DNA of 64,000 nt from Luteitalea pratensis (GTDB lineage: Bacteria > Acidobacteriota > Vicinamibacteria > Vicinamibacterales > Vicinamibacteraceae): contig NZ_CP015136.1 of assembly GCF_001618865.1 (NCBI RefSeq), forward strand, positions 3,445,001 through 3,509,000, written 5' to 3'. Below, in pieces: positions 1 through 64,000 of this stretch (position 1 is its first letter; every line of letters begins with the position of its first letter). Both the position numbers and the translations under genes were made by a program. The notes beneath the pieces were generated by a model. That model worked only from the letters and a program-made list of their open reading frames with translations. It made no database searches and had not been told where the DNA came from.

Positions 1-342
1 CGGTGGGCCGAGGAAGATGACATTTTCCCGGCGCTCGACAAAGCCGAGCTCGTGCAGGCTCTCGATCTGGTCCCGCCGCAGCGACGGCTGAAACGTGAAG
101 TCGAAGTCGTGGAGCTGCTTGACGGCCGGCAGTCGACTGGAGCGCATCGCCGCCTGCAGCCGTCGGTTGTTGCGCAGCTGAATCTGCGCGGTCAGTAGCT
201 GCTCAATCGCATCGGGCGCCGTCAGCGCACCGCCGTCGATATCCCGCAGGATCGTGTCGAGCGCTTCCAAAGCGCCGGGCATGCGCAGGTCGGCCAGGAT
301 GTGCCGGAGGCGATCACGGCGCGAGAGGGGAAGGGTCTTCAT
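1..342 (-). CDS. istB: IS21 helper ATPase IstB, N-terminal part (cut by window edge)
   Basis: The reading frame starts with ATG at 342, overlapping the istA stop (ATGA), and encodes MKTLPLSRRDRLRHILADLR and onward for 114 codons to the window edge. The last visible residues, RENVIFLGPP, are the start of the Walker A region of IstB, the AAA+ protein that assembles on DNA and directs the IstA transposase to its target. The N-terminal helical domain is complete and open. The ATPase core lies outside the window, so function cannot be judged. Confidence 0.85.
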   Translation of the reverse strand, partial: MKTLPLSRRDRLRHILADLRMPGALEALDTILRDIDGGALTAPDAIEQLLTAQIQLRNNRRLQAAMRSSRLPAVKQLHDFDFTFQPSLRRDQIESLHELGFVERRENVIFLGPP

Positions 343-1376
343 GCGAGACCTCCCGTGAGCTGGGCGTAGGCCGCCAGCGGGCGCTTCTCGACCGGCACCA
401 CCGGCGGCACGCGTCGTACGGCCGCCGACGTCACCGCCGGCGCATCGAGCACCAGCGACGTGTAGCGGCGTGCGGGCAGCGGCAGGAGCAACCGTCGCTC
501 GTCGCGCTCGAAGCGCTCGCGTGGTGCCTCCTGCGTGGTGGCATGGCGCCGCGCATTGGCGACGCGCTCCAGCCAATCGGCGCACTGCTGCGCCAAGTCG
601 GCGTCATTGAGGAACGTGCGGCCGTACACGAGATTCTCTCGGACGTAGCGCACCGGACGCTCCACCTTGCCCTTGGTCTGGGCGCGATAGGGCCGACACG
701 CGCGCGGCGTGAAGCCCCAATGGTGCGCAAAGCGGAGGAACTCGAGATTGCGCACCAGGGCCCCACCCTGGAGACGCAAGTCGCGCGTGATCACCGTTTT
801 CATCTGATCAAACAGGAGCTCCTGCGGCACGCCGCCCATCGCCAGAAACGCGTCCTCGAGTCCAGTGACCAACGTGTGCATGTCTTGGCGCGCACCGAAG
901 CGACACCACAGCAGCCGCGAGTAGCCGAGGACCACCAGCAAGGCGTAGCGCTTGCCCCACGGGAACTGGAACTCCGCGAAGTCCACCTGCGCTTGGCGAC
1001 CGGCCGGTGTCTCGAAGCGCACCACCGGCGCTGGCGGCGGGACGGGCCGCAGCTGCCGCACCAGCGCGGTGAGCTGGGAATACCCGCCGGTGTACCCGGC
1101 GGCGCGGATCTCCTCGGGCAGTCGCACGGCCGACAGCGCGGGATACGCCGCGAGGCGGACCTCGATGATCGATCGGTACCGATCCAGCTTGGTCCGGATT
1201 GGCCGGCGCGGACCGTACGGCACCGGGGTGTCGTCCAGCTCACGATCGAGATCGCCGTCACGAATCCAGCGGTGGATCGTGTCGCGACTGACGCCCAGCT
1301 CGCGCGCCAGGGCGCTCTTGCTCTTGCCGTGCTCGAGATAATGCCGGAGCAGCATCCGGGTCTCCCGTCCGAACAT
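339..1376 (-). CDS. istA: IS21-family transposase IstA
   Basis: This 345-residue DDE transposase catalyses cut-and-paste movement of the element together with IstB. An N-terminal helix-turn-helix is visible at about residues 12-40 (KSALARELGVSRDTIHRWI). The catalytic triad candidates are D in QVDFAEF (about 130), D in LLFDQMK (about 190) and E in KGKVERPV (about 238), in the order and spacing expected of an rve-type core. The frame is intact and ends in a 4-nt overlap with istB, so the element may still be active. The product is somewhat shorter than many IstA proteins (400-500 residues). Confidence 0.9.
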   Translation of the reverse strand: MFGRETRMLLRHYLEHGKSKSALARELGVSRDTIHRWIRDGDLDRELDDTPVPYGPRRPIRTKLDRYRSIIEVRLAAYPALSAVRLPEEIRAAGYTGGYSQLTALVRQLRPVPPPAPVVRFETPAGRQAQVDFAEFQFPWGKRYALLVVLGYSRLLWCRFGARQDMHTLVTGLEDAFLAMGGVPQELLFDQMKTVITRDLRLQGGALVRNLEFLRFAHHWGFTPRACRPYRAQTKGKVERPVRYVRENLVYGRTFLNDADLAQQCADWLERVANARRHATTQEAPRERFERDERRLLLPLPARRYTSLVLDAPAVTSAAVRRVPPVVPVEKRPLAAYAQLTGGLA

Positions 1377-1461
1377 CGCGCCTCCGCTGGTGGGAGACGC
1401 ATGGTGAAGGAATCACCGGCCGGGAGCCACGCTCGCAGCCGGCAGCCAGGTCGCGCTGCCG

Positions 1462-1513
1462 ACTGTCAGATTTTCACCCGCCACAACTGTCAGATTTACC
1501 ACCGGCGCCAACA
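1462..1513. repeat. IS21 terminal repeats (istA side)
   Basis: There are two direct copies of actgtcagattt (1462-1473, 1486-1497) followed by ggcgccaaca ending at 1513. Multiple short end repeats are characteristic binding sites for IstA. The outermost base is inferred. Confidence 0.65.
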
Positions 1514-1672
1514 CCCCCAGAAGTACTCCCGCCGAGCACGTGTAGGAGGTCGACGCTAGCAGCTGGCCGCGGCGCCGACGGGCGAGAAAGTGGTGAATTG
1601 TTCGGGATTCGTGAGGCAGAGCCAGACGTCCATGGATCACCATGGACGCCTTCGGACAACTCTGGACGAATA

Positions 1673-1697
1673 GTGGAGGCGGCGGGAGTCGAACCCG
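1673..1697. other. Distal att repeat (copy of the ssrA 3' end)
   Basis: A 25-bp exact copy of tmRNA positions 5226-5250, covering part of the acceptor stem and T-arm. Identity stops after cccg. It is not part of a functional RNA here because no tmRNA sequence follows. Confidence 0.85.
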
Positions 1698-1827
1698 TTC
1701 TGGCGCTTCACCGTAACTTATTGATGGTGTTGGACTTGTGGCACAACTCTAACGGCGTCAACGGGTTACCTGTTGTCCTCCATTCCACCCTTGTCAACTG
1801 GTTTCCACACGATTCGACCTGAGTCGT

Positions 1828-1856
1828 GCAACAGGCGAGCAACAGGCGAGCAACAG
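1828..1856. repeat. Left-end integrase arm-like repeats
   Basis: Three gcaacag motifs start at 1828, 1839 and 1850, exactly 11 bp apart. The same motif with the same 11-bp period occurs at the right end of the island (5161, 5172). This fits arm-type binding sites of the lost tyrosine integrase. Confidence 0.6.
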
Positions 1857-1887
1857 AAATCGCCTGCCGCCAAGGAGAACAAGGGTG

Positions 1888-2433
1888 ATGTACACGTTCA
1901 ACGATCAACTCACGACGGACCAGAAACTCGCGCTGCTTGATGAATGGATCGCGGGCACCATGAAGGCTGTGGCCGACTCGGCACCGGACGGAGACCATCC
2001 GGACGCGGAGAAGCACGGCGAGGCGTGCGAGCGACAGCGGATGCTGGGCCAATGGGTGAACCTGGTGCAGGTGGAGAGGGAGTTGGCTGCCTCCCAGGCG
2101 GATCTCGATGATCCGGATCCCGACGGCGACGCGATGCAGGAGGCATGGTGCCGCCGGACGCGGCTGATGCTCAAGGTCGCGGGCATCGAGGTGCAGCTCC
2201 GCGCCGAGAGGCGGAAGCAGTCGCCCGATGCCGACCGCATCGCTCGCCTCCGTGCCCGGAGCAAGGGGCTTTACAGGAAGCTGTCCACCGCCCATGAGCA
2301 GGCCCAGGGCTTCGCCCTCGCCGAAACGGCCCGCGCGTTCGCCGGGTTGGAATGCGAGGGAGAGGGCTGCACCGAGGCGCAGCCTTGCGCCCCGTGCGCG
2401 TGCAGGCAGGCATTGGTGGCGGCAAGGGAGTAG
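1888..2433 (+). CDS. Hypothetical island protein, 181 aa
   Basis: I do not recognise this family. The product is acidic, with a helical middle rich in E, R and A (about residues 40-125) and a cysteine-rich C-terminus with the pattern CEGEGCTEAQPCAPCAC, which could bind a metal. An aaggag ribosome binding site at 1872-1877 precedes both ATG 1888 and an in-frame GTG at 1885. The gene is first in the island, next to the arm-like repeats, a position often taken by excisionase or regulatory genes, but no helix-turn-helix is evident. Confidence 0.55.
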   Translation: MYTFNDQLTTDQKLALLDEWIAGTMKAVADSAPDGDHPDAEKHGEACERQRMLGQWVNLVQVERELAASQADLDDPDPDGDAMQEAWCRRTRLMLKVAGIEVQLRAERRKQSPDADRIARLRARSKGLYRKLSTAHEQAQGFALAETARAFAGLECEGEGCTEAQPCAPCACRQALVAARE

Positions 2434-2641
2434 GCCGATCGATCGAAGGGGGGATACGGGGGGGATTGGCACCCCCTCCGCGCCCCTCCTCGGGCGCTTC
2501 CACAACTAGGTGCGAAGGGAGGCCGCGGTGATTGCGACTTTCCTCCGATGCCCCCCTAGCTTAGCTAGGCGTCGCCCCTTGTGCAGCGCGTGCCCGCCAA
2601 CGCACGCAGGCCCCCCGCACCATCTACTCATAGGCAATCCA

Positions 2642-3175
2642 ATGCGAGCAGCCCTCTACGCCCGTGTGTCCACCCTCGATCAAGAACCCGAGAACCAGCT
2701 CCTCGAGTTGCGTGCCTACGCCGCCCTTCGCGGATGGCAGGTGCGCGAGTACGTTGACCATGGCGTCAGCGGCGCTCGTGAGTCCCGCCCCGCGCTCGAC
2801 GCCCTCGTGCGCGATGCGAAGCGCAGGAGGTTCGATGTCCTTGTCGTCTGGCGGCTCGACCGGCTAGGCCGCAACCTCCGCCACCTGGTCCTGCTGCTCG
2901 ACGAACTGCAAGCGACTGGCGTGGACTTCGTCACGCTGGGGGAGGGCATCGACACCTCGACGCCAGCGGGCAGACTGCAACTCCATATCCTATCGGCGAT
3001 GGCTGAGTTCGAGCGGGCGCGGATTCCCGTGTTGACAGATGTGTCCGTCACGCAGACGATTGCGCCCAAAAACATCAGAGGCGGCAGAGTAGGGCCGCGT
3101 AGGCATCGCAGATGGAAACCAAGGCCATCACCCTCTCGGCATCCGAGGTCGCACAGCTACGGCGTGCCGCCCTGA
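2642..3175 (+). pseudogene. Serine recombinase (resolvase/invertase), C-terminally truncated
   Basis: The first about 128 residues are a good resolvase catalytic domain: MRAALYARVSTLDQ with the catalytic serine in ARVS, then VWRLDRLGRN with the conserved arginines, and AMAEFERARI at the start of the long E helix. After FERARI (around 3022) similarity ends abruptly, and the frame continues for about 50 unrelated basic residues to a stop at 3175. The DNA-binding helix-turn-helix is missing. I infer a deletion or insertion breakpoint near 3022; the product is unlikely to recombine DNA. Confidence 0.8.
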
Positions 3176-3306
3176 TGCTGCACCGCCGCGCCGTGGACGT
3201 GCAACTGGGCGCGAACGCGGAGGTGGTGGCCAGCCGCCTCGCCGAAGTCGCAGATACGGTCCGCTACCTCCTCGACCGCGGCGAAGAGCGTGGGAAGGTG
3301 CATTGA
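3112..3306 (+). CDS. Small hypothetical island protein, 64 aa
   Basis: A short, mostly helical, alanine- and arginine-rich protein starting METKAITLSASEVAQLRRA. It overlaps the tail of the broken recombinase frame and ends 10 bases before the next gene, which suggests a small transcription unit. No clear Shine-Dalgarno sequence precedes the ATG. No family is recognised. Confidence 0.4.
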   Translation: METKAITLSASEVAQLRRAALMLHRRAVDVQLGANAEVVASRLAEVADTVRYLLDRGEERGKVH

Positions 3307-3316
3307 CGTGAGGACC

Positions 3317-3853
3317 ATGTCGGACAAGCCGCTCCCCGGCGACTGGCTGATAGAGGAAGTACCGGCCACCCGTGAGCCAGACAAACCACGCACACTCCTG
3401 TTCCGATTGTGGCTGATGGGGCGAGAGGCCACCATCGACGACGAACATGCCTTCGCATCGCGCCAGGACGCGGAGTGGGCGGTGATTCAGCGGGCGCAAC
3501 GCGATCATGCCGACGCGTGGCGAGTCCATTCAGATGAAGCCACGCTCCTGGAACGGTTCCGCACCCCCTTTGAAGACGACGATCCATCGAGGAGCACCAT
3601 GGCTAAGAAGAGCGTGAAGAAGGCGACCAAGAAGACTGCGAAGCGATCCACCACCAAGCGTGAGTTGATCGACACCGGCGTGGACAAGCGGTACGCGAAG
3701 CGAGCCGCCGATGGCACCTGGACCGACATGGACGGTGTGGGGCGCTCCCTGCGTGCCGATCGCGCACGCACCGCGAAGACTGCGGTGAAGCCAGGCCATG
3801 GCGACCAGGGCGATCGAAAACGCGCCACGAAGAAGGCTGCGAAGAAGAGGTAA
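3317..3853 (+). CDS. Hypothetical protein with lysine-rich, histone-like C-terminal half (possible two-gene fusion)
   Basis: The frame encodes an N-terminal part (MSDKPLPGDWLIEEVP, about 94 residues, unknown) and continues without a stop into an 84-residue basic segment starting MAKKSVKKATKKTAK at 3599. That segment has the pattern KRELIDTGVDKRYAKR and GRSLRADRRTKAKT-like repeats, recalling small stand-alone bacterial proteins with poly-KKA tails. A good ribosome binding site (cgaggag) lies just before the internal ATG at 3599. The second half may therefore be made separately, or two genes may have fused. DNA-binding by the basic tails is inference. Confidence 0.55.
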   Translation: MSDKPLPGDWLIEEVPATREPDKPRTLLFRLWLMGREATIDDEHAFASRQDAEWAVIQRAQRDHADAWRVHSDEATLLERFRTPFEDDDPSRSTMAKKSVKKATKKTAKRSTTKRELIDTGVDKRYAKRAADGTWTDMDGVGRSLRADRARTAKTAVKPGHGDQGDRKRATKKAAKKR

Positions 3854-3866
3854 GGAGGTGGGCAGA

Positions 3867-4211
3867 ATGACACCGCCCGACGACAGCAAGATGGACGCGG
3901 AGCGTAAAGCCGTCGCCCTGTTTCTCAACCGTATCCGTTCGCTCGCCGGGTACAAGGATGCCATCCAGTGCGCGGAGGAGCGCCCGCCGAAAGGCCAGCC
4001 GGGCCGCGCGATCCGCAGTCGGTTCGATGGCTTCCTGCACTCGTTCGTCATTCCCGAGGGCGCGGGCCTCGATGAAGCGATCGAGTACGCCCGCTTGTTC
4101 GAGTGCTTCGTGCGGGAAGGCGCGGTCAGGAAGGACACGGTGGCGTTCCTGCGGGGGCGGATTCAGCGGAGTATGGCGGCCCTGGAACAGCGCGGTGGTA
4201 GTCAGGGCTAG
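3867..4211 (+). CDS. Hypothetical island protein, 114 aa
   Basis: A strong ribosome binding site (taaggaggtg) lies 7 bases before the chosen ATG at 3867, which is why I use this start rather than an upstream in-frame one. The product is a soluble, helical protein (MTPPDDSKMDAERKAVALF). No domain is recognised. It follows the lysine-rich gene by 13 bases, so the two are probably co-transcribed. Confidence 0.55.
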   Translation: MTPPDDSKMDAERKAVALFLNRIRSLAGYKDAIQCAEERPPKGQPGRAIRSRFDGFLHSFVIPEGAGLDEAIEYARLFECFVREGAVRKDTVAFLRGRIQRSMAALEQRGGSQG

Positions 4212-4871
4212 GTGCGTAGTCGGAAGTAGGTTTGCGACTGTCGCGCTCGGATGGCGGCGACGATGGCGGGCACGCGACACCGAGGTACTGGCATCGCGCC
4301 CGTCCACGCCGTCCGTTCAGTCCACCCCAATTCACCCTGTTCCCCCAATGACCTTGCTTTCTCACCTGGGAGTGAGGAGACCGGACGGACTGGACGTTCT
4401 GGACGGCCGTGGTAGTCAGCCTCCATTGCGATTCTTCCGCCTCAGTCCACTCGTTGACTGCCAGCCTCGACCCACCAGAGGCCATCGGCTTGCCTGTCCA
4501 GCCGTTCAGGAAGCGCCTGGAGTGGGGCTGCATCACAGCACCCGAGTCCTCCTGCTGCCGTAGGCGCTCTCACGTTCGCGCACGTACTCGCTGACGCCTA
4601 GCACGGTTCCTGGCCACTCTTCGTCCAGCAACTCGCGCCCCTAACAATGGTAAGTCGTGCTGCCCCCATGTCCGAGCGTGTTGGGTATTGGCGCCTCGCG
4701 GCTCGAACAGATGAGCTTATGATGCGTCACGGCGCAGGCTGGGAGAACCAGTCGCAGGCCGGACAACTCTGGGACGGCGATTCCCTTCGGCTCGACTGGT
4801 ACGACGGACTGGTAGAGCCCAAACAGGGTTGCCCTCCAGAGAATCTGGAAGTTGGGCCTCGGTGGACGGGT
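4212..4871. other. Island stretch with no supported gene
   Basis: Short open frames exist on both strands but none has a good ribosome binding site or a recognisable product. The base composition is less GC-rich than the flanking housekeeping genes. This probably represents decayed sequence between the last island gene and the IS21 remnant. Confidence 0.5.
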
Positions 4872-5070
4872 CAAAACCGGCCATTTCATCGACAGGCAAA
4901 ACCGGCCATTGCTGGCGGGTGTCGAGACGACCTGAGTTCTACTGCGGCAGCGCCTCCGGACGCAAGTCGGTGTGCACCTTGGTCCGCCAGCTGCGGGGCC
5001 CGCACTTGAGCACATGGGCATGGTGCAGAAGCCGATCGAGCAGCGCGGTGACGGCCGCCGTGTCGCCCAC
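4872..5070 (-). pseudogene. IS21 remnant: IstB C-terminus plus terminal repeats
   Basis: On the minus strand 5070-4939 encodes VGDTAAVTALLDRLLHHAHV and onward to LRPEALPQ and a stop at 4939-4941, the typical IstB C-terminus. Beyond the stop lie two direct copies of caaaaccggccatt at 4872-4885 and 4897-4910, 25 bp apart, matching IS21 right-end repeats. The rest of the element is gone. Its end repeats differ from those of the element at 1-1513, so it is a different IS21 relative. It abuts the integrase fragment at about 5070. Confidence 0.8.
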
Positions 5071-5149
5071 CACGATGGGCTACACCCACGTCACGCCCGG
5101 GGCGCTGCACGACACGATCAACCTGCTCAACCCTCCCCCAGCCGCATAA
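5069..5149 (+). pseudogene. Tyrosine integrase, last ~26 codons only
   Basis: The reading frame encodes TTMGYTHVTPGALHDTINLL followed by NPPPAA and a stop at 5147-5149. TTMGYTHV is the end of the phage-integrase catalytic domain, with the tyrosine nucleophile in the MGYTH segment. All upstream domains are missing, replaced by the IS21 remnant. Its position, pointing towards the ssrA 3' end and about 75 bp away, is where an ssrA-specific integrase is expected. It is non-functional. Confidence 0.75.
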
Positions 5150-5160
5150 GGCGGGGCCGT

Positions 5161-5206
5161 GCAACAGGCGTGCAACAGCCTCGGCTTGACGGCCGTAAAC
5201 TGTTGC
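5161..5206. repeat. Right-end integrase arm-like repeats
   Basis: gcaacag occurs at 5161-5167 and 5172-5178 (11-bp period) and inverted as ctgttgc at 5200-5206, between the integrase stop and the att core. They match the motif and spacing at the left end. Confidence 0.6.
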
Positions 5207-5223
5207 AATACAATGGGTTTGGG

Positions 5224-5579
5224 TGGTGGAGGCGGCGGGAGTCGAACCCGCGTCCGAGGGCGCATCGCCGCAGGACTCTACGTGCGTGTCCGCTCTTGAA
5301 ATCTCACTGTCAGGCTCGAAGAGCGACGAGAAAAACCTGACAGCCAGTCCCGGTATGTCTCGCCCCCACACGCCGAGACGCCACGTGGGGGCCAGCCCTC
5401 TGAATGGCGCGTCATCCCCGGTCGAGGGCGCTCTGGGGTGACGCGTCGCCGTTATTTAAGCGGCGAGTGCAAGCTGCGGTTCCGCAGTTACATTTGGTTT
5501 CCAAAGGATTTACGAGGGATTTGGAGTCCTCGGCACGCATCCCACGGTTCCACACCTCCGTCGAAGCCGTGACGCCCCC
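5224..5579 (-). ncRNA. ssrA: tmRNA (ssrA)
   Basis: tmRNA rescues stalled ribosomes and tags the unfinished protein for degradation. The 5' end GGGGGCGTCACGGCTTCGAC (from 5579) and the 3' end CGCCTCCACCA (to 5224) form the alanyl acceptor stem, with one G-U pair and an encoded CCA. The T-arm GGGTTCGACTCCC is visible at 5237-5250. The tag reading frame is at 5485-5456: AEPQLALAA then TAA; the resume codon GCG is chosen because U and A sit at positions -5 and -4, as in E. coli. Its 3' end is the integration site of the adjacent island. Confidence 0.93.
5226..5250. other. Proximal att repeat within the ssrA 3' end
   Basis: The 25-bp copy of the island direct repeat that remains part of the functional tmRNA gene. 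It is identical to 1673-1697. Confidence 0.85.
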
Positions 5580-5837
5580 CTTGGAGATGCCGCCGCGGGC
5601 CGTGACCCGCGACTGCCCGTCCTCACCCCACCGCCCTGCCATGGCTTTCCTTGCCATTTCAAGTCTGACGACGTGACGACGATAGTGACAGTGTACGCGG
5701 GGGAGGGACTCCCTCGCAAGCGGGATGTCGAGCAATTTCCGGCAGTTTCCACGCCTTGACCGGGTGGCATGGGCCTCGCATCATCCCGCATGGCCGGCCA
5801 CTTTGTGTGGGATCAGACGCCCGCCCCCAGGACGAAC

Positions 5838-7091
5838 ATGTCGCTCGAGACCCGTATCACCGAGGCCGCAACCGAGGCGGTCTTCCGCCTGCACGACGAC
5901 CTCCGCGCCCGGCTCACCGCGCTGTCCGACGAGCTCCGCGCCGCCGCGGCCGCCGCCGGTCACGAGGCCGAGATTGCTCACGCAGAGGCGACCACCGTCC
6001 TGCAGGATGAGATCGCCCGGCTCCGCGCCGAGGTGGCCGACCGCGACCGTCAGCTGGCCGACCTCGACCAGCAGGCGAACACGGCCCGGGACACGCACGC
6101 CGTCACGCTCGCCCGCTTCCGCCAGCACGCCGACGCCACGCTCGCGGATGCCGAGAAGGCCCTGGTCGAGGCCGTGCGGCAGGCGCAGCTTCACGAGGCA
6201 CAGAGCAAGGCCGCGGACCGGCTCGAACCCCCACAGGTCGCGAGCCACGACGGATCCGCTCGCGTCCAGGCTCTCGCCCTTGCCGTCACTGGCATGGACG
6301 ACGCCACGACGCTGAGCGAAGTGCTGGATGCCCTCAGCGACGGGCTCAAGGCGCAGGCGCCGCGCAGCGCCGTGCTGGTGTTCCAGGACGACCGCGCGCG
6401 CATCTGGCGCCGCAGCGGCTTCCCGCAGGAGACGCCAGGTATTGGCGCCGAACTCCACCTGCCCGACCACGCGGACCTGATGGCGATCCTCGACAGCGCC
6501 GCCCCGGCCATCGTCGAAGGCTCCGATGAGCAGGGCGCCGTGCTTGGCCTGGCGCCGCTTCCCGTGGGCCAGCAGGGTCTCGCCGTCCCCGTCGCGATCG
6601 GTGGCCAAGCGGCCGCGCTCGTCTACGCCGACGGTGCCAGCACCGGCAAGCCGGCACTGGCTCCCGGCTGGACCGACGCCGTGGAGGTGCTCGCACGTCA
6701 TGCAGCCCGATGCCTCGAAACCCTCACGGCGATGCGGGCAGCAGGCTATGCGCGGACCCAGCGTCCTGCCGTTGTCGTCCCCATGCCGCCGCATCTGCGG
6801 ATCGTGCAGCGCCCGACGCTCGAGACCTCCATGGGCGACGCGATCGAGCAGGCTCGTCGCGTGGCTCGGCTGCTCGTCTCGGAGATTCGTCTGAACAGGG
6901 AAGCCGACGTGATGGAGGGACGCGCCCAGGGCGATCTCGGCACGCGACTCGGTGAGGACATCGAACGCGCACGTCGTCAGTACGTCCAGCGGGTTCCGGA
7001 AGCGCTTCCCGGACGCGAGACCTTGTTCGACGAGGAAGTAGTGCGTACGCTGGCCAACGGCGACGCGACGTTGTTGCGCACAGGTTCTTAA
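5838..7091 (+). CDS. Coiled-coil plus GAF-like domain protein
   Basis: This 417-residue cytosolic protein starts with a long alanine/glutamate-rich coiled coil (about residues 15-145; DELRAAAAAAGHEAEIAHAE and similar heptads). A GAF-like sensory fold follows (about 165-305; a segment around TLSEVLDALSDGLKAQAP and LVFQDDRARIWRRSGF), then a short helical tail. There is no kinase, cyclase or DNA-binding output domain, so it probably acts through partners. I chose MSLETRI at 5838 because the upstream in-frame start at 5769 adds an unlikely sequence. The ligand is unknown. The stop codon lies inside a 7-bp tandem repeat. Confidence 0.7.
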   Translation: MSLETRITEAATEAVFRLHDDLRARLTALSDELRAAAAAAGHEAEIAHAEATTVLQDEIARLRAEVADRDRQLADLDQQANTARDTHAVTLARFRQHADATLADAEKALVEAVRQAQLHEAQSKAADRLEPPQVASHDGSARVQALALAVTGMDDATTLSEVLDALSDGLKAQAPRSAVLVFQDDRARIWRRSGFPQETPGIGAELHLPDHADLMAILDSAAPAIVEGSDEQGAVLGLAPLPVGQQGLAVPVAIGGQAAALVYADGASTGKPALAPGWTDAVEVLARHAARCLETLTAMRAAGYARTQRPAVVVPMPPHLRIVQRPTLETSMGDAIEQARRVARLLVSEIRLNREADVMEGRAQGDLGTRLGEDIERARRQYVQRVPEALPGRETLFDEEVVRTLANGDATLLRTGS

Positions 7092-7136
7092 CGCTTAACG
7101 CTTAACGCTTAACGCCTAACGCTTAACGCCTAACGC
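7088..7136. repeat. Seven tandem 7-bp units (TTAACGC/CTAACGC)
   Basis: Seven perfect or near-perfect 7-bp units begin at the stop codon of the GAF gene. Similar short tandem runs occur at 22768 and elsewhere in the window. Confidence 0.9.
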
Positions 7137-7244
7137 GGAACGGTCGGCTGGCGGCCAGTCGCTGGATGCTGGCCTTGCGCTCTCGTACCCTGTAGCCTGT
7201 AGTCAGTCGAATTCGCCCGACCCCTATCGCTCACGACCCGCCTC

Positions 7245-9557
7245 ATGCCAAGCCCCTCGTCACCTGCGTCGCGTCATCCCCACTGGCGAGGCGTGTGGCT
7301 CGTCACGGCCGGGATTGCGGCATGCGTTGCCGCGGGACTGGTGACCGGCAGGTGGTGGCCTCGCGTGTCGTACTCGTCGCGTGCGGCCGCGCAACTGGCG
7401 CCCACGGCCCATCCGCCCCTCCCTTCGCGCATCGAGGATGCCTGGCTGGTCCCGTCGGACAAGGAGCGTCAGCGGATCGCAGCACGCCCCGGCGTGAAGA
7501 CGCTGCGCGCTGCTGCCACTGCCATCCGTTCGGGTCGGTTCGACGAAGGTGCTGCCGCACTTGACGGCACGCGCCTCGATGGCACACCGCTCGAACCCTA
7601 CGTCGAGTACTACCGCGCCCTCGTGGATCTCCGGCTTCGGCGTCCCGCACCGGCGCGGACGCGTTTGTCCGCGTTGCGTCGCTCGCTGAGTGCCGGTCGG
7701 CTGCGGCAACTGGCGTTGTCGGCCGAGGCGGAAGCCGCCCTGAGCCTCGATGACGCCGCTGGAGCGGCAGCGCTGCTCGAAGAGCTGTATCCCTTGCTGA
7801 CGAAGAATCGCGACGTCGTCCTCGACCAGTGGGCGACCGCGGCGCGGGCGGCCGGACGCCCGCAGGACGCTACGCGTCTCTGGCTGCGGCTGTACTACGA
7901 ATTTCCGACCAGCGATCTCGCCCCGGGTGCCCTTCGCCAGGCCGAAACGACCATGCAGGGCGCCGCGGTGGGAACGCCGGATGCCTTTCCGCACGACCTG
8001 ACGCGCGCCGAGGCGCTGCTTGCCGCCGGGCGCGCGGCCGATGCCGAGGCCGCCCTGAAGCAACTGGAAGCACTGCTGCCGGCGAGTGCTGATGCTGCTG
8101 ATGCGCAGGCGCGACGCGACCGTATCCAGCTCCGCCTCGCCCAGGCGGCCTGCGCGCAGCGGCGCTGCGGTTTCGCACTCACGGCCCTGACCGATCTCGC
8201 CTCGCGGGGTGTAGGAGCGGGCGAGGCGCAATACCTGCTGGCCTCAGCCCTGCGCGACGAGGGACAGGCGGGACCGTACCGCGAGGCCATCGAGTCGCTG
8301 GCCGCTATCGCACCCGGCAGCCCCGCCGATCCGTGGGTGGAACGGGCCCTCAACGAGTACGGCACCTACCTGGTGAAGATGGATGCCGACGCCGACGCGG
8401 CGGCGATTTTCCGTCGCCTGTTCGATCGGCATCCGTCCGGCCGCTATGCGGAACGCGCCGCGTGGAAGTACGGCTGGTCGAGCTATCGCGGCCGGCAGTT
8501 CGACGAAGCGATACGCGTCTTCGAACTCGCCGCGTCGACCATCCCACGCGCCAATACCCGGCCTGCCTGGCTCTACTGGGCCGGCCGATCGCGCGAACAG
8601 CGCAAGGACGTCGACGGCGCCACGCGGGTGCTGACGCTCGCCGCGCTGGACTACTTCCACTCGTACTACGGACGCATTGCGTCCGAGGCGTTGACGCGCC
8701 TCGGAGCGCCCGTCCCGAGCGACCGCGCCGCCGTTGTTCCCGGGATCGTCCTCGCCGCGGTGGATGGCGGGGACCGCGACGCGTCTCCCGACGACGTGCA
8801 GGAGACCCGTGCCGACGATGCGACGATGGTGGCCACCGAGCCACCACCGAGCGCGGACCTGATCACGTGGCTCGTGTCCGCGGGCATGTTCGACGAGGCC
8901 ATCGAGGAGATGCAGCACGCGCAGCGCGCGCATGGCCGCACCCCGAAGCTCGACGCGACCCTCGCCTGGGTGTACCGCCAGCAGGGGGAGATCCGTCCGG
9001 CCATCAACACGATGCGCCGGGCCTACCCGCAGTACCTGTCGGTCGAGGGCGACGCCCTGCCGCGCGAAATCCAGGAAGTGATCTTCCCGCTCGAATACAT
9101 CCAGGTGATCAAGCGGTACGCGGCCCAGCACGGTCTCGACCCCTTCGTCGTCGCCGCCCTGATCGGGCAGGAGTCGTCATACGTCGCTGACGTCCGATCG
9201 CCGGCCAATGCGTGGGGACTGATGCAAATCCTGCCGTCAACGGGGCGGCAACTGGCCCGTGCCGAGGGCGTGCGGCGCTTCCGTACGCAGATGCTGACCG
9301 ATCCGGAGACCAACGTGCGGCTCGGAACCCGACACTTCGCGGGGCTGGTCCGCAACCTCGGCGGGGTGCCGTACGCGCTCGCTGGCTACAATGCCGGCAG
9401 CGCCCGCGTCATTCGCTGGAAGGCCGAGCGGGGCCCCCTCGAGCAGGCCGAGTTCATCGACGACATCCCGTTTCCGGAAACACAGATCTACGTGAAGAAG
9501 ATCCTCGGCACCGCCGTCGACTACCGCCGCCTCTACGGAAACGTGCTCGCGGAATAG
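7245..9557 (+). CDS. slt: Soluble lytic murein transglycosylase (Slt type)
   Basis: This enzyme cleaves the MurNAc-GlcNAc bond of peptidoglycan, leaving 1,6-anhydro ends. The 770-residue product has an N-terminal membrane or signal segment (about 14-32), a long alpha-superhelical region with tetratricopeptide-like repeats (about 80-600) and a C-terminal SLT domain (about 625-765). The catalytic glutamate is in GQESSY (about 642), followed by the family motifs GLMQILPST and AGYNAG. The length is in the range of large Slt70-like enzymes. It is monocistronic, between repeats and the oppositely oriented aminotransferase. Confidence 0.92.
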   Translation: MPSPSSPASRHPHWRGVWLVTAGIAACVAAGLVTGRWWPRVSYSSRAAAQLAPTAHPPLPSRIEDAWLVPSDKERQRIAARPGVKTLRAAATAIRSGRFDEGAAALDGTRLDGTPLEPYVEYYRALVDLRLRRPAPARTRLSALRRSLSAGRLRQLALSAEAEAALSLDDAAGAAALLEELYPLLTKNRDVVLDQWATAARAAGRPQDATRLWLRLYYEFPTSDLAPGALRQAETTMQGAAVGTPDAFPHDLTRAEALLAAGRAADAEAALKQLEALLPASADAADAQARRDRIQLRLAQAACAQRRCGFALTALTDLASRGVGAGEAQYLLASALRDEGQAGPYREAIESLAAIAPGSPADPWVERALNEYGTYLVKMDADADAAAIFRRLFDRHPSGRYAERAAWKYGWSSYRGRQFDEAIRVFELAASTIPRANTRPAWLYWAGRSREQRKDVDGATRVLTLAALDYFHSYYGRIASEALTRLGAPVPSDRAAVVPGIVLAAVDGGDRDASPDDVQETRADDATMVATEPPPSADLITWLVSAGMFDEAIEEMQHAQRAHGRTPKLDATLAWVYRQQGEIRPAINTMRRAYPQYLSVEGDALPREIQEVIFPLEYIQVIKRYAAQHGLDPFVVAALIGQESSYVADVRSPANAWGLMQILPSTGRQLARAEGVRRFRTQMLTDPETNVRLGTRHFAGLVRNLGGVPYALAGYNAGSARVIRWKAERGPLEQAEFIDDIPFPETQIYVKKILGTAVDYRRLYGNVLAE

Positions 9558-9646
9558 CGCGCGCACCGCGCCAATGCCGCGATGCTGCAATGCCGGAATG
9601 TCGAGTGCAAGTGCTTTCGACATTCCAGCCTTTGAGCATTCCAGCA

Positions 9647-10840
9647 TTATCCGAGAAACGCCCTGAACAGGCGTTCTTCCGCGGCGGCGAGCGTTTCCTC
9701 CTTCTTGCAGAAGCAGAAGCGCAGGCACTCGCGGCCGCCACTGCCGGCCCGGTAGAAGCTGCTGCCGGGCACCGCAGCGACCCCGACCTCGGTCGCCAGC
9801 CACCTCGCGGCACTCACGTCATCCCCGGCAGCCGGGCCCTTGCCTTGACGTCGTGCCCGGGCCAGAGGTTCGCGAATGTCGGTCATCACGTAGTAGGCGC
9901 CGGCCGGAGAACGCGGCGCGAAGCCGCAGCGCTCCAGCACCGACAAACATCGCTGCCGGCGCAGGTCGTAGTGGGACGCGAGCGAGCCGAAGTAGGTGTC
10001 GGGCATGTTGAGCGCGAACGCGGCCGCTTCCTGCAGCGGTGCCGGTGCGCCAACCGTGAGGAAGTCGTGCACCTTCCTGATCGCTCCAGCCAGATGCGGC
10101 GGGGCAATCGCCCAGCCCACCCGCCAGCCGGTCACGCTGAACGACTTCGACAGGCTGCTGATGGTGACCGTCCGATCCGCCATGCCGGGCAGCGTGCAGA
10201 GCGGCACGTGCCGGGCCTCACCGTAGACGATGAACTCGTAGATCTCGTCGGTGATCGCAAGCAGGTCGTGCTCCTGGCAGAGGGCAGCGACAAGCTCGAG
10301 TTCCTCCCGCGTGAACACCTTGCCAGTGGGGTTGTGGGGCGAGTTGAGGACCATCGCCCGCGTCTTGGACGTCACCGCGGCGCGCAGTTCGTTGGCGTCG
10401 ATTGACCAGCCGGGCTCGTGCAGTCGTACGTAGCGCGGTGTCGCGCCCGACAGGATCGCGTCGGGTCCGTAGTTCTCGTAGTACGGCTCGAAGACGATGA
10501 CTTCGTCGCCCGGATTCACCGTCGCCAGGAGCGTGGCGATCATCGCTTCGGTCGACCCGCAACACACCGTGACCTGCCGGTCCACATCGACTGCCACATC
10601 GTAGTGGCGCTGCATGTGCGCCCCGATCGCCGCACGCAGGGACGGTGCGCCCCACGTGACCGCGTACTGGTTGACGTCGTCTTCGACCGCGCGGATCGCG
10701 GCCGCCTTGACCTGGTCGGGCGCCGGGAAGTCGGGGAAGCCCTGCGAGAGGTTGACGGCGCCGTGCGCGAGCGCGACGCGCGTCATCTCGCGGATGACCG
10801 ATTCGGTGAAGCGGGACGCCTTGTCTGAGGGCTTCAGCAT
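9647..10840 (-). CDS. PLP-dependent aminotransferase, class I/II (kynurenine/methionine aminotransferase-like)
   Basis: The 397-residue product is a fold-type I aminotransferase. The PLP lysine is in SLSKSFSVTGWRVGW, the substrate-carboxylate arginine is near the C-terminus (ECLRFCF), and NSPHNPTGKVF is the conserved asparagine motif. The sequence style (VNLSQGFPDFPAP) fits the methionine/glutamine/kynurenine transaminase branch. The start ATG at 10840 (MLKPSDKASRF) is chosen; an upstream in-frame extension would translate a palindromic repeat at 10850-10871. The exact substrate cannot be told from sequence. Confidence 0.88.
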   Translation of the reverse strand: MLKPSDKASRFTESVIREMTRVALAHGAVNLSQGFPDFPAPDQVKAAAIRAVEDDVNQYAVTWGAPSLRAAIGAHMQRHYDVAVDVDRQVTVCCGSTEAMIATLLATVNPGDEVIVFEPYYENYGPDAILSGATPRYVRLHEPGWSIDANELRAAVTSKTRAMVLNSPHNPTGKVFTREELELVAALCQEHDLLAITDEIYEFIVYGEARHVPLCTLPGMADRTVTISSLSKSFSVTGWRVGWAIAPPHLAGAIRKVHDFLTVGAPAPLQEAAAFALNMPDTYFGSLASHYDLRRQRCLSVLERCGFAPRSPAGAYYVMTDIREPLARARRQGKGPAAGDDVSAARWLATEVGVAAVPGSSFYRAGSGGRECLRFCFCKKEETLAAAEERLFRAFLG

Positions 10841-10849
10841 GTCCTGGTA

Positions 10850-10871
10850 GGGACCGCTCTCCGAGCGGTCC
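10850..10871. repeat. Palindromic repeat, family A
   Basis: GGGACCGCTCTCCGAGCGGT followed by CC is an inverted repeat immediately upstream of the aminotransferase start. Related copies lie at 14931-14948, 24963-24988 and 39748-39774, often ending in CCCTACC. Confidence 0.8.
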
Positions 10872-10928
10872 ATCTCCGCGAGTGTCGTGAACGCGAACGA
10901 AGGGGCGAGGTCAAGAGCGCGATGGCGA

Positions 10929-12566
10929 TCATGGACGCCTCGGAGAGGTATCCCTAGCACCAATCCTGTAGATCCGTCGACGTCTATCGGTTGCGATCAA
11001 GCGTACGCCATCGGCTCTCTGCAACACCGCGACCGCATCGGGCACTTTCGCGACGTCGACGACGATGTGGGTCACACCGGCGTGGCGGAGGGCATCGAGT
11101 GATGCCGGATCGGGGAAGGTCCTGAACGCCAGGTAGTGCTGCACGTAGCTCGAAGGCGTGTAGCCCGAATAGCCGTTGAGCAGCCGTCCCCAATGGCGCG
11201 TCGAGGCATGAACCGCCGCGGCGTTGGCCGCGACGCGCTCGGGTTCGGGAAAAGGCAACTCGGCGACGACGGCGGCGTCTTCGAGGGCGAGTGCGGCATA
11301 CACCGCAGGGATCCCCTCGAAGCGGACGAATGCCATCGGGGCACGCGCGTTCTCGACGTTGACGCCGACCACAGCCACCAGGCCGGCCACATGGGCGAGG
11401 CGGACACGACCGCCTGCGGCAAGACGGACACGGATCGCGGCCAGGCTGAATGCCGCCAGCACACCCACCGCGAGCAGTGGCAGGAGCGCGAACCTCGCCA
11501 CGGCACGGATGCCCTGCAGAATGGGAATGAGGTCGTACAGCAGCGAATACCCGGGCAGGGCAGGGCCGAAGCTCAACGCGGCACCGACGATGCCGATGGC
11601 CAGCCACATGCGCGCACGTGCGTCGCGCCAGGCCAGACCCGTGCCGATGGCGACGAGGGCGAGCACCCACGGCAGCACGCCGGGGAACGCCGCGGAGTTG
11701 GCCTCGCGGTACCACGGGGCATTCCAGGTCTCGAAGTGCAGCCGGGCGCCGGTCGCGATGAAGTTCTGCCAGACGCCGGAGTAGAGCCGCACTTCGTCGA
11801 CCGATCGCGTCAGTCCCTGGTCGTGCTGGACGCGGTAGTACTGGACGAGGAACGGCGCGCAGATGGCAACGGCCAACGCCGCCGCAGTGAGAAGCAGCGG
11901 CAGGCGGGACCGCAGGCGGACGCCCGTCCACTCGCCAGGTCGCGCGATGGCACCGACGACGAGTGCGATCGCCGTCATCACCAGAAGATAACCGGAGCAG
12001 AGCATCTGCAGCGCCGTCCAGCCACCGAGGCGCAGCGCATCACGACGCTCGCCACGCTGCAGCACGTCATCGAGGGCGAGCAGGGCGAGCGGCAGGAACT
12101 GGAGGTGCATGGCCTGGATATGTGCCATGCGGGTGAGGGTGTCGGTATTGAAGGCCGCGAGGCTTCCCGCCAGGACCGCGGCGTACCAATCGCCGGTCCA
12201 CTGGTGCAGCACCAGCGCCGTCGTCCAACCCGTCAACGCCAGGCCGATCCACAGCGTGACGTTGTAGGCGAGCACGGGGGAGCCACCCATCCAGAAGATC
12301 GGCGCCGAGAACAGTGCCGGTACCGCGAGGTGCTCGGAGAAGGCGAGCGTGCGCGGCTCGGGGAAGAAGATGTTGGCGTCGAACAACGACAATGGGTGCG
12401 TGGCCAGCGCGTGTGCCACCCAGCCGAGGATCCACTGGTTGAGGAGACCATCGGCGCTATCGGTTCGCGAGAGGGTCGCGGGCGCCGTGACCAGCGGCCA
12501 CGTGTGCGCCAGCGCCAGCAGCACGAAGAGCCCTAGCGCGGCGCTCCGACGATCTCGTAGAGCCAC
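10929..12566 (-). CDS. Polytopic membrane protein, GT-C glycosyltransferase-like
   Basis: This 545-residue protein has about 10-11 predicted membrane segments in its first 390 residues and a soluble C-terminal domain. An early loop carries the acidic motif RTDSADGLLNQWILGW, and a later one FNTDTLTRMAHIQ. It is a paralogue of the upstream gene, whose matching loop is NFGDGEFSVWTVTWVAHAL. GT-C enzymes use lipid-phosphate sugar donors at the membrane; membership is inferred from topology and the acidic first loop. The GTG start at 12566 overlaps the upstream gene by 34 bases, so the two are probably translated together. Confidence 0.65.
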   Translation of the reverse strand: MALRDRRSAALGLFVLLALAHTWPLVTAPATLSRTDSADGLLNQWILGWVAHALATHPLSLFDANIFFPEPRTLAFSEHLAVPALFSAPIFWMGGSPVLAYNVTLWIGLALTGWTTALVLHQWTGDWYAAVLAGSLAAFNTDTLTRMAHIQAMHLQFLPLALLALDDVLQRGERRDALRLGGWTALQMLCSGYLLVMTAIALVVGAIARPGEWTGVRLRSRLPLLLTAAALAVAICAPFLVQYYRVQHDQGLTRSVDEVRLYSGVWQNFIATGARLHFETWNAPWYREANSAAFPGVLPWVLALVAIGTGLAWRDARARMWLAIGIVGAALSFGPALPGYSLLYDLIPILQGIRAVARFALLPLLAVGVLAAFSLAAIRVRLAAGGRVRLAHVAGLVAVVGVNVENARAPMAFVRFEGIPAVYAALALEDAAVVAELPFPEPERVAANAAAVHASTRHWGRLLNGYSGYTPSSYVQHYLAFRTFPDPASLDALRHAGVTHIVVDVAKVPDAVAVLQRADGVRLIATDRRRRIYRIGARDTSPRRP

Positions 12567-14455
12567 ACGTCGCCTTCGCCGATGATCGGCCGCACGTAGT
12601 CCTTGTATTGCTCGAGCCGCTCACGCAGTCGCAGCCGGCTGCGGCTGTCGTAGTAGCGCGTGTGAAAGATCGCGTACTTCGCCTGATGCCGATCGACGAC
12701 GATGTGCAGTGACTCGGCGGTAGGGAAGCTGCTGATCCGGATCACCTCGTCGCGGAACCATTGCGGGATGTGATCGCTGTAGCCGTTCACGAGCGGATGC
12801 CAGTGATACGTGGATAACAGCAGGTATCGGGAATGTCGCGGGAAGTCGGTGCGCACGTACCAGAACGGCAACTCGACGACCGCGCCCGGCGGCAGCGTGG
12901 CAAGCCGGCGATGCGCTTCTGGTGCGGGTGCGGCGTCCTCGAGGCGAATCGGCGCGGTGGCGTCCTCGGCGGCAAACAACACGGCCAGCACCGAGCCGAC
13001 CAGCCACGGCGATCGCCCAGGACGTCGTTCGAGCCAGGCCTGCACGGCAACGAGTGCGAGCACGCCCAGCGCCAGGACTACCAGGATGCCGAAGCGGCCA
13101 GGTGCCCGCAGGAACGTGAACACCGGGATCGTCTTGTAGAGGACCGTGTAGAGCCCCGCCTTTGGCCCGAAGCTGGCCCAGAACGCAATCAGCCCCACCA
13201 GGCCGTAGAACACCGCGGTTTCACGCCGCCTCGCCTCGCCTAGCGGCGTGCCCTCGGTCATCGGCCTTCCACCTTCGCCAAGGCTTCGGCGGACAAGTCG
13301 GCCATCGGCCTTCGGGGCTCCGGACACGAGACTCGGGAGTCGGGAGTCGGGCGTCGCGTGATCTGGCAGGGTCGGCTCTCCCTTGGGCGCCGAAGCCTTG
13401 GCGGAGGCGGCGAGCCCGGCCATCTGTCGGACACGTCCGGCAACTCCAACTGCGGGGTCGGCCGGGATGTCGCGATCGCCCGACGCCTCGTGACGCGTAG
13501 GCGCCGGACGTGTCCGGCGCAACCCCACCACAAGACCGGTGAGGCCGAGCGCCGTCAGTAGGAATCCCGGGAACAGGACTTCGTTCCAGTGTCCCAGCCG
13601 CGGCAGCATCCAGCGATGTGCCCAGGCCGACGATGCGAGCCAGGCCTGCCAGTCGGCCGAGTACATCGCGGCATCGTCGAGGAGGCGCGTGAACCCGAGT
13701 TCCTTCTGGACGCGGACGTAGGGCAGGAAGAACGGCGCCACCAGGCTGACGCTCGCGACAGCACCGAGGCCGATCGCGATCCAATAGCCGCGCTCGCGCC
13801 ACAGGCCGCGTGTGTAGCCGTAGTACAACGTACCGAGACCGACCGTGAGCCCGGCGAAGATGCCGAAGTATGCGCACGCAAGGGCCTGGATGGCGAGCGA
13901 TGCCCCGAGCCACACGCCCCGTCCCCACGTCGGGCGCTCCACGACGCGATGGAACGCCTGCATTGCGAGCGGCAGGCCGAACGTCATCATCAACTGGATG
14001 TGGGCCGTGCGTGCGAAGAGATATGGGCAGTAGGTGAAGGCCACCGCGAACGCCGCCGCGGTGCCCGATGACGCCCCGAGCGTCTCGGCACAACCCCAGG
14101 CGAACACGAACGCGAGCACCAGTGCCGTGAGAATGGCGCCGTTGTGCGTCGCATACGGATTGCCACCGCTCGCGAGGTGGAAAGGAACGCCGAGCGCACC
14201 GGTGACGACGTTGGCTTCCGAGTACGCCAGCGTGTCGCGATCGGGGTGGAAGATGTTGGCCTGGAAGAGCGACGCTGGCGTCGTGGTGAGGGCGTGGGCG
14301 ACCCACGTCACGGTCCACACGCTGAATTCACCGTCACCGAAGTTGAGGCGCGCAGAGCGGTTGAACTTGCTCGCCATCGGCCAGGTCATGGCCACAGCGA
14401 GAAGAAGCCCCAACACCAGGCGGCCGCTCCATGTCGCGGCGCGTCCGGACGGCAT
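12533..14455 (-). CDS. Polytopic membrane protein, GT-C glycosyltransferase-like, with repeat-derived insert
   Basis: This is a paralogue of the next gene, with the same early acidic loop and about 11 membrane segments. It carries an extra stretch of about 95 residues (about 310-410) between membrane segments, encoded by palindromic repeats at about 13260-13520 and rich in repeat signatures such as LAASAKASAPKGEP and VRRSLGEGGRP. The frame stays open through the insert. I prefer the ATG at 14455 because a TACCAT box lies 8 nt upstream; an in-frame ATG at 14473 is the alternative. It is divergent from the 925-residue-class membrane protein, from which it is separated by a shared promoter region. 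Confidence 0.65.
   Translation of the reverse strand: MPSGRAATWSGRLVLGLLLAVAMTWPMASKFNRSARLNFGDGEFSVWTVTWVAHALTTTPASLFQANIFHPDRDTLAYSEANVVTGALGVPFHLASGGNPYATHNGAILTALVLAFVFAWGCAETLGASSGTAAAFAVAFTYCPYLFARTAHIQLMMTFGLPLAMQAFHRVVERPTWGRGVWLGASLAIQALACAYFGIFAGLTVGLGTLYYGYTRGLWRERGYWIAIGLGAVASVSLVAPFFLPYVRVQKELGFTRLLDDAAMYSADWQAWLASSAWAHRWMLPRLGHWNEVLFPGFLLTALGLTGLVVGLRRTRPAPTRHEASGDRDIPADPAVGVAGRVRQMAGLAASAKASAPKGEPTLPDHATPDSRLPSLVSGAPKADGRLVRRSLGEGGRPMTEGTPLGEARRRETAVFYGLVGLIAFWASFGPKAGLYTVLYKTIPVFTFLRAPGRFGILVVLALGVLALVAVQAWLERRPGRSPWLVGSVLAVLFAAEDATAPIRLEDAAPAPEAHRRLATLPPGAVVELPFWYVRTDFPRHSRYLLLSTYHWHPLVNGYSDHIPQWFRDEVIRISSFPTAESLHIVVDRHQAKYAIFHTRYYDSRSRLRLRERLEQYKDYVRPIIGEGDVWLYEIVGAPR
13260..13520. 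repeat. Composite block of palindromic repeats inside a coding region
   Basis: Copies of family C (cttcgccaaggcttcggcgg, 13272-13301; inverted 13385-13417), family D (cggacgtgtccg, near 13507) and short gactcgggagtcggg runs lie back to back. They are translated in frame as a linker of the membrane protein encoded on the minus strand. Confidence 0.8.
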
Positions 14456-14462
14456 GGGGGCG

Positions 14463-14469
14463 TATGGTA
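14463..14469. promoter_or_regulatory. Possible shared bidirectional -10 box
   Basis: The bases tatggta read TATGGT on the plus strand and TACCAT on the minus strand. They lie 8 nt from the minus-strand ATG at 14455 and 13 nt from the plus-strand ATG at 14482. No clear -35 is seen. The call is inferred from position. Confidence 0.4.
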
Positions 14470-14481
14470 GCATGCCGCCCG

Positions 14482-17208
14482 ATGGCCGTACTGGTGCCGC
14501 TCGTCACCGTTGCGGCGCTCGCCATCGCGGGCTGGCTCGCGTCGGGCATCGTCACCGTCCAGTCCCTCGCGGCGCCGTCACGCATCGGCCTGCTCTCCCC
14601 GCCACAGACCATCATCGTTGTCCTGCTGCCACTGCTGGCGCTGGCGGCCCTCGTGTCGCGTCGCGACCGCCGGACAAGTCCGGCGGCCACGCATGGGGAA
14701 CCGGCGGCTACACATCAGGGACCGGCGGCTACACGGTTGGCCACGCTCGCGGTGCTGCTTGCACCCATCGTGCTGCCGTGGTTGCCGCTGCCGTTACCGG
14801 CGGCGCTGTTGGTCTGGACGGGTCCGCTGGCGCTCGCCTGGTGGTTCGCGTCGGTTGCGTACACATACGCTGACGCGTTTCGAGCGACGTGGGCCGCGCT
14901 CCGCCTTCGCCCCGGCTTCGGCGGACAGGTCGGAGAGCGGGCCCTACCACGTCTGATCTGGTCGCCATCACGTGCGCCCCTCGCGGCGGCGGCCATCACG
15001 GGCATGGCACTCGTCGCGGCGGCGTGGCGCATGGGACCACAGCATCCGAAGGGTGACGAGCCGGACTACCTGATCATCACGCAGAGCCTGCTGCTCGACC
15101 ACGACCTGCAGATCGAGAACAACCACGCGCGTGCGGACTATGCGATCTACCACCGTGCGCCGCTGCCGCCGAGTTATCTCGCACGGGGCACGGACGGCGC
15201 GATCTATTCCGTGCACGCGCCAGGCCTGCCGGCGCTGCTGGTACCCGGGTTTGCGGTGGCCGGCTACCGAGGTGCCGTCGCCACACTGATCCTCATCGCG
15301 ATGGCAGGGGCCTGGCTCGCCTGGTGGACGGCCTGGCAACTGACGCAGGACGTCGTCGCCAGTTGGGTCGGCACGCTCGCGACCGTCGGCTCGGCGCCAT
15401 TTTTCCTGCACGGTGCGGCGATATTTCCCGATGCGCCTGCGTCTGTGTTCGCGTCATTGGCCGTCGCGGTGCTCGTGGCGGCGCAAGGCCGACCGGATCG
15501 CGGCGCGCGCTTGCCTATCGTGTCCACCTGCGCGGCGTCCCTGGCGCTGGGCCTGCTGCCGTGGCTGCACACGCGCTACGCGATCCTGTCGATCGGCTTC
15601 GGTGCGGCCATGTGCCTGCAGATCGCGGCACGGCGGGATTGGCGCGCACTGACAGCGTTCATGACGCCAGCGTCGCTGCTTGCCGCCTCGTGGTTCGGCT
15701 TCTTTTTCGTCGTCTACGGGACGGCCAATCCCTCCGCGCCATACGGGGCCTACACCCAGATGGCTCTGGCGCACCTGTTGCCGGGACTGCCAGGCCTGCT
15801 GTTCGATCAACAGTTCGGTCTTCTGGCGAGTGCGCCGGTCCTGATGGTGGTGCTCGTCGCGATGCGACGCACCCTGCGCGAGACTACGCCGGGCACGTGG
15901 TGGGTGGCACTGCTCGTCGTCTCACTTGCCCTGCTGTACACCTGCGTGGTCGGCGCGTACCGCATGTGGTGGGGTGGATTGTCGGCGCCGGCGCGCTTCC
16001 TGGTGCCGCTGATCCTTCCGCTCGCGCCTTTCATTGCGCTGGGTTGGCACTCGCTGCAGACGCGGGCATCACGGCACATGGTCGTGGCGATGCTCGTCAC
16101 GTCGCTGGCGCTGACGGCGCTCCTCGTGTATGTGGATCACGGCGCACTGGCCTACAACATGCGCGACGGGCGCGCGCGTTGGGCCCGCTGGGTGAGCCCG
16201 CTCATCGATCTGTCCGGAGCATTGCCGGCCGCGCACCGCGACGCGCCGCCAATCGTGTTGCGCGACGCACTGATCTGGCTCATCGGCTTCGCCGTGGCAT
16301 GGGTGCTGTGGCGAACGCTCGAACGTCGCGGACGCCTGACGCCACTTGTCCCGCTCGTGACGCTTGCTGCGCTCCTGCCCGCCGCGTCGGCGATGGTCTG
16401 GCTGTGCCACGGCGTGGGCGGCCTGGCCCCGGCCAGGTCGCAGGTCCTGTACCTCGCGCGCCGCGCATCGGCACCCGCGGACGTGCTCATCGCCATCACA
16501 CGCCCCCATGTCGAGCGGACCCGCACCGGGTTCATCGTCGAACTCGATTCGCGCCGAGCGCCAAGCGCCTCCGATTACACCGTGCTGCGTCTCGACACGC
16601 TGCCGGCCGGCCGCTATCGACTCCTGACCGACGTCCGCGCCCCTGGTGCTCGCTTCGGTGTGACACTCGGGGATGCGCGCACCACGCGATTCATCGCCGA
16701 CCTTGACGCGTCGGCGGGGCACGCATCACTTGCGTTCGACCTGGCACTCCCCGTCGAAAATGTCGTCGTCAAGGGATCGCGAGAAGCCGCAGAGGGCACA
16801 GGCCGCACCTGGGTGCTGGCCGACGAGGTCAGCCCGCCGCCGGCAGTCCCTCCCGCCACGCGGGCTCACCCCATGGGCGGCAGTGTGTGGTTGCTGCCGG
16901 AGGCGGATGTCTACGCGGAGCCAGGCGGCGTCTGGCTTGGCGGGGATGCCGACATCACGCTCGGGCTGCCATCGTCACTGCCGATGGAGGTGAATCTTCG
17001 TGCCGGCGCCGCCGACGTTGCGGTGGCGTGGTCTGCGACAGACAACGGTGAGGCGCGATTGTCTGCCGGTGAGACACGAACGGTGACGATGGTGCCGCGG
17101 CACGGACGGCTGCGTTTGCTGACCCGCGGCGGCTTCAGGCCGTCGCAGGTCTCGCCGGGCAACAAGGACCAGCGGTACCTCGGCGCGTGGATCTCGGCGC
17201 CGCGATAG
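14482..17208 (+). CDS. Large membrane protein, putative GT-C family glycosyltransferase
   Basis: The 908-residue product has about 14 membrane segments and a C-terminal soluble beta-rich domain (about 650-908). The loop PKGDEPDYLIITQSLLLDHD (about 192-212) has the D-E-P-x-Y pattern of many GT-C mannosyl/arabinosyl transferase homologues. It probably transfers a sugar from a polyprenyl carrier on the outer face of the inner membrane. A repeat-derived stretch (LRLRPGFGGQVGERALPR, about 140-157) and an SPAATHGEPAATHQGPAAT stretch (about 69-87) are in frame. ATG 14482 is chosen over in-frame 14431, which would overlap the divergent gene. Confidence 0.6.
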   Translation: MAVLVPLVTVAALAIAGWLASGIVTVQSLAAPSRIGLLSPPQTIIVVLLPLLALAALVSRRDRRTSPAATHGEPAATHQGPAATRLATLAVLLAPIVLPWLPLPLPAALLVWTGPLALAWWFASVAYTYADAFRATWAALRLRPGFGGQVGERALPRLIWSPSRAPLAAAAITGMALVAAAWRMGPQHPKGDEPDYLIITQSLLLDHDLQIENNHARADYAIYHRAPLPPSYLARGTDGAIYSVHAPGLPALLVPGFAVAGYRGAVATLILIAMAGAWLAWWTAWQLTQDVVASWVGTLATVGSAPFFLHGAAIFPDAPASVFASLAVAVLVAAQGRPDRGARLPIVSTCAASLALGLLPWLHTRYAILSIGFGAAMCLQIAARRDWRALTAFMTPASLLAASWFGFFFVVYGTANPSAPYGAYTQMALAHLLPGLPGLLFDQQFGLLASAPVLMVVLVAMRRTLRETTPGTWWVALLVVSLALLYTCVVGAYRMWWGGLSAPARFLVPLILPLAPFIALGWHSLQTRASRHMVVAMLVTSLALTALLVYVDHGALAYNMRDGRARWARWVSPLIDLSGALPAAHRDAPPIVLRDALIWLIGFAVAWVLWRTLERRGRLTPLVPLVTLAALLPAASAMVWLCHGVGGLAPARSQVLYLARRASAPADVLIAITRPHVERTRTGFIVELDSRRAPSASDYTVLRLDTLPAGRYRLLTDVRAPGARFGVTLGDARTTRFIADLDASAGHASLAFDLALPVENVVVKGSREAAEGTGRTWVLADEVSPPPAVPPATRAHPMGGSVWLLPEADVYAEPGGVWLGGDADITLGLPSSLPMEVNLRAGAADVAVAWSATDNGEARLSAGETRTVTMVPRHGRLRLLTRGGFRPSQVSPGNKDQRYLGAWISAPR
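14900..14948. repeat. Family C plus family A repeat inside a coding region
   Basis: ccgccttcgccccggcttcg (family C) runs directly into cggagagcgggccctacc (family A half). Both are translated in frame within the large membrane protein. Confidence 0.75.
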
Positions 17209-17230
17209 CCACACCTTCCAACGGTTGGAC

Positions 17231-18052
17231 TCAGAAGCGGGCCACGCCCATCACGTAGAAGCCCTTCATCTGGAAGTCGCCGAAGTCGTTCTCGGCCTGG
17301 TATCCGAGCGTGAGGCGGCGATAGCCACCGGTCACACCGAAGTTGTTGCTGAAATTCAGCGTGCTGTAGATGTCGAAGTCGTAGTACCGGCCGCCGTAAT
17401 CGCGATCCTCGTTGTCAGGCAGCCTGAAGGCCGTGAATTCGCCGGTGACGGCAAGGTTCGGCATCAGGTAGCCGCGTCCTACCAGTCCGATGGCAGGGAT
17501 GGGCGCCTTGGCTTCCGAGAACTCGTTGATGCCCACGGCACTGAGTTCGGCAGAGACGTGGGTGTACTTGGCCTCGGCGATGACCCCGAGGAAGCCGCGG
17601 TCGCGGTAGATGAAATCGTACTCGTAGCCGAAGCGCCAGGCGTCCCACTTGAACTCGCCCTGGACCGGCAGCCCGACCGAGTAGACGATGCCGTTGAAGA
17701 CGACCGATCGGGTGAGGAGGCTGTCGATGTCGTACTTGATCGGGATGTACTCGACCCGGAACTTGTGCTTGCGCGCCGGGCGCAGCACCAGGCGGAAATC
17801 GCGGAACGTCTTCTGCAGCACATCGAGGTCGTTCGAGAGGCTGATTTCACTGCCGGTAATCCCGAACTGCTCGCTCGAGAACACGATCTCCGGCGTCGGA
17901 TTCCAGAGGCCGAAGGCCACTTCCACGTTGTACTTCTCGCCCGTGGCCGGGTCGGACTGGTTGGGCGGGTACTGGGCGGCGGCCGGGGCGGACATGAGCA
18001 GCAGAAGGGCGCTCGCCGCGCCAGCACTTTCGAGAATGCGTCGAACCTTCAT
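17231..18052 (-). CDS. Secreted outer-membrane beta-barrel-like protein
   Basis: A 273-residue protein with a clear signal peptide (MKVRRILESAGAASALLLLM, cleavage after APAAAQ). The rest alternates hydrophobic and polar residues with many aromatic residues (RYYDFDIYSTLNF, FKVDAWRFGYEYDF-like strands) and ends in a C-terminal aromatic (GVARF), the usual signature of a BAM-inserted barrel. About 10-12 strands can be imagined. No named family is recognised. ATG 18052 is preferred over GTG 18058 because gggtggg precedes it. Confidence 0.7.
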   Translation of the reverse strand: MKVRRILESAGAASALLLLMSAPAAAQYPPNQSDPATGEKYNVEVAFGLWNPTPEIVFSSEQFGITGSEISLSNDLDVLQKTFRDFRLVLRPARKHKFRVEYIPIKYDIDSLLTRSVVFNGIVYSVGLPVQGEFKWDAWRFGYEYDFIYRDRGFLGVIAEAKYTHVSAELSAVGINEFSEAKAPIPAIGLVGRGYLMPNLAVTGEFTAFRLPDNEDRDYGGRYYDFDIYSTLNFSNNFGVTGGYRRLTLGYQAENDFGDFQMKGFYVMGVARF

Positions 18053-18101
18053 ACCCACCCCTATCGGACAATCCGGCGTCGGACAACAGGGGTCGAGTCC
18101 C

Positions 18102-18107
18102 TATAAT
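18102..18107 (+). promoter_or_regulatory. -10 box for leaderless ABC exporter transcript
   Basis: A perfect TATAAT lies 6 nt before the GTG start at 18114, so transcription would begin at or next to the start codon. The -35 region (around 18079-18084) is weak. Confidence 0.55.
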
Positions 18108-18113
18108 TGACGG

Positions 18114-19871
18114 GTGCTCGCCGCCCTGCGCCGGTTGCTGCCGTACCTCGGCCGATCCCGGCGCCCCATGCTCCTCGGACTGTGCTGCGCCATTGTCGCC
18201 AACCTGTTCGCCCTGTTGACTCCATGGGTGCTGAAATACGCCGTCGATGACCTGACGGCTGCCGTCACCCGCGCGAAGCTCGGCCGGTATGCGCTGGCGC
18301 TGCTCGCCATCTCGGCCGGCGGCGGCATCTTCCGGTATTTCATGCGCCGGCTCATCATCGGCGTGTCGCGTCGCGTCGAGTACGACCTGCGCAGCGACTT
18401 CTTCTCGCAGCTGCAACGCTTTCCCCGCGAATACTTCGACAAGGCGCGCACCGGAGACCTGATGTCGCGGGCGTCGGCCGACCTCGGCGCCGTGCGCATG
18501 ATGGCCGGTCCGGCCGCCATGTACGCGGTATCCACCGGGGTCCTCGCCATCGCCGCGGTCGGCATGATGTTGTGGATCGACACCCGCCTGACGCTGCTCA
18601 TCGTCACCTTCACGCCGCTGGTGTCGTTGATGGTGAAGTACTTCGGGCAGGCCATCCACACCCGTTTCGAGCGGATCCAGGCTCAATTGGCCGAGATCAG
18701 CGCCATCACCCAGGAGGCGCTCGCGGGTGTCCGCGTGGTCCGTGCCTATGGACAGGAAGCGGCCGAGCGGGCAAAGTTCTTGGCCGCCAGCGACGAGTAC
18801 GTTGCCCGCAATCGCAAGCTGATCCTGCTGCAGGCCAGCTTTTTTCCGAGCATGACGTTCGGCTTCGGCCTCGCCATCGTCGCCTTCCTGTATCTCGGCG
18901 GCCGTGAGGTCATTCGCGGTTCGCTCACGCTCGGCGAGTTCGTGGCCTTCAACGGCTACCTCGGGCAACTGGCGTGGCCACTGATTGCGTTTGGCTGGGT
19001 CACCAACATGTTCCAGCGGGGGCTCGCGTCCTGGCAGCGCATGCTGGAGGTGTTCGACACCGCTCCGTCGATTGTCGACGGCCCCACCGCGCAGCGGCTG
19101 CCGGAGCCGGTGCGGGGCCGCCTTCGCGTGCGGCACCTCACCTTCGCCTACGGCACCGGTCCGGTCGTGCTCCACGACATCGATCTGCACGTGCCGGCCG
19201 GGTCCACCCTTGCGATCGTGGGCGCTACCGGCAGCGGCAAGTCATCGCTGGTGCACCTGCTCGTCCGCATGTACGACCCGCCGCCGGGCACCGTGTTCAT
19301 CGACGGACACGACGTCCGCGACGTGCGCCTGGAGGACTTGAGGCGGGCGATCGCCTTCGTGCCGCAGGAGACGTTCCTCTTCAGCACGACGCTGGAGGAC
19401 AACATCGCCTTCGGTGCCCACGCGATGCCTGACGCCCAACGCCGTGAACGAGTGGAGGAGGCTGCCGCGATCGCGCGGCTGGACAAGGACGTCGTGCAGT
19501 TTGCCGAGGGTTACCAGACCCGCGTCGGCGAACGCGGCCTGACCCTTTCAGGCGGCCAGAAGCAGCGCACGGCGATTGCCCGGGCCCTGATGACCGCCGC
19601 CCCCGTCCTCGTCTTCGACGACGCGCTGTCCGCGGTGGACACGTACACGGAGGAAGAAATCCTGTCCCGCCTGCGCACCGTCACAGCCGATCGGACCACC
19701 ATCATCGTCGCGCACCGCATTTCCGCCGTCCGTCACGCCGACCAGATCATCGTCCTCGACGAGGGCCGGATCATCGAACGAGGCACCCACGACTCCCTGG
19801 CATTTGCGGGTGGCCCCTACAGCGAGCTCGTGCGCCAGCAGCAGCTCGAGGCGGAACTCGCCGTTTCCTGA
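18114..19871 (+). CDS. ABC exporter half-transporter, first subunit (degenerate Walker B)
   Basis: The 585-residue product has six membrane segments (about 1-310) fused to a nucleotide-binding domain: Walker A GATGSGKSS, signature LSGGQKQR and Walker B VLVFDDALSAVD. The catalytic glutamate after Walker B is aspartate, as in the degenerate subunit of heterodimeric exporters (BmrC/TM287 type). The next gene overlaps by one base (TGATG) and supplies the partner. Substrates of such pumps are lipids, drugs or peptides; here the neighbour hldD hints at envelope lipid traffic, which is inference only. Confidence 0.88.
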   Translation: MLAALRRLLPYLGRSRRPMLLGLCCAIVANLFALLTPWVLKYAVDDLTAAVTRAKLGRYALALLAISAGGGIFRYFMRRLIIGVSRRVEYDLRSDFFSQLQRFPREYFDKARTGDLMSRASADLGAVRMMAGPAAMYAVSTGVLAIAAVGMMLWIDTRLTLLIVTFTPLVSLMVKYFGQAIHTRFERIQAQLAEISAITQEALAGVRVVRAYGQEAAERAKFLAASDEYVARNRKLILLQASFFPSMTFGFGLAIVAFLYLGGREVIRGSLTLGEFVAFNGYLGQLAWPLIAFGWVTNMFQRGLASWQRMLEVFDTAPSIVDGPTAQRLPEPVRGRLRVRHLTFAYGTGPVVLHDIDLHVPAGSTLAIVGATGSGKSSLVHLLVRMYDPPPGTVFIDGHDVRDVRLEDLRRAIAFVPQETFLFSTTLEDNIAFGAHAMPDAQRRERVEEAAAIARLDKDVVQFAEGYQTRVGERGLTLSGGQKQRTAIARALMTAAPVLVFDDALSAVDTYTEEEILSRLRTVTADRTTIIVAHRISAVRHADQIIVLDEGRIIERGTHDSLAFAGGPYSELVRQQQLEAELAVS

Positions 19872-21775
19872 TGTCCGCACACGACGACGAGATCCTGGGC
19901 AAGGCGTACGACAGCCGGCTGATGCGTCGGCTGATGGGGTACCTGCGCCCATACAAGGTCCGTGCGGCGTTCGCGCTGGTGGCAATCGTCGCGGGAGTGG
20001 CGTTCTCGCTTGCGCAGCCGGTGCTGGTGAAGCGGGCCATCGACCAGTACATCGCGTCGGGCGATCTCGCCGGTGTCGGCACCGTGGCGCTGCTCTATCT
20101 CGGCACGCTCGTCGGCGCGTTCGTCGCCGAGTTCGTGCAGACCACGACGCTGCAGATGCTCGGGCAGCGAATCATGTACGACATGCGGCGGCAGGTCTTC
20201 GACCACCTCCAGCGGCTGGACCTGGCCTACTACGACCGTAACCCGGTCGGGCGACTGATGACGCGCGTGACGAGCGATGTCGACGCCATCAACGACCTGT
20301 TCACGTCCGGTGTCGTCTCGGTGTTCGGCGACGTCCTGTCGCTGCTCGGCATCATCGTCGTGCTGGTGTCGCTCGACTGGCGCCTGGCCCTGCTGACCTT
20401 CTGCGTCCTGCCCCTGATCCTGATGGTCACGCAGTGGTTCCGCCGCAACGTCCGCGAGTCGTACCGGGAGGTGCGCACGTGGGTGGCGCGCCTCAACGCG
20501 TTCCTGCAGGAAAACCTCACGGGCATGTCGACGGTGCAACTGTTCCGGCGTGAGGAGCGGGCGTTTGCCGACTTCGACCACGTGAACAGCGAACACCGCG
20601 ACGCGAACCTGCGATCGATCTACTACTACGCCGTCTTCTATCCGGCGATCGAATTGATCGGCGCGCTCTCGACGGCCCTGATCGTCTGGTTCGGCGGCGG
20701 CTGGGTGCTGACCGGGACGCTCACCATCGGCACACTGGTGGCCTTCATCCAGTATGCGCAGCGATTCTTCCGCCCCATCTCGGACATGTCCGAGAAGTTC
20801 AACCTGCTGCAGGCCGCGATGGCGTCCTCGGAGCGGCTGTTCGGGCTGCTGGATACGCCGGTGATAATAACCGACCCCTCGCTGGCGCTCGGGGCTGAAC
20901 CGGCCTTGGGCCCTGGGCCTTCGGCCTTCGAAAAACCGCGCGGCGCCGATTCGACGGCCGATGGCCGACGGCCGATGGCCGACAACGCGAAGCGATCGCG
21001 AGGCGCGGGGCGATTGGTCGTGGAGGACGTGTCGTTTGCCTACACGCCTGGCGTGGAGGTCCTGAAGCACGTGTCGTTCACCGTCGAACCCGGCCAGCGC
21101 ATCGGCATCGTCGGTGCGACGGGCTCGGGCAAGAGCACGCTGATCAACTTGCTGCTGCGCTTCTATGACGTCGGCAGCGGGCGCATCCTGCTCGATGGTC
21201 GCGACATTCGCGAGTTGCCGCTGGCCCAACTGCGTTCGCATTTCGCCCTGGTGCTGCAGGACGTGTACCTCTTCTCGGGCACGATTGCGGGCAACATCCG
21301 GCTGGGCCGCCCGGACATCGACGACTCGCGCGTCCATGAGGCCGCCGAGGCCGTGCACGCCGCCGCGTTCATCCGCGACCTCCCGCATGGCTACGACACG
21401 CCGGTCGCCGAGCGCGGCGCGACGCTGTCGGTCGGGCAGAAGCAGCTGTTGTCGTTTGCGCGGGCGCTCGCCTTCGACCCGCAGATCCTCGTCCTGGACG
21501 AAGCGACGTCGAGCGTGGACACCGAGACCGAGATGTTGATCCGCGATGCGCTCCATGTGCTGATGGAGGGGCGGACCACGATCGCGATCGCGCACCGGTT
21601 GTCGACGATCCAGGACATGGACCAGATCCTCGTACTGCACCGCGGCGAACTGCGCGAGGCTGGCACCCACCAGGAACTGCTCGCCCTGCGCGGAATCTAC
21701 CATCGGCTCTACCAACTGCAGTACCAGTCGCACGCACCCGCGGCGACGTTGCAGCATTCCCACGGAGATGCCTGA
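19871..21775 (+). CDS. ABC exporter half-transporter, second subunit
   Basis: The 634-residue partner has six membrane segments and a nucleotide-binding domain with Walker A GATGSGKST and a canonical Walker B ILVLDEATSSVD, but a non-canonical signature LSVGQKQ. Together with the first subunit this gives one active and one degenerate ATP site: the weak signature here pairs with the aspartate Walker B of the partner. A linker of about 40 residues between the two domains (about 335-380) is encoded by low-complexity repeats (ggccgatggccgac runs at 20950-20985). It overlaps hldD by 8 bases. Confidence 0.88.
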   Translation: MSAHDDEILGKAYDSRLMRRLMGYLRPYKVRAAFALVAIVAGVAFSLAQPVLVKRAIDQYIASGDLAGVGTVALLYLGTLVGAFVAEFVQTTTLQMLGQRIMYDMRRQVFDHLQRLDLAYYDRNPVGRLMTRVTSDVDAINDLFTSGVVSVFGDVLSLLGIIVVLVSLDWRLALLTFCVLPLILMVTQWFRRNVRESYREVRTWVARLNAFLQENLTGMSTVQLFRREERAFADFDHVNSEHRDANLRSIYYYAVFYPAIELIGALSTALIVWFGGGWVLTGTLTIGTLVAFIQYAQRFFRPISDMSEKFNLLQAAMASSERLFGLLDTPVIITDPSLALGAEPALGPGPSAFEKPRGADSTADGRRPMADNAKRSRGAGRLVVEDVSFAYTPGVEVLKHVSFTVEPGQRIGIVGATGSGKSTLINLLLRFYDVGSGRILLDGRDIRELPLAQLRSHFALVLQDVYLFSGTIAGNIRLGRPDIDDSRVHEAAEAVHAAAFIRDLPHGYDTPVAERGATLSVGQKQLLSFARALAFDPQILVLDEATSSVDTETEMLIRDALHVLMEGRTTIAIAHRLSTIQDMDQILVLHRGELREAGTHQELLALRGIYHRLYQLQYQSHAPAATLQHSHGDA

Positions 21776-22766
21776 GTTGATCGACCTCGAACGCGCACGG
21801 GTGCTCGTGACCGGCGGCGCCGGCTTCATCGGATCGGCACTGGTCTGGGGCCTCAACAGCCGCGGCGCCTCGCGCGTGGTCATCGCCGACCGGCTTGGCA
21901 CCAGCACCAAGTGGCGCAACCTGCGGGCGCTGCGGTTCGAGGACTATGTCGAGGCCGACGTTCTGCGGGAACGTCTCGACACCGGACGCCTCGGCGACTT
22001 CGATCTGGTGCTGCACATGGGCGCGTGTTCGGCGACGACCGAGCAGGACGCCTCGTACCTGGCGCGGAACAATTACGAGTTCAGCAAGGACCTGTGCCAG
22101 TGGGCGCTGTCGCACGGCGCCGCTTTCCTGTACGCGTCCTCGGCCGCCACCTACGGCGACGGAAGCGCGAGCATGGACGACGATGCCGCCGGCATCGAGC
22201 GGCTGCGGCCGCTCAACATGTACGGGTATTCGAAGCTGCTGTTCGATCGCTGGGCGCGCGATCAAGCACTGCTCTCACGCGTGGCGGGACTGCGCTTCTT
22301 CAACGTGTTCGGCCCGAACGAGGACCACAAGGGCGACATGCGGTCGGTGGTGCACAAGGCCTGCGCCCAGGTCAGGGAGGAAGGGCGCGTCCAGCTCTTT
22401 CGCAGTCACCATCCGGAGTACCGGGACGGCGAGCAGCGGCGCGACTTCGTCTACGTGAAGGACGTCGTGGACATGACGCTGCACGTTGCCGCGCGCGGTG
22501 CGACTGGACTCTTCAACATCGGGTCAGGGCACGCGCAGACATGGCTGGACCTGGTGCGGCCGATCTTCGGGGCGTTGCAGGTACCGGAGCAGATCGACTT
22601 CGTGGACATGCCCGCGGCCCTGCGCGGCACGTATCAGTACCACACGCAGGCCGACATCTCGCGCCTGCGCGCGACGGGATACGCCGCGCCGCCGACGCCG
22701 CTATCGGCGGCCGTCGCGGAGTACGTCGCGGACTACCTGGTGCCAGGCCGACAACTGGGCGATTGA
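21768..22766 (+). CDS. hldD: ADP-L-glycero-D-manno-heptose 6-epimerase
   Basis: HldD converts ADP-D-glycero- to ADP-L-glycero-beta-D-manno-heptose for the LPS inner core. The 332-residue product is an extended SDR with the NAD(P)-binding GGAGFIGSALV motif (about 16-26), family motif MGACSATTE, and YGYSKLLFD carrying the catalytic tyrosine and lysine. FFNVFGPNEDHKG is diagnostic of the HldD branch. The length matches the family (about 310-330). It follows the ABC exporter with an 8-base overlap and presumably shares its mRNA. Confidence 0.93.
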   Translation: MPELIDLERARVLVTGGAGFIGSALVWGLNSRGASRVVIADRLGTSTKWRNLRALRFEDYVEADVLRERLDTGRLGDFDLVLHMGACSATTEQDASYLARNNYEFSKDLCQWALSHGAAFLYASSAATYGDGSASMDDDAAGIERLRPLNMYGYSKLLFDRWARDQALLSRVAGLRFFNVFGPNEDHKGDMRSVVHKACAQVREEGRVQLFRSHHPEYRDGEQRRDFVYVKDVVDMTLHVAARGATGLFNIGSGHAQTWLDLVRPIFGALQVPEQIDFVDMPAALRGTYQYHTQADISRLRATGYAAPPTPLSAAVAEYVADYLVPGRQLGD

Positions 22767-23025
22767 CGCCGAACGCCGAACGCCGAACGCAGACGCGTCG
22801 CCGCCGGACTCCAACGATATTCGCGCCTACGGCCTACGGCCTGCAGCCTACCTGGACCGGATATCGTGAGTACCAGTGGCGCAGGCGCCATGGATCACTT
22901 GTCCGGCGGTCGCCACGTCACTGAGCGTCGGACAAAGTCCGACGCCTGCATAGCCGGTTGAAGGGCGAGCGTCGCCCGAGCCGCGAATCCCGAATCGCGA
23001 GTCCCAAGTCCCGACGGCGGAGCCG
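22767..23025. other. Non-coding repeat-rich stretch between convergent genes
   Basis: It contains a run of gccgaac units (22768-22795), a run of gcctacg units (about 22826-22850) and a family D palindrome, gcgtcggacaaagtccgacg at 22924-22944, which may act as a terminator for one or both flanking genes. No gene is seen. Confidence 0.7.
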
Positions 23026-23769
23026 TTAGCGCTTCTGCGCGAGGGCGAGGAGAGAACTGCCGATCGGCATGTCGAGGCGGCGCAGCAGCGCGGCTTCGCA
23101 TTTCAGCAAGCCCGTCAACGTGTCGTTCACCACCGCCGACGGGACGGTGAAGTCGTCGTGGGCATCCTCGATCGCCTTGAGGCCGCGAAGGCGCTGCCAC
23201 CAGCGCGCGCCGAGCATGATCGGGAACAGGGATGCATTGGTGAACGTCAGCCGCGCGACGTGGAAACCCGTGGCCTCGAGCATCGCGTGCAGTTCGCCGC
23301 GTTCGTACCGATGCGCTTCCTCGGCCAGGACGGCATGGTCGCCGCGCAGCGACTCCAGCGCCGCGACGTTCATCACCAGGTGACCACCTGGTGCCAGGAT
23401 CCGGTGGAACTCGGCGAGCACCTGTGCTGCGATGTATGGCGGGAAGCATTGGAGGACGTCGAAGCAGGTGACCACGTCGAAGCTGTCGTCGCGAAACGGC
23501 ACATGCAGGACGCTGGCTTGCGTGAGCCGATGCGTCCCGTGATCCTTGGCAAACTTCAGTCCGGTCCACGTGAGGTCGAAACCGTACGCGCTGCCGTACT
23601 GCGCGAGCATCGGCAGGTTCACGCCGGTGCCGCAGCCGCAGTCGAGCAGGCGCCGCGGTGGGTGGGCAGCGACGGCGGACGCCACGAGCGGCGCGACGAA
23701 GGCGCGAAAGCCCTTGAACCAGAAGTGTTCTTGTTCGGCGCGGCGGGTGGCTTCGAGCAGGAGATCCAT
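23026..23769 (-). CDS. SAM-dependent methyltransferase, class I
   Basis: The 247-residue cytosolic protein has the Rossmann SAM-binding motif LLDCGCGTGVNLPML (about 43-57), motif II VVTCFDVLQCF and motif III RILAPGGHLVMN (about 130-141), as in Methyltransf_11/25 families. The substrate is unknown. Its ATG at 23769 overlaps the stop of the upstream 3D-domain gene (TGATG), so it belongs to the rny-thiL transcription unit. Confidence 0.85.
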   Translation of the reverse strand: MDLLLEATRRAEQEHFWFKGFRAFVAPLVASAVAAHPPRRLLDCGCGTGVNLPMLAQYGSAYGFDLTWTGLKFAKDHGTHRLTQASVLHVPFRDDSFDVVTCFDVLQCFPPYIAAQVLAEFHRILAPGGHLVMNVAALESLRGDHAVLAEEAHRYERGELHAMLEATGFHVARLTFTNASLFPIMLGARWWQRLRGLKAIEDAHDDFTVPSAVVNDTLTGLLKCEAALLRRLDMPIGSSLLALAQKR

Positions 23770-24404
23770 CAGGGCTCTGGCGTGGGCGGCGGGATCCCGG
23801 GCGCGGGTGCCGATTGCGGTGGTGGAGTCGTGGCCGGAGGCCGGGCCGGTGCGTCGGCTGTCATCTCGGCCTCCCGGCGACGGAACTCGGTGCCGACGCG
23901 CTCGGGGGTGCTGGTTCGCGGGTTCCAGCCGAGGCGCATGACCTGCAGCCGGGTCGTCCGCCGCCCGAACGCCAGTGCCTCGTTGCAACTCCACATGTAG
24001 ACGTCGATCTGCCGGCCCTTCACCCGCGGCCCGGTGTCGAGGATCGTGTAAATGCCGTTGTAGCGCGAGCCCAGGCCTTCGGCGCGGATGACCGAGCCGA
24101 CAGGCAGCAGATCGGGATCAGCCGCGGCGATGCCGGTCTGGATGCCGGCCCCGGAGGCCGTCGTCGTGCCCTTGCAGTAGGCCGTCGCGCGGAACCGGAC
24201 GGTGAGGCCCGGCGCCGGTGCCGCGACGTCCTCGGGATCGGGCGGGCCGGGCTGCATCACCGGGGTCTCCGACCGTGCAACGCGGCGGAAAGCGCGCGGC
24301 ATGTACTCGGAGTCGAAGATGGGACTCTCGTACAGCAGCACGAACCCGAGGGCCGCGCCTACGGCCACGACGATACGCCGGCGGAGGGATCGGGTCAGCA
24401 GCAT
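23769..24404 (-). CDS. Secreted 3D-domain protein
   Basis: The 211-residue product has an N-terminal membrane anchor (about 9-27), a short linker and a 3D domain (about 68-155) with RATAYCKGTTTASG, the aspartates in AADPDLLPVG and LDTG, and VKGRQIDVYMWS. The 3D fold is the double-psi barrel catalytic core of MltA/RpfB-like enzymes that act on peptidoglycan. The C-terminus is proline-rich and low-complexity. ATG 24404 overlaps the thiL stop by one base. A cell-wall lytic role is inferred. Confidence 0.8.
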   Translation of the reverse strand: MLLTRSLRRRIVVAVGAALGFVLLYESPIFDSEYMPRAFRRVARSETPVMQPGPPDPEDVAAPAPGLTVRFRATAYCKGTTTASGAGIQTGIAAADPDLLPVGSVIRAEGLGSRYNGIYTILDTGPRVKGRQIDVYMWSCNEALAFGRRTTRLQVMRLGWNPRTSTPERVGTEFRRREAEMTADAPARPPATTPPPQSAPAPGIPPPTPEP

Positions 24405-25576
24405 CACGCACCGGCCTCGGGGATACGACCTCCGGCGACGCTGTCGACCGACGAAAAATGCTCGAACCCTCCCGGCAGCGGCGACTCACGTCCGTCGGCT
24501 TGCACGATCAGGCAATCGGCTTCCCTGGTGCACATTCCAATCCGCGTCACCGGCGGCAGGCCCTTGCGGCCGCTCGCGTGCAGGAAGCGTCGGCGCGCCC
24601 GCCGCGGCACCGCGAACAACAACTCATAGTCCTCGCCCCCCGACCATGCGAGCGCATCGCGGTCCTCGTTCGTGCGCAGGGCCAACTCGGTTACCGCAGG
24701 GTCCACCGGCACGGCAGCGGCGTCGACGCGCACGCCGACGCCGCTGGCCCCGGCAAGCTGGCGCAAGGCGTCGGCCAGGCCGTCGCTGGTGTCGATGCAG
24801 GCCGACGCCGCCTTGTTCCGGCCAACCTGAAGACCGAGAGACACGCGTGCCTCCGGTCGTCGATAGCGGGTGAGGGCCGCCTCGATTGCCGATGGCAGGG
24901 CCCGTTCTCCGAACCGGCCGTCTCCGGGTTCAGCAGCGTCCGTCTCAGCGCCTTGTGGCGATGGCCGGCTCGGAGAGCCGGCCCTACCAATCGCGGATTG
25001 CAACCAGGCAAGGCCGGCGGCAGCCGCGCCGACGGTGCCGCTCACGTAGAGTTCGTCGCCCGGACGCGCGCCACTGCGACGAAGCAGGTGGCGCGGCTTC
25101 GCAGCGCCACTGACCGTGACGTCGACAAACAGCATCGGCGCCCGAGAGATGTTGCCCCCCACCAGTTGCACGCGCGCGGCCCGCGCCGCCGTTACGAGCC
25201 CGGTCACGAGGTCGGCCACCCATCGCGCTTCGAGATCGGCCGGCAGGCCGAGCGAGAGCAGGGCGACGCGCGGTTGGGCGCCCATCGCGGCCACATCGCT
25301 CAGGTTGACGTGCAGCGCGCGATGGCCCACGTCGGCGGCGCCACAGAATGCGCGCGTGAAGTGCACGCCATCGACCTGCACGTCTGTCGTCAAGACGTCC
25401 ACGTGGTTGCGCCGCGGCACGACCACCGCCGCATCGTCGCCGATGCCGAGCAGCACGTCGGCCGACGACGCGCTGCCGACAGCGCTGGCGATCCAGCGGA
25501 TCAGCGCGTGCTCGCCAACCTGCGCGCACGTGGCCGAGACGTCGTGGTCCCACCCCGGAAGGCCTGCCGCCATCAT
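24404..25576 (-). CDS. thiL: Thiamine-monophosphate kinase
   Basis: ThiL phosphorylates thiamine monophosphate to the pyrophosphate cofactor. The AIRS/PurM-type signatures are clear: GIGDDAAVV (about 43-51), TTDVQVDGVHF, GGNISRAP, and DTSDGLADALRQLA in the C-terminal half. At 390 residues it is longer than usual (about 320-350). Part of the excess is an in-frame stretch of about 30 residues (AGSPSRPSPQGAETDAAEPG and on) encoded by repeats at 24895-24988, between the two domains. The start is 3 bp after the rny stop. Confidence 0.9.
   Translation of the reverse strand: MMAAGLPGWDHDVSATCAQVGEHALIRWIASAVGSASSADVLLGIGDDAAVVVPRRNHVDVLTTDVQVDGVHFTRAFCGAADVGHRALHVNLSDVAAMGAQPRVALLSLGLPADLEARWVADLVTGLVTAARAARVQLVGGNISRAPMLFVDVTVSGAAKPRHLLRRSGARPGDELYVSGTVGAAAAGLAWLQSAIGRAGSPSRPSPQGAETDAAEPGDGRFGERALPSAIEAALTRYRRPEARVSLGLQVGRNKAASACIDTSDGLADALRQLAGASGVGVRVDAAAVPVDPAVTELALRTNEDRDALAWSGGEDYELLFAVPRRARRRFLHASGRKGLPPVTRIGMCTREADCLIVQADGRESPLPGGFEHFSSVDSVAGGRIPEAGA
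24895..24988. repeat. Family A repeats inside thiL
   Basis: The palindrome ggccggctcggagagccggc (24963-24982) with the usual ccctacc tail, plus a diverged copy near 24900-24922, lies in the thiL reading frame. Each arm pairs fully. Confidence 0.85.
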
Positions 25577-25578
25577 CG

Positions 25579-27174
25579 TCAGCGTGCGATCTCCACGGCG
25601 CGGGTTTCCCGGATGACCGTCACCTTGATCTGGCCGGGATACTCGAGCTCGTTCTCGATGCGGCGCGCGATGTCCTTGGACAGCCACACGGCATCTTCGT
25701 CCGACACCTGCTCGCTCTGCACGAGGATGCGGATCTCGCGACCCGCCTGCAGCGCGAACGACTTCGCCACGCCCTTGAAACTGCACGCGATGTCTTCGAG
25801 CTTCTCGAGACGCTTGACGTAGGACTCGAGGATGTCGCGGCGTGCGCCAGGACGGGCTGCCGAGATCGCATCGGCCGCCTGCACGATCATGGCCTCGAGC
25901 GACGGCCAGTCGATGTCCATGTGGTGTGCGGCCACCGCATCGAGGACGGGCTGCCGCTCGCCGTGCTTGCGGAGCGCGTCGAGGCCAATCGCGAGGTGCG
26001 TGCCTTCCATCTCCCTGTCGATGGCCTTGCCGATGTCGTGCAGGAAGGCCGCGCGCACCGCGACCTGGGCATCGAGGCCGAGCTCGCGGGCCATGATACC
26101 CGCGAGCCACGCGACTTCCTTGCTGTGGCTGAGGACGTTCTGCCCGTAGCTGGTGCGGAATCGCAGACGTCCCATCAGGCGCAGCAGCTCCGGATGCACG
26201 TCGTGGAGCCCGAGTTCGAAGGCGGCGGCCTCCCCGTCGCGACGAACCGATTCTTCGAGATCGGCCTTCACCTTCTCGACGACTTCCTCGATGCGGGCCG
26301 GATGGATACGCCCGTCGGCGATCAATCGCTCGATCACCTCGCGGGCGACCTCGCGGCGAAACGGATCGAAACTCGAGAGGATGATCGCGCCGGGGGTGTC
26401 GTCGACGATGAGCTCGACACCCGTGGCCTGCTCCAGCGCACGGATGTTGCGTCCTTCACGGCCGATGATCCGGCCCTTCATGTCGTCGCTCGGAAGGTCG
26501 ACCACCGACACGGTGGTCTCGATGGCGTGCTCGGCGGCACTGCGCTGGATGGCTTCGGTGATCAGTTGCCGCGCCTTGCCTGCGGCCTGTTCGCGGGCTT
26601 CGGCTTCGAGGCGCTTGACCAGGTGTGCTGCATCACGCCGCGCGTCCTGCTCGATCTGGCGAACCAACTCGGCGCGGGCTTCGTCACTGGTCAGGCTGCC
26701 GACGCGTTGCAGTTCGGCCAGTACGCCGACGTTCCTGGCATCGGCCTGCGCGAGCTGCTCGCGTGCCTGTGCGTCGATGGCCACGACGGCGGCCTGCCGC
26801 TCCAGGAGGTCTTCTTGCCGCCTGGCGAGGTCCTGCTCGCGTTGCAGCAGGGCCGCGGTGCGCTCACTCGCGGCGCGGAGTTGCTCGGCGGCATTTCGCG
26901 AGGTCGACCTGGCAGCATCCTGGATTTCGCGCCCGGCGCGCTCGGCCTCGACCAGCAGCGCATGCGCGTGCTCCTTGCCGGCCAGTTCGGCTTCCTTGAC
27001 TCGAGCGAGCGCCTCGCGATCGGCGCTGGCGATGATCTGGGCGGCCTGTTCCCGTGCGTGTGCCGTGTCGGCGGCGAGGCGCTTGCGGGCCCACACGACC
27101 CACAACACGAGCGCGAGGGCGGCAATGCCGTCCAGCGCGAGGCCGATCACTTCGAGGGAGGTCCACTGGCCCAT
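25579..27174 (-). CDS. rny: Ribonuclease Y
   Basis: RNase Y is a membrane-anchored endoribonuclease that starts mRNA decay. The 531-residue product has an N-terminal membrane helix (about 8-27), a long charged coiled coil (about 30-210), a KH domain (GRIIGREGRNIRALEQATG, about 225-243) and an HD domain with the metal motif HDIGKAID (about 375) and HHMDID. The length matches the family. It is first in rny-thiL-3D-methyltransferase. In many bacteria rny lies downstream of zapA and 6S RNA; here zapA is about 1.8 kb upstream with an oxidoreductase gene between. Confidence 0.95.
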   Translation of the reverse strand: MGQWTSLEVIGLALDGIAALALVLWVVWARKRLAADTAHAREQAAQIIASADREALARVKEAELAGKEHAHALLVEAERAGREIQDAARSTSRNAAEQLRAASERTAALLQREQDLARRQEDLLERQAAVVAIDAQAREQLAQADARNVGVLAELQRVGSLTSDEARAELVRQIEQDARRDAAHLVKRLEAEAREQAAGKARQLITEAIQRSAAEHAIETTVSVVDLPSDDMKGRIIGREGRNIRALEQATGVELIVDDTPGAIILSSFDPFRREVAREVIERLIADGRIHPARIEEVVEKVKADLEESVRRDGEAAAFELGLHDVHPELLRLMGRLRFRTSYGQNVLSHSKEVAWLAGIMARELGLDAQVAVRAAFLHDIGKAIDREMEGTHLAIGLDALRKHGERQPVLDAVAAHHMDIDWPSLEAMIVQAADAISAARPGARRDILESYVKRLEKLEDIACSFKGVAKSFALQAGREIRILVQSEQVSDEDAVWLSKDIARRIENELEYPGQIKVTVIRETRAVEIAR

Positions 27175-27289
27175 GGGTCGACTCGACTGTGGCCCGAACT
27201 GCAGGCAAAGGCAAGCTCCCGCGTCAGATGGCGGAGACGATGCGCAACACTGCGAGTCGAACGGCGGCCGGTCCGCCTGATCTGCCTAC

Positions 27290-27480
27290 CAAAAGGGGGC
27301 AGGGCTGGACGCTGGGGAGTGGCCGCGCACGCCGCCGCCGCTTCGGGCGAAGGCGATTCATCAGTACCCGCATTGCCGTGTGGGGAGGTCGTTGAACCTG
27401 CAGAAGCAGGTGGAACCACTGTAAAAGCCGCGCTTCAGGCTTCCTCTCTGCGGAGGCATGCACACCACGCAGCCGTCGTG
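27290..27480 (-). ncRNA. Candidate structured RNA, possibly 6S RNA (ssrS)
   Basis: The 425-bp gap upstream of rny contains a nested rod-like structure: an outer stem (27370-27377 with 27455-27461, one bulge), an inner near-complementary pair (27383-27388 with 27443-27448) and a perfect hairpin acctgc-agaa-gcaggt at 27396-27411. In many bacteria 6S RNA sits between zapA and rny or near zapA, which is the position here. The boundaries and strand are guesses from context; a long leader of rny is the alternative. Confidence 0.4.
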
Positions 27481-27599
27481 ATTCGCTTGGGGTAAAACAT
27501 CGGCTCAAGCGAGCCTCTACCCATCACGCACAACGCAGGCCTCCCGATAGTAGCACGACCCTGCGCCCAATCGGCTGCGGTACAGTTCAGGCGTCTGCG

Positions 27600-28799
27600 A
27601 TGCAACGACGCCGATTTCTCGCCGTCACGCTGGGCTGCTGCGCGGCCCTGCCGCGAATCGCCGCCGCACGGCAATCGGCGCCGGGCCAGACGCTGCGTGT
27701 CGCGCTGATCGGGCACAGCGGCCAGGGCGACTACGGCCACGGCGTCGACCGGGTGTGGGCGCAGATTCGCGGCGCGCGCGTCGTGGCGATCGCGGACGCG
27801 GACCCGGCAGGTCTGGCCGCCGCGGGCCAGCGGACGGGCGGCGTTCGTGGCTTTGCCGACTATCGCGCCATGCTCGCGGAGGTCAAGCCCGATGTCGTGG
27901 CCGTCTGCCCGCGCCATGCCCACGAACACCGCGACATGATCGTCGGCGCGCTCGATGGAGGCGCGCGTGGCGTGTACGTCGAGAAGCCGTTCGTGCGGAC
28001 TTGCGCGGAGGCCGATCAGGTCGTCGCGCTGGCGCGCCGGACGGGGACGAGCCTGGCAGTGGCACACCGCAATCGTTACCACCCGGCCTTGCCGGTGTTG
28101 CAGAAGTATCTCGCCGACGGCACGCTCGGACGCATTCTCGAGATTCGGGCACGCGGCAAGGAAGATCAGCGTGGCGGCGGGCAGGATCTCTGGGTGCTCG
28201 GCGGGCACCTCTTCAACGTCGCGACCCTGTTCACCGGCGCGCCCACTGCGTGCAGCGCGACGATCCAACAGCAGGGGCACCCCGCGACGCGCAGCGACGT
28301 GCACGAGGGCGATGAAGGCGTCGGCCTCATCGCCGGCGACGAGGTGCACGCGCGCTTCGACACGCAGCGTGGCATCCCGATCTTCTACGACTCGAAGAAG
28401 GCCCTCGGCTCGGCGGCCGCCGGCTTCGGCCTGCAGATTTTCTGCGAGCGCGGTGTCGTGGATCTCCGCATGGACATCGAACCGCTCGTGCACGTGCGGG
28501 AGGGACACCCGTTCATACCCGACACGACGCCGCGTGCGTGGATCCCGTTGACGTCGGCAGGGCCTGGCGTGCCGGAAACGGTGCCGGGGCTTTCCAAGCG
28601 CATCCTCGACCACGTCGCGGCGGTCGAGGACCTGCTGGCTTGCCTCGGCAGCGGCCGCGAACCGCTCTGCGGGCCTACGCCCGCAAGCGAAACCGTCGAG
28701 ATGACCCAGGCCGTCTTCGCATCGTTCGCCGCCGGAGGCCCCGTGACGATGCCGCTGACGACCCGCACGTGGCCACTCACGCGAGAGCCTATCGTCTAG
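27600..28799 (+). CDS. Secreted GFO/IDH/MocA-family oxidoreductase
   Basis: The 399-residue NAD(P)-dependent dehydrogenase-like protein starts with a twin-arginine-like signal (MQRRRFLAVTLGCCAALPRI, cleaved near AAA), so it is probably exported folded. The Rossmann motif is LRVALIGHSGQGDYG (about 33-47), VYVEKPFVRT carries the conserved EKP lysine, and HRNRYHPAL and GHLFN are active-site segments. The family oxidises or epimerises sugars. It lies in reverse orientation between zapA and the candidate 6S/rny region and so seems inserted into an otherwise conserved block. TACAGT 12 nt before the ATG may be its -10 box. Confidence 0.85.
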   Translation: MQRRRFLAVTLGCCAALPRIAAARQSAPGQTLRVALIGHSGQGDYGHGVDRVWAQIRGARVVAIADADPAGLAAAGQRTGGVRGFADYRAMLAEVKPDVVAVCPRHAHEHRDMIVGALDGGARGVYVEKPFVRTCAEADQVVALARRTGTSLAVAHRNRYHPALPVLQKYLADGTLGRILEIRARGKEDQRGGGQDLWVLGGHLFNVATLFTGAPTACSATIQQQGHPATRSDVHEGDEGVGLIAGDEVHARFDTQRGIPIFYDSKKALGSAAAGFGLQIFCERGVVDLRMDIEPLVHVREGHPFIPDTTPRAWIPLTSAGPGVPETVPGLSKRILDHVAAVEDLLACLGSGREPLCGPTPASETVEMTQAVFASFAAGGPVTMPLTTRTWPLTREPIV

Positions 28800-28997
28800 G
28801 CGTCGGGCGTGCTCGACGCATCGGCGCGATGTTCGACTCCGTGCGCTTTCCGCCGACCTGAAGGTCGGCGGCTACGACGGAATGTCCCGTCGACCAAGGT
28901 CGACGGCTACACTTCGCGATGTCCGTCGACCTGAACGTCGGCGGCTACGACCGGTCGACGATTCCCGGTGCCCGATTCCCGGTGCCCGGTGCCCGGA
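28800..28997. repeat. Array of family B palindromes and G-rich runs
   Basis: Three copies of the family B unit (consensus cgtcgacctgaaggtcgacg, ending ggctacg) lie at 28851-28877, 28888-28910 and 28924-28949. Repeated ttcccggtgcccg units follow at 28967-28998. The array separates the convergent oxidoreductase and zapA genes and may stop transcription from both. Confidence 0.85.
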
Positions 28998-29351
28998 CTA
29001 CGTCGAGTGTTTGTTCAGGACGGCGTCGATCAGGCGTTCGAGCTCGCCGGCCTTCTCGACGAGTTCGGCCGCAATCCGCGACTCGTCGTCGCGGCCGCGG
29101 AAGCACTCATCGGCGATGTTCAGCGCTGCGAGCACGGCCAGCTTGGTCGACTCGCCGATCGGGACGGCCGTCGACGCCGCATCCATCGTGACGTCGACGT
29201 AGCGGGCGAGCTTGTGGACGTACGACGGATCGAGAGCGCTGCGCACCGGGTAACGCAGCCCCTGGATATCCACCATCACCACGTGGTTGGGCGGATCCTG
29301 ATCGCCGAGCGGCGTCTCGTCGTCCACGATAGGGGTGACGTTCACCTTCAC
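28998..29351 (-). CDS. zapA: Cell division protein ZapA
   Basis: ZapA cross-links FtsZ filaments at the division site. The 117-residue product has the ZapA beta-strand/helix start (VMVDIQGLRYPVRS) and long C-terminal helices (TKLAVLAALNIADECF, ELERLIDAVL). I choose the GTG at 29351, 1 bp after the stop of the upstream coiled-coil gene, because it gives a normal ZapA N-terminus. It closes the thrS-infC-rpmI-rplT-pheST series as in many bacteria. Confidence 0.9.
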   Translation of the reverse strand: MKVNVTPIVDDETPLGDQDPPNHVVMVDIQGLRYPVRSALDPSYVHKLARYVDVTMDAASTAVPIGESTKLAVLAALNIADECFRGRDDESRIAAELVEKAGELERLIDAVLNKHST

Positions 29352-29352
29352 A

Positions 29353-29634
29353 TCACATCTGGAGGGCGTCGAGCTGGGCGAGCATGTCGGCCACGCGCGT
29401 GCGCACCTGGTCGCGTTCCTCGCGCATCGCCTGCAGTTCGGTCGACACGCCAGCGGCATCCGACAGCTGTGCCTGCAGCGCGTCCACTTCCTTGCCGAGC
29501 CGGTCGTTGTCGGTACGGAGCTTGGTAGCCTCCGCGCGACTCTTCTCGACGAGCGTGATCAGTTGACGGATCTTCTCGTCGAGGCGCTCGACGACCGCAA
29601 GGTCGGCAGCGGTGGCGGTGGCGGTGTTGCTCAT
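29353..29634 (-). CDS. Small coiled-coil protein (ZapB-like)
   Basis: The 93-residue product is almost entirely one coiled coil (VVERLDEKIRQLITLVEKSR, then KLRTDNDRLGKEVDALQAQL). It immediately precedes zapA. In E. coli ZapB is a coiled-coil partner of ZapA, so a division role is likely by position, but coiled coils are easily mistaken and no ZapB-specific residue can be claimed. ATG 29634 is used (MSNTATATAADL). Confidence 0.65.
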   Translation of the reverse strand: MSNTATATAADLAVVERLDEKIRQLITLVEKSRAEATKLRTDNDRLGKEVDALQAQLSDAAGVSTELQAMREERDQVRTRVADMLAQLDALQM

Positions 29635-29674
29635 GTGCAGGCTCCCTGACCAGCCCAGCGGCCGGTCGATATGT

Positions 29675-31897
29675 TCAGCGCAAGGTGGCGCCATGGTCGG
29701 CGGCCAGCGCGGCGAGGATGGCGTCGGTGGCGTGCTGCACTTCGGCGTCCGTCAGCGTGCGCTCGGCCGCCCGGAAGGTCAGTCTCAACGACAGACTCAC
29801 CTTGCCGTCCGGCAGCGACTTGCCCTGGTAGCGATCGAACTCGCGCACCGACACCAGCGTGGGCGGTGCAGACGCGTGAATCGTGCCACGAACCCTCACC
29901 GCCGGCAAGTCAGCCGGAAGCACGATCGAGAGGTCACGCACCACGGAAGGGTGGCGTGGTAGCGCTTGCATCACCGGTTGGCGATCGGGATCGTAGTCGG
30001 GCGCCGCAAGGTCCAGGTCGAGTTCGGCCACCAACACCGCATCAGCTGCGGGTAGTCCGCGTGCCTCTCCAAGGGAGGGGGAGAGCTGGCCGACCCAGCC
30101 GACATCGACGCGCGTGTTGCCGTGCATCGCGACGAGCCGCGCGGCCCGTCCCGTCAGCAACGCTGGATGATCGTCCGCTTCGACGTCGACCCGCACCCGC
30201 AGCGTCTCGGCGACCCGCTGCAGCACGCCCAGCACGTCGTAGAGATCGACCATCCTGCCGCTGCCACTCCAATGCTCCGCCGCCGCCGCACCCGTCCATG
30301 CGATGGCCACGCTCCGCGTCTCGCCGTGGGTGCGCGTGAAGCGCGTGCCCACTTCGAACAGGCGGATGTCATGCTGCTCGCGACGCCGGTTGTGCGAGAG
30401 GCTGTCGACGACGCCGGGCACCACAGAGGGCCGGAGTACCGCGAACAACTCCGAGAGCGGGTTCGCGATCGCGATCGGTGCCGCGTCGAACGGCACCGCC
30501 GCGGCTCGCTCGATGAACGTGAAAGTGACGGCTTCCGCGAAGCCGGCGCCCACGAGGACGTCACGGACGCGCGCGTCGCGGACCAGCCGCGGCGCGGTCT
30601 TCGCCGGTGGCGCAGCGAGGGCGGGGAAGGTCACCGGCAGGCGCTCGTATCCCGCGCAGCGTGCGATTTCCTCGATCAGATCTTCCTCGCGCGTGACGTC
30701 GCCCCGCCACCCTGGCACGGTGACATTCCATTCTGGAGAGGGATGGTCATGGGCCGGGCTCGCCGCCTCCGCCAAGGCTTCGGCGCCCAAGGGCGAGCCG
30801 GTCCTGCCGTCGGAGGACGCCTTCCGCCGAAGCCCGCCATCTTCGATCGGGCGAAAGTGAAAACCGAGTAACGTGAGAATCTGCTCCACCTCGGCCGGAG
30901 CCACGTCCATCCCGAGCACGCGCCAGATACGCGACCAGCGCAGGCGAACACTGCGCGCGGTGGAGGAGGGCGTTCCGACGATGACCTCGCCGTCGCGCGG
31001 CGTGCCCGCGCCAATCTCCACGATCAACTCGACGGCACGTCGCAGTGCGCGTGCAGGCATGCCCGGATCGACGCCGCGCTCGAATCGATAGGAGGCCTCG
31101 GTGGACAGGTTCAGGCGACGCCGCGTCCGGCGCACCTGCGTCGGCTCGAAGTACGCGCTTTCGAGGGCGATCGTCCTGGTGGTCGGGCCGATTTCGGTCG
31201 CGCCACCGCCCATCACGCCGGCCACCGCCTGCGCCGTTCCCGCATCGGCGATCACGAGCATGTCGTCGGCAAGCGTCCGTGTCACACCGTCGAGCGTCGT
31301 CAGCGTCTCACCGGCCCGAGCTGTACGCACCACCAGGTGGCGGTCGCCAATGGTGTCGAAGTCGAACGCGTGCAGCGGCTGGTTCAGTTCCAGCAGCACG
31401 TAGTTGGTGACGTCGACGATGTTGTTGATCGAGCGGACGCCGCTGAGGGTCAGCCGCTCGGCCAGCCAGGCCGGCGACGGCCCGATCGACACGTCCACCA
31501 GGGCCGCGCAGTACAGCGGGCACAGGTCGGGCCGCTCCACCGTCACCCGGATCGCGTCGGGGCTTGCCGCGCCGAAGCCTGCGGCGAAGGCGGGTGCCGG
31601 GTTCCGGGTGCCGGGTACCCGTGCATCGAAGGCCGAAGACCCAATGCTGAAGGCCGAGACCGGCGAGCGAAGTGCCAGCCCGTACTTCACGGCAACTTCG
31701 CGAGCCATGCCCAGAACGCTGAGGCAGTCGGGTCGATTGGCCGTCACCTCGAAGTCGATCACGGCATCGTCGGGATCGCCGTTGACCGGTTCCACCGAGG
31801 CGACCTCGAAGCCGCGCATCGTGAGGTCTTTCGCAAGCTGGTCGATCGGGACGGGGACGTCGACGTACTCCTTCAACCACGAGACGAGGATCTTCAC
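29675..31897 (-). CDS. pheT: Phenylalanyl-tRNA synthetase beta subunit, lacking the OB-fold domain
   Basis: With PheS it charges tRNA-Phe. The 740-residue product begins VKILVSWLKEYVDVP, then after about 40 residues goes straight to FEVTANRPDCLSVLGMAREV. The EMAPII-like tRNA-binding OB domain found at 40-150 in E. coli PheT is absent. The B3/B4 editing, B5 and FDX-ACB (C-terminal about 95 residues) domains are present. Two in-frame stretches are repeat-derived: around 31585-31660 (ARVPGTRNPAPAF) and 30756-30801. GTG 31897 overlaps the pheS stop by 4 bases. Confidence 0.93.
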   Translation of the reverse strand: MKILVSWLKEYVDVPVPIDQLAKDLTMRGFEVASVEPVNGDPDDAVIDFEVTANRPDCLSVLGMAREVAVKYGLALRSPVSAFSIGSSAFDARVPGTRNPAPAFAAGFGAASPDAIRVTVERPDLCPLYCAALVDVSIGPSPAWLAERLTLSGVRSINNIVDVTNYVLLELNQPLHAFDFDTIGDRHLVVRTARAGETLTTLDGVTRTLADDMLVIADAGTAQAVAGVMGGGATEIGPTTRTIALESAYFEPTQVRRTRRRLNLSTEASYRFERGVDPGMPARALRRAVELIVEIGAGTPRDGEVIVGTPSSTARSVRLRWSRIWRVLGMDVAPAEVEQILTLLGFHFRPIEDGGLRRKASSDGRTGSPLGAEALAEAASPAHDHPSPEWNVTVPGWRGDVTREEDLIEEIARCAGYERLPVTFPALAAPPAKTAPRLVRDARVRDVLVGAGFAEAVTFTFIERAAAVPFDAAPIAIANPLSELFAVLRPSVVPGVVDSLSHNRRREQHDIRLFEVGTRFTRTHGETRSVAIAWTGAAAAEHWSGSGRMVDLYDVLGVLQRVAETLRVRVDVEADDHPALLTGRAARLVAMHGNTRVDVGWVGQLSPSLGEARGLPAADAVLVAELDLDLAAPDYDPDRQPVMQALPRHPSVVRDLSIVLPADLPAVRVRGTIHASAPPTLVSVREFDRYQGKSLPDGKVSLSLRLTFRAAERTLTDAEVQHATDAILAALAADHGATLR
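30756..30801. repeat. Family C palindrome inside pheT
   Basis: gggctcgccgcctccgccaa at 30756-30775 pairs with the arm ending gggcgagcc at 30801. The inner sequence gccaaggcttcggcgccc is the family C core. It is translated in frame (TGSPLGAEALAEAASPAH). Confidence 0.85.
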
Positions 31898-32979
31898 GAG
31901 GCGAACTGCTCCAGGAAGCGGAGGTCGTTTTCGTAGAACGCGCGGATGTCGTCGACACGATGCGCGAGGAGCGCCAGGCGCTCGATACCCATGCCGAAGG
32001 CGAAGCCCGTATAACGCTCGGGGTCGATGCCCACCGCTTCGAAGACCGAGGGGTGGACCATGCCGCTGCCACCAATCTCGATCCAGCCGGTGCGCTTGCA
32101 CATCGAGCAGCCGGACCCGAAGCACGACTGGCAGCCGACGAAGACCTCGGCGCTCGGCTCGGTGTACGGGAAGAAGCTCGGCTTGAACATGATCGGCGTC
32201 TTCGGATCGAAGAACTCCCGCGCGAAGCCGAGTAGCGTGCCCTTCAGGTCGGCCATCGTGACCTGCTCGCCGACGACTAGGGCTTCGACCTGCTGGAACA
32301 TCGGCGTATGCGTGAGATCGAGGTTGTCGCGGCGGTACACGCGGCCAGGGGCGATGATGCGCACCGGCGGCGCATGCCGCTCCATGTAGCGGATCTGCAT
32401 CGCGGACGTGTGCGTGCGCAGCAGCGTGGCAGGCCGCAGCGTGACGCCGGCGCCTGGCGCACCGGTCGCGCGGGTGCCCTGGACAAACGGCGCTTCGAGG
32501 TAGAGCGTGTCCTGGGCGTCGCGGGCAGGATGATCGGCTGGCATGTTCAGCGCCTCGAAGTTGTGCCAGTCGTCCTCGGCCTCGGGCCCATCGAGGATCT
32601 CGTAGCCCATGCGCACGAAGATGCGCTCGATCCGTTCCCGCATCGCATTCAACGGGTGGCGCGAGCCCACCGGCAGCGGGCGCGGCGCGAGAGTGAGGTC
32701 GAGCCCGGGCGTACGGATGGCGGCGCGTCCGAGTACTGCCTTGCGCGCCTCCAGTCCCGCCTCCACCGCCTGCTTGAGCTCGTTGGCCAACCGCCCGATC
32801 TCGCGCTTCTGGTCGGCCGGGGCGTTGCCGATTTCGGCGTACAGCGCCGTGACGAGGCCCTGCTTGCGGCCGAGGAAGCGATCGCGCACGGCCTGCAGAT
32901 CGGCAGCCGACGTGACCGCGCCCAGTGCCGTGTCGAACTCGGCGCGCAATGCGGAGACGGAGGTGGAGAGGTCAGGCAT
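31894..32979 (-). CDS. pheS: Phenylalanyl-tRNA synthetase alpha subunit
   Basis: The catalytic subunit for tRNA-Phe charging. The 361-residue product has the N-terminal coiled coil (about 1-85) and a class II catalytic core: motif 2 near ASHTSAMQIRYMERHAPP-like RTHTSAMQIRYM, FFPYTEPSAEVFVG, and motif 3 GFAFGMGIERLALL. A four-cysteine cluster (VGCQSCFGSGCSMCKRTGW) is present, as in many bacterial PheS. ATG 32979 lies inside one arm of an AATTTC-type repeat. Four-base overlap with pheT. Confidence 0.95.
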   Translation of the reverse strand: MPDLSTSVSALRAEFDTALGAVTSAADLQAVRDRFLGRKQGLVTALYAEIGNAPADQKREIGRLANELKQAVEAGLEARKAVLGRAAIRTPGLDLTLAPRPLPVGSRHPLNAMRERIERIFVRMGYEILDGPEAEDDWHNFEALNMPADHPARDAQDTLYLEAPFVQGTRATGAPGAGVTLRPATLLRTHTSAMQIRYMERHAPPVRIIAPGRVYRRDNLDLTHTPMFQQVEALVVGEQVTMADLKGTLLGFAREFFDPKTPIMFKPSFFPYTEPSAEVFVGCQSCFGSGCSMCKRTGWIEIGGSGMVHPSVFEAVGIDPERYTGFAFGMGIERLALLAHRVDDIRAFYENDLRFLEQFAS

Positions 32980-32982
32980 CGT

Positions 32983-33076
32983 CAATTTCAGGGTTTCAGA
33001 AGTTCAGAATTTCGTTACCGCCATTGCTGCTTCGAAGGTTGGCGGTGGTGATGAAATTCCGAAATTGTGCAATTCA
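32983..33076. repeat. AATTTC-type inverted repeat element (family E)
   Basis: AT-rich arms of aatttcag/gaaattg units flank a GC-rich centre with accgccatt and ttggcggtggtgatgaaatt, which pair. It sits between rplT and pheS, next to a second copy. Confidence 0.85.
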
Positions 33077-33121
33077 GCTGTGTACACGAAAAACGGGGGC
33101 GCGCCCGCGAAGGCGGCCCCC

Positions 33122-33227
33122 GTCAATTTCAGAATTTCACAATCTCAAAATTTCCTCACCACCGTCATGCCTCGAAGGTTGGCGGGTGATGATGAAATTT
33201 TGCAATTCCTGAAATTCTGCAATTCCT
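33122..33227. repeat. AATTTC-type inverted repeat element (family E)
   Basis: Same design as the copy at 32983, centre accaccgtcatgcctcgaag then ggcgggtgatgatgaaattt. Its right arm reaches into the stop codon of rplT (33226-33228). Confidence 0.85.
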
Positions 33228-33594
33228 AAGCGTTCTGCTGCTTGAGGGCATCCTTGGCGCGCGAGGTGAGCGCCGCAAATGCCGACGGCTCGCTCACCGC
33301 GAGTTCGGCGAGCATCTTGCGATCGACGGTGACGCCGGCGCGGCTCAGGCCGGCGATGAACTGCGAGTAGCTGATGCCCTGCTGGCGCGCCGCGGCGTTG
33401 ATGCGGACGATCCACAGGCGACGGAAATCGCGCTTCTTGCGGCGACGACCGACGAACGCGCTCTTGAGGGCGCGGTCGACCGCTTCCTTCGCGAACCGGT
33501 ACAGCTTGCTCTTGTTGGCGTAGTACCCCTTGGCAAGGGTCAGCAACTTTTCGCGCTTTGCACGGCGCACCGTGCCACGCTTGACTCTCGGCAT
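33226..33594 (-). CDS. rplT: 50S ribosomal protein L20
   Basis: The 122-residue product matches L20 throughout (MPRVKRGTVRRAKREKLLTL, SKLYRFAKEAVDRALK, LWIVRINAAARQQG). L20 is needed for early 50S assembly and in many bacteria represses its own operon. It follows rpmI, and an AATTTC-type half element lies between them. Confidence 0.97.
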   Translation of the reverse strand: MPRVKRGTVRRAKREKLLTLAKGYYANKSKLYRFAKEAVDRALKSAFVGRRRKKRDFRRLWIVRINAAARQQGISYSQFIAGLSRAGVTVDRKMLAELAVSEPSAFAALTSRAKDALKQQNA

Positions 33595-33680
33595 TCTCTT
33601 CTCCGCAGCCTCGGGGCGGCTCTCCAGCCGACTTGGGGACCCGGACTACTCATGGGACGGTGATATACCGACCCTGTTCA

Positions 33681-33730
33681 GTGAAATCGTGAAATTCGGA
33701 ATTCTGAAATTGCAGAATTGCAGAAGTTCA
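33681..33730. repeat. Half AATTTC-type element between rpmI and rplT
   Basis: A run of gtgaaatcgtgaaattcgga-type units, resembling one arm of the family E elements, without the GC-rich centre. Confidence 0.7.
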
Positions 33731-33733
33731 CCG

Positions 33734-33931
33734 TCACTTGTACGGCAGCATCAACTCCAGTTTTCCCTGATCCTGGGCTGAGACGAGCACCGTGCCGCGC
33801 AAGCCGCGCTTGCGCTTGGTGGTCTTGCTCGTCAGGATGTGCCGCTTGAACGCGCTGCCGCGCAGGAACTTGCCAGAGGCGGTGCGCTTGAACCGCTTCG
33901 AGGCGCCCTTGTGGGTCTTGAGTTTCGGCAT
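33734..33931 (-). CDS. rpmI: 50S ribosomal protein L35
   Basis: The 65-residue product is a typical L35 ([20 protein letters not shown], then [17 protein letters not shown]). It lies between infC and rplT in the usual order and is co-transcribed with them. Confidence 0.97.
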
Positions 33932-34086
33932 GATCTGACTCTGTTTCTCTCTCGTTCACTGTCGGGGACGTCCCGGAGGCCGTCCCTGCCTGCGATGTGG
34001 TCGGGCCGCTCGTGAAGCAGCCTTCTCCTCCGGGATGCAGCCATCGCATCCCGTCGTCCGGCGACGCCATCGGTGGCGTCGCGGTG

Positions 34087-34806
34087 CTATTCGGCCGGGC
34101 GCTCGGCCGGTGTCTCGACCACCGGCGCGGTGCCTGCTGCGTCCTCATCGGCCACCGCCTGGGCGGCTGCCGCGAGTTCTTCCGCCGTCATTTCGGTGTC
34201 GTCTTCCTCGACCTCAGGCCGTGGCTCGCGCTCCGGCTTGGACGGCTTCTCGACCTTCTTGATGCCCGGGCGACCCGACAGGATGGTGTGCATGGTGTTG
34301 CCCTCCATCCGCGGCAGGTTCTCGGCGACCGCGATCTCGGTCAGCTCGGCGATGAGCCGTTCCAGAATCCGGCGGCCGATCTCCGGGTGGGCGATCTCGC
34401 GCCCGCGGAAGAACACCACCGCCTTGACCTTGTCGCCCTCGTGCAGGAAGCGCGAGATGTTGCGCTTCTTGAAGTCGTAATCGTGCAGGTCGACCTTCGG
34501 GCGGAACTTGACTTCCTTCACCTCGATGGTCTTCTGGTGCTTGCGGGCCTGCCGCTGCTTCTTCTGCTCGTTGTACTGGTACTTGCCGTAATCGGTGATA
34601 CGGCAGACCGGCGGCACGGCGGTGGCAGCAACCTCGACGAGGTCCAGGCCCTTGGACTTTGCCAGTGCAACGGCCTGCGCCGGCGCCATGATGCCCAACT
34701 GCTGTCCTGCCTCGTCGATGACCCGGACCTCGCGCACGCGAATGCGCTCGTTGATCCGGACCCTGTCGTCCCGTCGGGGACCCCGCATGCGATTGTCGAA
34801 CGCGAT
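34087..34806 (-). CDS. infC: Translation initiation factor IF-3, probable ATC start, acidic C-terminal tail
   Basis: IF-3 checks start codon pairing on the 30S subunit. The core (VRINERIRVREVRVIDEAG, ITDYGKYQYNEQKKQR, FFRGREIAHPEIG) is standard. A strong aaggagg sits 5 nt before an ATC codon at 34806-34804. IF-3 genes often start with AUU or similar near-cognate codons, by which IF-3 represses itself, so I take ATC as the start; the first ATG (34785) would lose only 7 residues. The C-terminus carries a tail of about 55 acidic and alanine-rich residues absent from standard 180-residue IF-3. Confidence 0.9.
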   Translation of the reverse strand: MAFDNRMRGPRRDDRVRINERIRVREVRVIDEAGQQLGIMAPAQAVALAKSKGLDLVEVAATAVPPVCRITDYGKYQYNEQKKQRQARKHQKTIEVKEVKFRPKVDLHDYDFKKRNISRFLHEGDKVKAVVFFRGREIAHPEIGRRILERLIAELTEIAVAENLPRMEGNTMHTILSGRPGIKKVEKPSKPEREPRPEVEEDDTEMTAEELAAAAQAVADEDAAGTAPVVETPAERPAE

Positions 34807-34865
34807 AACGACCTCCTTGAACGCGCCCCGCCCGCCGGTCCCATGACCGGCAACGCGAAACGCTT

Positions 34866-36821
34866 CTACACCCCTACTGGCTGGCCAGCTTGGCCCTTGC
34901 TCTCGATCTCGGCCTGCGCGTCGGTGACGAACTCGCGCACTGGCCGACTTCCCAAATCCCCGCCCTGGCGGCTGCGGACCGACACCGTGCCCTCGGCGAC
35001 TTCCTTGTCGCCGACGACCAGCATGTACGGCACCTTCTGCAACTGCGCTTCGCGGATCTTGTACCCGATCTTCTCCTGCCGGTCGTCCAACCCGACCCGC
35101 AGGCCGCCCGCCTTCAACTCGACCTGCACCTGCGCCGCATACGCGGCGTGCCGGTCGGCAATCGGCAGCACCACGGCCTGCAGCGGCGCCAGCCAGAGCG
35201 GGAACGCCCCGGCGAAGTGCTCGATCAGCAAGGCGATGAACCGCTCGAAGCTGCCGAAGATCGCCCGATGGATCACCACCGGCCGGTGCTCGGCGTTGTC
35301 GGCCCCGACGTACTTCAGGTCGAATCGCTCCGGTATCTGGTAGTCCAACTGGATCGTCGCACACTGCCACTTGCGCCCGATCGCGTCGGTCACATCGAAG
35401 TCGACCTTCGGGCCGTAGAACGCCCCGTCGCCCTCGTTAAGTGTGTACGCCTGCCCGGCGCCCTCGAGCGCCAGCTTCAGCTGCGACTCGGCGTGATCCC
35501 AGGTCTCTCGCTGCCCGAGGTACTGCTCCGGGCGGGTCGAGAGCTTCACCTCGAAGGTCAAACCGAGATCGCCATAGACCTGCTGCACCAAGGCCAGCAG
35601 CCGCTGGACCTCGTCGCCAATCTGCTCCTGCATCACGAAGCAGTGCGCGTCGTCCTGCGAGAACTGGCGCACGCGCGTCAGCCCGCCGAGCACGCCCGAC
35701 GCCTCGTTGCGGTGCAGCGCGGTCTGCTCGTGGAACCGGATCGGCAGGTCCTTGTAGCTGCGCACCTGGCTCGCGAAGACCAGCATGTGCCCAGGGCAGT
35801 TCATGGCCTTGAGCGCCATGGCCTCGCCCTCGTCGCCCTCGAGCACGAACATGTTCTCGCGGTAGTGGTGCCAGTGCCCCGATGTCTCCCACAACGCCTT
35901 GTTGAAGATGATCGGGGTCTTCACCTCTTCGTACCCGGCCGGGTAGAGCACCTTGCGCATGTACTCGGCCAGGCCGTTGTACAGCACGGTGCCCTTGTGC
36001 AGCCAGAACGCCGCGCCGGGGGCCCACGGGTGGAACATGAACAGTCCGAGTTCCTTGCCCACCTTGCGGTGGTCCCGCTTCTTGGCTTCCTCGAGCCGCG
36101 CCAGGTGCGCCTGGAGGTCCTTGTCGCTGAAGAACGCCGTGCCGTACACCCGCTGCATCGGCTGGTTCTTCGCGTCGCCCTTCCAGTACGCGCTCGACGT
36201 CGTCGTCAGCTTGAAGGCCTTGAGCTTGCCCGTCGACGGCACGTGCGGCCCGCGACAGAAGTCAACGAACGTCTCGCGGTCCTTGATCGTGTAGACCGAG
36301 ACTTCGGACTGGCCCTGCGTGTTTTCTTCGATCAGCTGCACCTTCAGCGGTTCGCCACGCCCGCCGAAGAACGCCATCGCCTCGTCGCGCGGCCACATCT
36401 GCCGCTCGAAGATCTCGTCAGCCTGCGCCAGACGGCGCATTTCCGCCTCGATCTTCTCGAGATCCTCGGGCACGAACGGACGTTGGACCACGAAGTCGTA
36501 GTAGAAGCCGGGCGGTTCCTCGATCACCGGCCCGATGCCGCACTGGGTGCCGGGGAACAGCTTCGTGACGGCTGCCGCGAGCAGATGCGCCGTGCTGTGC
36601 CGATACACCTTGAGGGCGTCGGGGCCGTCGGCGGTCAGGATCTGGACCCGGGCGTCCTGCGTGAGAGGGTAGGAGAGGTCGACCACCTGGTCGTCCACCC
36701 TCGCCGCCAATGCGGCCTTCGCGAGGCGTGGAGACACGTCGGCCGCCACGTCCCGAACGGGCGTGCCGGCAGCCACGGATCGCGTGGATCCGTCGGGAAG
36801 AGTGAGTACGACGGGCGTCAT
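34866..36821 (-). CDS. thrS: Threonyl-tRNA synthetase
   Basis: The 651-residue enzyme charges tRNA-Thr. Domains in order: TGS (about 1-62), editing domain with HSTAHLLAAAV (about 72), class II core (about 240-540) with the zinc ligands in MNCPGHMLVF and HEQTALHRNEASGVLGGLTR, and the anticodon-binding domain (about 545-640, AYAAQVQVELKAGG). ATG 36821 (MTPVVLTLPDG) gives the normal start. It lies 68 bp downstream of tRNA-Val and leads the infC operon. Confidence 0.97.
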   Translation of the reverse strand: MTPVVLTLPDGSTRSVAAGTPVRDVAADVSPRLAKAALAARVDDQVVDLSYPLTQDARVQILTADGPDALKVYRHSTAHLLAAAVTKLFPGTQCGIGPVIEEPPGFYYDFVVQRPFVPEDLEKIEAEMRRLAQADEIFERQMWPRDEAMAFFGGRGEPLKVQLIEENTQGQSEVSVYTIKDRETFVDFCRGPHVPSTGKLKAFKLTTTSSAYWKGDAKNQPMQRVYGTAFFSDKDLQAHLARLEEAKKRDHRKVGKELGLFMFHPWAPGAAFWLHKGTVLYNGLAEYMRKVLYPAGYEEVKTPIIFNKALWETSGHWHHYRENMFVLEGDEGEAMALKAMNCPGHMLVFASQVRSYKDLPIRFHEQTALHRNEASGVLGGLTRVRQFSQDDAHCFVMQEQIGDEVQRLLALVQQVYGDLGLTFEVKLSTRPEQYLGQRETWDHAESQLKLALEGAGQAYTLNEGDGAFYGPKVDFDVTDAIGRKWQCATIQLDYQIPERFDLKYVGADNAEHRPVVIHRAIFGSFERFIALLIEHFAGAFPLWLAPLQAVVLPIADRHAAYAAQVQVELKAGGLRVGLDDRQEKIGYKIREAQLQKVPYMLVVGDKEVAEGTVSVRSRQGGDLGSRPVREFVTDAQAEIESKGQAGQPVGV

Positions 36822-36888
36822 GCCGCGAACACTGGTCTCCACAGCCGAGGCCGGCTGGAGCAACAACCGGTGGGCGGGTGGCTGGAAA

Positions 36889-36964
36889 TGGTAGGCACGG
36901 GCGGAATCGAACCGCCGACCTCCTGCGTGTCAAGCAGGCGCTCTAACCCCTGAGCTACGCGCCT
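36889..36964 (-). tRNA. tRNA-Val (anticodon GAC)
   Basis: The 76 bases fold as a cloverleaf: acceptor AGGCGCG/CGTGCCT with one G-U pair, D-arm GCTC/GAGC, anticodon stem CCTGC/GCAGG with loop TTGACAC (anticodon GAC), T-arm GGCGG/CCGCC with TTCGATT, discriminator A and an encoded CCA. It precedes thrS on the same strand. Confidence 0.97.
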
Positions 36965-37032
36965 ACAGCCGTTCGCACGAGCCTTGGTGCGAACAGGCAT
37001 CTTACCGTGGAGCCGTCGAGTGGCGCAAGGCG

Positions 37033-38211
37033 CTAGGCCGCGGCCTTCGCCGGTGCCTTCGCGGCCACCGATTCGAGTGCCTTGTCGAGGATGGGGTCTT
37101 CGGCTGTGGCTGGCGCGCCGAACTCACGGTCGGGCTCGGCCACTGGAACGGTCGGGACAAGCCCCGTGCCGTGGATTGCGGTGCCCTTGGGCGTCAGCCA
37201 GCGGGCGTAGGTCAGCCAGAGGCCGCTGCCGTCGGGCAGTTTGACCAGCTTCTGTGAGCCGGCCCGGCCCAGGGTGCGCTCGCCGACACTCTTGGCGCGG
37301 TCGTTGTCGAGCAAGGCGGCAGTGAAGACCTCGGCCGCCTGCGACGTGCCGTTGGTCGTCAGGACCGTGATGGGGAGCGTCAGGCTGCCGTCGCCCGCCC
37401 TGGCTTCGGTCTTCTGCTGCCCCTGGCCACGCGCTTCACGGATCCCCAGGGTTCCGGCCTTGACGAACAACCGTGCCGTCTCGGCGCCGAGTGCGGGATC
37501 CCCCTCCGCCGTGTGCCGCAGGTCGATGAGCACCTGCGTGGCCCCCTTACTGGTGAGTTCGCCCACGGCCCGTTTCAGTTGGGTGGGCGTCTGGTCGCTG
37601 AACGCGGTGATGCGCACGAGGCCGACGCCAGGTGCCGCGATCCGCTGCGTCACGTCGGCTGGCAGGGCGGCGACACGGCTGAGGGGCACCTCGTGAGTGT
37701 CGGTCTGGCTGCCGCGGAGCACGGTCAGCGTGACCTTGGACCCGGCGGGGCCGCGCAGGAGCCGTTCGCCCTCGTGCAGCGACATGTGCCGCGTCGACTT
37801 GCCGTCGATGGCGCGAATGTAGTCGCCGGTGTGGAGCCCGGCCTGTGCCGCCGGCGACCCGTCGCGTGAGGCGACGACGCGCAGGTAGTACTGCCGCGTC
37901 AGTGAAAGGCCCGTCGACCCGGTCTCTGCCGTCCTGACACCCTCGAGTAGCGCGACCTGGGCAGCGTCGAGGTAGGAACTGTCGGGGTCGAGTCCCTCGG
38001 CCAGCCCCAGCATCGCGCCATCCAACACTGTTCCGGGATTGGGTTCCTCGACGTAGCTGCCGAAGATCAGCGACACCACGTCGTCGAACACGCGCAGGTG
38101 CGGATAGGCCCCGGGGGCCGTGCGCTGCTGGCCCAGCAAGCCCCCGACCAGCGTGAACACGACAAGCGGTGTCGTGAGGGCGAGAACGAGGAAGCGGGTG
38201 CGGGTAGTCAT
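37033..38211 (-). CDS. S41-family (C-terminal processing protease-like) exported protein, catalytic lysine questionable
   Basis: The 392-residue product has a signal/anchor (about 8-28), a PDZ domain (about 95-180; LHTGDYIRAIDGK) and an S41 core. The serine motif is TTNGTSQAAEVFTAAL (about 295). Where active CtpA has GKG(S/L)VQ with the general-base lysine, this protein reads TLGRAGSQKLVKL, with arginine in place of lysine. It may be inactive or use another lysine nearby. It follows the EnvC-like gene in the same orientation, the usual pairing in many bacteria (envC-ctpA). Confidence 0.85.
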   Translation of the reverse strand: MTTRTRFLVLALTTPLVVFTLVGGLLGQQRTAPGAYPHLRVFDDVVSLIFGSYVEEPNPGTVLDGAMLGLAEGLDPDSSYLDAAQVALLEGVRTAETGSTGLSLTRQYYLRVVASRDGSPAAQAGLHTGDYIRAIDGKSTRHMSLHEGERLLRGPAGSKVTLTVLRGSQTDTHEVPLSRVAALPADVTQRIAAPGVGLVRITAFSDQTPTQLKRAVGELTSKGATQVLIDLRHTAEGDPALGAETARLFVKAGTLGIREARGQGQQKTEARAGDGSLTLPITVLTTNGTSQAAEVFTAALLDNDRAKSVGERTLGRAGSQKLVKLPDGSGLWLTYARWLTPKGTAIHGTGLVPTVPVAEPDREFGAPATAEDPILDKALESVAAKAPAKAAA

Positions 38212-38328
38212 TGAAAGAATGCCGCGATGCCGGAATGCCGGGAATGCCGAGAATTCTTGAGTTCCAAGGTCCAGGTCCGAAGGCCCAAGCCCGAGGGCGC
38301 ACAGGTCGCCGAGTCGATCACGCGCCGG

Positions 38329-39513
38329 CTACCGTTGTTGCAACCATAGTACGGGATCGACCGGACGACCGTCGACGCGCACCTCGAGATAGAGGGCCGC
38401 CTTGCCGTCAGGCGCGTCCCCGACCTCGCCGACGATGGCGCCGCCTTCGACCGCGGCGCCCCGTTGGACGCGCAACCCCGACAGGTAGCCGTACAGGGAG
38501 TAGGACTGCTGGCCGTGATCGACGATCACGAGTTGTCCGAACCCCGTGAAGGCGCCGGCGAAGACGACGCTGCCGGGGTGGAGCGCGCGAACGGCGCTGC
38601 CGATTGTCGACGCGATCGTCACGCCGTTGCTCACGGTGCTCGTGCCGAACCGAGCATCGCGCTGTCGGCCGAATCGCCCGGTGATGTTGCCTTCCACGGG
38701 CCAGGGCAGTGCCCGGCGGCGAGTGGTGAAGGGCACGCGGAGCACCTGGGTCGGCGCCGGCACAGGCGCCCGCCCGGTCATCGAGGCGTCGAGCCGCGCG
38801 CGGGCGGCCACTAGTTCGGCGAGCCACCGCTCACGCTGCTCCGATTCGTTTTCGAGCGAGGCCAGTAGCTCCCGCTTCTTGACGTAGGCGGCTTCGGCCG
38901 CCGCGCGCCGTACACGTGCCTCCGCCTCGAGCGACCTGGCCTCTTCGCGGCGCTGGGTCAACCGGGCCTCGGTCTCGCCGAGTTCGCCCGCGGTTCGCGC
39001 ATACGCCTGGAGCCGCCGGCCATCGTCCTTCGCGAGATAGTTCATCAAGCGGGCGGCGCGACCGACGTCACGGGCGCTCGTCGCATTCCACGCGATTCTC
39101 GCGTAGCCCACGCGCCCGAGGCGCTGAAGGCGCCGGAGCCGCGCGGCGATCGCGGGGCGTTCGCCTTCCAGGGTCGAGCGCAGGGTCGCCTGTCGACTCG
39201 TGAGCGATGCGAGGTCGGCTTCGAGCACCGACAGCGCCTGGCGGGCCTGCACCTCGCGCGCGCGCTCCAGGTCACGCTCGACGTCGAGCCGGCGCACTTG
39301 GTCGAGCATCGACACGCTCTGCCGCTTGAGCACGTCGGCCTCGCGGGTGAGCGCCGCAATGCGTTCCTTCGTGGCCTGCTGCGCCTTGGCGGCCTCTGCC
39401 GCCTGCACCAGTTCGGCTGGCGCTGACGTGCCCGCGGCGGGCGCGGTGGGGCTCGGCTGCTGCAAGGTGGGCAGCTGTGCCGCGAGCAGGGCGAGCAGGA
39501 GGGGGACGCGCAC
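38329..39513 (-). CDS. EnvC-like murein hydrolase activator (degenerate M23/LytM)
   Basis: A 394-residue exported protein with a signal peptide, a long coiled coil (about 45-245; LARAREVQARQALSVLEADL-type heptads) and a C-terminal LytM domain (about 275-394; RFGRQRDARFGTSTVSNGVT, VIVDHG, GEVGDAPDGKAALYLEVRVDG). The M23 zinc ligands are lost: asparagine replaces the first histidine and YLEV replaces HFEV. Such proteins activate amidases (EnvC type) rather than cut peptidoglycan. The GTG start at 39513 follows ggagagg. Confidence 0.88.
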   Translation of the reverse strand: MRVPLLLALLAAQLPTLQQPSPTAPAAGTSAPAELVQAAEAAKAQQATKERIAALTREADVLKRQSVSMLDQVRRLDVERDLERAREVQARQALSVLEADLASLTSRQATLRSTLEGERPAIAARLRRLQRLGRVGYARIAWNATSARDVGRAARLMNYLAKDDGRRLQAYARTAGELGETEARLTQRREEARSLEAEARVRRAAAEAAYVKKRELLASLENESEQRERWLAELVAARARLDASMTGRAPVPAPTQVLRVPFTTRRRALPWPVEGNITGRFGRQRDARFGTSTVSNGVTIASTIGSAVRALHPGSVVFAGAFTGFGQLVIVDHGQQSYSLYGYLSGLRVQRGAAVEGGAIVGEVGDAPDGKAALYLEVRVDGRPVDPVLWLQQR

Positions 39514-39798
39514 CTCTCCAATATCGGTGACGTAGCCGTCGACCTTCAGGTCGACGGGAATTGGGAAGTGCGTCTTTTGACATTCCCGGCGCCGCAGCGA
39601 CGCGTGGAGCTAGCTCGACGCCTACGCACGATCGATCGCTCCACGTTCTGATCGCTTTGGTCGTGGTCCGGCCCGCTGGGACAGCGGGCCGCTACCGATC
39701 CTGCGTTCGGCGTTCCGCGTTCTGCGTTCGTCGTCGCCCGCACTGAAGGCCGGGCTCGGAGAGCCGGCCCTACCTTCGGGACGTATTACCCTGTGTCG
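39514..39798. other. Divergent intergenic region with three repeat types
   Basis: It holds a family B copy (39531-39557), a cggcccgctgggacagcggg hairpin (39669-39695) and a family A copy (39748-39774). TATTAC at 39784-39789 lies 9 nt before the ruvX GTG at 39799. No gene is seen. Confidence 0.75.
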
Positions 39799-40239
39799 GT
39801 GCGCGTGCTGGCCTTCGATCTCGGAGCCCGACGAACCGGTGTCGCCATCAGCGATGCATCCGGGACGCTGGCGCGACCGCTCGAGGTCGTGCAAGGTCCG
39901 TCGCTCAAGGCACAGTGGGCGGCGCTGCTCGGTGTGATCAGCCGCGTCCAAGCCGAAGACCCGGCGCTGGCGGCGATTGTCGTCGGCGTCCCGCACCGGC
40001 TCGACGGCACCGCCACCGACTTCACCCCCAAGGCCCTCGATTTCATCGAACGCTTGTCGCGCCGGGTGCCCGTGCCAGTCGTGCCGCTCGACGAGCGACT
40101 GACCAGCGTCGAGGCCGAGGCGCTTCTGGCCGAACACGAATCCGACTGGCGACGCCGTAAGGCGCGGCTCGATGCGGCCGCGGCGGCAGTGTTGTTGCAG
40201 GAATATCTCGACTCCCGCACAAGGGCCCCGCTCGCGTGA
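39799..40239 (+). CDS. ruvX: Putative Holliday junction resolvase RuvX/YqgF
   Basis: The 146-residue product has the RNase H-like fold of YqgF: MRVLAFDLGARRTGVAIS with the first catalytic aspartate, VVGVPHRLDGT, and LDERLTSVEAE with conserved acidic residues. It is thought to act in recombination or in 16S rRNA 5'-end maturation. GTG 39799 is chosen over in-frame GTG 39793 because it gives the family N-terminus. Overlaps mltG by 4 bases. Confidence 0.92.
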   Translation: MRVLAFDLGARRTGVAISDASGTLARPLEVVQGPSLKAQWAALLGVISRVQAEDPALAAIVVGVPHRLDGTATDFTPKALDFIERLSRRVPVPVVPLDERLTSVEAEALLAEHESDWRRRKARLDAAAAAVLLQEYLDSRTRAPLA

Positions 40240-41255
40240 AGCGTCTCGGACTGCTCCTGCTCATCGTCGTCGTGTTGGTCGCGGCCGGTACGGCCCTGTG
40301 GGTCGCTCGCCGCGTCTCCACGCCCTTCGGCAGCGTCTCCGGCGAGCAGTTCGTCGAGATCCCGCCCGGAGAGAGCACCCCCGGCATCGGCCGTCGGCTG
40401 GTGGCGGCGGGTGTGATCCGCGACGAACTGACGTTCCGGCTCGCAATGCGGTGGCACGGTCGCGGCCGTTCCCTCAAGGCCGGGGAGTACCGCTTTGCCG
40501 AGGCCGCAACCCCGGCCGAGATCATCGACAGGCTGGCGAAGGGCGACGTCTACCTGTTGCCGCTCACGTTTCCCGAGGGACTGACCGCCGACGAGATGTC
40601 GCAGCTGTTTGCACAGAGCGGCCTCGGCACCGCCCCGGATTTCATCGCAGCCGCGCGCGATCCCGCGCCCATCAAGGCCATCGATCCGGCGGCCGACACG
40701 CTCGAGGGCTACCTGTTCCCGGACACGTACAGCCTGCCTCGCCACATCGACGGAGAGGCCATGGTGGCGCGCATGGTCAGCCGCTTCACCACGGTATTCG
40801 ACGAGGACCTGCGCCGTCGCGCCACAGCGACCGGCCTGAGCGTTCGGCAGATCATGGCAATCGCGGCGCTGGTGGAGAAGGAGACCGCCCGTGCCGACGA
40901 GCGGCCGCTGGTCGCGGCCGTGTACCGCAATCGCTTGAAGATCGGGATGCCGATGCAGGCCGATCCAACAGTGATCTACGCACTCAAGCGGGCCGGACGC
41001 TGGAACGGCAACATTCGGCGGGCGGACCTGGACTTCGACTCGCCGTACAACACCTACCGCTACCCGGGGCTCCCGCCCGGTCCGATCGCCTCGCCGGGCA
41101 GGGCCGCCATCGAGGCAACCATCGCGCCCGCGAAGGTGGACTACCTCTACTTCGTGAGCCGCAACGACGGCTCGCACGCCTTCGCCGCGACGCTTCCGGA
41201 ACACAATCGCAACGTCCAGAAGTGGCAGGTGGAGTACTTCCGAGGGCGCAAATAA
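40236..41255 (+). CDS. mltG: Endolytic murein transglycosylase MltG
   Basis: MltG cuts nascent glycan strands and sets glycan chain length. The 339-residue product has an N-terminal membrane anchor (about 5-24), a LysM-like subdomain and the YceG catalytic domain with FPEGLTADEMSQ, the catalytic glutamate in ALVEKETARADE (about 210), YRYPGLPPGPIASPG and the C-terminal LYFVSRNDGSHAF. The length is standard. It is the second gene of ruvX-mltG, a common pairing. Confidence 0.95.
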   Translation: MKRLGLLLLIVVVLVAAGTALWVARRVSTPFGSVSGEQFVEIPPGESTPGIGRRLVAAGVIRDELTFRLAMRWHGRGRSLKAGEYRFAEAATPAEIIDRLAKGDVYLLPLTFPEGLTADEMSQLFAQSGLGTAPDFIAAARDPAPIKAIDPAADTLEGYLFPDTYSLPRHIDGEAMVARMVSRFTTVFDEDLRRRATATGLSVRQIMAIAALVEKETARADERPLVAAVYRNRLKIGMPMQADPTVIYALKRAGRWNGNIRRADLDFDSPYNTYRYPGLPPGPIASPGRAAIEATIAPAKVDYLYFVSRNDGSHAFAATLPEHNRNVQKWQVEYFRGRK

Positions 41256-41353
41256 TTTCAGAATCTCACGAATTTCAGAATTTCATTCCCACCGTCAGCA
41301 GCTCGAACAATGGCGGTGGCAATGAAATTGTGAACTTCTGAAATTGTGAAATC
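41254..41353. repeat. AATTTC-type inverted repeat element (family E)
   Basis: AT-rich arms (aatttcagaatttcattccc / tggcaatgaaattgtgaac) enclose a short GC-rich centre. It separates the convergent mltG and nadK genes and could act as a terminator. Confidence 0.85.
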
Positions 41354-41368
41354 GCTGGGCCAAACGCG

Positions 41369-42265
41369 TTAGCGTTCGGCCCAGCGCAGCTTCTGGCGCA
41401 GCACCTGGAAGTACCCGTGTGAACTCGGCTTGAGCAGGCGCAGGGCGTACGGTGCGCGGTGGATCGAGACGGTCTCCCCGGGACCCAGGATGTCGCCGAC
41501 CTGGCCGTCGAAGGTCACGTAGGTCTCTTCCCGCGACGATCGGGCGATTTCACCGGCGACGACGATGTCGAGCGAGGTCGACGCGGGCAACACCACCGGA
41601 CGGTTGGTGAGCGTGTGCGGGGCGATCGGCGTCAGCACCAGCGCGTCGACGCCAGGGTGCACGATGGGGCCGCCGGCAGACAGGTTGTAGGCCGTCGAGC
41701 CCGTGGGCGAGGCGACGATGAGGCCATCGGCCTTGAACCGGGCAATCAATTGCCCGTCGGCCGACGCGACCAGATCGATCATGCGCGACAGCGCTCCCTT
41801 GGTGATCACCACGTCGTTCAGCGAGATGTGACTCAGTTGGGTCCCGTCGGCGCGGCAGACGTGCGACTCGAGCATCATCCGGCGCTCTTCGTGCGCGGTT
41901 CCGGCCAGCACCTGCGACAGCGCTTCGTAGACCTCGGTGACCCTCACTTCGGTGAGGAAGCCGAGGCTGCCGAAGTTCACCGCCACGACCGGCACGTCGA
42001 AGCCCGAGGTAGCCAACCGGCCTGCCGTGCCGAGCAGCGTGCCGTCGCCGCCGAGCACGATGATCAACTGCTCGTGGCGTCCGATCTGCTCCGGCTCGCA
42101 GATGCCACCGGGGAGGGGCGTGCTCGAGAGCGAGGCCGTGTCGGTTTCGTAGCACGGCTCGATGCCCCGCGACACGAGCCAGGCGCCGATCTCCCCGAGC
42201 AGGTCGGCGGCCTCGGTGAGCCCGGGCTTGGCCACCAGGCCGACCCGATGGATGGGCGACGTCAT
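41369..42265 (-). CDS. nadK: NAD kinase
   Basis: NadK makes NADP from NAD. The 298-residue product has the GGDGTLLGTAGR motif (about 71-82) with the catalytic aspartate, NFGSLGFLTE, and SPTGSTAYNLSAGGPIVHP (about 178-196). The length is standard. ATG 42265 overlaps the tlyA stop (ATGA), the last of a run of such overlaps from ymdB to here. Confidence 0.95.
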   Translation of the reverse strand: MTSPIHRVGLVAKPGLTEAADLLGEIGAWLVSRGIEPCYETDTASLSSTPLPGGICEPEQIGRHEQLIIVLGGDGTLLGTAGRLATSGFDVPVVAVNFGSLGFLTEVRVTEVYEALSQVLAGTAHEERRMMLESHVCRADGTQLSHISLNDVVITKGALSRMIDLVASADGQLIARFKADGLIVASPTGSTAYNLSAGGPIVHPGVDALVLTPIAPHTLTNRPVVLPASTSLDIVVAGEIARSSREETYVTFDGQVGDILGPGETVSIHRAPYALRLLKPSSHGYFQVLRQKLRWAER

Positions 42266-43026
42266 GCACGACTCCTGAAGTGGGCGAGCCACTCGAGATT
42301 GCCTTCCATGCCCTCGATGGGCGACGCGGTGTGGCCCTGGGCCTCGAGGCCCAGGGCGCCTGCCGCGTCGATGACCTCGGCAAGGACGCGAGCTCGCACT
42401 GCCTCGTCGCGGACCACGCCATGCTTGCCGACTTCCTCACGCCCGGCTTCGAATTGCGGCTTGACCAGCGTGATGACGTCGGCCCCCGGCCGCAAGAGCG
42501 GTGGCACGACTGGGAGAATGTACCGCAGCGAGATGAACGAGACGTCGGCGGTGACGATGTCGAACAGTCGATGGTCGGCGGGGAGGTCGCCGGCCGTGAG
42601 ATGCCGCGCGTTGATGCGTTCGAGGCAGCTGACGCGTAGATTGGACCGCAACCGCCAGTCCATCTGGTTGTGCCCGACGTCGACGGCGACCACGTGCGCC
42701 GCGCCCCGCTGCAGCAGGACGTCGGTGAATCCGCCCGTGGAGGCACCGATGTCGAGGGCGACTCGTCCCTCCACCGGGATGGCGAAGCTGTCCAGGGCAT
42801 GTACGAGCTTGAGGGCGCCGCGGCCCACGTAGGGATGGTCGGCCTGCCGGACCTGGACGTCGGCGTCTTCGCGCACCAGATGCCCGGGTTTCGGAGGCGC
42901 GGACGCGCCCGGAAGACTGACGTGGCCGGCGAGGATGAGCGCACGCGCCCGTTCCCGGGACGAGGCCAGTCCGCGCTGCACGAGCAGCGCATCGAGCCTG
43001 ACGCGGGACGCGCGGGTGTCCGTCAC
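42262..43026 (-). CDS. tlyA: TlyA-family rRNA methyltransferase (S4 plus FtsJ domains)
   Basis: The 254-residue product has an N-terminal S4 RNA-binding domain (RLDALLVQRGLASSRERARA) and a Rossmann methyltransferase domain (VALDIGASTGGFTDVLLQRG, about 86-105; VTLVKPQFEAGREEVGK). TlyA 2'-O-methylates 16S and 23S rRNA in some bacteria. The GTG start at 43026 overlaps the ispA stop by 4 bases (GTGA). Confidence 0.92.
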   Translation of the reverse strand: MTDTRASRVRLDALLVQRGLASSRERARALILAGHVSLPGASAPPKPGHLVREDADVQVRQADHPYVGRGALKLVHALDSFAIPVEGRVALDIGASTGGFTDVLLQRGAAHVVAVDVGHNQMDWRLRSNLRVSCLERINARHLTAGDLPADHRLFDIVTADVSFISLRYILPVVPPLLRPGADVITLVKPQFEAGREEVGKHGVVRDEAVRARVLAEVIDAAGALGLEAQGHTASPIEGMEGNLEWLAHFRSRA

Positions 43027-43952
43027 TGGGTGCGGGTCAGTGTCCAGTCGAGGATGGCCGGCAGGTGGCCGGACAGGCCCGCGGCTTCGAGCGCGGCATG
43101 GCCGCGGTCGGCGCAATCGCGTGCGCGCTGGCGGCTTCCGGCAACGCCAAAAAGAGCCGGATAGGTCAGCTTGCCTGCCGCTTCGTCCTTGCCTGCATGC
43201 TTGCCGAGCGATGCCGCATCGCCCTCGACGTCGAGGACGTCATCGATGATCTGGAAACACAACCCGAGTTCGATCGCGTAGGCGTCCACGGTGGCGACCT
43301 GGCCCGGTGTGCCGCCAGCCATGATGGCGCCGGCGCCCGTTGCGGCGCGAATCAGGGCGCCGGTCTTGCGGGCGTGTACGTCCTGCAACCGCAGCAGGTC
43401 GTCATCGGGGTGCTCCTGCCGCGCCGCGCCCTCCCATTGCAGGTCCAGCGCCTGGCCGCCGACCATGCCCCCCACGCCAGCCGAGCGCGCGATGAGTTCC
43501 AGTGTCTGCAACTTGCGCTGGGCGATCGCCGTGCCTTCGAGTACGGGCTCGCGGGCAAGCAGTGCGAACGCTTCGGTGAGGAGTCCGTCGCCGGAGAGGA
43601 TGGCCAACGCGTCCCCGTACACGACATGCGCCGTCGGACGCCCGCGCCGCAGCGTGTCGTTGTCCATCGCCGGCAGGTCATCGTGCACCAGCGAGTACGT
43701 GTGGATCATCTCGAGCGCGCACGCGGCCGGCAGGGCGAGGGTGCGGGCATCGGGATGCCCGAGTCCGATGGCGTCGGCGGCGGCGAAAACGAGCACCGGA
43801 CGCATCCGCTTGCCGCCAGCGAGTAGGCTGTACTGCATCGCTTCGTGCAGCCGCGGGGGAGATACGGGAGGGCCGGGCAACCAGACCGTCAACGCGCGAT
43901 CCAGATCGCGGCGGCAGCCCGCCGCGAAGTCCTCGAACGTGGTGGCCGTCAT
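43023..43952 (-). CDS. ispA: Geranylgeranyl/farnesyl diphosphate synthase (IspA family)
   Basis: The 309-residue trans-isoprenyl diphosphate synthase condenses IPP with allylic diphosphates. Both aspartate motifs are present: DDLPAMDND (first, about 90) and FQIIDDVLDVEGD (second, about 245), plus LLAGGKRMRPVL. It lies between xseB and tlyA, the usual order of this cluster; dxs, often next, is missing. Product chain length cannot be read reliably. Confidence 0.93.
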   Translation of the reverse strand: MTATTFEDFAAGCRRDLDRALTVWLPGPPVSPPRLHEAMQYSLLAGGKRMRPVLVFAAADAIGLGHPDARTLALPAACALEMIHTYSLVHDDLPAMDNDTLRRGRPTAHVVYGDALAILSGDGLLTEAFALLAREPVLEGTAIAQRKLQTLELIARSAGVGGMVGGQALDLQWEGAARQEHPDDDLLRLQDVHARKTGALIRAATGAGAIMAGGTPGQVATVDAYAIELGLCFQIIDDVLDVEGDAASLGKHAGKDEAAGKLTYPALFGVAGSRQRARDCADRGHAALEAAGLSGHLPAILDWTLTRTQ

Positions 43953-44203
43953 CCGCGGTCGGACTGCCTCGGCGACAGGTCCTTCTCGAACGCGGCCGTC
44001 TCGTCGCGCAGTCCGCCACTCTGCGTCAGCACCTGGATGCGTTTCTCCGCATCGGTCAGCTTCTCGTGGCAGAAGCGCGACAGCGTGACACCACGCTCGA
44101 ACAGCGCGAGCGACTGCTCGAGGGGCTGGTCGCCCTGTTCCAGGGAGCGCACGATGGCGTCGAGTTCGGTGAGGGCCTGTTCGAAGTCGGTCGGGTCGGT
44201 CAT
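43949..44203 (-). CDS. xseB: Exodeoxyribonuclease VII small subunit
   Basis: The 84-residue product is a typical XseB (FEQALTELDAIVRSLEQGD, then LALFERGVTLSRFCHEKL). It associates in several copies with XseA to form exonuclease VII. It overlaps xseA upstream and ispA downstream by 4 bases each. Confidence 0.95.
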   Translation of the reverse strand: MTDPTDFEQALTELDAIVRSLEQGDQPLEQSLALFERGVTLSRFCHEKLTDAEKRIQVLTQSGGLRDETAAFEKDLSPRQSDRG

Positions 44204-46002
44204 GGGCGTGAAGTGGGGTCGGCGGCATCCACCGCCTGGACCGCGCAGTGCAGCGAGCCGTCTGGCAACTGCACGTCGACGCGGTCGCCAGCGGCGACTG
44301 CGGTGACGCTGCGCACCACGGCGGTGCGATCGGTGTTCCAGCAGATGGCGTAGCCGCGGCCCAGTGTCGCCAACGGGCTGAGGGCATGCAACTGCCCGGC
44401 CAGCGTGGTCAATTGGCGATCGGTCCGATGCCAGCGGCCCTCGACGGCCTGGCGCGCGCGCACCAGTTGCGCGTCGACCCTTCGGCACGACTGGGCCACC
44501 GATGCGTCGAGGCCCACCCTGGCGAGCCGGTCCCGATGCACCTGCAGGTGGTTGCGCGCGTCGGCCTGGCGGGTGCGCATCGCGGCCGCGAGCCGATCGT
44601 CGATCTGGGCAAGCCGGCGCAACCGTGACGTCAGTTGCCGTTGCGGATGTTGTTCGTCGAGGCGCGCCGCGACGTCGCGGAGGACACGCCGGCCGTCCTG
44701 CACGCGCGTGCGTAATGCCGCCGTCAGGCGTTCGTGCAGGTCGGCGCGCTCGCGATCCCGATCGAGCAAGCGATCGCGGTAGCGGGCGAAGGCCGGCCGC
44801 TGCTCGACGCGCATCAGTCCGGTGCGCTGGCGATCCAGGCGGCTGCGCAGCAGCAAGGCCATCTGCCGGCGGGCATTGGCGATGCGATCACGGAACTCGC
44901 TGGCCTGGCGCACCACGATTTCGGCGCCCTGCGACGGTGTGGCGGCACGCACGTCGGCGACGTGGTCGGCGATGGTCGTGTCCGTCTCGTGACCGATGGC
45001 TGCAATCACTGGCACGGGGCAGGCGGCAATCGCGCGGGCCACTACTTCCTCGTTGAAGGCCCAGAGGTCCTCGAGCGATCCACCACCTCTGCCGACGATG
45101 ATCACGTCGACGTTGGGTACGCGGGCGAGACGAGCGATGGCGCGGGCGATCTCGGCCGCTGCGCCCTCGCCCTGGACGCGCGTCGGGCTGATGACGATCT
45201 CGGACGGCGCCCGCCGCGTGCGCAGGACCCGCACGATGTCCTTGATTGCGGCGCCCTCGAGCGACGTGACGATGCCGATGCGTCGCGGCAGCATCGGCAA
45301 GGGCCGCTTGCGCCCCGGGGCAAAGAGGCCCTCGGCCTGCAGACGGCGCCGCAGTTGCTCGTAGGCGAGCTGCAAGGCTCCGGCGCCGCGCGGCTCGATG
45401 CTCTCGGCATACAGCTGGTACTTGCCGCTCGGCACGTACACCGAGAGCCGGCCCTTCACGATCACCTGCAGCCCCGTCGTCAGCTTGAAGCGCAGGCGCA
45501 GTGCGTCGGTGCGCCAGAGCACCGCCGAGAGACGCGCGCCCTGGTCCTTCAGCGTGAAGTAGACATGTCCGCCCTTGTCGGAGCAGTCGGCGACTTCGCC
45601 CTCGACCCAGATGGTCCTGAACTCCTGCTCGATCGCGTTGCGCACGGCGTTTGTGAGCTCGCTGACCGAGTACACGCGGGGCCGTTGCCGTTCGGCCCGC
45701 GACGGGGGGGCGGGCGAGGCCACGGACCGTGCCTCCGCAGGCGGGGCAGTGGGCGAAGTCATTGGGTACGTAGGCGTCGAGCTTGCTCGACGCTGACCGT
45801 CGACCTGAAGGTCGACGGCTACGTCCGGCGTCGTGTCGCCGGGCTGTCCGCCCTCGCCAAGGCTTCGGCGCCCCGGGGACAGCCCGAAGCTACCTTGTGC
45901 CACGACCGGCTCGGCGCGACCGTCGTCGGGCGCGTCGAGGGGCTGCAGGACCTCGGGGTCGAGGGGCTCGTCCTCGAACGGGAGATCGAACAGCGAACTC
46001 AC
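44200..46002 (-). CDS. xseA: Exodeoxyribonuclease VII large subunit with repeat-derived N-terminal extension
   Basis: XseA carries the exonuclease VII active site and acts on single-stranded DNA. The OB domain (VYSVSELTNAVRNAIEQEFR, about 110) and the catalytic core (GIVTSLEGAAIKDIVRVL, VIIVGRGGGSLEDLWAFNEE, AIGHETDTTIADHVAD) are intact. At 600 residues it is about 140 longer than usual. The N-terminus (VSSLFDLPFEDEPL) is followed by about 80 residues from back-to-back family C and B repeats (45798-45885). GTG 46002 overlaps the ymdB stop by 4 bases; an internal ATG at 45762 could give a product lacking the extension. Confidence 0.92.
   Translation of the reverse strand: MSSLFDLPFEDEPLDPEVLQPLDAPDDGRAEPVVAQGSFGLSPGRRSLGEGGQPGDTTPDVAVDLQVDGQRRASSTPTYPMTSPTAPPAEARSVASPAPPSRAERQRPRVYSVSELTNAVRNAIEQEFRTIWVEGEVADCSDKGGHVYFTLKDQGARLSAVLWRTDALRLRFKLTTGLQVIVKGRLSVYVPSGKYQLYAESIEPRGAGALQLAYEQLRRRLQAEGLFAPGRKRPLPMLPRRIGIVTSLEGAAIKDIVRVLRTRRAPSEIVISPTRVQGEGAAAEIARAIARLARVPNVDVIIVGRGGGSLEDLWAFNEEVVARAIAACPVPVIAAIGHETDTTIADHVADVRAATPSQGAEIVVRQASEFRDRIANARRQMALLLRSRLDRQRTGLMRVEQRPAFARYRDRLLDRDRERADLHERLTAALRTRVQDGRRVLRDVAARLDEQHPQRQLTSRLRRLAQIDDRLAAAMRTRQADARNHLQVHRDRLARVGLDASVAQSCRRVDAQLVRARQAVEGRWHRTDRQLTTLAGQLHALSPLATLGRGYAICWNTDRTAVVRSVTAVAAGDRVDVQLPDGSLHCAVQAVDAADPTSRP
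45798..45885. repeat. Family B and family C repeats inside xseA
   Basis: cgtcgacctgaaggtcgacg (45798-45823, family B) is followed by gggctgtccgccctcgccaa ending ggggacagccc (45841-45885, family C). Both lie in the xseA frame. Confidence 0.9.
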
Positions 46003-46799
46003 CGCAGGTCCTCGATGTCGGTGGGCGTGAGGCTCAATCGCTCGATGTCTGTCGCATGGCCTGTCGCCGCATCGGCGGTGACAATCACGCCGTGCAGGCG
46101 CGGCATGCCCGAGGCCGTGTCGAACTTGGTGGGCAGGCCAGTCAGGAAGCGGCCGATGATCGGGCCGCGCTCGACGCCGATCACCCCGTCGTGCGGCCCC
46201 GTCATGCCGACATCGGTGCAATAGGCGGTGCCACCCGGCAGGATCTGCGCGTCGGCCGTCTGCACGTGGGTGTGCGTGCCGACGACGACCGAGGCCACGC
46301 CGTCGAGATGCCAGCCGAGGGCGATCTTTTCGGACGTCGCCTCGGCATGGAAGTCCACGAAAACCACGTCGGCATGCTCGCGCAGCCGTTCCGCCTCGGC
46401 CCGGCCCAGCGCGAACGGATCATCGATGGCGGTCATGAAGACGCGACCCATCAGGTTCAGGACGCCGACTCTCGTGCCGTCGGCGATGGTCACGATCGTC
46501 GAGCCGCGCCCCGGCGTGCCGGCAGGGTAGTTGAAGGGCCGGAGCAGGCGCGGTTCCTCGTCGATGAAGGCGAGGATTTCCCGTTTGTCCCAGACATGGT
46601 TGCCCGATGTCATGACGGCAATGCCGGTGTCGAAGAGTTCCTTCGAAATCTCCCGCGTGATCCCGAACCCGCCGGCGCTGTTCTCCCCGTTCGCGATCAC
46701 GAGATCGAGGCCGCGGGCGGCGACCAGCGCCGGCACGGCGCGCTTGACGAGGTCGCGACCGACCTTGGCGAATATGTCGCCGATGAAGAGGATGCGCAT
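45999..46799 (-). CDS. ymdB: YmdB-type metallophosphoesterase (TIGR00282 family)
   Basis: The 266-residue phosphodiesterase hydrolyses cyclic nucleotides in studied relatives and is usually next to rny. The metal motifs are MRILFIGDIFAKVGRD, VIANGENSAGG, TSGNHVWDKRE, DFHAEATSEK and GTHTHVQTADAQIL. It heads the xse-ispA-tlyA-nadK unit here, nearly 19 kb from rny, so the usual zapA-6S-rny-ymdB block has been split. Confidence 0.92.
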   Translation of the reverse strand: MRILFIGDIFAKVGRDLVKRAVPALVAARGLDLVIANGENSAGGFGITREISKELFDTGIAVMTSGNHVWDKREILAFIDEEPRLLRPFNYPAGTPGRGSTIVTIADGTRVGVLNLMGRVFMTAIDDPFALGRAEAERLREHADVVFVDFHAEATSEKIALGWHLDGVASVVVGTHTHVQTADAQILPGGTAYCTDVGMTGPHDGVIGVERGPIIGRFLTGLPTKFDTASGMPRLHGVIVTADAATGHATDIERLSLTPTDIEDLR

Positions 46800-46804
46800 C
46801 CGCG

Positions 46805-47236
46805 CTAGACGACTTTCTCGATCGGAATCACGAACTCCTGCCCGCTGTTCAGGCGCGGTAACCGCACCCGCAACTCACCTTCGGTCATCGTCGCCCGCGC
46901 ACGCGAGAGATCCAGCGTGGCGGTGATGCGGACCGCCCGGGCGAACCGCCCGAAGCTGCGTTCGACGAGATGGAACGCCGTCGCGCCCACGACGGCGCCC
47001 GCCGCCGGCCACTTGCATCCCGCGATGACCAGGGTGTTGTTCTTGAAGAGGACACGGACGTCTTCGGGCGAGACACCGGCCAGGTCGAGCACGACTTCGA
47101 CGAACTCCTCGCGCTCGACGACGTCAATCGGCGGGGCATGGAGGCCGCCGGGGGCGGCGTCGTGGGCCTGCTGCAGGTCGTCGAAGAGCCGACGCACCTC
47201 GTCGGCGAGTTCGGCCGCCTCTGGAAACGACAGCAT
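46805..47236 (-). CDS. Hsp20/alpha-crystallin family small heat-shock protein
   Basis: The 143-residue product has an alpha-crystallin domain (about 38-140; VVLDLAGVSPEDVRVLFKNN, then LPRLNSGQEFVIPI). The usual C-terminal I-x-I tail motif is replaced by IPIEKVV. It is a diverged relative of the Hsp20 gene that points the other way across 267 bp. It is close to ymdB (5 bp), so it may also lead that operon. Confidence 0.85.
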   Translation of the reverse strand: MLSFPEAAELADEVRRLFDDLQQAHDAAPGGLHAPPIDVVEREEFVEVVLDLAGVSPEDVRVLFKNNTLVIAGCKWPAAGAVVGATAFHLVERSFGRFARAVRITATLDLSRARATMTEGELRVRLPRLNSGQEFVIPIEKVV

Positions 47237-47346
47237 GGACGTGATGATCGCACTTTTCTCACGGGTCGTGCCATGCCTGGACCTGAACCGTTGAACTTGG
47301 GCGCAGGGCTGACCCTATTTTAGTGTTGTTGACTAAGATTAAATGC

Positions 47347-47375
47347 TTGACATGAACTCATGTCGGTCGTAAGCT
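47347..47375 (+). promoter_or_regulatory. Promoter with overlapping palindromic operator for hsp20
   Basis: TTGACA (47347-47352), a 17-bp spacer and TAAGCT (47370-47375) form a plausible sigma-70 promoter. A perfect inverted repeat GACATGA-AC-TCATGTC (47349-47364) covers the -35. It does not match CIRCE or HAIR. Confidence 0.6.
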
Positions 47376-47503
47376 GCCTTTGTCGTCGGGCGGGATAGCG
47401 CCGGCGAGCCGCCCTGGTCGGGTATGCCGACAGGGCGGAGGACATCAGGGCAAGGACGCGAGGTGGCCTGGATAGCCGCCCGCACAGTTCTCAGGAGGAC
47501 GAC

Positions 47504-47953
47504 ATGACATTGGTGCGATTCGACCCGTTCCGCGAACTCTCCACGCTGCAGGACCGCCTCAACCGGATCTTCGCTGATGCTTACCCGCGCCGGTACGACG
47601 ACGACCTGACGCAGCGGGGCGAGTGGTTCCCGCCGGTGGACATCTACGAGAACGGCAGCGACGAGATCGTGCTGAAGGCGGAACTGCCCGGGCTGCGGCG
47701 TGAGGACATCGACCTGCGGGTCGAGAACAACACGCTGACGCTGCGCGGCGAGCGCAAGCGCGATACCGAAATCAAGCAGGAGCAGTACCACCGCGTCGAG
47801 CGGTCCTACGGGGCGTTCAGCCGGTCCTTCACGCTGCCGTCGCGCATCGACACCGAAAACGTGCGTGCCGAGTTCAAGGAAGGCGTGCTCTCGATCAAGC
47901 TGCCGGTGAAGGCCGAGGCCAAGCCGCGCCAGATCGAGGTCGCGATCAGCTAA
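47504..47953 (+). CDS. Hsp20 family small heat-shock protein
   Basis: The 149-residue protein is a typical Hsp20: MTLVRFDPFRELSTLQDRLN, alpha-crystallin domain (about 42-138; VLKAELPGLRREDIDLRVEN, GVLSIKLPVKAEAK) and a C-terminal IEVAI tail. A good ribosome binding site (aggagg) precedes the ATG. Small heat-shock proteins hold unfolded proteins as oligomers. A 5' leader of about 125 nt follows the promoter and could host thermosensing, but I see no ROSE-like element. Confidence 0.93.
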   Translation: MTLVRFDPFRELSTLQDRLNRIFADAYPRRYDDDLTQRGEWFPPVDIYENGSDEIVLKAELPGLRREDIDLRVENNTLTLRGERKRDTEIKQEQYHRVERSYGAFSRSFTLPSRIDTENVRAEFKEGVLSIKLPVKAEAKPRQIEVAIS

Positions 47954-47959
47954 GGGACA

Positions 47960-47987
47960 GGGGCCCGGGTTCAGCACGCCGGGCCCC
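47960..47987 (+). terminator. Strong GC hairpin downstream of hsp20
   Basis: A 9-bp stem ggggcccgg/ccgggcccc with a 10-nt loop lies 6 bp after the stop. There is no T-run, so it may be a stabilising hairpin rather than an intrinsic terminator. It is followed by an AATTTC-type half repeat (47993-48029). Confidence 0.5.
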
Positions 47988-47992
47988 ACCCA

Positions 47993-48029
47993 AGTTCAAA
48001 ATTTCAAAATTTCAAAATTCACGAATTCA
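47993..48029. repeat. Half AATTTC-type element
   Basis: A run of caaaatttcaaaatttc-type units, one arm of family E, between the convergent hsp20 and ABC permease genes. It reaches into the permease stop codon. Confidence 0.75.
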
Positions 48030-49142
48030 ATTCGCGGTCTTCCGGAAGCGGAAGACCGCGAGTCCAATGATGGCGAAGGTGTAGAACGCCAGCCAGGAGA
48101 CGGGCTCCCACAGCTCGTCGAGTCCCGCCCCCCGCAGGACGATCCCCCTCACCACCTCGATGAAGTACCGCGCTGGAATCACGCGCGAGAGCATCTGGAA
48201 CACCAGCGGCATGCCGTCGATCGGGAAGACGTACCCGGACAGGAACACGAACGGCAACAGGAACATCATCGAGAGTTGCTGCGCCTGCCGCTGCGTCTGC
48301 GCGATCGTCGAGAGCAGCATGCCGAGTCCCAGCACCGCGGCAATGAACAGGAACCCCACCGCATAGAGCAGCAGCACGCTGCCCATGATCGGGATGTCGA
48401 AGAGGAAGCGCATCAGCAGCACCGTCACGGTCAGCTGCACGTAGCCGATGACGATGAACGGCACGAGCTTGCCGAGAATCAGCTGCGTGCGTGTGACCGG
48501 CGTCACCTGCAACTGCTCCAGCGTGCCGAGTTCCCGCTCGCGCACGATCGCCCCCGCGGTGAACTGGATCAGCGTGAAGGTCAGGATGATGGCCAGCAGG
48601 CCGGGAATGACGAAGGTGGCCGTCCGGAGGTCCGGGTTGTACCAGGGCCTGAGGCGCAGGTCGACCGGGAGCGCCGTCTCGCGCCACCCGGCGCGTCGCG
48701 CCAACGTCTGGATGGACAGCTGCGTTGCGACCCCGTTGGCAATCGACATCGCCTGAGTCGCCGTCGTCGTGTCCGACGCGTTGACGACGATGAACGCCTC
48801 GGCCGGCTTGCCGCGATGCCGGTTGGCGCCGTAGTCCCGATCGATCACGAGCCCGACCGACGCCGTCGCCGAATCGAGCGCCGTCTGCAACTCGCGCAGG
48901 CTGTCGACCCGCCCGACCACGTCGAAGTACTGGCTGGCCGTGAGTCGCGCGACGAGTTCGCGACTGTCGTAGGAGCGGCTCTCGTCGAGCACCACGGTCT
49001 TCAGGTGCTTGACGTCGTAGTTGATGGCATACCCGAAGACGAGGGTCTGCATCAACGGCACCAGGATGATCATGCGCAGCGTCAGGCGGTCGCGCTTGAG
49101 CTGCATGAACTCCTTCCAGGTCAGGGCGAGCAGGCGTCTCAT
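48027..49142 (-). CDS. ABC-2 type transporter permease
   Basis: The 371-residue product has one N-terminal membrane segment, a large periplasmic domain (about 45-175) and five C-terminal segments with the ABC-2 pattern (ERELGTLEQLQVTPVTRTQL about 210-229; PARYFIEVVRGIVLRGAG near the end), as in YhhJ/YbhR. It is the last gene of the operon and the only permease, although two ATPase genes precede it; E. coli YbhFSR uses two permeases. A homodimer is possible. ATG 49142 overlaps the ATPase stop by 4 bases. Confidence 0.9.
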   Translation of the reverse strand: MRRLLALTWKEFMQLKRDRLTLRMIILVPLMQTLVFGYAINYDVKHLKTVVLDESRSYDSRELVARLTASQYFDVVGRVDSLRELQTALDSATASVGLVIDRDYGANRHRGKPAEAFIVVNASDTTTATQAMSIANGVATQLSIQTLARRAGWRETALPVDLRLRPWYNPDLRTATFVIPGLLAIILTFTLIQFTAGAIVRERELGTLEQLQVTPVTRTQLILGKLVPFIVIGYVQLTVTVLLMRFLFDIPIMGSVLLLYAVGFLFIAAVLGLGMLLSTIAQTQRQAQQLSMMFLLPFVFLSGYVFPIDGMPLVFQMLSRVIPARYFIEVVRGIVLRGAGLDELWEPVSWLAFYTFAIIGLAVFRFRKTAN

Positions 49143-50089
49143 GCAGCCTCCCCGGAGCTCGTCGAGCGCTTGCGGGCCAGCGAGACGAAGACATCCTCGA
49201 GGGACGGCTCGGCGGATTCGGGCCGGCCGATGGCGGCAAGCGGTGCAAGCGCCGCGTCCCTGGCCTCCGCGCGCAGCACCGCGCGGAGGTGACGTCCGGC
49301 CAGGTACACATCCTCGAACTGCTGTTGCGATCGCAACGTCTCGAGTGCACCGAACGCGTCGTGCTCGACGACCACCTCGAAGAGCCGCCCCGCCAGGTGC
49401 GACTTCAGATCCAGCGGGGAGCCGTCGGCGATGAGTTCGCCGTCGAGGATGAAGGCGAGGCGATCGCACTGCTCGGCCTCGTCCATGTAGTGCGTGGTGA
49501 CCAGCACGGTCATGCCACGATCCGCGGCGAGCTCGTAGATGAGATCCCAGAACATGCGCCGCCCGACCGGGTCGACTCCGCCTGTCGGCTCGTCGAGGAA
49601 GAGCAGTTCCGGTTCGTGCAGCAGCGCGGCGGCGAGTGCCACGCGCTGCCGCAACCCGGTTGACAGGCCTTCGGTGAGCACGCGCCGCACCTCCTGGAAC
49701 CGTAGCCGATCGGCGAGCGCGTCGATGCGGTCCAGCAGGGAGGCGCCACGCAGGCCGTAGACCGACCCGAAGAAGCGCAGGTTCTCCTCGACGGTGAGAT
49801 CGAGGTACAGCGAGAACTTCTGGCTCATGTAGCCGAGCCGCCGCTTCCAGGCATCGGTGTTGGTCGCGAGCTGGATGCCGCCAAAGCCCGTAATCGTTCC
49901 AGAGGACGGTGCGAGCAGGCCGGCCAGCATGCGGATCGTCGTGGACTTGCCCGAGCCGTTGGGGCCAAGGAAGCCGAACACGCGCCCGCGGGGAATGTCG
50001 ACGTCGACGTTGCGCACCGCAACGAAACTGCCGAAGCGGCGCGTGAGCTGGCGAGCCGAGACGAGCACGTCTTGAGCCTGGGCCGTCAT
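49139..50089 (-). CDS. ABC transporter ATPase (second of two)
   Basis: The 316-residue ATPase has Walker A GPNGSGKST, signature LSTGLRQRVALA and Walker B LLFLDEPTGGVDP, followed by the H-loop TTHYMDEAEQCDR and a C-terminal extension of about 85 residues. It is an exporter-type ATPase of the drug/antibiotic resistance (DRA) or Ccm/Nod class. It corresponds to half of a YbhF-type protein, split here into two genes. ATGA overlaps at both ends. Confidence 0.92.
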   Translation of the reverse strand: MTAQAQDVLVSARQLTRRFGSFVAVRNVDVDIPRGRVFGFLGPNGSGKSTTIRMLAGLLAPSSGTITGFGGIQLATNTDAWKRRLGYMSQKFSLYLDLTVEENLRFFGSVYGLRGASLLDRIDALADRLRFQEVRRVLTEGLSTGLRQRVALAAALLHEPELLFLDEPTGGVDPVGRRMFWDLIYELAADRGMTVLVTTHYMDEAEQCDRLAFILDGELIADGSPLDLKSHLAGRLFEVVVEHDAFGALETLRSQQQFEDVYLAGRHLRAVLRAEARDAALAPLAAIGRPESAEPSLEDVFVSLARKRSTSSGEAA

Positions 50090-51003
50090 GCCACTGCCTC
50101 CGCTTCGCGTGCGTGCTGCTCGCTGTGCCAGACGAAGACGTCCTCGAGTGACGGCGCAAGCACGCGCACGTCGCCGGCGCCGACGGCGTCGCCCAGCGCC
50201 TGGCGGACTTCTGCGAGCAGTGCCGGCCCTTCGCCGGTGCGACCGCGGACGTGCAGGCGCGTGCCGAACAGTGAGACGTCGTCCACGCCGGGCAGCGCCG
50301 CGAGGCGTCGACGCAGTTGCATGCGGTCGTGGCTGCGCACCTCGACGAGCGCTCGCGGATAGTCCCCGACAATCGCCTCGCGGGTACCGATGGCAGTGAT
50401 TTGCCCGCGATCGAGGAACGCCAATCGTGACGCGTACTCGGCTTCGTCCATGTACGGCGTCGAGACGAGCAGTGTCAGCCCTTCGTGATGCAGCTGGTTC
50501 AGCAGGATCCAGAACTCGCGCCGGGACACGGGATCGACGCCGGTCGTCGGCTCGTCGAGCAGCAGCAGTTCCGGTTGCGTCATGAGGGCGCTGACGAGGG
50601 CGAGCTTCTGTTTCATGCCCCCGGACAGCGCCCCGGCGAGCCGCGTGCGAAAGCGGTCGAGCCCGACCCGCGCGAGCAGGTCGGCCGTTCGCGTCTTCGC
50701 AAGCGCATCGGGCACGTCGTAGAGGCGCGCCCGCAGGTGCAGGTTCTCGTCGATGGTCAGATCTTCGTAGAGCGAGAACCGCTGCGGCACGAGGCCAAAG
50801 GTGCGAACACCGTTCACCTCTACGCGCCCGCTCGACGGTGTCACCAGCCCCGCCACCAGCCGGAAGAACGTCGTCTTGCCGGCGCCGTCTGGGCCGAGCA
50901 GGGCGAACAGTTCGCCGCGCTGGATGGAGATCGTCAATCCGCGCAGCGCCTCGACGGCACCGAAGCGCATGGTGAGATCGGTGGCTTCGATCATCGCGCT
51001 CAC
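50086..51003 (-). CDS. ABC transporter ATPase (first of two)
   Basis: The 305-residue ATPase has Walker A GPDGAGKTT, signature LSGGMKQKLALV and Walker B LLLLDEPTTGVDP. D in GPDG at the Walker A position is typical of the first half of YbhF-like tandem ATPases. The GTG at 51003 overlaps the hlyD stop (GTGA); ATG 50994 is the in-frame alternative. Together with the next gene it makes a heterodimeric ATPase. Confidence 0.9.
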   Translation of the reverse strand: MSAMIEATDLTMRFGAVEALRGLTISIQRGELFALLGPDGAGKTTFFRLVAGLVTPSSGRVEVNGVRTFGLVPQRFSLYEDLTIDENLHLRARLYDVPDALAKTRTADLLARVGLDRFRTRLAGALSGGMKQKLALVSALMTQPELLLLDEPTTGVDPVSRREFWILLNQLHHEGLTLLVSTPYMDEAEYASRLAFLDRGQITAIGTREAIVGDYPRALVEVRSHDRMQLRRRLAALPGVDDVSLFGTRLHVRGRTGEGPALLAEVRQALGDAVGAGDVRVLAPSLEDVFVWHSEQHAREAEAVA

Positions 51004-52007
51004 GGCGTGCCTCCCGGAGTGGCGGGTGCCGGGACGATCACCTCGGCCGGCTGACCCGGCACGAGCGGCACTTTCCACCCGCCGTCGAGATCGACCTTCG
51101 CGGCGTACACCAGGTTCACCCGCTCGGCACGGGTTTCCACGGCCTTCGGCGTGAATTCGGCGTTCGGCGAGATCTCGGTGACCCGCGCCGCAAACGTCTG
51201 GCCCGGATGCGCATCCACCTGCACCTGCACCGCCTGTCCCTGTCGGACCTGGCCGAGTCGCGCCTCGGGAATGAACGTGCGCACGTACAGACGCGACTCC
51301 AGTCCCAGCGTCACCGCGGATTGGCCCGGACCGAGCAATGCTCCCGGCTCCACGAGCCGATGCAGGACGACGGCATCGCTCGGCGCGCGCAATTCGGCCT
51401 CCCGGACGACGATGTCGGACTGGGCCTTGACGCGCTGCGCACGTCCGAGTTCGGCCTCGGCCTGTTTTGTCTGCCACTGCCGGAATCCCTGCTGCACGAG
51501 CCGCAGTCGCTGCGTCGCCGCCTCGAGTGCCGCTTTCGCGCGTTCGACGTCGGACGCGGCCCTCTCGAGATCGCGCTGGGTCCCGACCCGCTTCTCGCGG
51601 AGGACCTGCTGCCGCGCGAGTTCCTCACGGGCCAGCGACAGCGCCGCGACACGATCGACACGCTCGGCGTCCGCGGTGGCGATCTCGGCACTCCGACTGC
51701 CCGATGAGAGATCGCGGACACGCGCCTCGGCTGCCGTCACCGACTGGGCGTCGCGATCGGGCGCGAGCGCAACCTCGGCGAGATCGAGCCGTACCAGCAG
51801 GTCGCCGGCCTTGACGCGATCCCCCTCCCGGACGAGGACTTCGACGACGCGGCCCTGGATCCGGGGCGCAATGTCGACCAGTGGCGCCTCGATGCGGCCA
51901 TTGAGGTGCACGCGTTCATCGGCGGGCCCGCGTCGGCAGCCGCCGAGTGTGACGACCGTCGCGACGACGGTGAGCGCGGCAAGCGGGGCGAAGCAGTGGC
52001 GCGTCAT
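51000..52007 (-). CDS. HlyD/membrane-fusion lipoprotein
   Basis: The 335-residue periplasmic adaptor links the ABC transporter to TolC. The N-terminus is a lipoprotein signal (ALTVVATVVTLGGC, lipobox LGGC). A biotinyl-lipoyl-like segment (GRVVEVLVREGDRVKAGDLL, about 50-69), a long alpha-hairpin (about 90-200) and the beta-barrel (GLESRLYVRTFIPEARLGQV) follow. The pattern is that of YbhG/MacA relatives. It overlaps tolC and the ATPase by 4 bases. Confidence 0.92.
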   Translation of the reverse strand: MTRHCFAPLAALTVVATVVTLGGCRRGPADERVHLNGRIEAPLVDIAPRIQGRVVEVLVREGDRVKAGDLLVRLDLAEVALAPDRDAQSVTAAEARVRDLSSGSRSAEIATADAERVDRVAALSLAREELARQQVLREKRVGTQRDLERAASDVERAKAALEAATQRLRLVQQGFRQWQTKQAEAELGRAQRVKAQSDIVVREAELRAPSDAVVLHRLVEPGALLGPGQSAVTLGLESRLYVRTFIPEARLGQVRQGQAVQVQVDAHPGQTFAARVTEISPNAEFTPKAVETRAERVNLVYAAKVDLDGGWKVPLVPGQPAEVIVPAPATPGGTP

Positions 52008-53713
52008 CGTGCGGTTCCTTTCGGGGCAACTGGCCATGCGCCCTGGGCAATCGTTCGATCCGTCGTCGAGGCGAGCGCGGCCGGCTTCGCGTGCGAGAGA
52101 TCGGGCATGTCGCGTGCGGTTGGTCCTCCGGGTGGCGTGCCTGCCGGCGCCGGCGCATCCAGCGTGATGCCACGCCGTTCGAGCAGGCGACCCGTCGCAC
52201 GGAGCAGTTCCGTCGAGGCCCGGGCGACTTCGATGCGCGCGGCTGTGAGCGACAACGCCGCCTGCGCCAACTCGGTCTGGCGTGTCAGTACGAAGAAGTT
52301 GCTGCTCTGGCCGGTCTCGAAACGCGCCTGCTCGGCAACGAGCAGGTCGTTGGACGCCGACTCCAGGGCGATCGCGGCGTCGAGCCGCTCGCGGGCCGCG
52401 CCGAGCACGGCGGCTGCGGTGCGGACTTCGGTGGCGATGCGCTGCGCCACCTGGTCGCGAAGCAGCGCGGTCCGTCGTTCGACGAGTGTCGCGACGACGA
52501 CGTCGGCCTTTGCCGCGCGCCGCCCGATGGGCAGGGCCATGCTGACGCCGACGTAGACGTCCGAGAAGCGATGCGTGAACAGATTCTGCAGCGAGTCGTC
52601 GTAGCCGCCGAGGAGTCCGTCCGGCACCGTCACGGTGCCGCCGGGGAAGGGCACGAAGAGATCGGGATTCTCGCTTCCAGCCAGGCCGCGGAGGTTGTAA
52701 GCGGCCACGAGATCGAGTTGCGTACGATCGCGCTCACGAGCCAGCGCGGTGTCGAGTTCCGCGATCTGCCGGGCCGCATCGACGTCGGTGAGTTCCGGGC
52801 GTCGCGACAGCGCCTCCTTCACGAGGGCATCGACAGCTTCCATCGCCACCGCGGCGGGCGGTTCGTCGACGAGGTCGAAGGCCATCGTCCAGGCGGGGGA
52901 GTCGGCGGTGCCTGCCACCAACTGCCGCAGCGCGATGTCGGCGCGCCCGGCCTCGTCGTGCGCGCGCACCAGATCGGCGCGGCGCCGCGCGATCTCGGCC
53001 TGCGGCGCCGCCAGTTCCGCCTCGGCGGCGATCCCGGCCTGGATTCGCACCGCTGTGTCGTCGCGCTGCGCCTCGGCCAGCGCCAGCGACCGCTCGCGGA
53101 TGCGCACGTCCTCGCTCGTCGCCTGCACCGCCCAATAGGCGCGCTCGACGGCCGCCACCGTTTCGGCGACGAGATGCTGGAGGGCGGCACGACTACGCGA
53201 CACGTCCAGTGCCGAGACCTTCAGCGCGCGCCGCTGCGGATCGATTCGGCGGCCCGCCATCAACGGTTGCCGCAGTTCCACGCCGACCGCCGTGAAGTAG
53301 GCGGGCGTGAGGAGGAAGAAGAGGCCATTGGTCTTCTCGAGTGACGTCGATGCCGTGCCGGTGACAGTCGCGCCGCTCTCGAAGAGGCGACTCCACGCGA
53401 CGCTGCCCTGGAGGCTGTTGGTCCGAGGGGCGAGTGCGCCTTCGGGCGCGCCGACAAACAGCGTGTTGGTCGGGTCGGTTCGCGTTCGGACCCGGCTGTC
53501 GATGCGCAGGACGGAATCGTAGGCGGCCTCAGCGCGCGTCTCGCCCTGGGCGGCGATGGTGACGGCATCGCGCTGGATGGCAACTTCGGGCAGGCGCTCG
53601 ATGGCCCGGGCGGTCGCGTCGGCCAGCGTCAGCGGAACCGGCTGTGCGAGCGCCGCCGCGGGCAGGAGCGCGACCAGCCCCCACAGGGCCATTCGTCGCG
53701 AGGCGCGCGTCAT
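52004..53713 (-). CDS. TolC-family outer-membrane efflux protein
   Basis: The 569-residue product has a signal peptide (MTRASRRMALWGLVALLPAA, cleavage near ALAQ) and two TolC/OEP repeats with long helices (AYDSVLRIDSRVRTR, LRDQVAQRIATEVRTAAAVL, LLVAEQARFETGQSSNFFVL). The last segment is the conserved OEP ending. The C-terminal about 45 residues are low-complexity. It would form the outer-membrane duct for the downstream HlyD/ABC export genes. It overlaps the small peptide gene by 4 bases. Confidence 0.92.
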   Translation of the reverse strand: MTRASRRMALWGLVALLPAAALAQPVPLTLADATARAIERLPEVAIQRDAVTIAAQGETRAEAAYDSVLRIDSRVRTRTDPTNTLFVGAPEGALAPRTNSLQGSVAWSRLFESGATVTGTASTSLEKTNGLFFLLTPAYFTAVGVELRQPLMAGRRIDPQRRALKVSALDVSRSRAALQHLVAETVAAVERAYWAVQATSEDVRIRERSLALAEAQRDDTAVRIQAGIAAEAELAAPQAEIARRRADLVRAHDEAGRADIALRQLVAGTADSPAWTMAFDLVDEPPAAVAMEAVDALVKEALSRRPELTDVDAARQIAELDTALARERDRTQLDLVAAYNLRGLAGSENPDLFVPFPGGTVTVPDGLLGGYDDSLQNLFTHRFSDVYVGVSMALPIGRRAAKADVVVATLVERRTALLRDQVAQRIATEVRTAAAVLGAARERLDAAIALESASNDLLVAEQARFETGQSSNFFVLTRQTELAQAALSLTAARIEVARASTELLRATGRLLERRGITLDAPAPAGTPPGGPTARDMPDLSHAKPAALASTTDRTIAQGAWPVAPKGTAR

Positions 53714-53940
53714 CGCGTCACCCCCAGGCGCTGGAGCCGGGGATCGAGCGCTCCGGCAAACCGATCCAGGGCTTCCGGCGGCAGTTCGAGAAGCGCGCGG
53801 CGCTCGGTAGGCGTCACCTCCAGCGCCGCCTCGGTGGTGAGTGCGTCGAGCGCTTCGGCGCGCGCCTGTTTGTACCGCGCCCTCCAGTGCTCGTCGGTCG
53901 CGAGTCGACCGATCACTTGTTCCACGTGTGCCTGGCTCAT
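53710..53940 (-). CDS. Small RiPP-precursor-like protein, 76 aa (Franean1_4349-like)
   Basis: The product begins MSQAHVEQVIGRLATDEHWR and ends with LPPEALDRFAGALDPRLQRL then GVTR. The pattern (V-E-x-x-I-G-R-L-x-T-D-E, then L-T-x-x-E-R-x-A-L, then F-A-x-x-L-D-P-R-L-Q-R) resembles, from memory, small proteins labelled Franean1_4349-type putative RiPP precursors. No modification enzyme is visible nearby. It is the first gene of a six-gene operon with 4-nt overlaps to tolC and sits 18 nt after the predicted sigma-54 start site, with ggaagg as ribosome binding site. A regulatory or chaperone role is an alternative. Confidence 0.6.
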   Translation of the reverse strand: MSQAHVEQVIGRLATDEHWRARYKQARAEALDALTTEAALEVTPTERRALLELPPEALDRFAGALDPRLQRLGVTR

Positions 53941-53969
53941 GGCTGATTCCTTCCCAGCCAGCGTAGGGA

Positions 53970-53984
53970 GCAAGCGGCACGCCA
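53970..53984 (-). promoter_or_regulatory. Sigma-54 promoter (-24/-12) of the peptide/export operon
   Basis: The minus strand reads TGGCGTGCCGCTTGC, matching the core TGGC-N7-TTGC. The predicted start at about 53958 gives an 18-nt leader with ggaagg before the ATG at 53940. An enhancer-binding activator gene lies just upstream, which supports the call. Confidence 0.7.
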
Positions 53985-53999
53985 ATGGCCACGGACTCG

Positions 54000-54012
54000 C
54001 GTGGAATCCACG
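54000..54012. promoter_or_regulatory. Palindrome upstream of the sigma-54 promoter
   Basis: CGTGGAATCCACG is a 6-bp inverted repeat around one base, 16 bp upstream of the -24 element. It could be a binding site for the adjacent activator, although enhancer sites are usually farther away. Confidence 0.35.
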
Positions 54013-54162
54013 TATCTGTCTGTGAGGGCGACCTTTATTTAGAAAAGCGTTGCCTGCACAGGCTAGATAAACGGCCAAGCAGAGCGTTCCCTTATGAGCA
54101 AGATGTCGATAAATGCGCAGTGTGTAGAGTTCGACTGGGTCCCTGCGCCGGCGCGAGGCGTT

Positions 54163-55803
54163 TTATATCGCGAGGCCGTGGCGTTTGAGGCGGACGTAGA
54201 ACTGGGCGCGCGTCAGGCCCAGTGCCCTCGCTGCCTCGGACTTGTTGTATCGCGCTCCAACCAGGGCGTTTTCGACCATCTCGCGCTCGACATCCGGGAG
54301 TGTCTGGCGGCGTTCAGTCCCGGCCGGCAACCCGATCCGGCGCGGGGCCGTGGCCGGGTCCGACGCGCCGGACGACTGCGGGGGCGCCGGCGCCGGGAGA
54401 GCGAGATGCTCGGAGGTGATCAGTCCGCCGCCGGCGAGGATCGCGGCACGCTCGAGCACGTTACGGAGTTCGCGCACGTTGCCAGGCCATGGGTAAGCCA
54501 GCAGTCGGGGGGCTGCCTCGCGCGACAGCCCGGCGCCACGCCGTCCCAACTGCCGCCCGATGTCCTCGAGCAGCACTTCGGCCAGGGGCAGCACGTCATC
54601 GGGACGCTCACGCAGAGGCGGCAGGGCGATGACGAAGATATGCAGCCGATAGAACAGGTCCTCGCGGAACGTGCCGCGGTCGACCATCGTGCGCAGGTGA
54701 CGATGCGTCGCGGCGATCACGCGCACGTCTGCGCGCAGCACCCGCGACGCGCCGACGCGCTGGAACTCTCGCTCCTGGAGCACCCGCAGCAGCTTGGCCT
54801 GCGCGCCGGGCGACAGTTCGCCGACCTCGTCGAGCAGCAGCACGCCGCCGGCCGCGCGCTCGATGAGGCCGGCCCTCGTCTGCGTGGCGCCCGTGAAGGC
54901 GCCCTTTTCATGCCCGAACAGTTCCGACTCGATCAGCGACTCGGGCAGGGCGGCACAGTTGATCGCCAGGAACGGTCCGGCGGCCCGCGGGGACGCGCCA
55001 TGGATGAAGCGCGCAAGCACTTCCTTGCCCGTGCCGGACTCTCCCGTGAGGAGTACGGTCGTGTCGGTCGCCGCGACCTGGGCGGCTTCGCCTACCGCCT
55101 GCCGCCACGCTGCCGACACACCCACCATCCGTCGTGGCGAGCCATGCCCGAGGACCGACAACTGGTCGGTCAGCGAACGCACACGTTGCTCGAGCGCCGT
55201 CGCGCGCTCGCGCACCTCCGCGGCGCGTGCCGCCTCGTCGGCGAGATCCTTGTGTGCCAGCGCGAGCGCCACGTACGCCGCCACCCGGATTGCCACCGGC
55301 GCGTCCTGCGCCGTGAAGCCACCCTGGGCCCTCGACATGAAGTTGAGCCCGCCGAAGACCTGTCCGTTCCGACGCAGCGGAACGCGCAGCGACCCGTGCA
55401 GGCCGGCAACCACGGCCGGGATCTGCCGCATGACCGGGTCGGTCGCCATGTCGTCGCACAGGAGGTAGTCCCACGGCACCTCGAACAGGTGCCGGGCTTC
55501 CTGCGGCACCTGGATGCGATCGGGGCGTTGAAAGTCGACTTCGGTCGTCAGGGCGTGGACAAACAGCGATTCCCGGTCGGGCGCGAGCAGCGCGAGCGCC
55601 AGCGCGTCGTGCGGCAGCACCCGGCAGGTGACCCGAGACAAATGCGGGAACACCTCACGGATGTCCAACGCCCCCGAGAGCAGGGGCAGCAACTCGGCCA
55701 GCGCGTCGAGCCGCGCGAGCAGGTCCGCGTCGGGGGGCACGGCTAGACGATAGCGCACGTCCGGCCGAACCCCGGGTGCATCCCACTCGTCAAACTCCGG
55801 CAA
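54163..55803 (-). CDS. Sigma-54-dependent transcriptional activator (GAF-AAA+-Fis)
   Basis: The 546-residue product has an N-terminal GAF domain (about 30-190), an AAA+ domain (about 225-460) with Walker A GESGTGKE, the sigma-54 contact loop GAFTGA and Walker [13 protein letters not shown], and a Fis-type helix-turn-helix ([20 protein letters not shown]). It should activate the promoter at 53970. The GAF domain suggests a small-molecule or redox signal. The start is uncertain: TTG 55803 is used; a later GTG (codons VRYRLAVPP) is possible. A peptide operon lies directly downstream on the same strand. Confidence 0.9.
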
Positions 55804-55814
55804 GAGGAGAGCCG

Positions 55815-56159
55815 ATGACGACGCTGTTCGTGATGGGATTCGCGATGGTGGCGATGCTGGTGGTGACGGGGCTGGCCTTGGCGTGGGCGGCGCTGCGCGC
55901 GGTGCTGTGGGTCGTCTTCCTGCCGCTGATGTTGCTCAAGGCGCTGTTCGGTCTCGTCTTCGGGCTGTTCGGCCTCGTCTTCGGATTGGTGTTCGGGACG
56001 CTCGGCCTGGTGGTCGGCCTGCTCGTGGCCCTCGTGGTCGGTGGCGTGGGTCTGGTGGCGCTCCTGGCCGTCGTCGCCATACCGCTCGTGCCGTTCCTGC
56101 TCGTTGCCGGGCTGGTGTGGGTCGCCGTGAAGGGCACGACGGCCCTGGCCGCGGTGTAA
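55815..56159 (+). CDS. Small hydrophobic membrane protein, 114 aa
   Basis: [20 protein letters not shown] starts an almost completely hydrophobic protein with 3-4 membrane segments and phenylalanine/glycine-leucine runs ([20 protein letters not shown]). It is divergent from the sigma-54 activator gene across 11 bp. A good ribosome binding site (agagga) precedes the ATG. No family is recognised. Confidence 0.6.
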
Positions 56160-56165
56160 GGCCTC

Positions 56166-56438
56166 TTAGGCCCGGCTGAAACGTTCGCGCGACCGCTGCC
56201 GCAACTTCTCGGCCTCGACGCCGCGGTCCTTCGGGGTCGCGCTCGTCGACAACGACGCGATCAACACCCGCGCCGCGTCGGTCACGTCCTGCACCGCCTT
56301 GTCGAAGGCCTCGGCGTTGGCCTGCGACGGCTTGGTGAACCCACTCAGCTTGCGGACAAACTGCAGCGCCGACGCACGAACCTCGTCGTCGGTCGCCGGC
56401 GGATCGAAATTGAACAGCGTCTTGATGTTGCGGCACAT
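56166..56438 (-). CDS. DUF2277 family protein
   Basis: The 90-residue cytosolic product starts MCRNIKTLFNFDPPATDDEV, the signature of the DUF2277 family. The function is unknown. It is convergent with the membrane protein and separated from gatA by 27 bp, possibly co-transcribed with gatCA. Confidence 0.9.
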   Translation of the reverse strand: MCRNIKTLFNFDPPATDDEVRASALQFVRKLSGFTKPSQANAEAFDKAVQDVTDAARVLIASLSTSATPKDRGVEAEKLRQRSRERFSRA

Positions 56439-56465
56439 GGGCGTGGTCCTCCCCAGGTGGATGGA

Positions 56466-57896
56466 TCAGCGCGGCGTGGGGAACGCGCCGCGTGCGTCTT
56501 CGTAGGCCGCCGCGCCACGCAGCAGCGTCGTCTCGTCGAAAGCGGGCGCCGTCATCTGCAAGCCGACCGGGAGGCCCTGGCCATCGATGCCGCAGGGCAC
56601 GCTGATCGCCGGCAGTCCCGACAGGTTGGCGCTGACCGTGAAGACGTCGGCCAGGTACATCTGCAACGGGTCCTCCACTTTCTCGCCAAGCCGGAACGCG
56701 GTGGTCGGCGCCGTCGGCATGACGACGACATCCACCGACGCGAAGGCGCGTTCGTAGTCGCGGGTGATGAGCGTGCGGACCTGCTGGGCCTTGCGGTAGT
56801 AGGCGTCGTAATAGCCGGCGCTGAGCACGTAGGTGCCGAGCAGGATGCGGCGCATGACTTCGGCGCCAAATCCGGTGCTGCGTGAAGCCGCGTACATCGA
56901 AGCGAGGTCGGTGTAATCGCTGGCCGGCGCGCGGTAGCCGAAACGGACACCGTCGTAACGCGCAAGGTTGGCGCTCGCTTCCGCCGTGGCCACGAGGTAG
57001 TAGGTCGGGATGGCGTGGGCCGCATGCGGCAGTTCGATGTCGTGCAGCGTCGCGCCCCCACCCACCATCACGGCGAGGGCGCGCTCCACCGCCGTCCGCA
57101 CGTCGTCGTCCACCCCGTCGGCGAGCAGGGCGCGTGGCACGCCGATGCGCAGCCCCTGCAGCGATGCGTCGGTGGACGGCACCTCGAACGGCGGCATGGT
57201 CACGGTGGTCGCGTCGCGCGGGTCTGGTCCAGCCAGTGCGGCGAGGACGTGCCCGGCCTGGCGCACGGTGCGTGTCAGCGGTCCGATCTGATCGAGCGAG
57301 GATCCGTACGCCACGAGGCCGTAGCGCGAGACGCGACCGTACGTGGGCTTCATGCCGACGATGCCGCAGAACGAGGCAGGCTGCCTGATGGAGCCGCCGG
57401 TGTCCGATCCGAGCGCCACCGGTACCGCGCCGGCCGCCACGAGCGCCGCGGATCCCCCGCTCGAGCCCCCGGGCGTGCGGGTCTCGTCCCAGGGGTTGAG
57501 GACCGCACCGTAGGCGGAGTTCTCGTTCGACGACCCCATCGCGAACTCGTCGCAGTTGGTCTTGGCGACGATCACCGCGCCAGCCGCGTCGAGTCGCTCG
57601 ACGACGGTTGCGTCATATGGCGCGATGAAGCGATCGAGGATGCGCGAGCCGGCGGTGGTGCGCGTGCCGCGCGCGCAGATGTTGTCCTTGATCGCCACGG
57701 GCACGCCAGCCAGCGGGAGCCTCGCGCGTTCCTGGTCATCGAGGGCGTCCACGGCCGCGGCGCGCTCGCGCGCACGCTCCGTGGTGACGGTCAGGACGGC
57801 ATTCAGCCGCCCGGCCTCGGCGAGCGCCGTGATGGCGGCCTCGCAAGCGCGCGCAGCGGCGGCCGTGCCGGTCGGAAGCAGGTCGACGACGCTCAT
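56466..57896 (-). CDS. gatA: Asp-tRNA(Asn)/Glu-tRNA(Gln) amidotransferase subunit A
   Basis: GatA releases ammonia from glutamine for transamidation of mischarged Asp/Glu-tRNA. The 476-residue amidase-signature protein has the Ser-cisSer-Lys triad: K in AIKDNIC (about 71), the GGSSGGSAA loop (about 144-152), and the nucleophile serine in [12 protein letters not shown] (about 170). [19 protein letters not shown] is diagnostic for GatA. The gene follows gatC with an ATGA overlap; gatB is not in this window. Confidence 0.95.
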
Positions 57897-58192
57897 GCGC
57901 CGATCACCCGTGGCACGCGGAACAAGCCGGCCTTCTCGTTGGCGTCGGTGGCGTTGGCGAGCGCGTCGCGGACGTCGAGCGAGGGCCGTGGCTCGTCGGC
58001 ACGCAGGTCTCCGGCGCCTTCCACGATGTGGGCGGTGAGGGGGACCCCGTCGGTCGGCACGGCCTGCAGCCGATCGACGTAATCCAGGATCTGTTCCAGA
58101 TCGGCGCCAAGGCGGGTCCTGGCCTCGTCGGTGAGCCGGAGCTGGGCGAGCGCGGCGATACGGTCGATCTCCTCGGGACTGAAGCGAGCCAT
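57893..58192 (-). CDS. gatC: Asp-tRNA(Asn)/Glu-tRNA(Gln) amidotransferase subunit C
   Basis: The 99-residue GatC ([20 protein letters not shown], then [19 protein letters not shown]) wraps around and stabilises GatA-GatB. ATG 58192 is chosen because a TAAGAT box lies 7 nt upstream, which predicts a leaderless mRNA; an in-frame ATG at 58201 lies inside that box. ATGA overlap with gatA. Confidence 0.92.
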
Positions 58193-58326
58193 CGTCGTCA
58201 TCTTAGCGAATCGGGGCGGACAGGGATTCGGGTGCCGGGGAACGGGGAACGGGGAACGGGAAACGGGAAACGGGAACCGGGTGTCGGGAGTGGGCCGTCG
58301 GCTGAGCAAACTCGTACAATGCCGTC

Positions 58327-59259
58327 GTGCTGAACCGACGCGGTGTCCGGCTGTCGCTCGCCGTGCTTCCTCTTGCGCTGCTCCTCGCTCCCGTCGAGAG
58401 CCAGGCGTGGGGCTTCGAAGCGCACAAGTTCATCGCCGATCAGGTGATCGCGTTGCTGCCGCCTGGCCTGCGCGAACTGTTCGAGCGACAGCGGAGTGCG
58501 TTCATCGAGCACGCGATCGATCCGGACCTGTGGCGCAACGTCGGCGCAGACGATGAGCCGCCGCGCCATTTCCTCGACCTCGATGCGTACGGGGCAGCGC
58601 CCTTCGACGCGCTCCCGCGGGCCTACGACGAGGCCGTGACCAAGTTCGGTCCGGAGAAGGTCAACCAGGAAGGCACACTGCCGTGGCGCGTCGCCGAGAT
58701 GCACGGCCGGCTGCGACGCACGTTCGAGCAACTGGCTCGCCCCGATGGGCCGGGCTATGCGGTCGACAACGTGGTGTTCTTCGCGTCGGTGATGAGCCAC
58801 TACATCGGCGATTCCTACGTGCCGTTCCACGCGGTCGTCAACTACGACGGACAGGTCACCGGGCAGCTCGGGATTCACAGCCGCTTCGAATCGGAGTTGT
58901 TCTCGCAGCTCAAGCCGACGCTCAAGATCGCCCCGCCGTCGATGGCACCCGTGACCGACGCGCGGCAGGCGGCGTTTGCCTCGCTGATCGAAGGCGCGGC
59001 GTTGGCAACGAAGGTCCTCGAGGCCGATCGCCAGGCGATCGGCACCGGCGATCTCTACGATGCAGGGTACTTCACGCGCTTTGCCGAAGGCGGCGCCGGC
59101 CCGATCCTGGAGCAGCGTGTCAACGCCGCGATCGCCTCGGTGGCGGCACACATCATCGGCGCGTGGGAAACGGCGGGGAAGCCGGATCTCTCCAAGCCGC
59201 GCCCGCCGCGGGGCCCGCAGCGCAAGCGTGCACCGCGCCCGGCAACGGCGACACCTTAG
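58327..59259 (+). CDS. Secreted S1/P1 nuclease or zinc phospholipase C-like protein
   Basis: The 310-residue exported protein has a signal peptide (about 1-27, cleaved before WGFEAHKF). The mature N-terminal tryptophan would be a zinc ligand, as in PLC/S1-P1 enzymes. Other ligand segments are HFLDLDAYG, MSHYIGDSYVPFHAVVN and LGIHSRFESELF. The C-terminus is proline/arginine-rich. The substrate (nucleic acid or phospholipid) cannot be decided. TACAAT lies 6 nt before the GTG start, so the mRNA is probably leaderless. Confidence 0.8.
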   Translation: MLNRRGVRLSLAVLPLALLLAPVESQAWGFEAHKFIADQVIALLPPGLRELFERQRSAFIEHAIDPDLWRNVGADDEPPRHFLDLDAYGAAPFDALPRAYDEAVTKFGPEKVNQEGTLPWRVAEMHGRLRRTFEQLARPDGPGYAVDNVVFFASVMSHYIGDSYVPFHAVVNYDGQVTGQLGIHSRFESELFSQLKPTLKIAPPSMAPVTDARQAAFASLIEGAALATKVLEADRQAIGTGDLYDAGYFTRFAEGGAGPILEQRVNAAIASVAAHIIGAWETAGKPDLSKPRPPRGPQRKRAPRPATATP

Positions 59260-59412
59260 AGCAACGCCGAATGCTGAGGCTTTCGGCAGCCCGTCGACCT
59301 GAAGGTCGACGGCTACGATGACTGAACCGAACGCTGAACGCCGCAGCTGGACTATGCGGCCCGCCCGGCACCCGGAACCCGGAACCCGGAACCCGGAACC
59401 CGGCACCCGACC

Positions 59413-59994
59413 CTAAAACGTCCGCACGTACGTGAGGTTGGCCTTCACGTCGACGTCCGCAATGCGGACAGGTGCGGCACCGCCCTCGACCACCAGGTCG
59501 TACGTGCCGGCCGGGGCGACGACGAGCTGGTAGCCCTCACCGTCCACCCCCCGGGCGACCTCGGTGCCGTCCTTGCGCAGGAGGCGTGTCCGCCATCCGA
59601 CCTGTCCCGACTGATGCGGACCCTGAGCGCGTACCTCGAGCGCACCCCACTCCTTCTCGAAATTGAGGACCTCGAGGTGGTGTCCCCCTTCACCCGGGTA
59701 GTCCACCAGGAGGCGGAGTGTTGTCCATACGATGCCGCTGACCTTGCCGTCCTGCTGCTGCACGAGCTGCAGGTCGTACTGGCCCGCGGCCAGCGGCAGC
59801 CGTCGCTCGCCGCCGTCCGCGACCGGTGCCGGCTGGCCGTTGGTTCGCGCGCCGGCCGGGTACACGGTCACGGTCGTCTCCCGGGTGACCTCCGCCTGCC
59901 CGCGGAACACGCGAATGTGGAGCGACAGCGGCAGGGCCGTCTGCACGACCCCGCTTGTCACCATCGCCAACCAGAGCAGGAATGTTGCCGTCAT
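59413..59994 (-). CDS. Secreted hypothetical protein, beta-rich
   Basis: The 193-residue product has a signal peptide (MTATFLLWLAMVTSGVVQTA) and a beta-rich body with repeating HIRVFRGQAEVTRETTVTVY and LVVAPAGTYDLVVEGG segments, suggestive of one or two PEGA/CNA-B-like folds. No named family is certain. ATG 59994 is preferred over an in-frame upstream start at 60096 that would overlap the divergent gene. A (cggaaccc)n run lies just after its stop on the plus strand (59359-59408). Confidence 0.6.
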   Translation of the reverse strand: MTATFLLWLAMVTSGVVQTALPLSLHIRVFRGQAEVTRETTVTVYPAGARTNGQPAPVADGGERRLPLAAGQYDLQLVQQQDGKVSGIVWTTLRLLVDYPGEGGHHLEVLNFEKEWGALEVRAQGPHQSGQVGWRTRLLRKDGTEVARGVDGEGYQLVVAPAGTYDLVVEGGAAPVRIADVDVKANLTYVRTF

Positions 59995-60095
59995 GCCGAT
60001 AGGGTAAACGGAAGGGACACGCTCGAGGTATCCACGGGCACGACGGGCCGGACTGAACCAGATCCCGGGTGCTATCGTAGGACAGGTACGGATCA

Positions 60096-60800
60096 ATGTT
60101 CGACGTCTACCTCATTCCCATCGGCGGGGGCCGCCTCGAGCCCTATTGCGAGCCCGCCGAGGACGCGGCGGCGGTCCCTTCACATGAGGATCGCGGGTTG
60201 TTTCGCCGGTTGCTGGACATGTTCCGCCAGATGCTGGCCGATGCCGAAGAGGACCGACGCAAGCGGGCGCGCGGCGAGGAGACGCCGGTGGCGGCGACCC
60301 GACTCGGACGGTTGCAGCAGCGGGTCCTGCGGACCATCGCGGAGCACATCAACGAGCAGCGCCTGCTCTGGCACCTGCGCAAGCACGCCCACGCGACCTT
60401 GCATCATCCCGACGACGTGACCGCCGAGCAGGCCCTGCAGGTGATGCGGGCGTCGTTGCGCAAGGATGGCGACCGGCACGTCATCTGGCTGGTCATCACC
60501 ACCGTTCTCTTCATTGCGTCTGGCGCCCTTGCCATCGTTCCCGGCCCGAACGTGCTCGCCTACTTCCTCGGCTTCTTCGTCGTCGCTCGCTACCTCTCGT
60601 GGCGCGGTGCTCGGCACGGGTTGGGCACCATGATCTGGCACATGACCGCCAGCCCGCCCCTGTCGGAACTGCGCGGCGCACTGCAGCTGTCGGGTGAGGC
60701 ACGCGAGCCCCTGGTGCTCGACATCGCGATGCGGCTCCGGCTCGAGGACCTGCCGCTGTTTGTCGCACGGATGGTGCCTGACCCTCTCGCGACGCCGTAG
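60096..60800 (+). CDS. Membrane protein, possibly K+-H+ exchange-related family
   Basis: The 234-residue protein has a cytosolic amphipathic N-terminal half (about 1-125) and a hydrophobic hairpin (about 128-165; VIWLVITTVLFIASGALAIV, PGPNVLAYFLGFFVVARYLS). The start MFDVYLIPIGGGRLEPYCEP recalls a family of short membrane proteins related by PF10173 to a mitochondrial K+-H+ exchange-linked protein; I am not certain of this. The stop lies inside the first unit of a 29-bp tandem repeat. Confidence 0.55.
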   Translation: MFDVYLIPIGGGRLEPYCEPAEDAAAVPSHEDRGLFRRLLDMFRQMLADAEEDRRKRARGEETPVAATRLGRLQQRVLRTIAEHINEQRLLWHLRKHAHATLHHPDDVTAEQALQVMRASLRKDGDRHVIWLVITTVLFIASGALAIVPGPNVLAYFLGFFVVARYLSWRGARHGLGTMIWHMTASPPLSELRGALQLSGEAREPLVLDIAMRLRLEDLPLFVARMVPDPLATP

Positions 60801-60872
60801 CACCATGCACCTGTGTCGCGACGCCGTAGCACCACGCACCTGTGTCGCGACGCCGTAGCGCCACGCACCTGT
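60786..60872. repeat. Three tandem 29-bp repeats
   Basis: Three 29-bp units (ctcgcgacgccgtagcacca, then tgcacctgt) with a few changes cover the end of the upstream gene and the region before lpxD. Units start at 60786, 60815 and 60844. Confidence 0.9.
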
Positions 60873-60918
60873 GCGCCGAAGCGCGAAGCGCGAAGGCGCA
60901 TGGTACACTCCGCCTGCC

Positions 60919-61983
60919 TTGACGCTGCGTGAACTTGCCGATCTCCTCGGCTGCCGTCTCGAGGGCGACGGTGACCTGCAGATTACCCGCGTTGCGTCGC
61001 TCGAATCCGCGGCCCCCGGCGACGTCGCCTTCTTCAACAATCCCAGGTACGCCAAGGCGCTCGCGGCGACGCGGGCGTCCGCGGTGATTGCCGCCGACGA
61101 TGTCGCCGTGCCGGTGGCGGCGCTGCGGACCATGGAACCGTACGTCGCGTTTGCGCGCGCCCTGGCGCTGCTCCATCCACAGGCTCTGCCACCCGTTGGC
61201 GTCCATGTGACGGCCGTGGTCGAGGCCTCGGCGGTGCTCGGCCCTGACGTGTCCATCGGTCCTTACGCATGCGTCGGCGCCGGCGTGGTGATCGGCGCGC
61301 GCACGGTGGTGCGGGCGCACGTCACGATCGGCGACGGGGCGGTGATCGGCGATGATTGCCTGCTGCACCCGCACGTCAGCGTGCGGGAGCGCGTCACGCT
61401 CGGCCACCGCGTGGTCGTGCAGGATCACGCCGTCATCGGCAGCGACGGCTTCGGGTTCGCGGCGGACTCGACCGGGCAGATGGTCAAGATCCCGCAGGTC
61501 GGGACGGTGGTCGTCGGCAATGACGTGGAAATCGGCGTGTCGACGGCGATCGACCGGCCGCCGATCGGGTCGACCGTGATCGGGGCCGGGACGAAGATCG
61601 ACAACCTGGTGCAGATCGGCCACGGCGTCCAACTCGGCGAGCGTGTGATCCTGGTATCGCAGGTCGGTATCGCCGGCAGCACCACCGTCGGCGCGGGCAC
61701 GATCCTGGCGGGGCAGGTTGGCGTGGCCGGTCACCTCACGCTGGGCAAGGGCGTCCGTGTCACGGCGCAGACCGGCATCCACAACTCGCTGCCGGACAAG
61801 GCGTTTGTCTCCGGATCTCCGGCCTTCGACAACCGGGACTGGCTCAAGGCATCGGCCGTCTTTCGGTACCTGCCCGCACTTCGCAGGCAGGTCCACGAGT
61901 TGCAGCGGCGGCTCGCGGCACTCGAGGCAGCGTCGCCCGGGCCCGACGCACCGGACGAGCCTGCCGGCGAGGCCCTGCCCTGA
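60919..61983 (+). CDS. lpxD: UDP-3-O-acylglucosamine N-acyltransferase LpxD
   Basis: LpxD adds the second acyl chain in lipid A synthesis. The 354-residue product has the N-terminal UDP-binding domain (TLRELADLLGCRLEGDGD) and a left-handed beta helix of hexapeptide repeats (about 105-290), with the catalytic histidine in NLVQIGHGVQLGERV (about 235). A TACACT box lies 9 nt before the TTG start at 60919. fabZ and lpxA, usually adjacent, are not here. Confidence 0.93.
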   Translation: MTLRELADLLGCRLEGDGDLQITRVASLESAAPGDVAFFNNPRYAKALAATRASAVIAADDVAVPVAALRTMEPYVAFARALALLHPQALPPVGVHVTAVVEASAVLGPDVSIGPYACVGAGVVIGARTVVRAHVTIGDGAVIGDDCLLHPHVSVRERVTLGHRVVVQDHAVIGSDGFGFAADSTGQMVKIPQVGTVVVGNDVEIGVSTAIDRPPIGSTVIGAGTKIDNLVQIGHGVQLGERVILVSQVGIAGSTTVGAGTILAGQVGVAGHLTLGKGVRVTAQTGIHNSLPDKAFVSGSPAFDNRDWLKASAVFRYLPALRRQVHELQRRLAALEAASPGPDAPDEPAGEALP

Positions 61984-62036
61984 GCCCTCGCCCCATTTCG
62001 TTGGAGGCAGGGGCACGGCCTGCCATAATCACTGCA

Positions 62037-63413
62037 ATGACACGCATGCTCGCCCGGCCTGTTGCGGCCGCCGCGCTGGCCGTCGGCATCGTGGCGGGAG
62101 CCTTCGAGGCACCTACCGCTGCCACATCCGTCAGGCCAACGGCGTTCAAGTTCGACGACTACACGCTGCCCAACGGGCTGCGGGTCATCCTGCTCGAGGA
62201 TCACTCGACGCCGATCGTCCACGTGACGCTCTGGTACCACGTGGGATCGAAGGACGAGAAGACCGGTCGCACCGGTTTCGCGCACCTGTTCGAGCACATG
62301 ATGTTCAAGGGCAGCAAGAATGTGCAGCCCGAGGCGCACACCTCGTACATCGCGTCGGTCGGTGGGCAGAGCAACGCCTACACCACCGAGGACACGACGG
62401 TCTTCTGGCAAACCGTTCCGGAGCAGTACCTGCCACTCACCCTGTGGCTCGAGGCGGATCGGATGGCGTCGCTCCGCATCGAGGACGCGACGTTCAAGAC
62501 CGAGCGGCAAGTGGTCAAGGAGGAACGCCGGCAGCGGGTGGAGAACCAGCCGTACGGTCGCCTCTCCGAGATCATCTACGACAGCGCGTTCACGACGCAC
62601 CCTTACAAGCACCCTATCATCGGCAGCATGGCCGACCTCGAGGCCGCGAGCATCGAGGACGTGCGAGAGTTCCACCGCAACTATTACCGGCCGGACAACG
62701 CGACGCTGGTGATCGCGGGCGACTTCGACCCGGCCGTCGCCAGGGGCCTCGTCGACCGCGAGTTCAGCAAGGTTCCCAAGCCGGCCGGCGTCGTGCCGCG
62801 CAACATCCCGCAGGAGCCGGCGCGGACCAGGGAGTTACGCGTCACGATCGAGGAGGACTGGCCGCTGCCGGCGGTGGTCGTCGCCTACCCGATCACCTAC
62901 GACGGCAACCCCGACTCCTACCCGCTGCACATCGCCGCGAAGGTGCTCTCCGATGGCACCAGTTCGCGCATCTACCAGCGGCTGGTCTACAAGGAGCGAC
63001 TGGCACTCTCGGCATTCGGGCAGGCGAACCTGATCGAGAACCCGAACCTGTTCTACACCGTGGCCATCGTCGCACCGGGGCACACGCCCGAGCAGGTGAC
63101 CAAGGCGCTGATCGAGGAAATGGACAGGCTCGTGACCGAGCCGATCACCGCGCGCGAGCTCGAACGCAGCAAGAATCAGTTCGCGCGTGATTACGTGCTC
63201 GGACGTCAAACCGTACAGAACAAGGCCACCATCCTCGCGCACGCCGTCGTCCTCCACAAGGGCGATATCGGCACCGCGGACGGGGAGTTCGACATCTTCC
63301 AGAACATGACGGCCGCCGAGGTGCAGCGCGTGGCGAAGACCTATTTCACGCCGCAGAGCCGGATGGTGCTCACGGTGATGCCACGCGGGCAGCGCCCCGC
63401 CGGGGGGCAGTAG
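62037..63413 (+). CDS. M16 zinc peptidase, active-type subunit
   Basis: The 458-residue exported peptidase has a signal peptide (about 1-28) and the inverted zinc motif HxxEH in FAHLFEHMMF (about 80-89), with a second glutamate in the downstream ERRQRVEN segment. It belongs to the pitrilysin/processing-peptidase family and cuts peptides in the envelope. CATAAT lies 7 nt before the ATG. A second, apparently inactive M16 gene overlaps its stop by one base, so a heterodimer is likely. Confidence 0.93.
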   Translation: MTRMLARPVAAAALAVGIVAGAFEAPTAATSVRPTAFKFDDYTLPNGLRVILLEDHSTPIVHVTLWYHVGSKDEKTGRTGFAHLFEHMMFKGSKNVQPEAHTSYIASVGGQSNAYTTEDTTVFWQTVPEQYLPLTLWLEADRMASLRIEDATFKTERQVVKEERRQRVENQPYGRLSEIIYDSAFTTHPYKHPIIGSMADLEAASIEDVREFHRNYYRPDNATLVIAGDFDPAVARGLVDREFSKVPKPAGVVPRNIPQEPARTRELRVTIEEDWPLPAVVVAYPITYDGNPDSYPLHIAAKVLSDGTSSRIYQRLVYKERLALSAFGQANLIENPNLFYTVAIVAPGHTPEQVTKALIEEMDRLVTEPITARELERSKNQFARDYVLGRQTVQNKATILAHAVVLHKGDIGTADGEFDIFQNMTAAEVQRVAKTYFTPQSRMVLTVMPRGQRPAGGQ

Positions 63414-64000
63414 TGATCGTGCGATCGATGCAGACCCTGTGGCTGGCCGCGGTGGCGATCCTGGTCGCGGTGACCTCGCCGCTGTGCGCGCAGGAGCGGC
63501 CGCCACGGCCCCTCGAGGCGCACGACGTCAAGATTCCGCCCTACGAAATCCGGACCCTCCCCAACGGGCTGCGCGTGGTCGTGGTCTCGCAGCACGAGCA
63601 GCCGGCGGTGAGCCTGCGCATGCTCGTCAAGGCCGGGTCGGCGCAGGATCCAGCCGGCAAGCCCGGTGTGGCGGCGATGGTCGGCGGTCTCCTGGATCAG
63701 GGCACTGCCAGGCAGTCGTCCGAGCAGATCTCCGACATCATCGACTACGTGGGCGGGGCGCTCGGATCCGGGGCCGGCACCGACCTTTCGTACGCGAACA
63801 TCCTCGTCCTGAAGGACCGCTTCGACTTCGCGCTGGACCTCATGGCCGACGTGGTGCGCACACCATCGTTCCCGCAGGAGGAACTCGACCGCGTGCGCAC
63901 GCAGGCGCTCTCGGCGATGTCGGTCAACATGCAGGATCCCGAGTTCGTCGCCGATGCCGTGATCGATCGCCTGGTGTACGGGTTCCATCCGTACGGATTG
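63413..64000 (+). CDS. M16 peptidase-like subunit without HxxEH (cut by window edge)
   Basis: The GTG at 63413 overlaps the previous stop (TAGTG); ATG 63428 is the alternative. A signal peptide (LWLAAVAILVAVTSPLCAQ) leads to an M16 fold (IRTLPNGLRVVVVSQHEQPA). Where active enzymes have HxxEH this protein reads VAAMVGGLLDQG, so it is the non-catalytic partner type. The 3' end is outside the window. Confidence 0.88.
   Translation, partial: MIVRSMQTLWLAAVAILVAVTSPLCAQERPPRPLEAHDVKIPPYEIRTLPNGLRVVVVSQHEQPAVSLRMLVKAGSAQDPAGKPGVAAMVGGLLDQGTARQSSEQISDIIDYVGGALGSGAGTDLSYANILVLKDRFDFALDLMADVVRTPSFPQEELDRVRTQALSAMSVNMQDPEFVADAVIDRLVYGFHPYGL

Follow-up and report, generated by a model that had tools for sequence, protein, structure and literature searches.

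A core-less Os1348-type small protein encoded with a sigma-54 activator and an efflux pump in Luteitalea pratensis is very probably not a RiPP precursor

Among the closest described systems is Os1348 of Pseudomonas sp. Os17, whose crystal structure is reported to show six helices, a dimer, and six disordered C-terminal residues (PMC7726476). According to the accessible text of the same report, Os1348 was not detected in culture medium or supernatant, and loss of a neighbouring RND pump gene raised the cellular level of the protein, in which its authors saw a hint that it is transported. The raised level would agree equally with feedback on expression. A comparison of another kind is offered by PspA and PspF: in the accessible part of PMC4987338, pspA is described in an operon controlled by PspF, and PspA is a separate protein that controls this sigma-54 activator. 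As far as our literature searches go, which left out most subscription papers, a linkage of Os1348-type proteins with sigma-54 activators is undescribed; the family is known, and the context appears to be unreported.

The window analysed here is a stretch of 64,000 nt from the Luteitalea pratensis genome. An open reading frame on its minus strand (53710–53940) was confirmed as a real gene for a small protein of 76 aa, MSQAHVEQVIGRLATDEHWRARYKQARAEALDALTTEAALEVTPTERRALLELPPEALDRFAGALDPRLQRLGVTR. Codon usage scored this ORF as coding, and pN/pS values of 0.34, 0.22, and 0.45 (three pairs, two congeneric genomes) indicated purifying selection. It is the first gene of a pump operon and is followed on the same strand by genes for a TolC-type outer-membrane channel (52004–53713; PF02321, scanned from 52027), an HlyD-type periplasmic adaptor (51000–52007; PF16576 and PF13437), a DrrA/RbbA-like ABC ATPase in which no peptidase domain was seen (50086–51003), a second DrrA/RbbA-like ABC ATPase (49139–50089), and an ABC-2 permease (48027–49142; PF12698). 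All junctions are 4-nt overlaps, including that with tolC (53710–53713), which the sequence-only reading had correctly noted. The gene overlap strongly supports co-transcription of the small protein with the efflux pump.

A gene for a GAF/AAA+ sigma-54 enhancer-binding protein (EBP) with a Fis-type HTH (54163–55758, minus strand; PF00158, PF13185, and PF02954, and the tree described below) lies 223 nt upstream of the small-protein gene on the same strand. Between the two genes, a putative sigma-54 −24/−12 promoter, TGGCGTGCCGCTTGCT, was located at 53969–53984 on the minus strand, starting 44 nt before the ATG. Its aligned counterparts in the congeners are an exact TGGC-N7-TTGC in L043 and a site one base off in L051. 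A palindrome upstream of the promoter, CGTGGATTCCACG, was considered as an activator site and rejected: 42 of 100 shuffles gave one equally long, and it was not conserved in the two congeners. The RNA structure of the leader plus small-protein gene had a z of −1.73, with 7 of 200 shuffles as stable, and a plasmid search gave no match. On the other side of the EBP gene, a 114-aa hydrophobic protein without a Pfam match is encoded at 55815–56159 on the plus strand; it adjoins the EBP gene in both congeners too (cl15).

The small protein matched the NCBIfam model NF038399, "Os1348 family NHLP clan protein," with 45.5 bits against a cut-off of 40 (E 6e-12), confirming the likeness to RiPP-precursor models that had been noted from the sequence. 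It stayed below the cut-offs of Pfam PF14407 (Frankia_peptide; 32.8 bits, gathering cut-off 48) and TIGR04509 (NHLP-related RiPP peptide; 19.2 against 34). Relatives were collected by searching NF038399 against 193 genomes of the class, of which 48 had a match at E ≤ 0.001 and 18 one over the cut-off, and against 396 genomes of the phylum (overlapping the class set), with 48 at E ≤ 1e-4 and 25 over the cut-off. The surroundings of 25 and 40 matches were then retrieved, with genes from a home-made caller and labels from BLAST. A core set was defined by E < 1e-21 and a length under 120 aa (40 rows), from which L111 (the same record as L077) and L079 (without the GRLxTDE motif) were dropped, leaving 38 members; L041 (pump-linked) and L006 (YcaO-linked) fell outside this threshold. 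The phyla sampled were Acidobacteriota and Desulfobacterota. In 17 of 72 loci no member was called by the gene caller, and four core-like ones were recovered later. The relatives in named records were uncultured Acidobacteria. The 38 core members have in common the motif MSQxxVExxIGRLxTDE ... LTxxExxAL ... LDPRLQ(R/K) (alignments A1 and A3). Of the motifs quoted in the sequence-only reading, VEQVIGRLATDE and FAGALDPRLQR are present, but the middle one is VTPTERRAL here, LTxxE being the family consensus; furthermore, these are motifs of the family rather than repeats inside the protein.

Structure prediction of the peptide alone with AF2 (monomer, A1 alignment) gave a confident helical fold (mean pLDDT 90.7) with five helices (residues 3–15, 17–25, 27–37, 44–51, and 55–64) and disordered last residues. 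In a Foldseek search with this model, the top three matches were Os1348 chains (6lk7; probability 0.97–0.99, TM about 0.6, identity about 20% in the structural alignment), although with weak E-values of 0.33–0.49. By E-value this match is therefore suggestive, and it becomes convincing mainly with the family profile search, which finds 6lk7 at E 7.8e-5; the single sequence gave no match in the PDB. The AF2 model and the Foldseek matches, with their weak E-values, thus agree with the Os1348 fold, which is helical and has no core. No Gly-Gly cleavage motif is present in the small protein, its tail after LDPRLQR is 5 residues long (LGVTR), and no Cys/Ser/Thr-rich C-terminal core was found. Among the core relatives, GG occurs after residue 40, near the C-terminus, in 2 of 38, and the tails have a median of 8 aa past the LDPRLQR/K-type motif (37 of 38 members with the motif found) with a C+S+T content of 22%; some RND-linked members have a conserved CSLR tail. 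These results strongly support placing the small protein in the Os1348 family as a folded protein without a core, and by analogy it is probably a homodimer like Os1348.

According to the sequence-only reading, the precursor label would fall if a confident helical fold conserved with the activator or the pump came with no precursor-model match; the fold and the conserved linkage were found, and so was the match. The protein might be a RiPP precursor of the NHLP/TOMM or graspetide type that is exported by the pump and whose enzymes are encoded elsewhere. As had been stated, the window contains no match to YcaO, LanC-like, or radical-SAM enzymes; the accompanying claim that no peptidase gene is near did not hold, since a pair of adjacent M16 peptidase genes is found about 8 kb off on the plus strand (62046–64000). 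The second of these runs off the window, and no link to the small protein was seen. A genome-wide search of the host (7.48 Mb, one contig) found one YcaO and three family copies above the NF038399 cut-off, one being the window copy. A paralogue at 2159447 (L007) comes at the end of an RND pump operon that is accompanied by a divergently oriented activator gene. The other paralogue, at 2014848 (L006), directly follows the only YcaO of the genome and a TfuA gene, so that YcaO, a TfuA-like gene, and a 71-aa Os1348-type peptide stand in a row (L006:7958–10052; G000 C1:2012957–2015051); the YcaO scores above the TIGR00702 cut-off and the TfuA-like protein reaches 222 bits against an NF033432 cut-off of 235. 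This row is plausibly a real RiPP cluster of the host genome. The suggestion that the enzymes lie elsewhere therefore holds only in the sense of this single YcaO, which adjoins its own paralogue of the peptide.

The precursor explanation gains from the NF038399 match and from the YcaO- and TfuA-linked paralogue. Likewise, the accessible text on the Pseudomonas Os17 founder places it beside SagB-like and peptidase genes and reports that its loss lowers antibiotic activity (PMC7726476), and NHLP leaders are themselves described as highly structured (PMC12455567, as accessible), so the fold alone does not exclude a precursor. Nevertheless, the small protein has neither a Gly-Gly motif nor more than its short tail, the window pump has no leader-cleaving domain, and Os1348 itself was not found outside the cells. 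An NHLM-type ABC transporter set (TIGR03794/6/7) was not found in the window, the adaptor reaching 21.9 bits against a TIGR03794 cut-off of 156.2. No YcaO was found in 32 of the 35 carrier genomes searched and no LanC-like match in 26 of 35, with none on the same contig near a core member; within 8 kb of the 38 core members there was no YcaO or TfuA and one radical SAM, at 3.4 kb (L113). These negatives refer to the classes YcaO, TfuA, LanC-like, and radical SAM. We consider a precursor very unlikely; of the two explanations offered from the sequence, a wrong label fits better than enzymes encoded elsewhere, whereas the role then proposed, an accessory of the exporter, proved too narrow.

Within 8 kb of the 38 core members, which are counted for Acidobacteriota, an EBP gene was found in 29 loci, a pump gene in 32, both in 25, and neither in 2, one of which (L058) has a truncated EBP at a contig end. 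Together with the tolC overlap, the pump counts uphold the tie to export claimed earlier. The four core-like loci missed by the gene caller had a pump in all four cases and an EBP in two; L082 and other weak loci among the caller-missed rows were not core-like. Weak matches outside the core were mostly without an EBP or pump beside them, the exceptions being an EBP-like gene in L095 (at about 4.4 kb) and L097 (at about 5.1 kb), an ABC gene adjoining L078, and the pump of L041. The pump types varied and comprised RND pumps, DrrA-type ABC pumps (window, L043, L051, and L091), and an FtsX/MacB-like ABC pump (L039, FtsX permease). A 4-nt overlap with a labelled outer-membrane-channel or adaptor gene was seen in 14 of the 38 core relatives; the window is not counted among them, since the home-made caller had placed the start of tolC further downstream. 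The small protein is not always promoter-proximal, being encoded by the last gene of the RND operon in L007, L047, L050, and L057, and in some loci its gene is convergent to the EBP gene.

A pump accessory, working in the cytoplasm as an adaptor or gate and translated together with the channel or adaptor to allow assembly, would account for the overlap with the first pump gene in these 14 loci and for the pump genes within 8 kb. It would also suit L077, L112, and L113, which have pump and protein but no EBP in the stretch covered; L112 covers only about 2 kb on each side, and further loci of this kind lie at contig ends. In L077 and L113, the Os1348-type gene heads an operon with an RND pump and an HlyD-ABC exporter. 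Against this stand the unrelated pump types and the loci with EBP and protein but no pump in the stretch covered (L044, L052, L059, and L073, several near contig ends), of which L044 and L052 show none across 4.2–9.0 kb on each side. Relatives thus stand beside an activator without a visible pump or, as shown below for Desulfuromonadia, before other downstream genes, and we regard an accessory of the pump as an unlikely explanation. In L044, L049, L052, L055, and L174, four or five genes (cl11–cl14 and cl6) form a conserved block next to the EBP and the small protein, both with and without a pump.

Gene distances across 22 loci correlated between peptide and EBP (rho 0.64), peptide and adaptor (0.33), and EBP and adaptor (0.11); in a TolC set of 19 loci, rho was 0.10 for peptide and TolC versus 0.55 for peptide and EBP, without a p-value. 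The low adaptor and channel values arise partly because two pump families are mixed, which lowers the correlation. A strict TGGC-N7-TTGC site within 120 nt upstream was found for 14 of 38 core genes versus 11 of 380 other genes in these loci (Fisher p 5e-10, a value that is too small because the loci are related and the test ignores kinship), the overall rate being 0.0036 per 120 nt. Seven of the 11 control matches belong to pump adaptor genes that come first in linked pump operons, including the operons of L007, L047, L050, and L057 that end in the small protein. Eight of the 14 sites come from one group of similar loci, and there the site is a conserved island in otherwise varied sequence; the other six are those of the window, L043, L039, L040, L054, and L059. 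The remaining 24 core genes have no strict promoter, and none was found in L077, L112, or L113, where no EBP was seen. At L054:4623–4847, a core member has a sigma-54-type site at −37, with no EBP or pump in 13.8 kb.

A tree built from the region between the AAA+ domain and the C-terminus placed all 30 EBPs that neighbour the small protein on a single branch (SH-aLRT 100). Outside it fell 29 other EBPs, all from the host genome, the only genome from which background EBPs were taken; 31 regions had been fetched, L154 and L155 gave no usable ORF, and rows without a Walker pattern were trimmed at a fixed place. The converse search, starting from this EBP group, detected it in 39 of the 193 genomes of the class. 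In 20 further EBP neighbourhoods, 17 of them in a nested subclade (f13), other genes adjoin the EBP, and neither an Os1348-like ORF (E < 1) nor a labelled RND/TolC pump was found; two of the 20 (L173 and L175) break off at contig ends right after the EBP. The f13 subclade contradicts the idea that the activator always needs the small protein, and the activator can thus work without it. Here protein and pump are absent together, as a pump accessory would have it; one change of context, losing or gaining both protein and pump, is enough to explain this. In L158–L172 (f13), a recurrent locus comprises a pair of EBP-like genes (about 980 and 660 aa), a small gene of PilZ size, and a gene for a protein of ~290 aa beginning like TYQGVAT, with no Os1348 and no pump labelled. 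The gene beside the f13 EBP resembled an alpha/beta hydrolase by eye, and it had no Pfam match.

A second lineage was found in Desulfuromonadia. One named match came from Geobacteraceae (L117), whose genome has three copies; a phylum-wide draw gave matches in 3 of 297 genomes, and the class of L117 gave 71 matches in 50 of 277 genomes. We examined 32 loci, the best 30 plus two of these 71 matches. In 22 of these 32, an EBP ORF with GAFTGA and ELFG-type motifs lies within about 1.5 kb, upstream on the same strand in 21 of the 22; a profile-based count had given 24 of 32, higher because the profile contains the GAF domain and let in doubtful cases (L118). A sigma-54 site of at least 10/12 within 120 nt was found in 13 of the 32, in many cases at −86 to −93, versus 12 of 1546 control tiles. 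The EBPs include a response-regulator type (L124 and L125) and a PAS type (L122). Downstream genes encode chemoreceptors (L122, L124, L125, and L203), a two-partner-secretion protein (L178), a metallophosphatase-like protein (L193), an HD-domain response regulator (L191), and a DUF3089 protein (L189). No pump was found among the downstream genes identified, and none follows the small protein in the five Desulfobacterota loci mapped, which again argues against a pump accessory; in L124, a separate ABC/TolC operon lies about 4 kb away.

Taken together, these results strongly support a module in which a sigma-54 activator and the small protein are combined with an output operon, with sigma-54 control and activator linkage supported by comparison of sequences. 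The small protein is very probably a core-less folded protein of this module and not a RiPP precursor. From the promoter match, EBP-activated sigma-54 polymerase would very likely start transcription at 53969–53984, so that switching on the pump would always yield the small protein first. It would stay in the cytoplasm and in turn influence the activator, either inhibiting it by feedback or serving as its partner in sensing an inducer, as PspA does with PspF. An anti-activator would be expected to have its gene under its own EBP; the promoter match and the EBP adjacency, both read from sequence, make the small-protein gene a candidate for such control. We tentatively favour a role in feedback on the activator or in sensing together with it, by a logic like that of PspA, because the pump is exchanged while activator and small protein stay, because peptide distances follow the activator more than the adaptor or channel, and because the protein sits behind activators without a pump in Desulfuromonadia; that its direct target is the activator is possible, and we put it forward with some reserve. 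Against this role speak the f13 activators that do without the protein, the three pump loci in which no EBP was seen, the loci where the gene is not promoter-proximal, and the 24 core genes lacking a strict promoter. A sigma-54 output protein with a job unrelated to activator and pump, such as binding the pump substrate or a toxic intermediate, would agree with sigma-54 control being the constant feature across lineages while outputs differ. The peptide–EBP distance correlation, and the fact that the partner family stays the same when pumps are swapped, suggest a more specific partner, and an unrelated output seems quite unlikely.

More speculatively, and with some doubt on our part, such proteins in Acidobacteriota and Desulfuromonadia alike could form a previously undescribed class of sigma-54 partners with a core-less RiPP-leader fold, acting as ligand-sensing or feedback regulators of EBPs, and NHLP leaders may derive from this fold. 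Automatic annotation calls these proteins RiPP-related, and a large group of them seems tied to sigma-54 switches with drug-type efflux or sensory outputs. If this is true, natural-product mining mislabels regulators as RiPP-related, and standalone, non-precursor use of the leader fold would give a handle on the origin of structured RiPP leaders. The analysis further points to a candidate regulatory gene next to pumps that are otherwise uncharacterised.

Compared with known systems, the small protein resembles Os1348 (6lk7) in its NF038399 membership, its length (76 aa here and 85 aa in Os1348), its predicted helical fold (TM about 0.6), the absence of a core, and the presence of an efflux pump nearby. 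The Os17 cluster differs in having GNAT, peptidase-like, and SagB-like genes, and its accessible description names no sigma-54 activator; moreover, the Os17 RND pump is described there as convergent and as present also in strains without the cluster. NHLP/Nif11-type RiPP precursors, as described in the accessible part of PMC2887384, have a leader-type helical domain in common with the small protein, in line with its sub-cut-off TIGR04509 match, whereas Gly-Gly, a heterocyclisable core, a maturase, and a peptidase-ABC transporter are missing here. PspA–PspF is similar in logic only, with no sequence or fold relation claimed, and unlike PspF, which in the accessible account has no regulatory domain, the activator here carries its own GAF domain.
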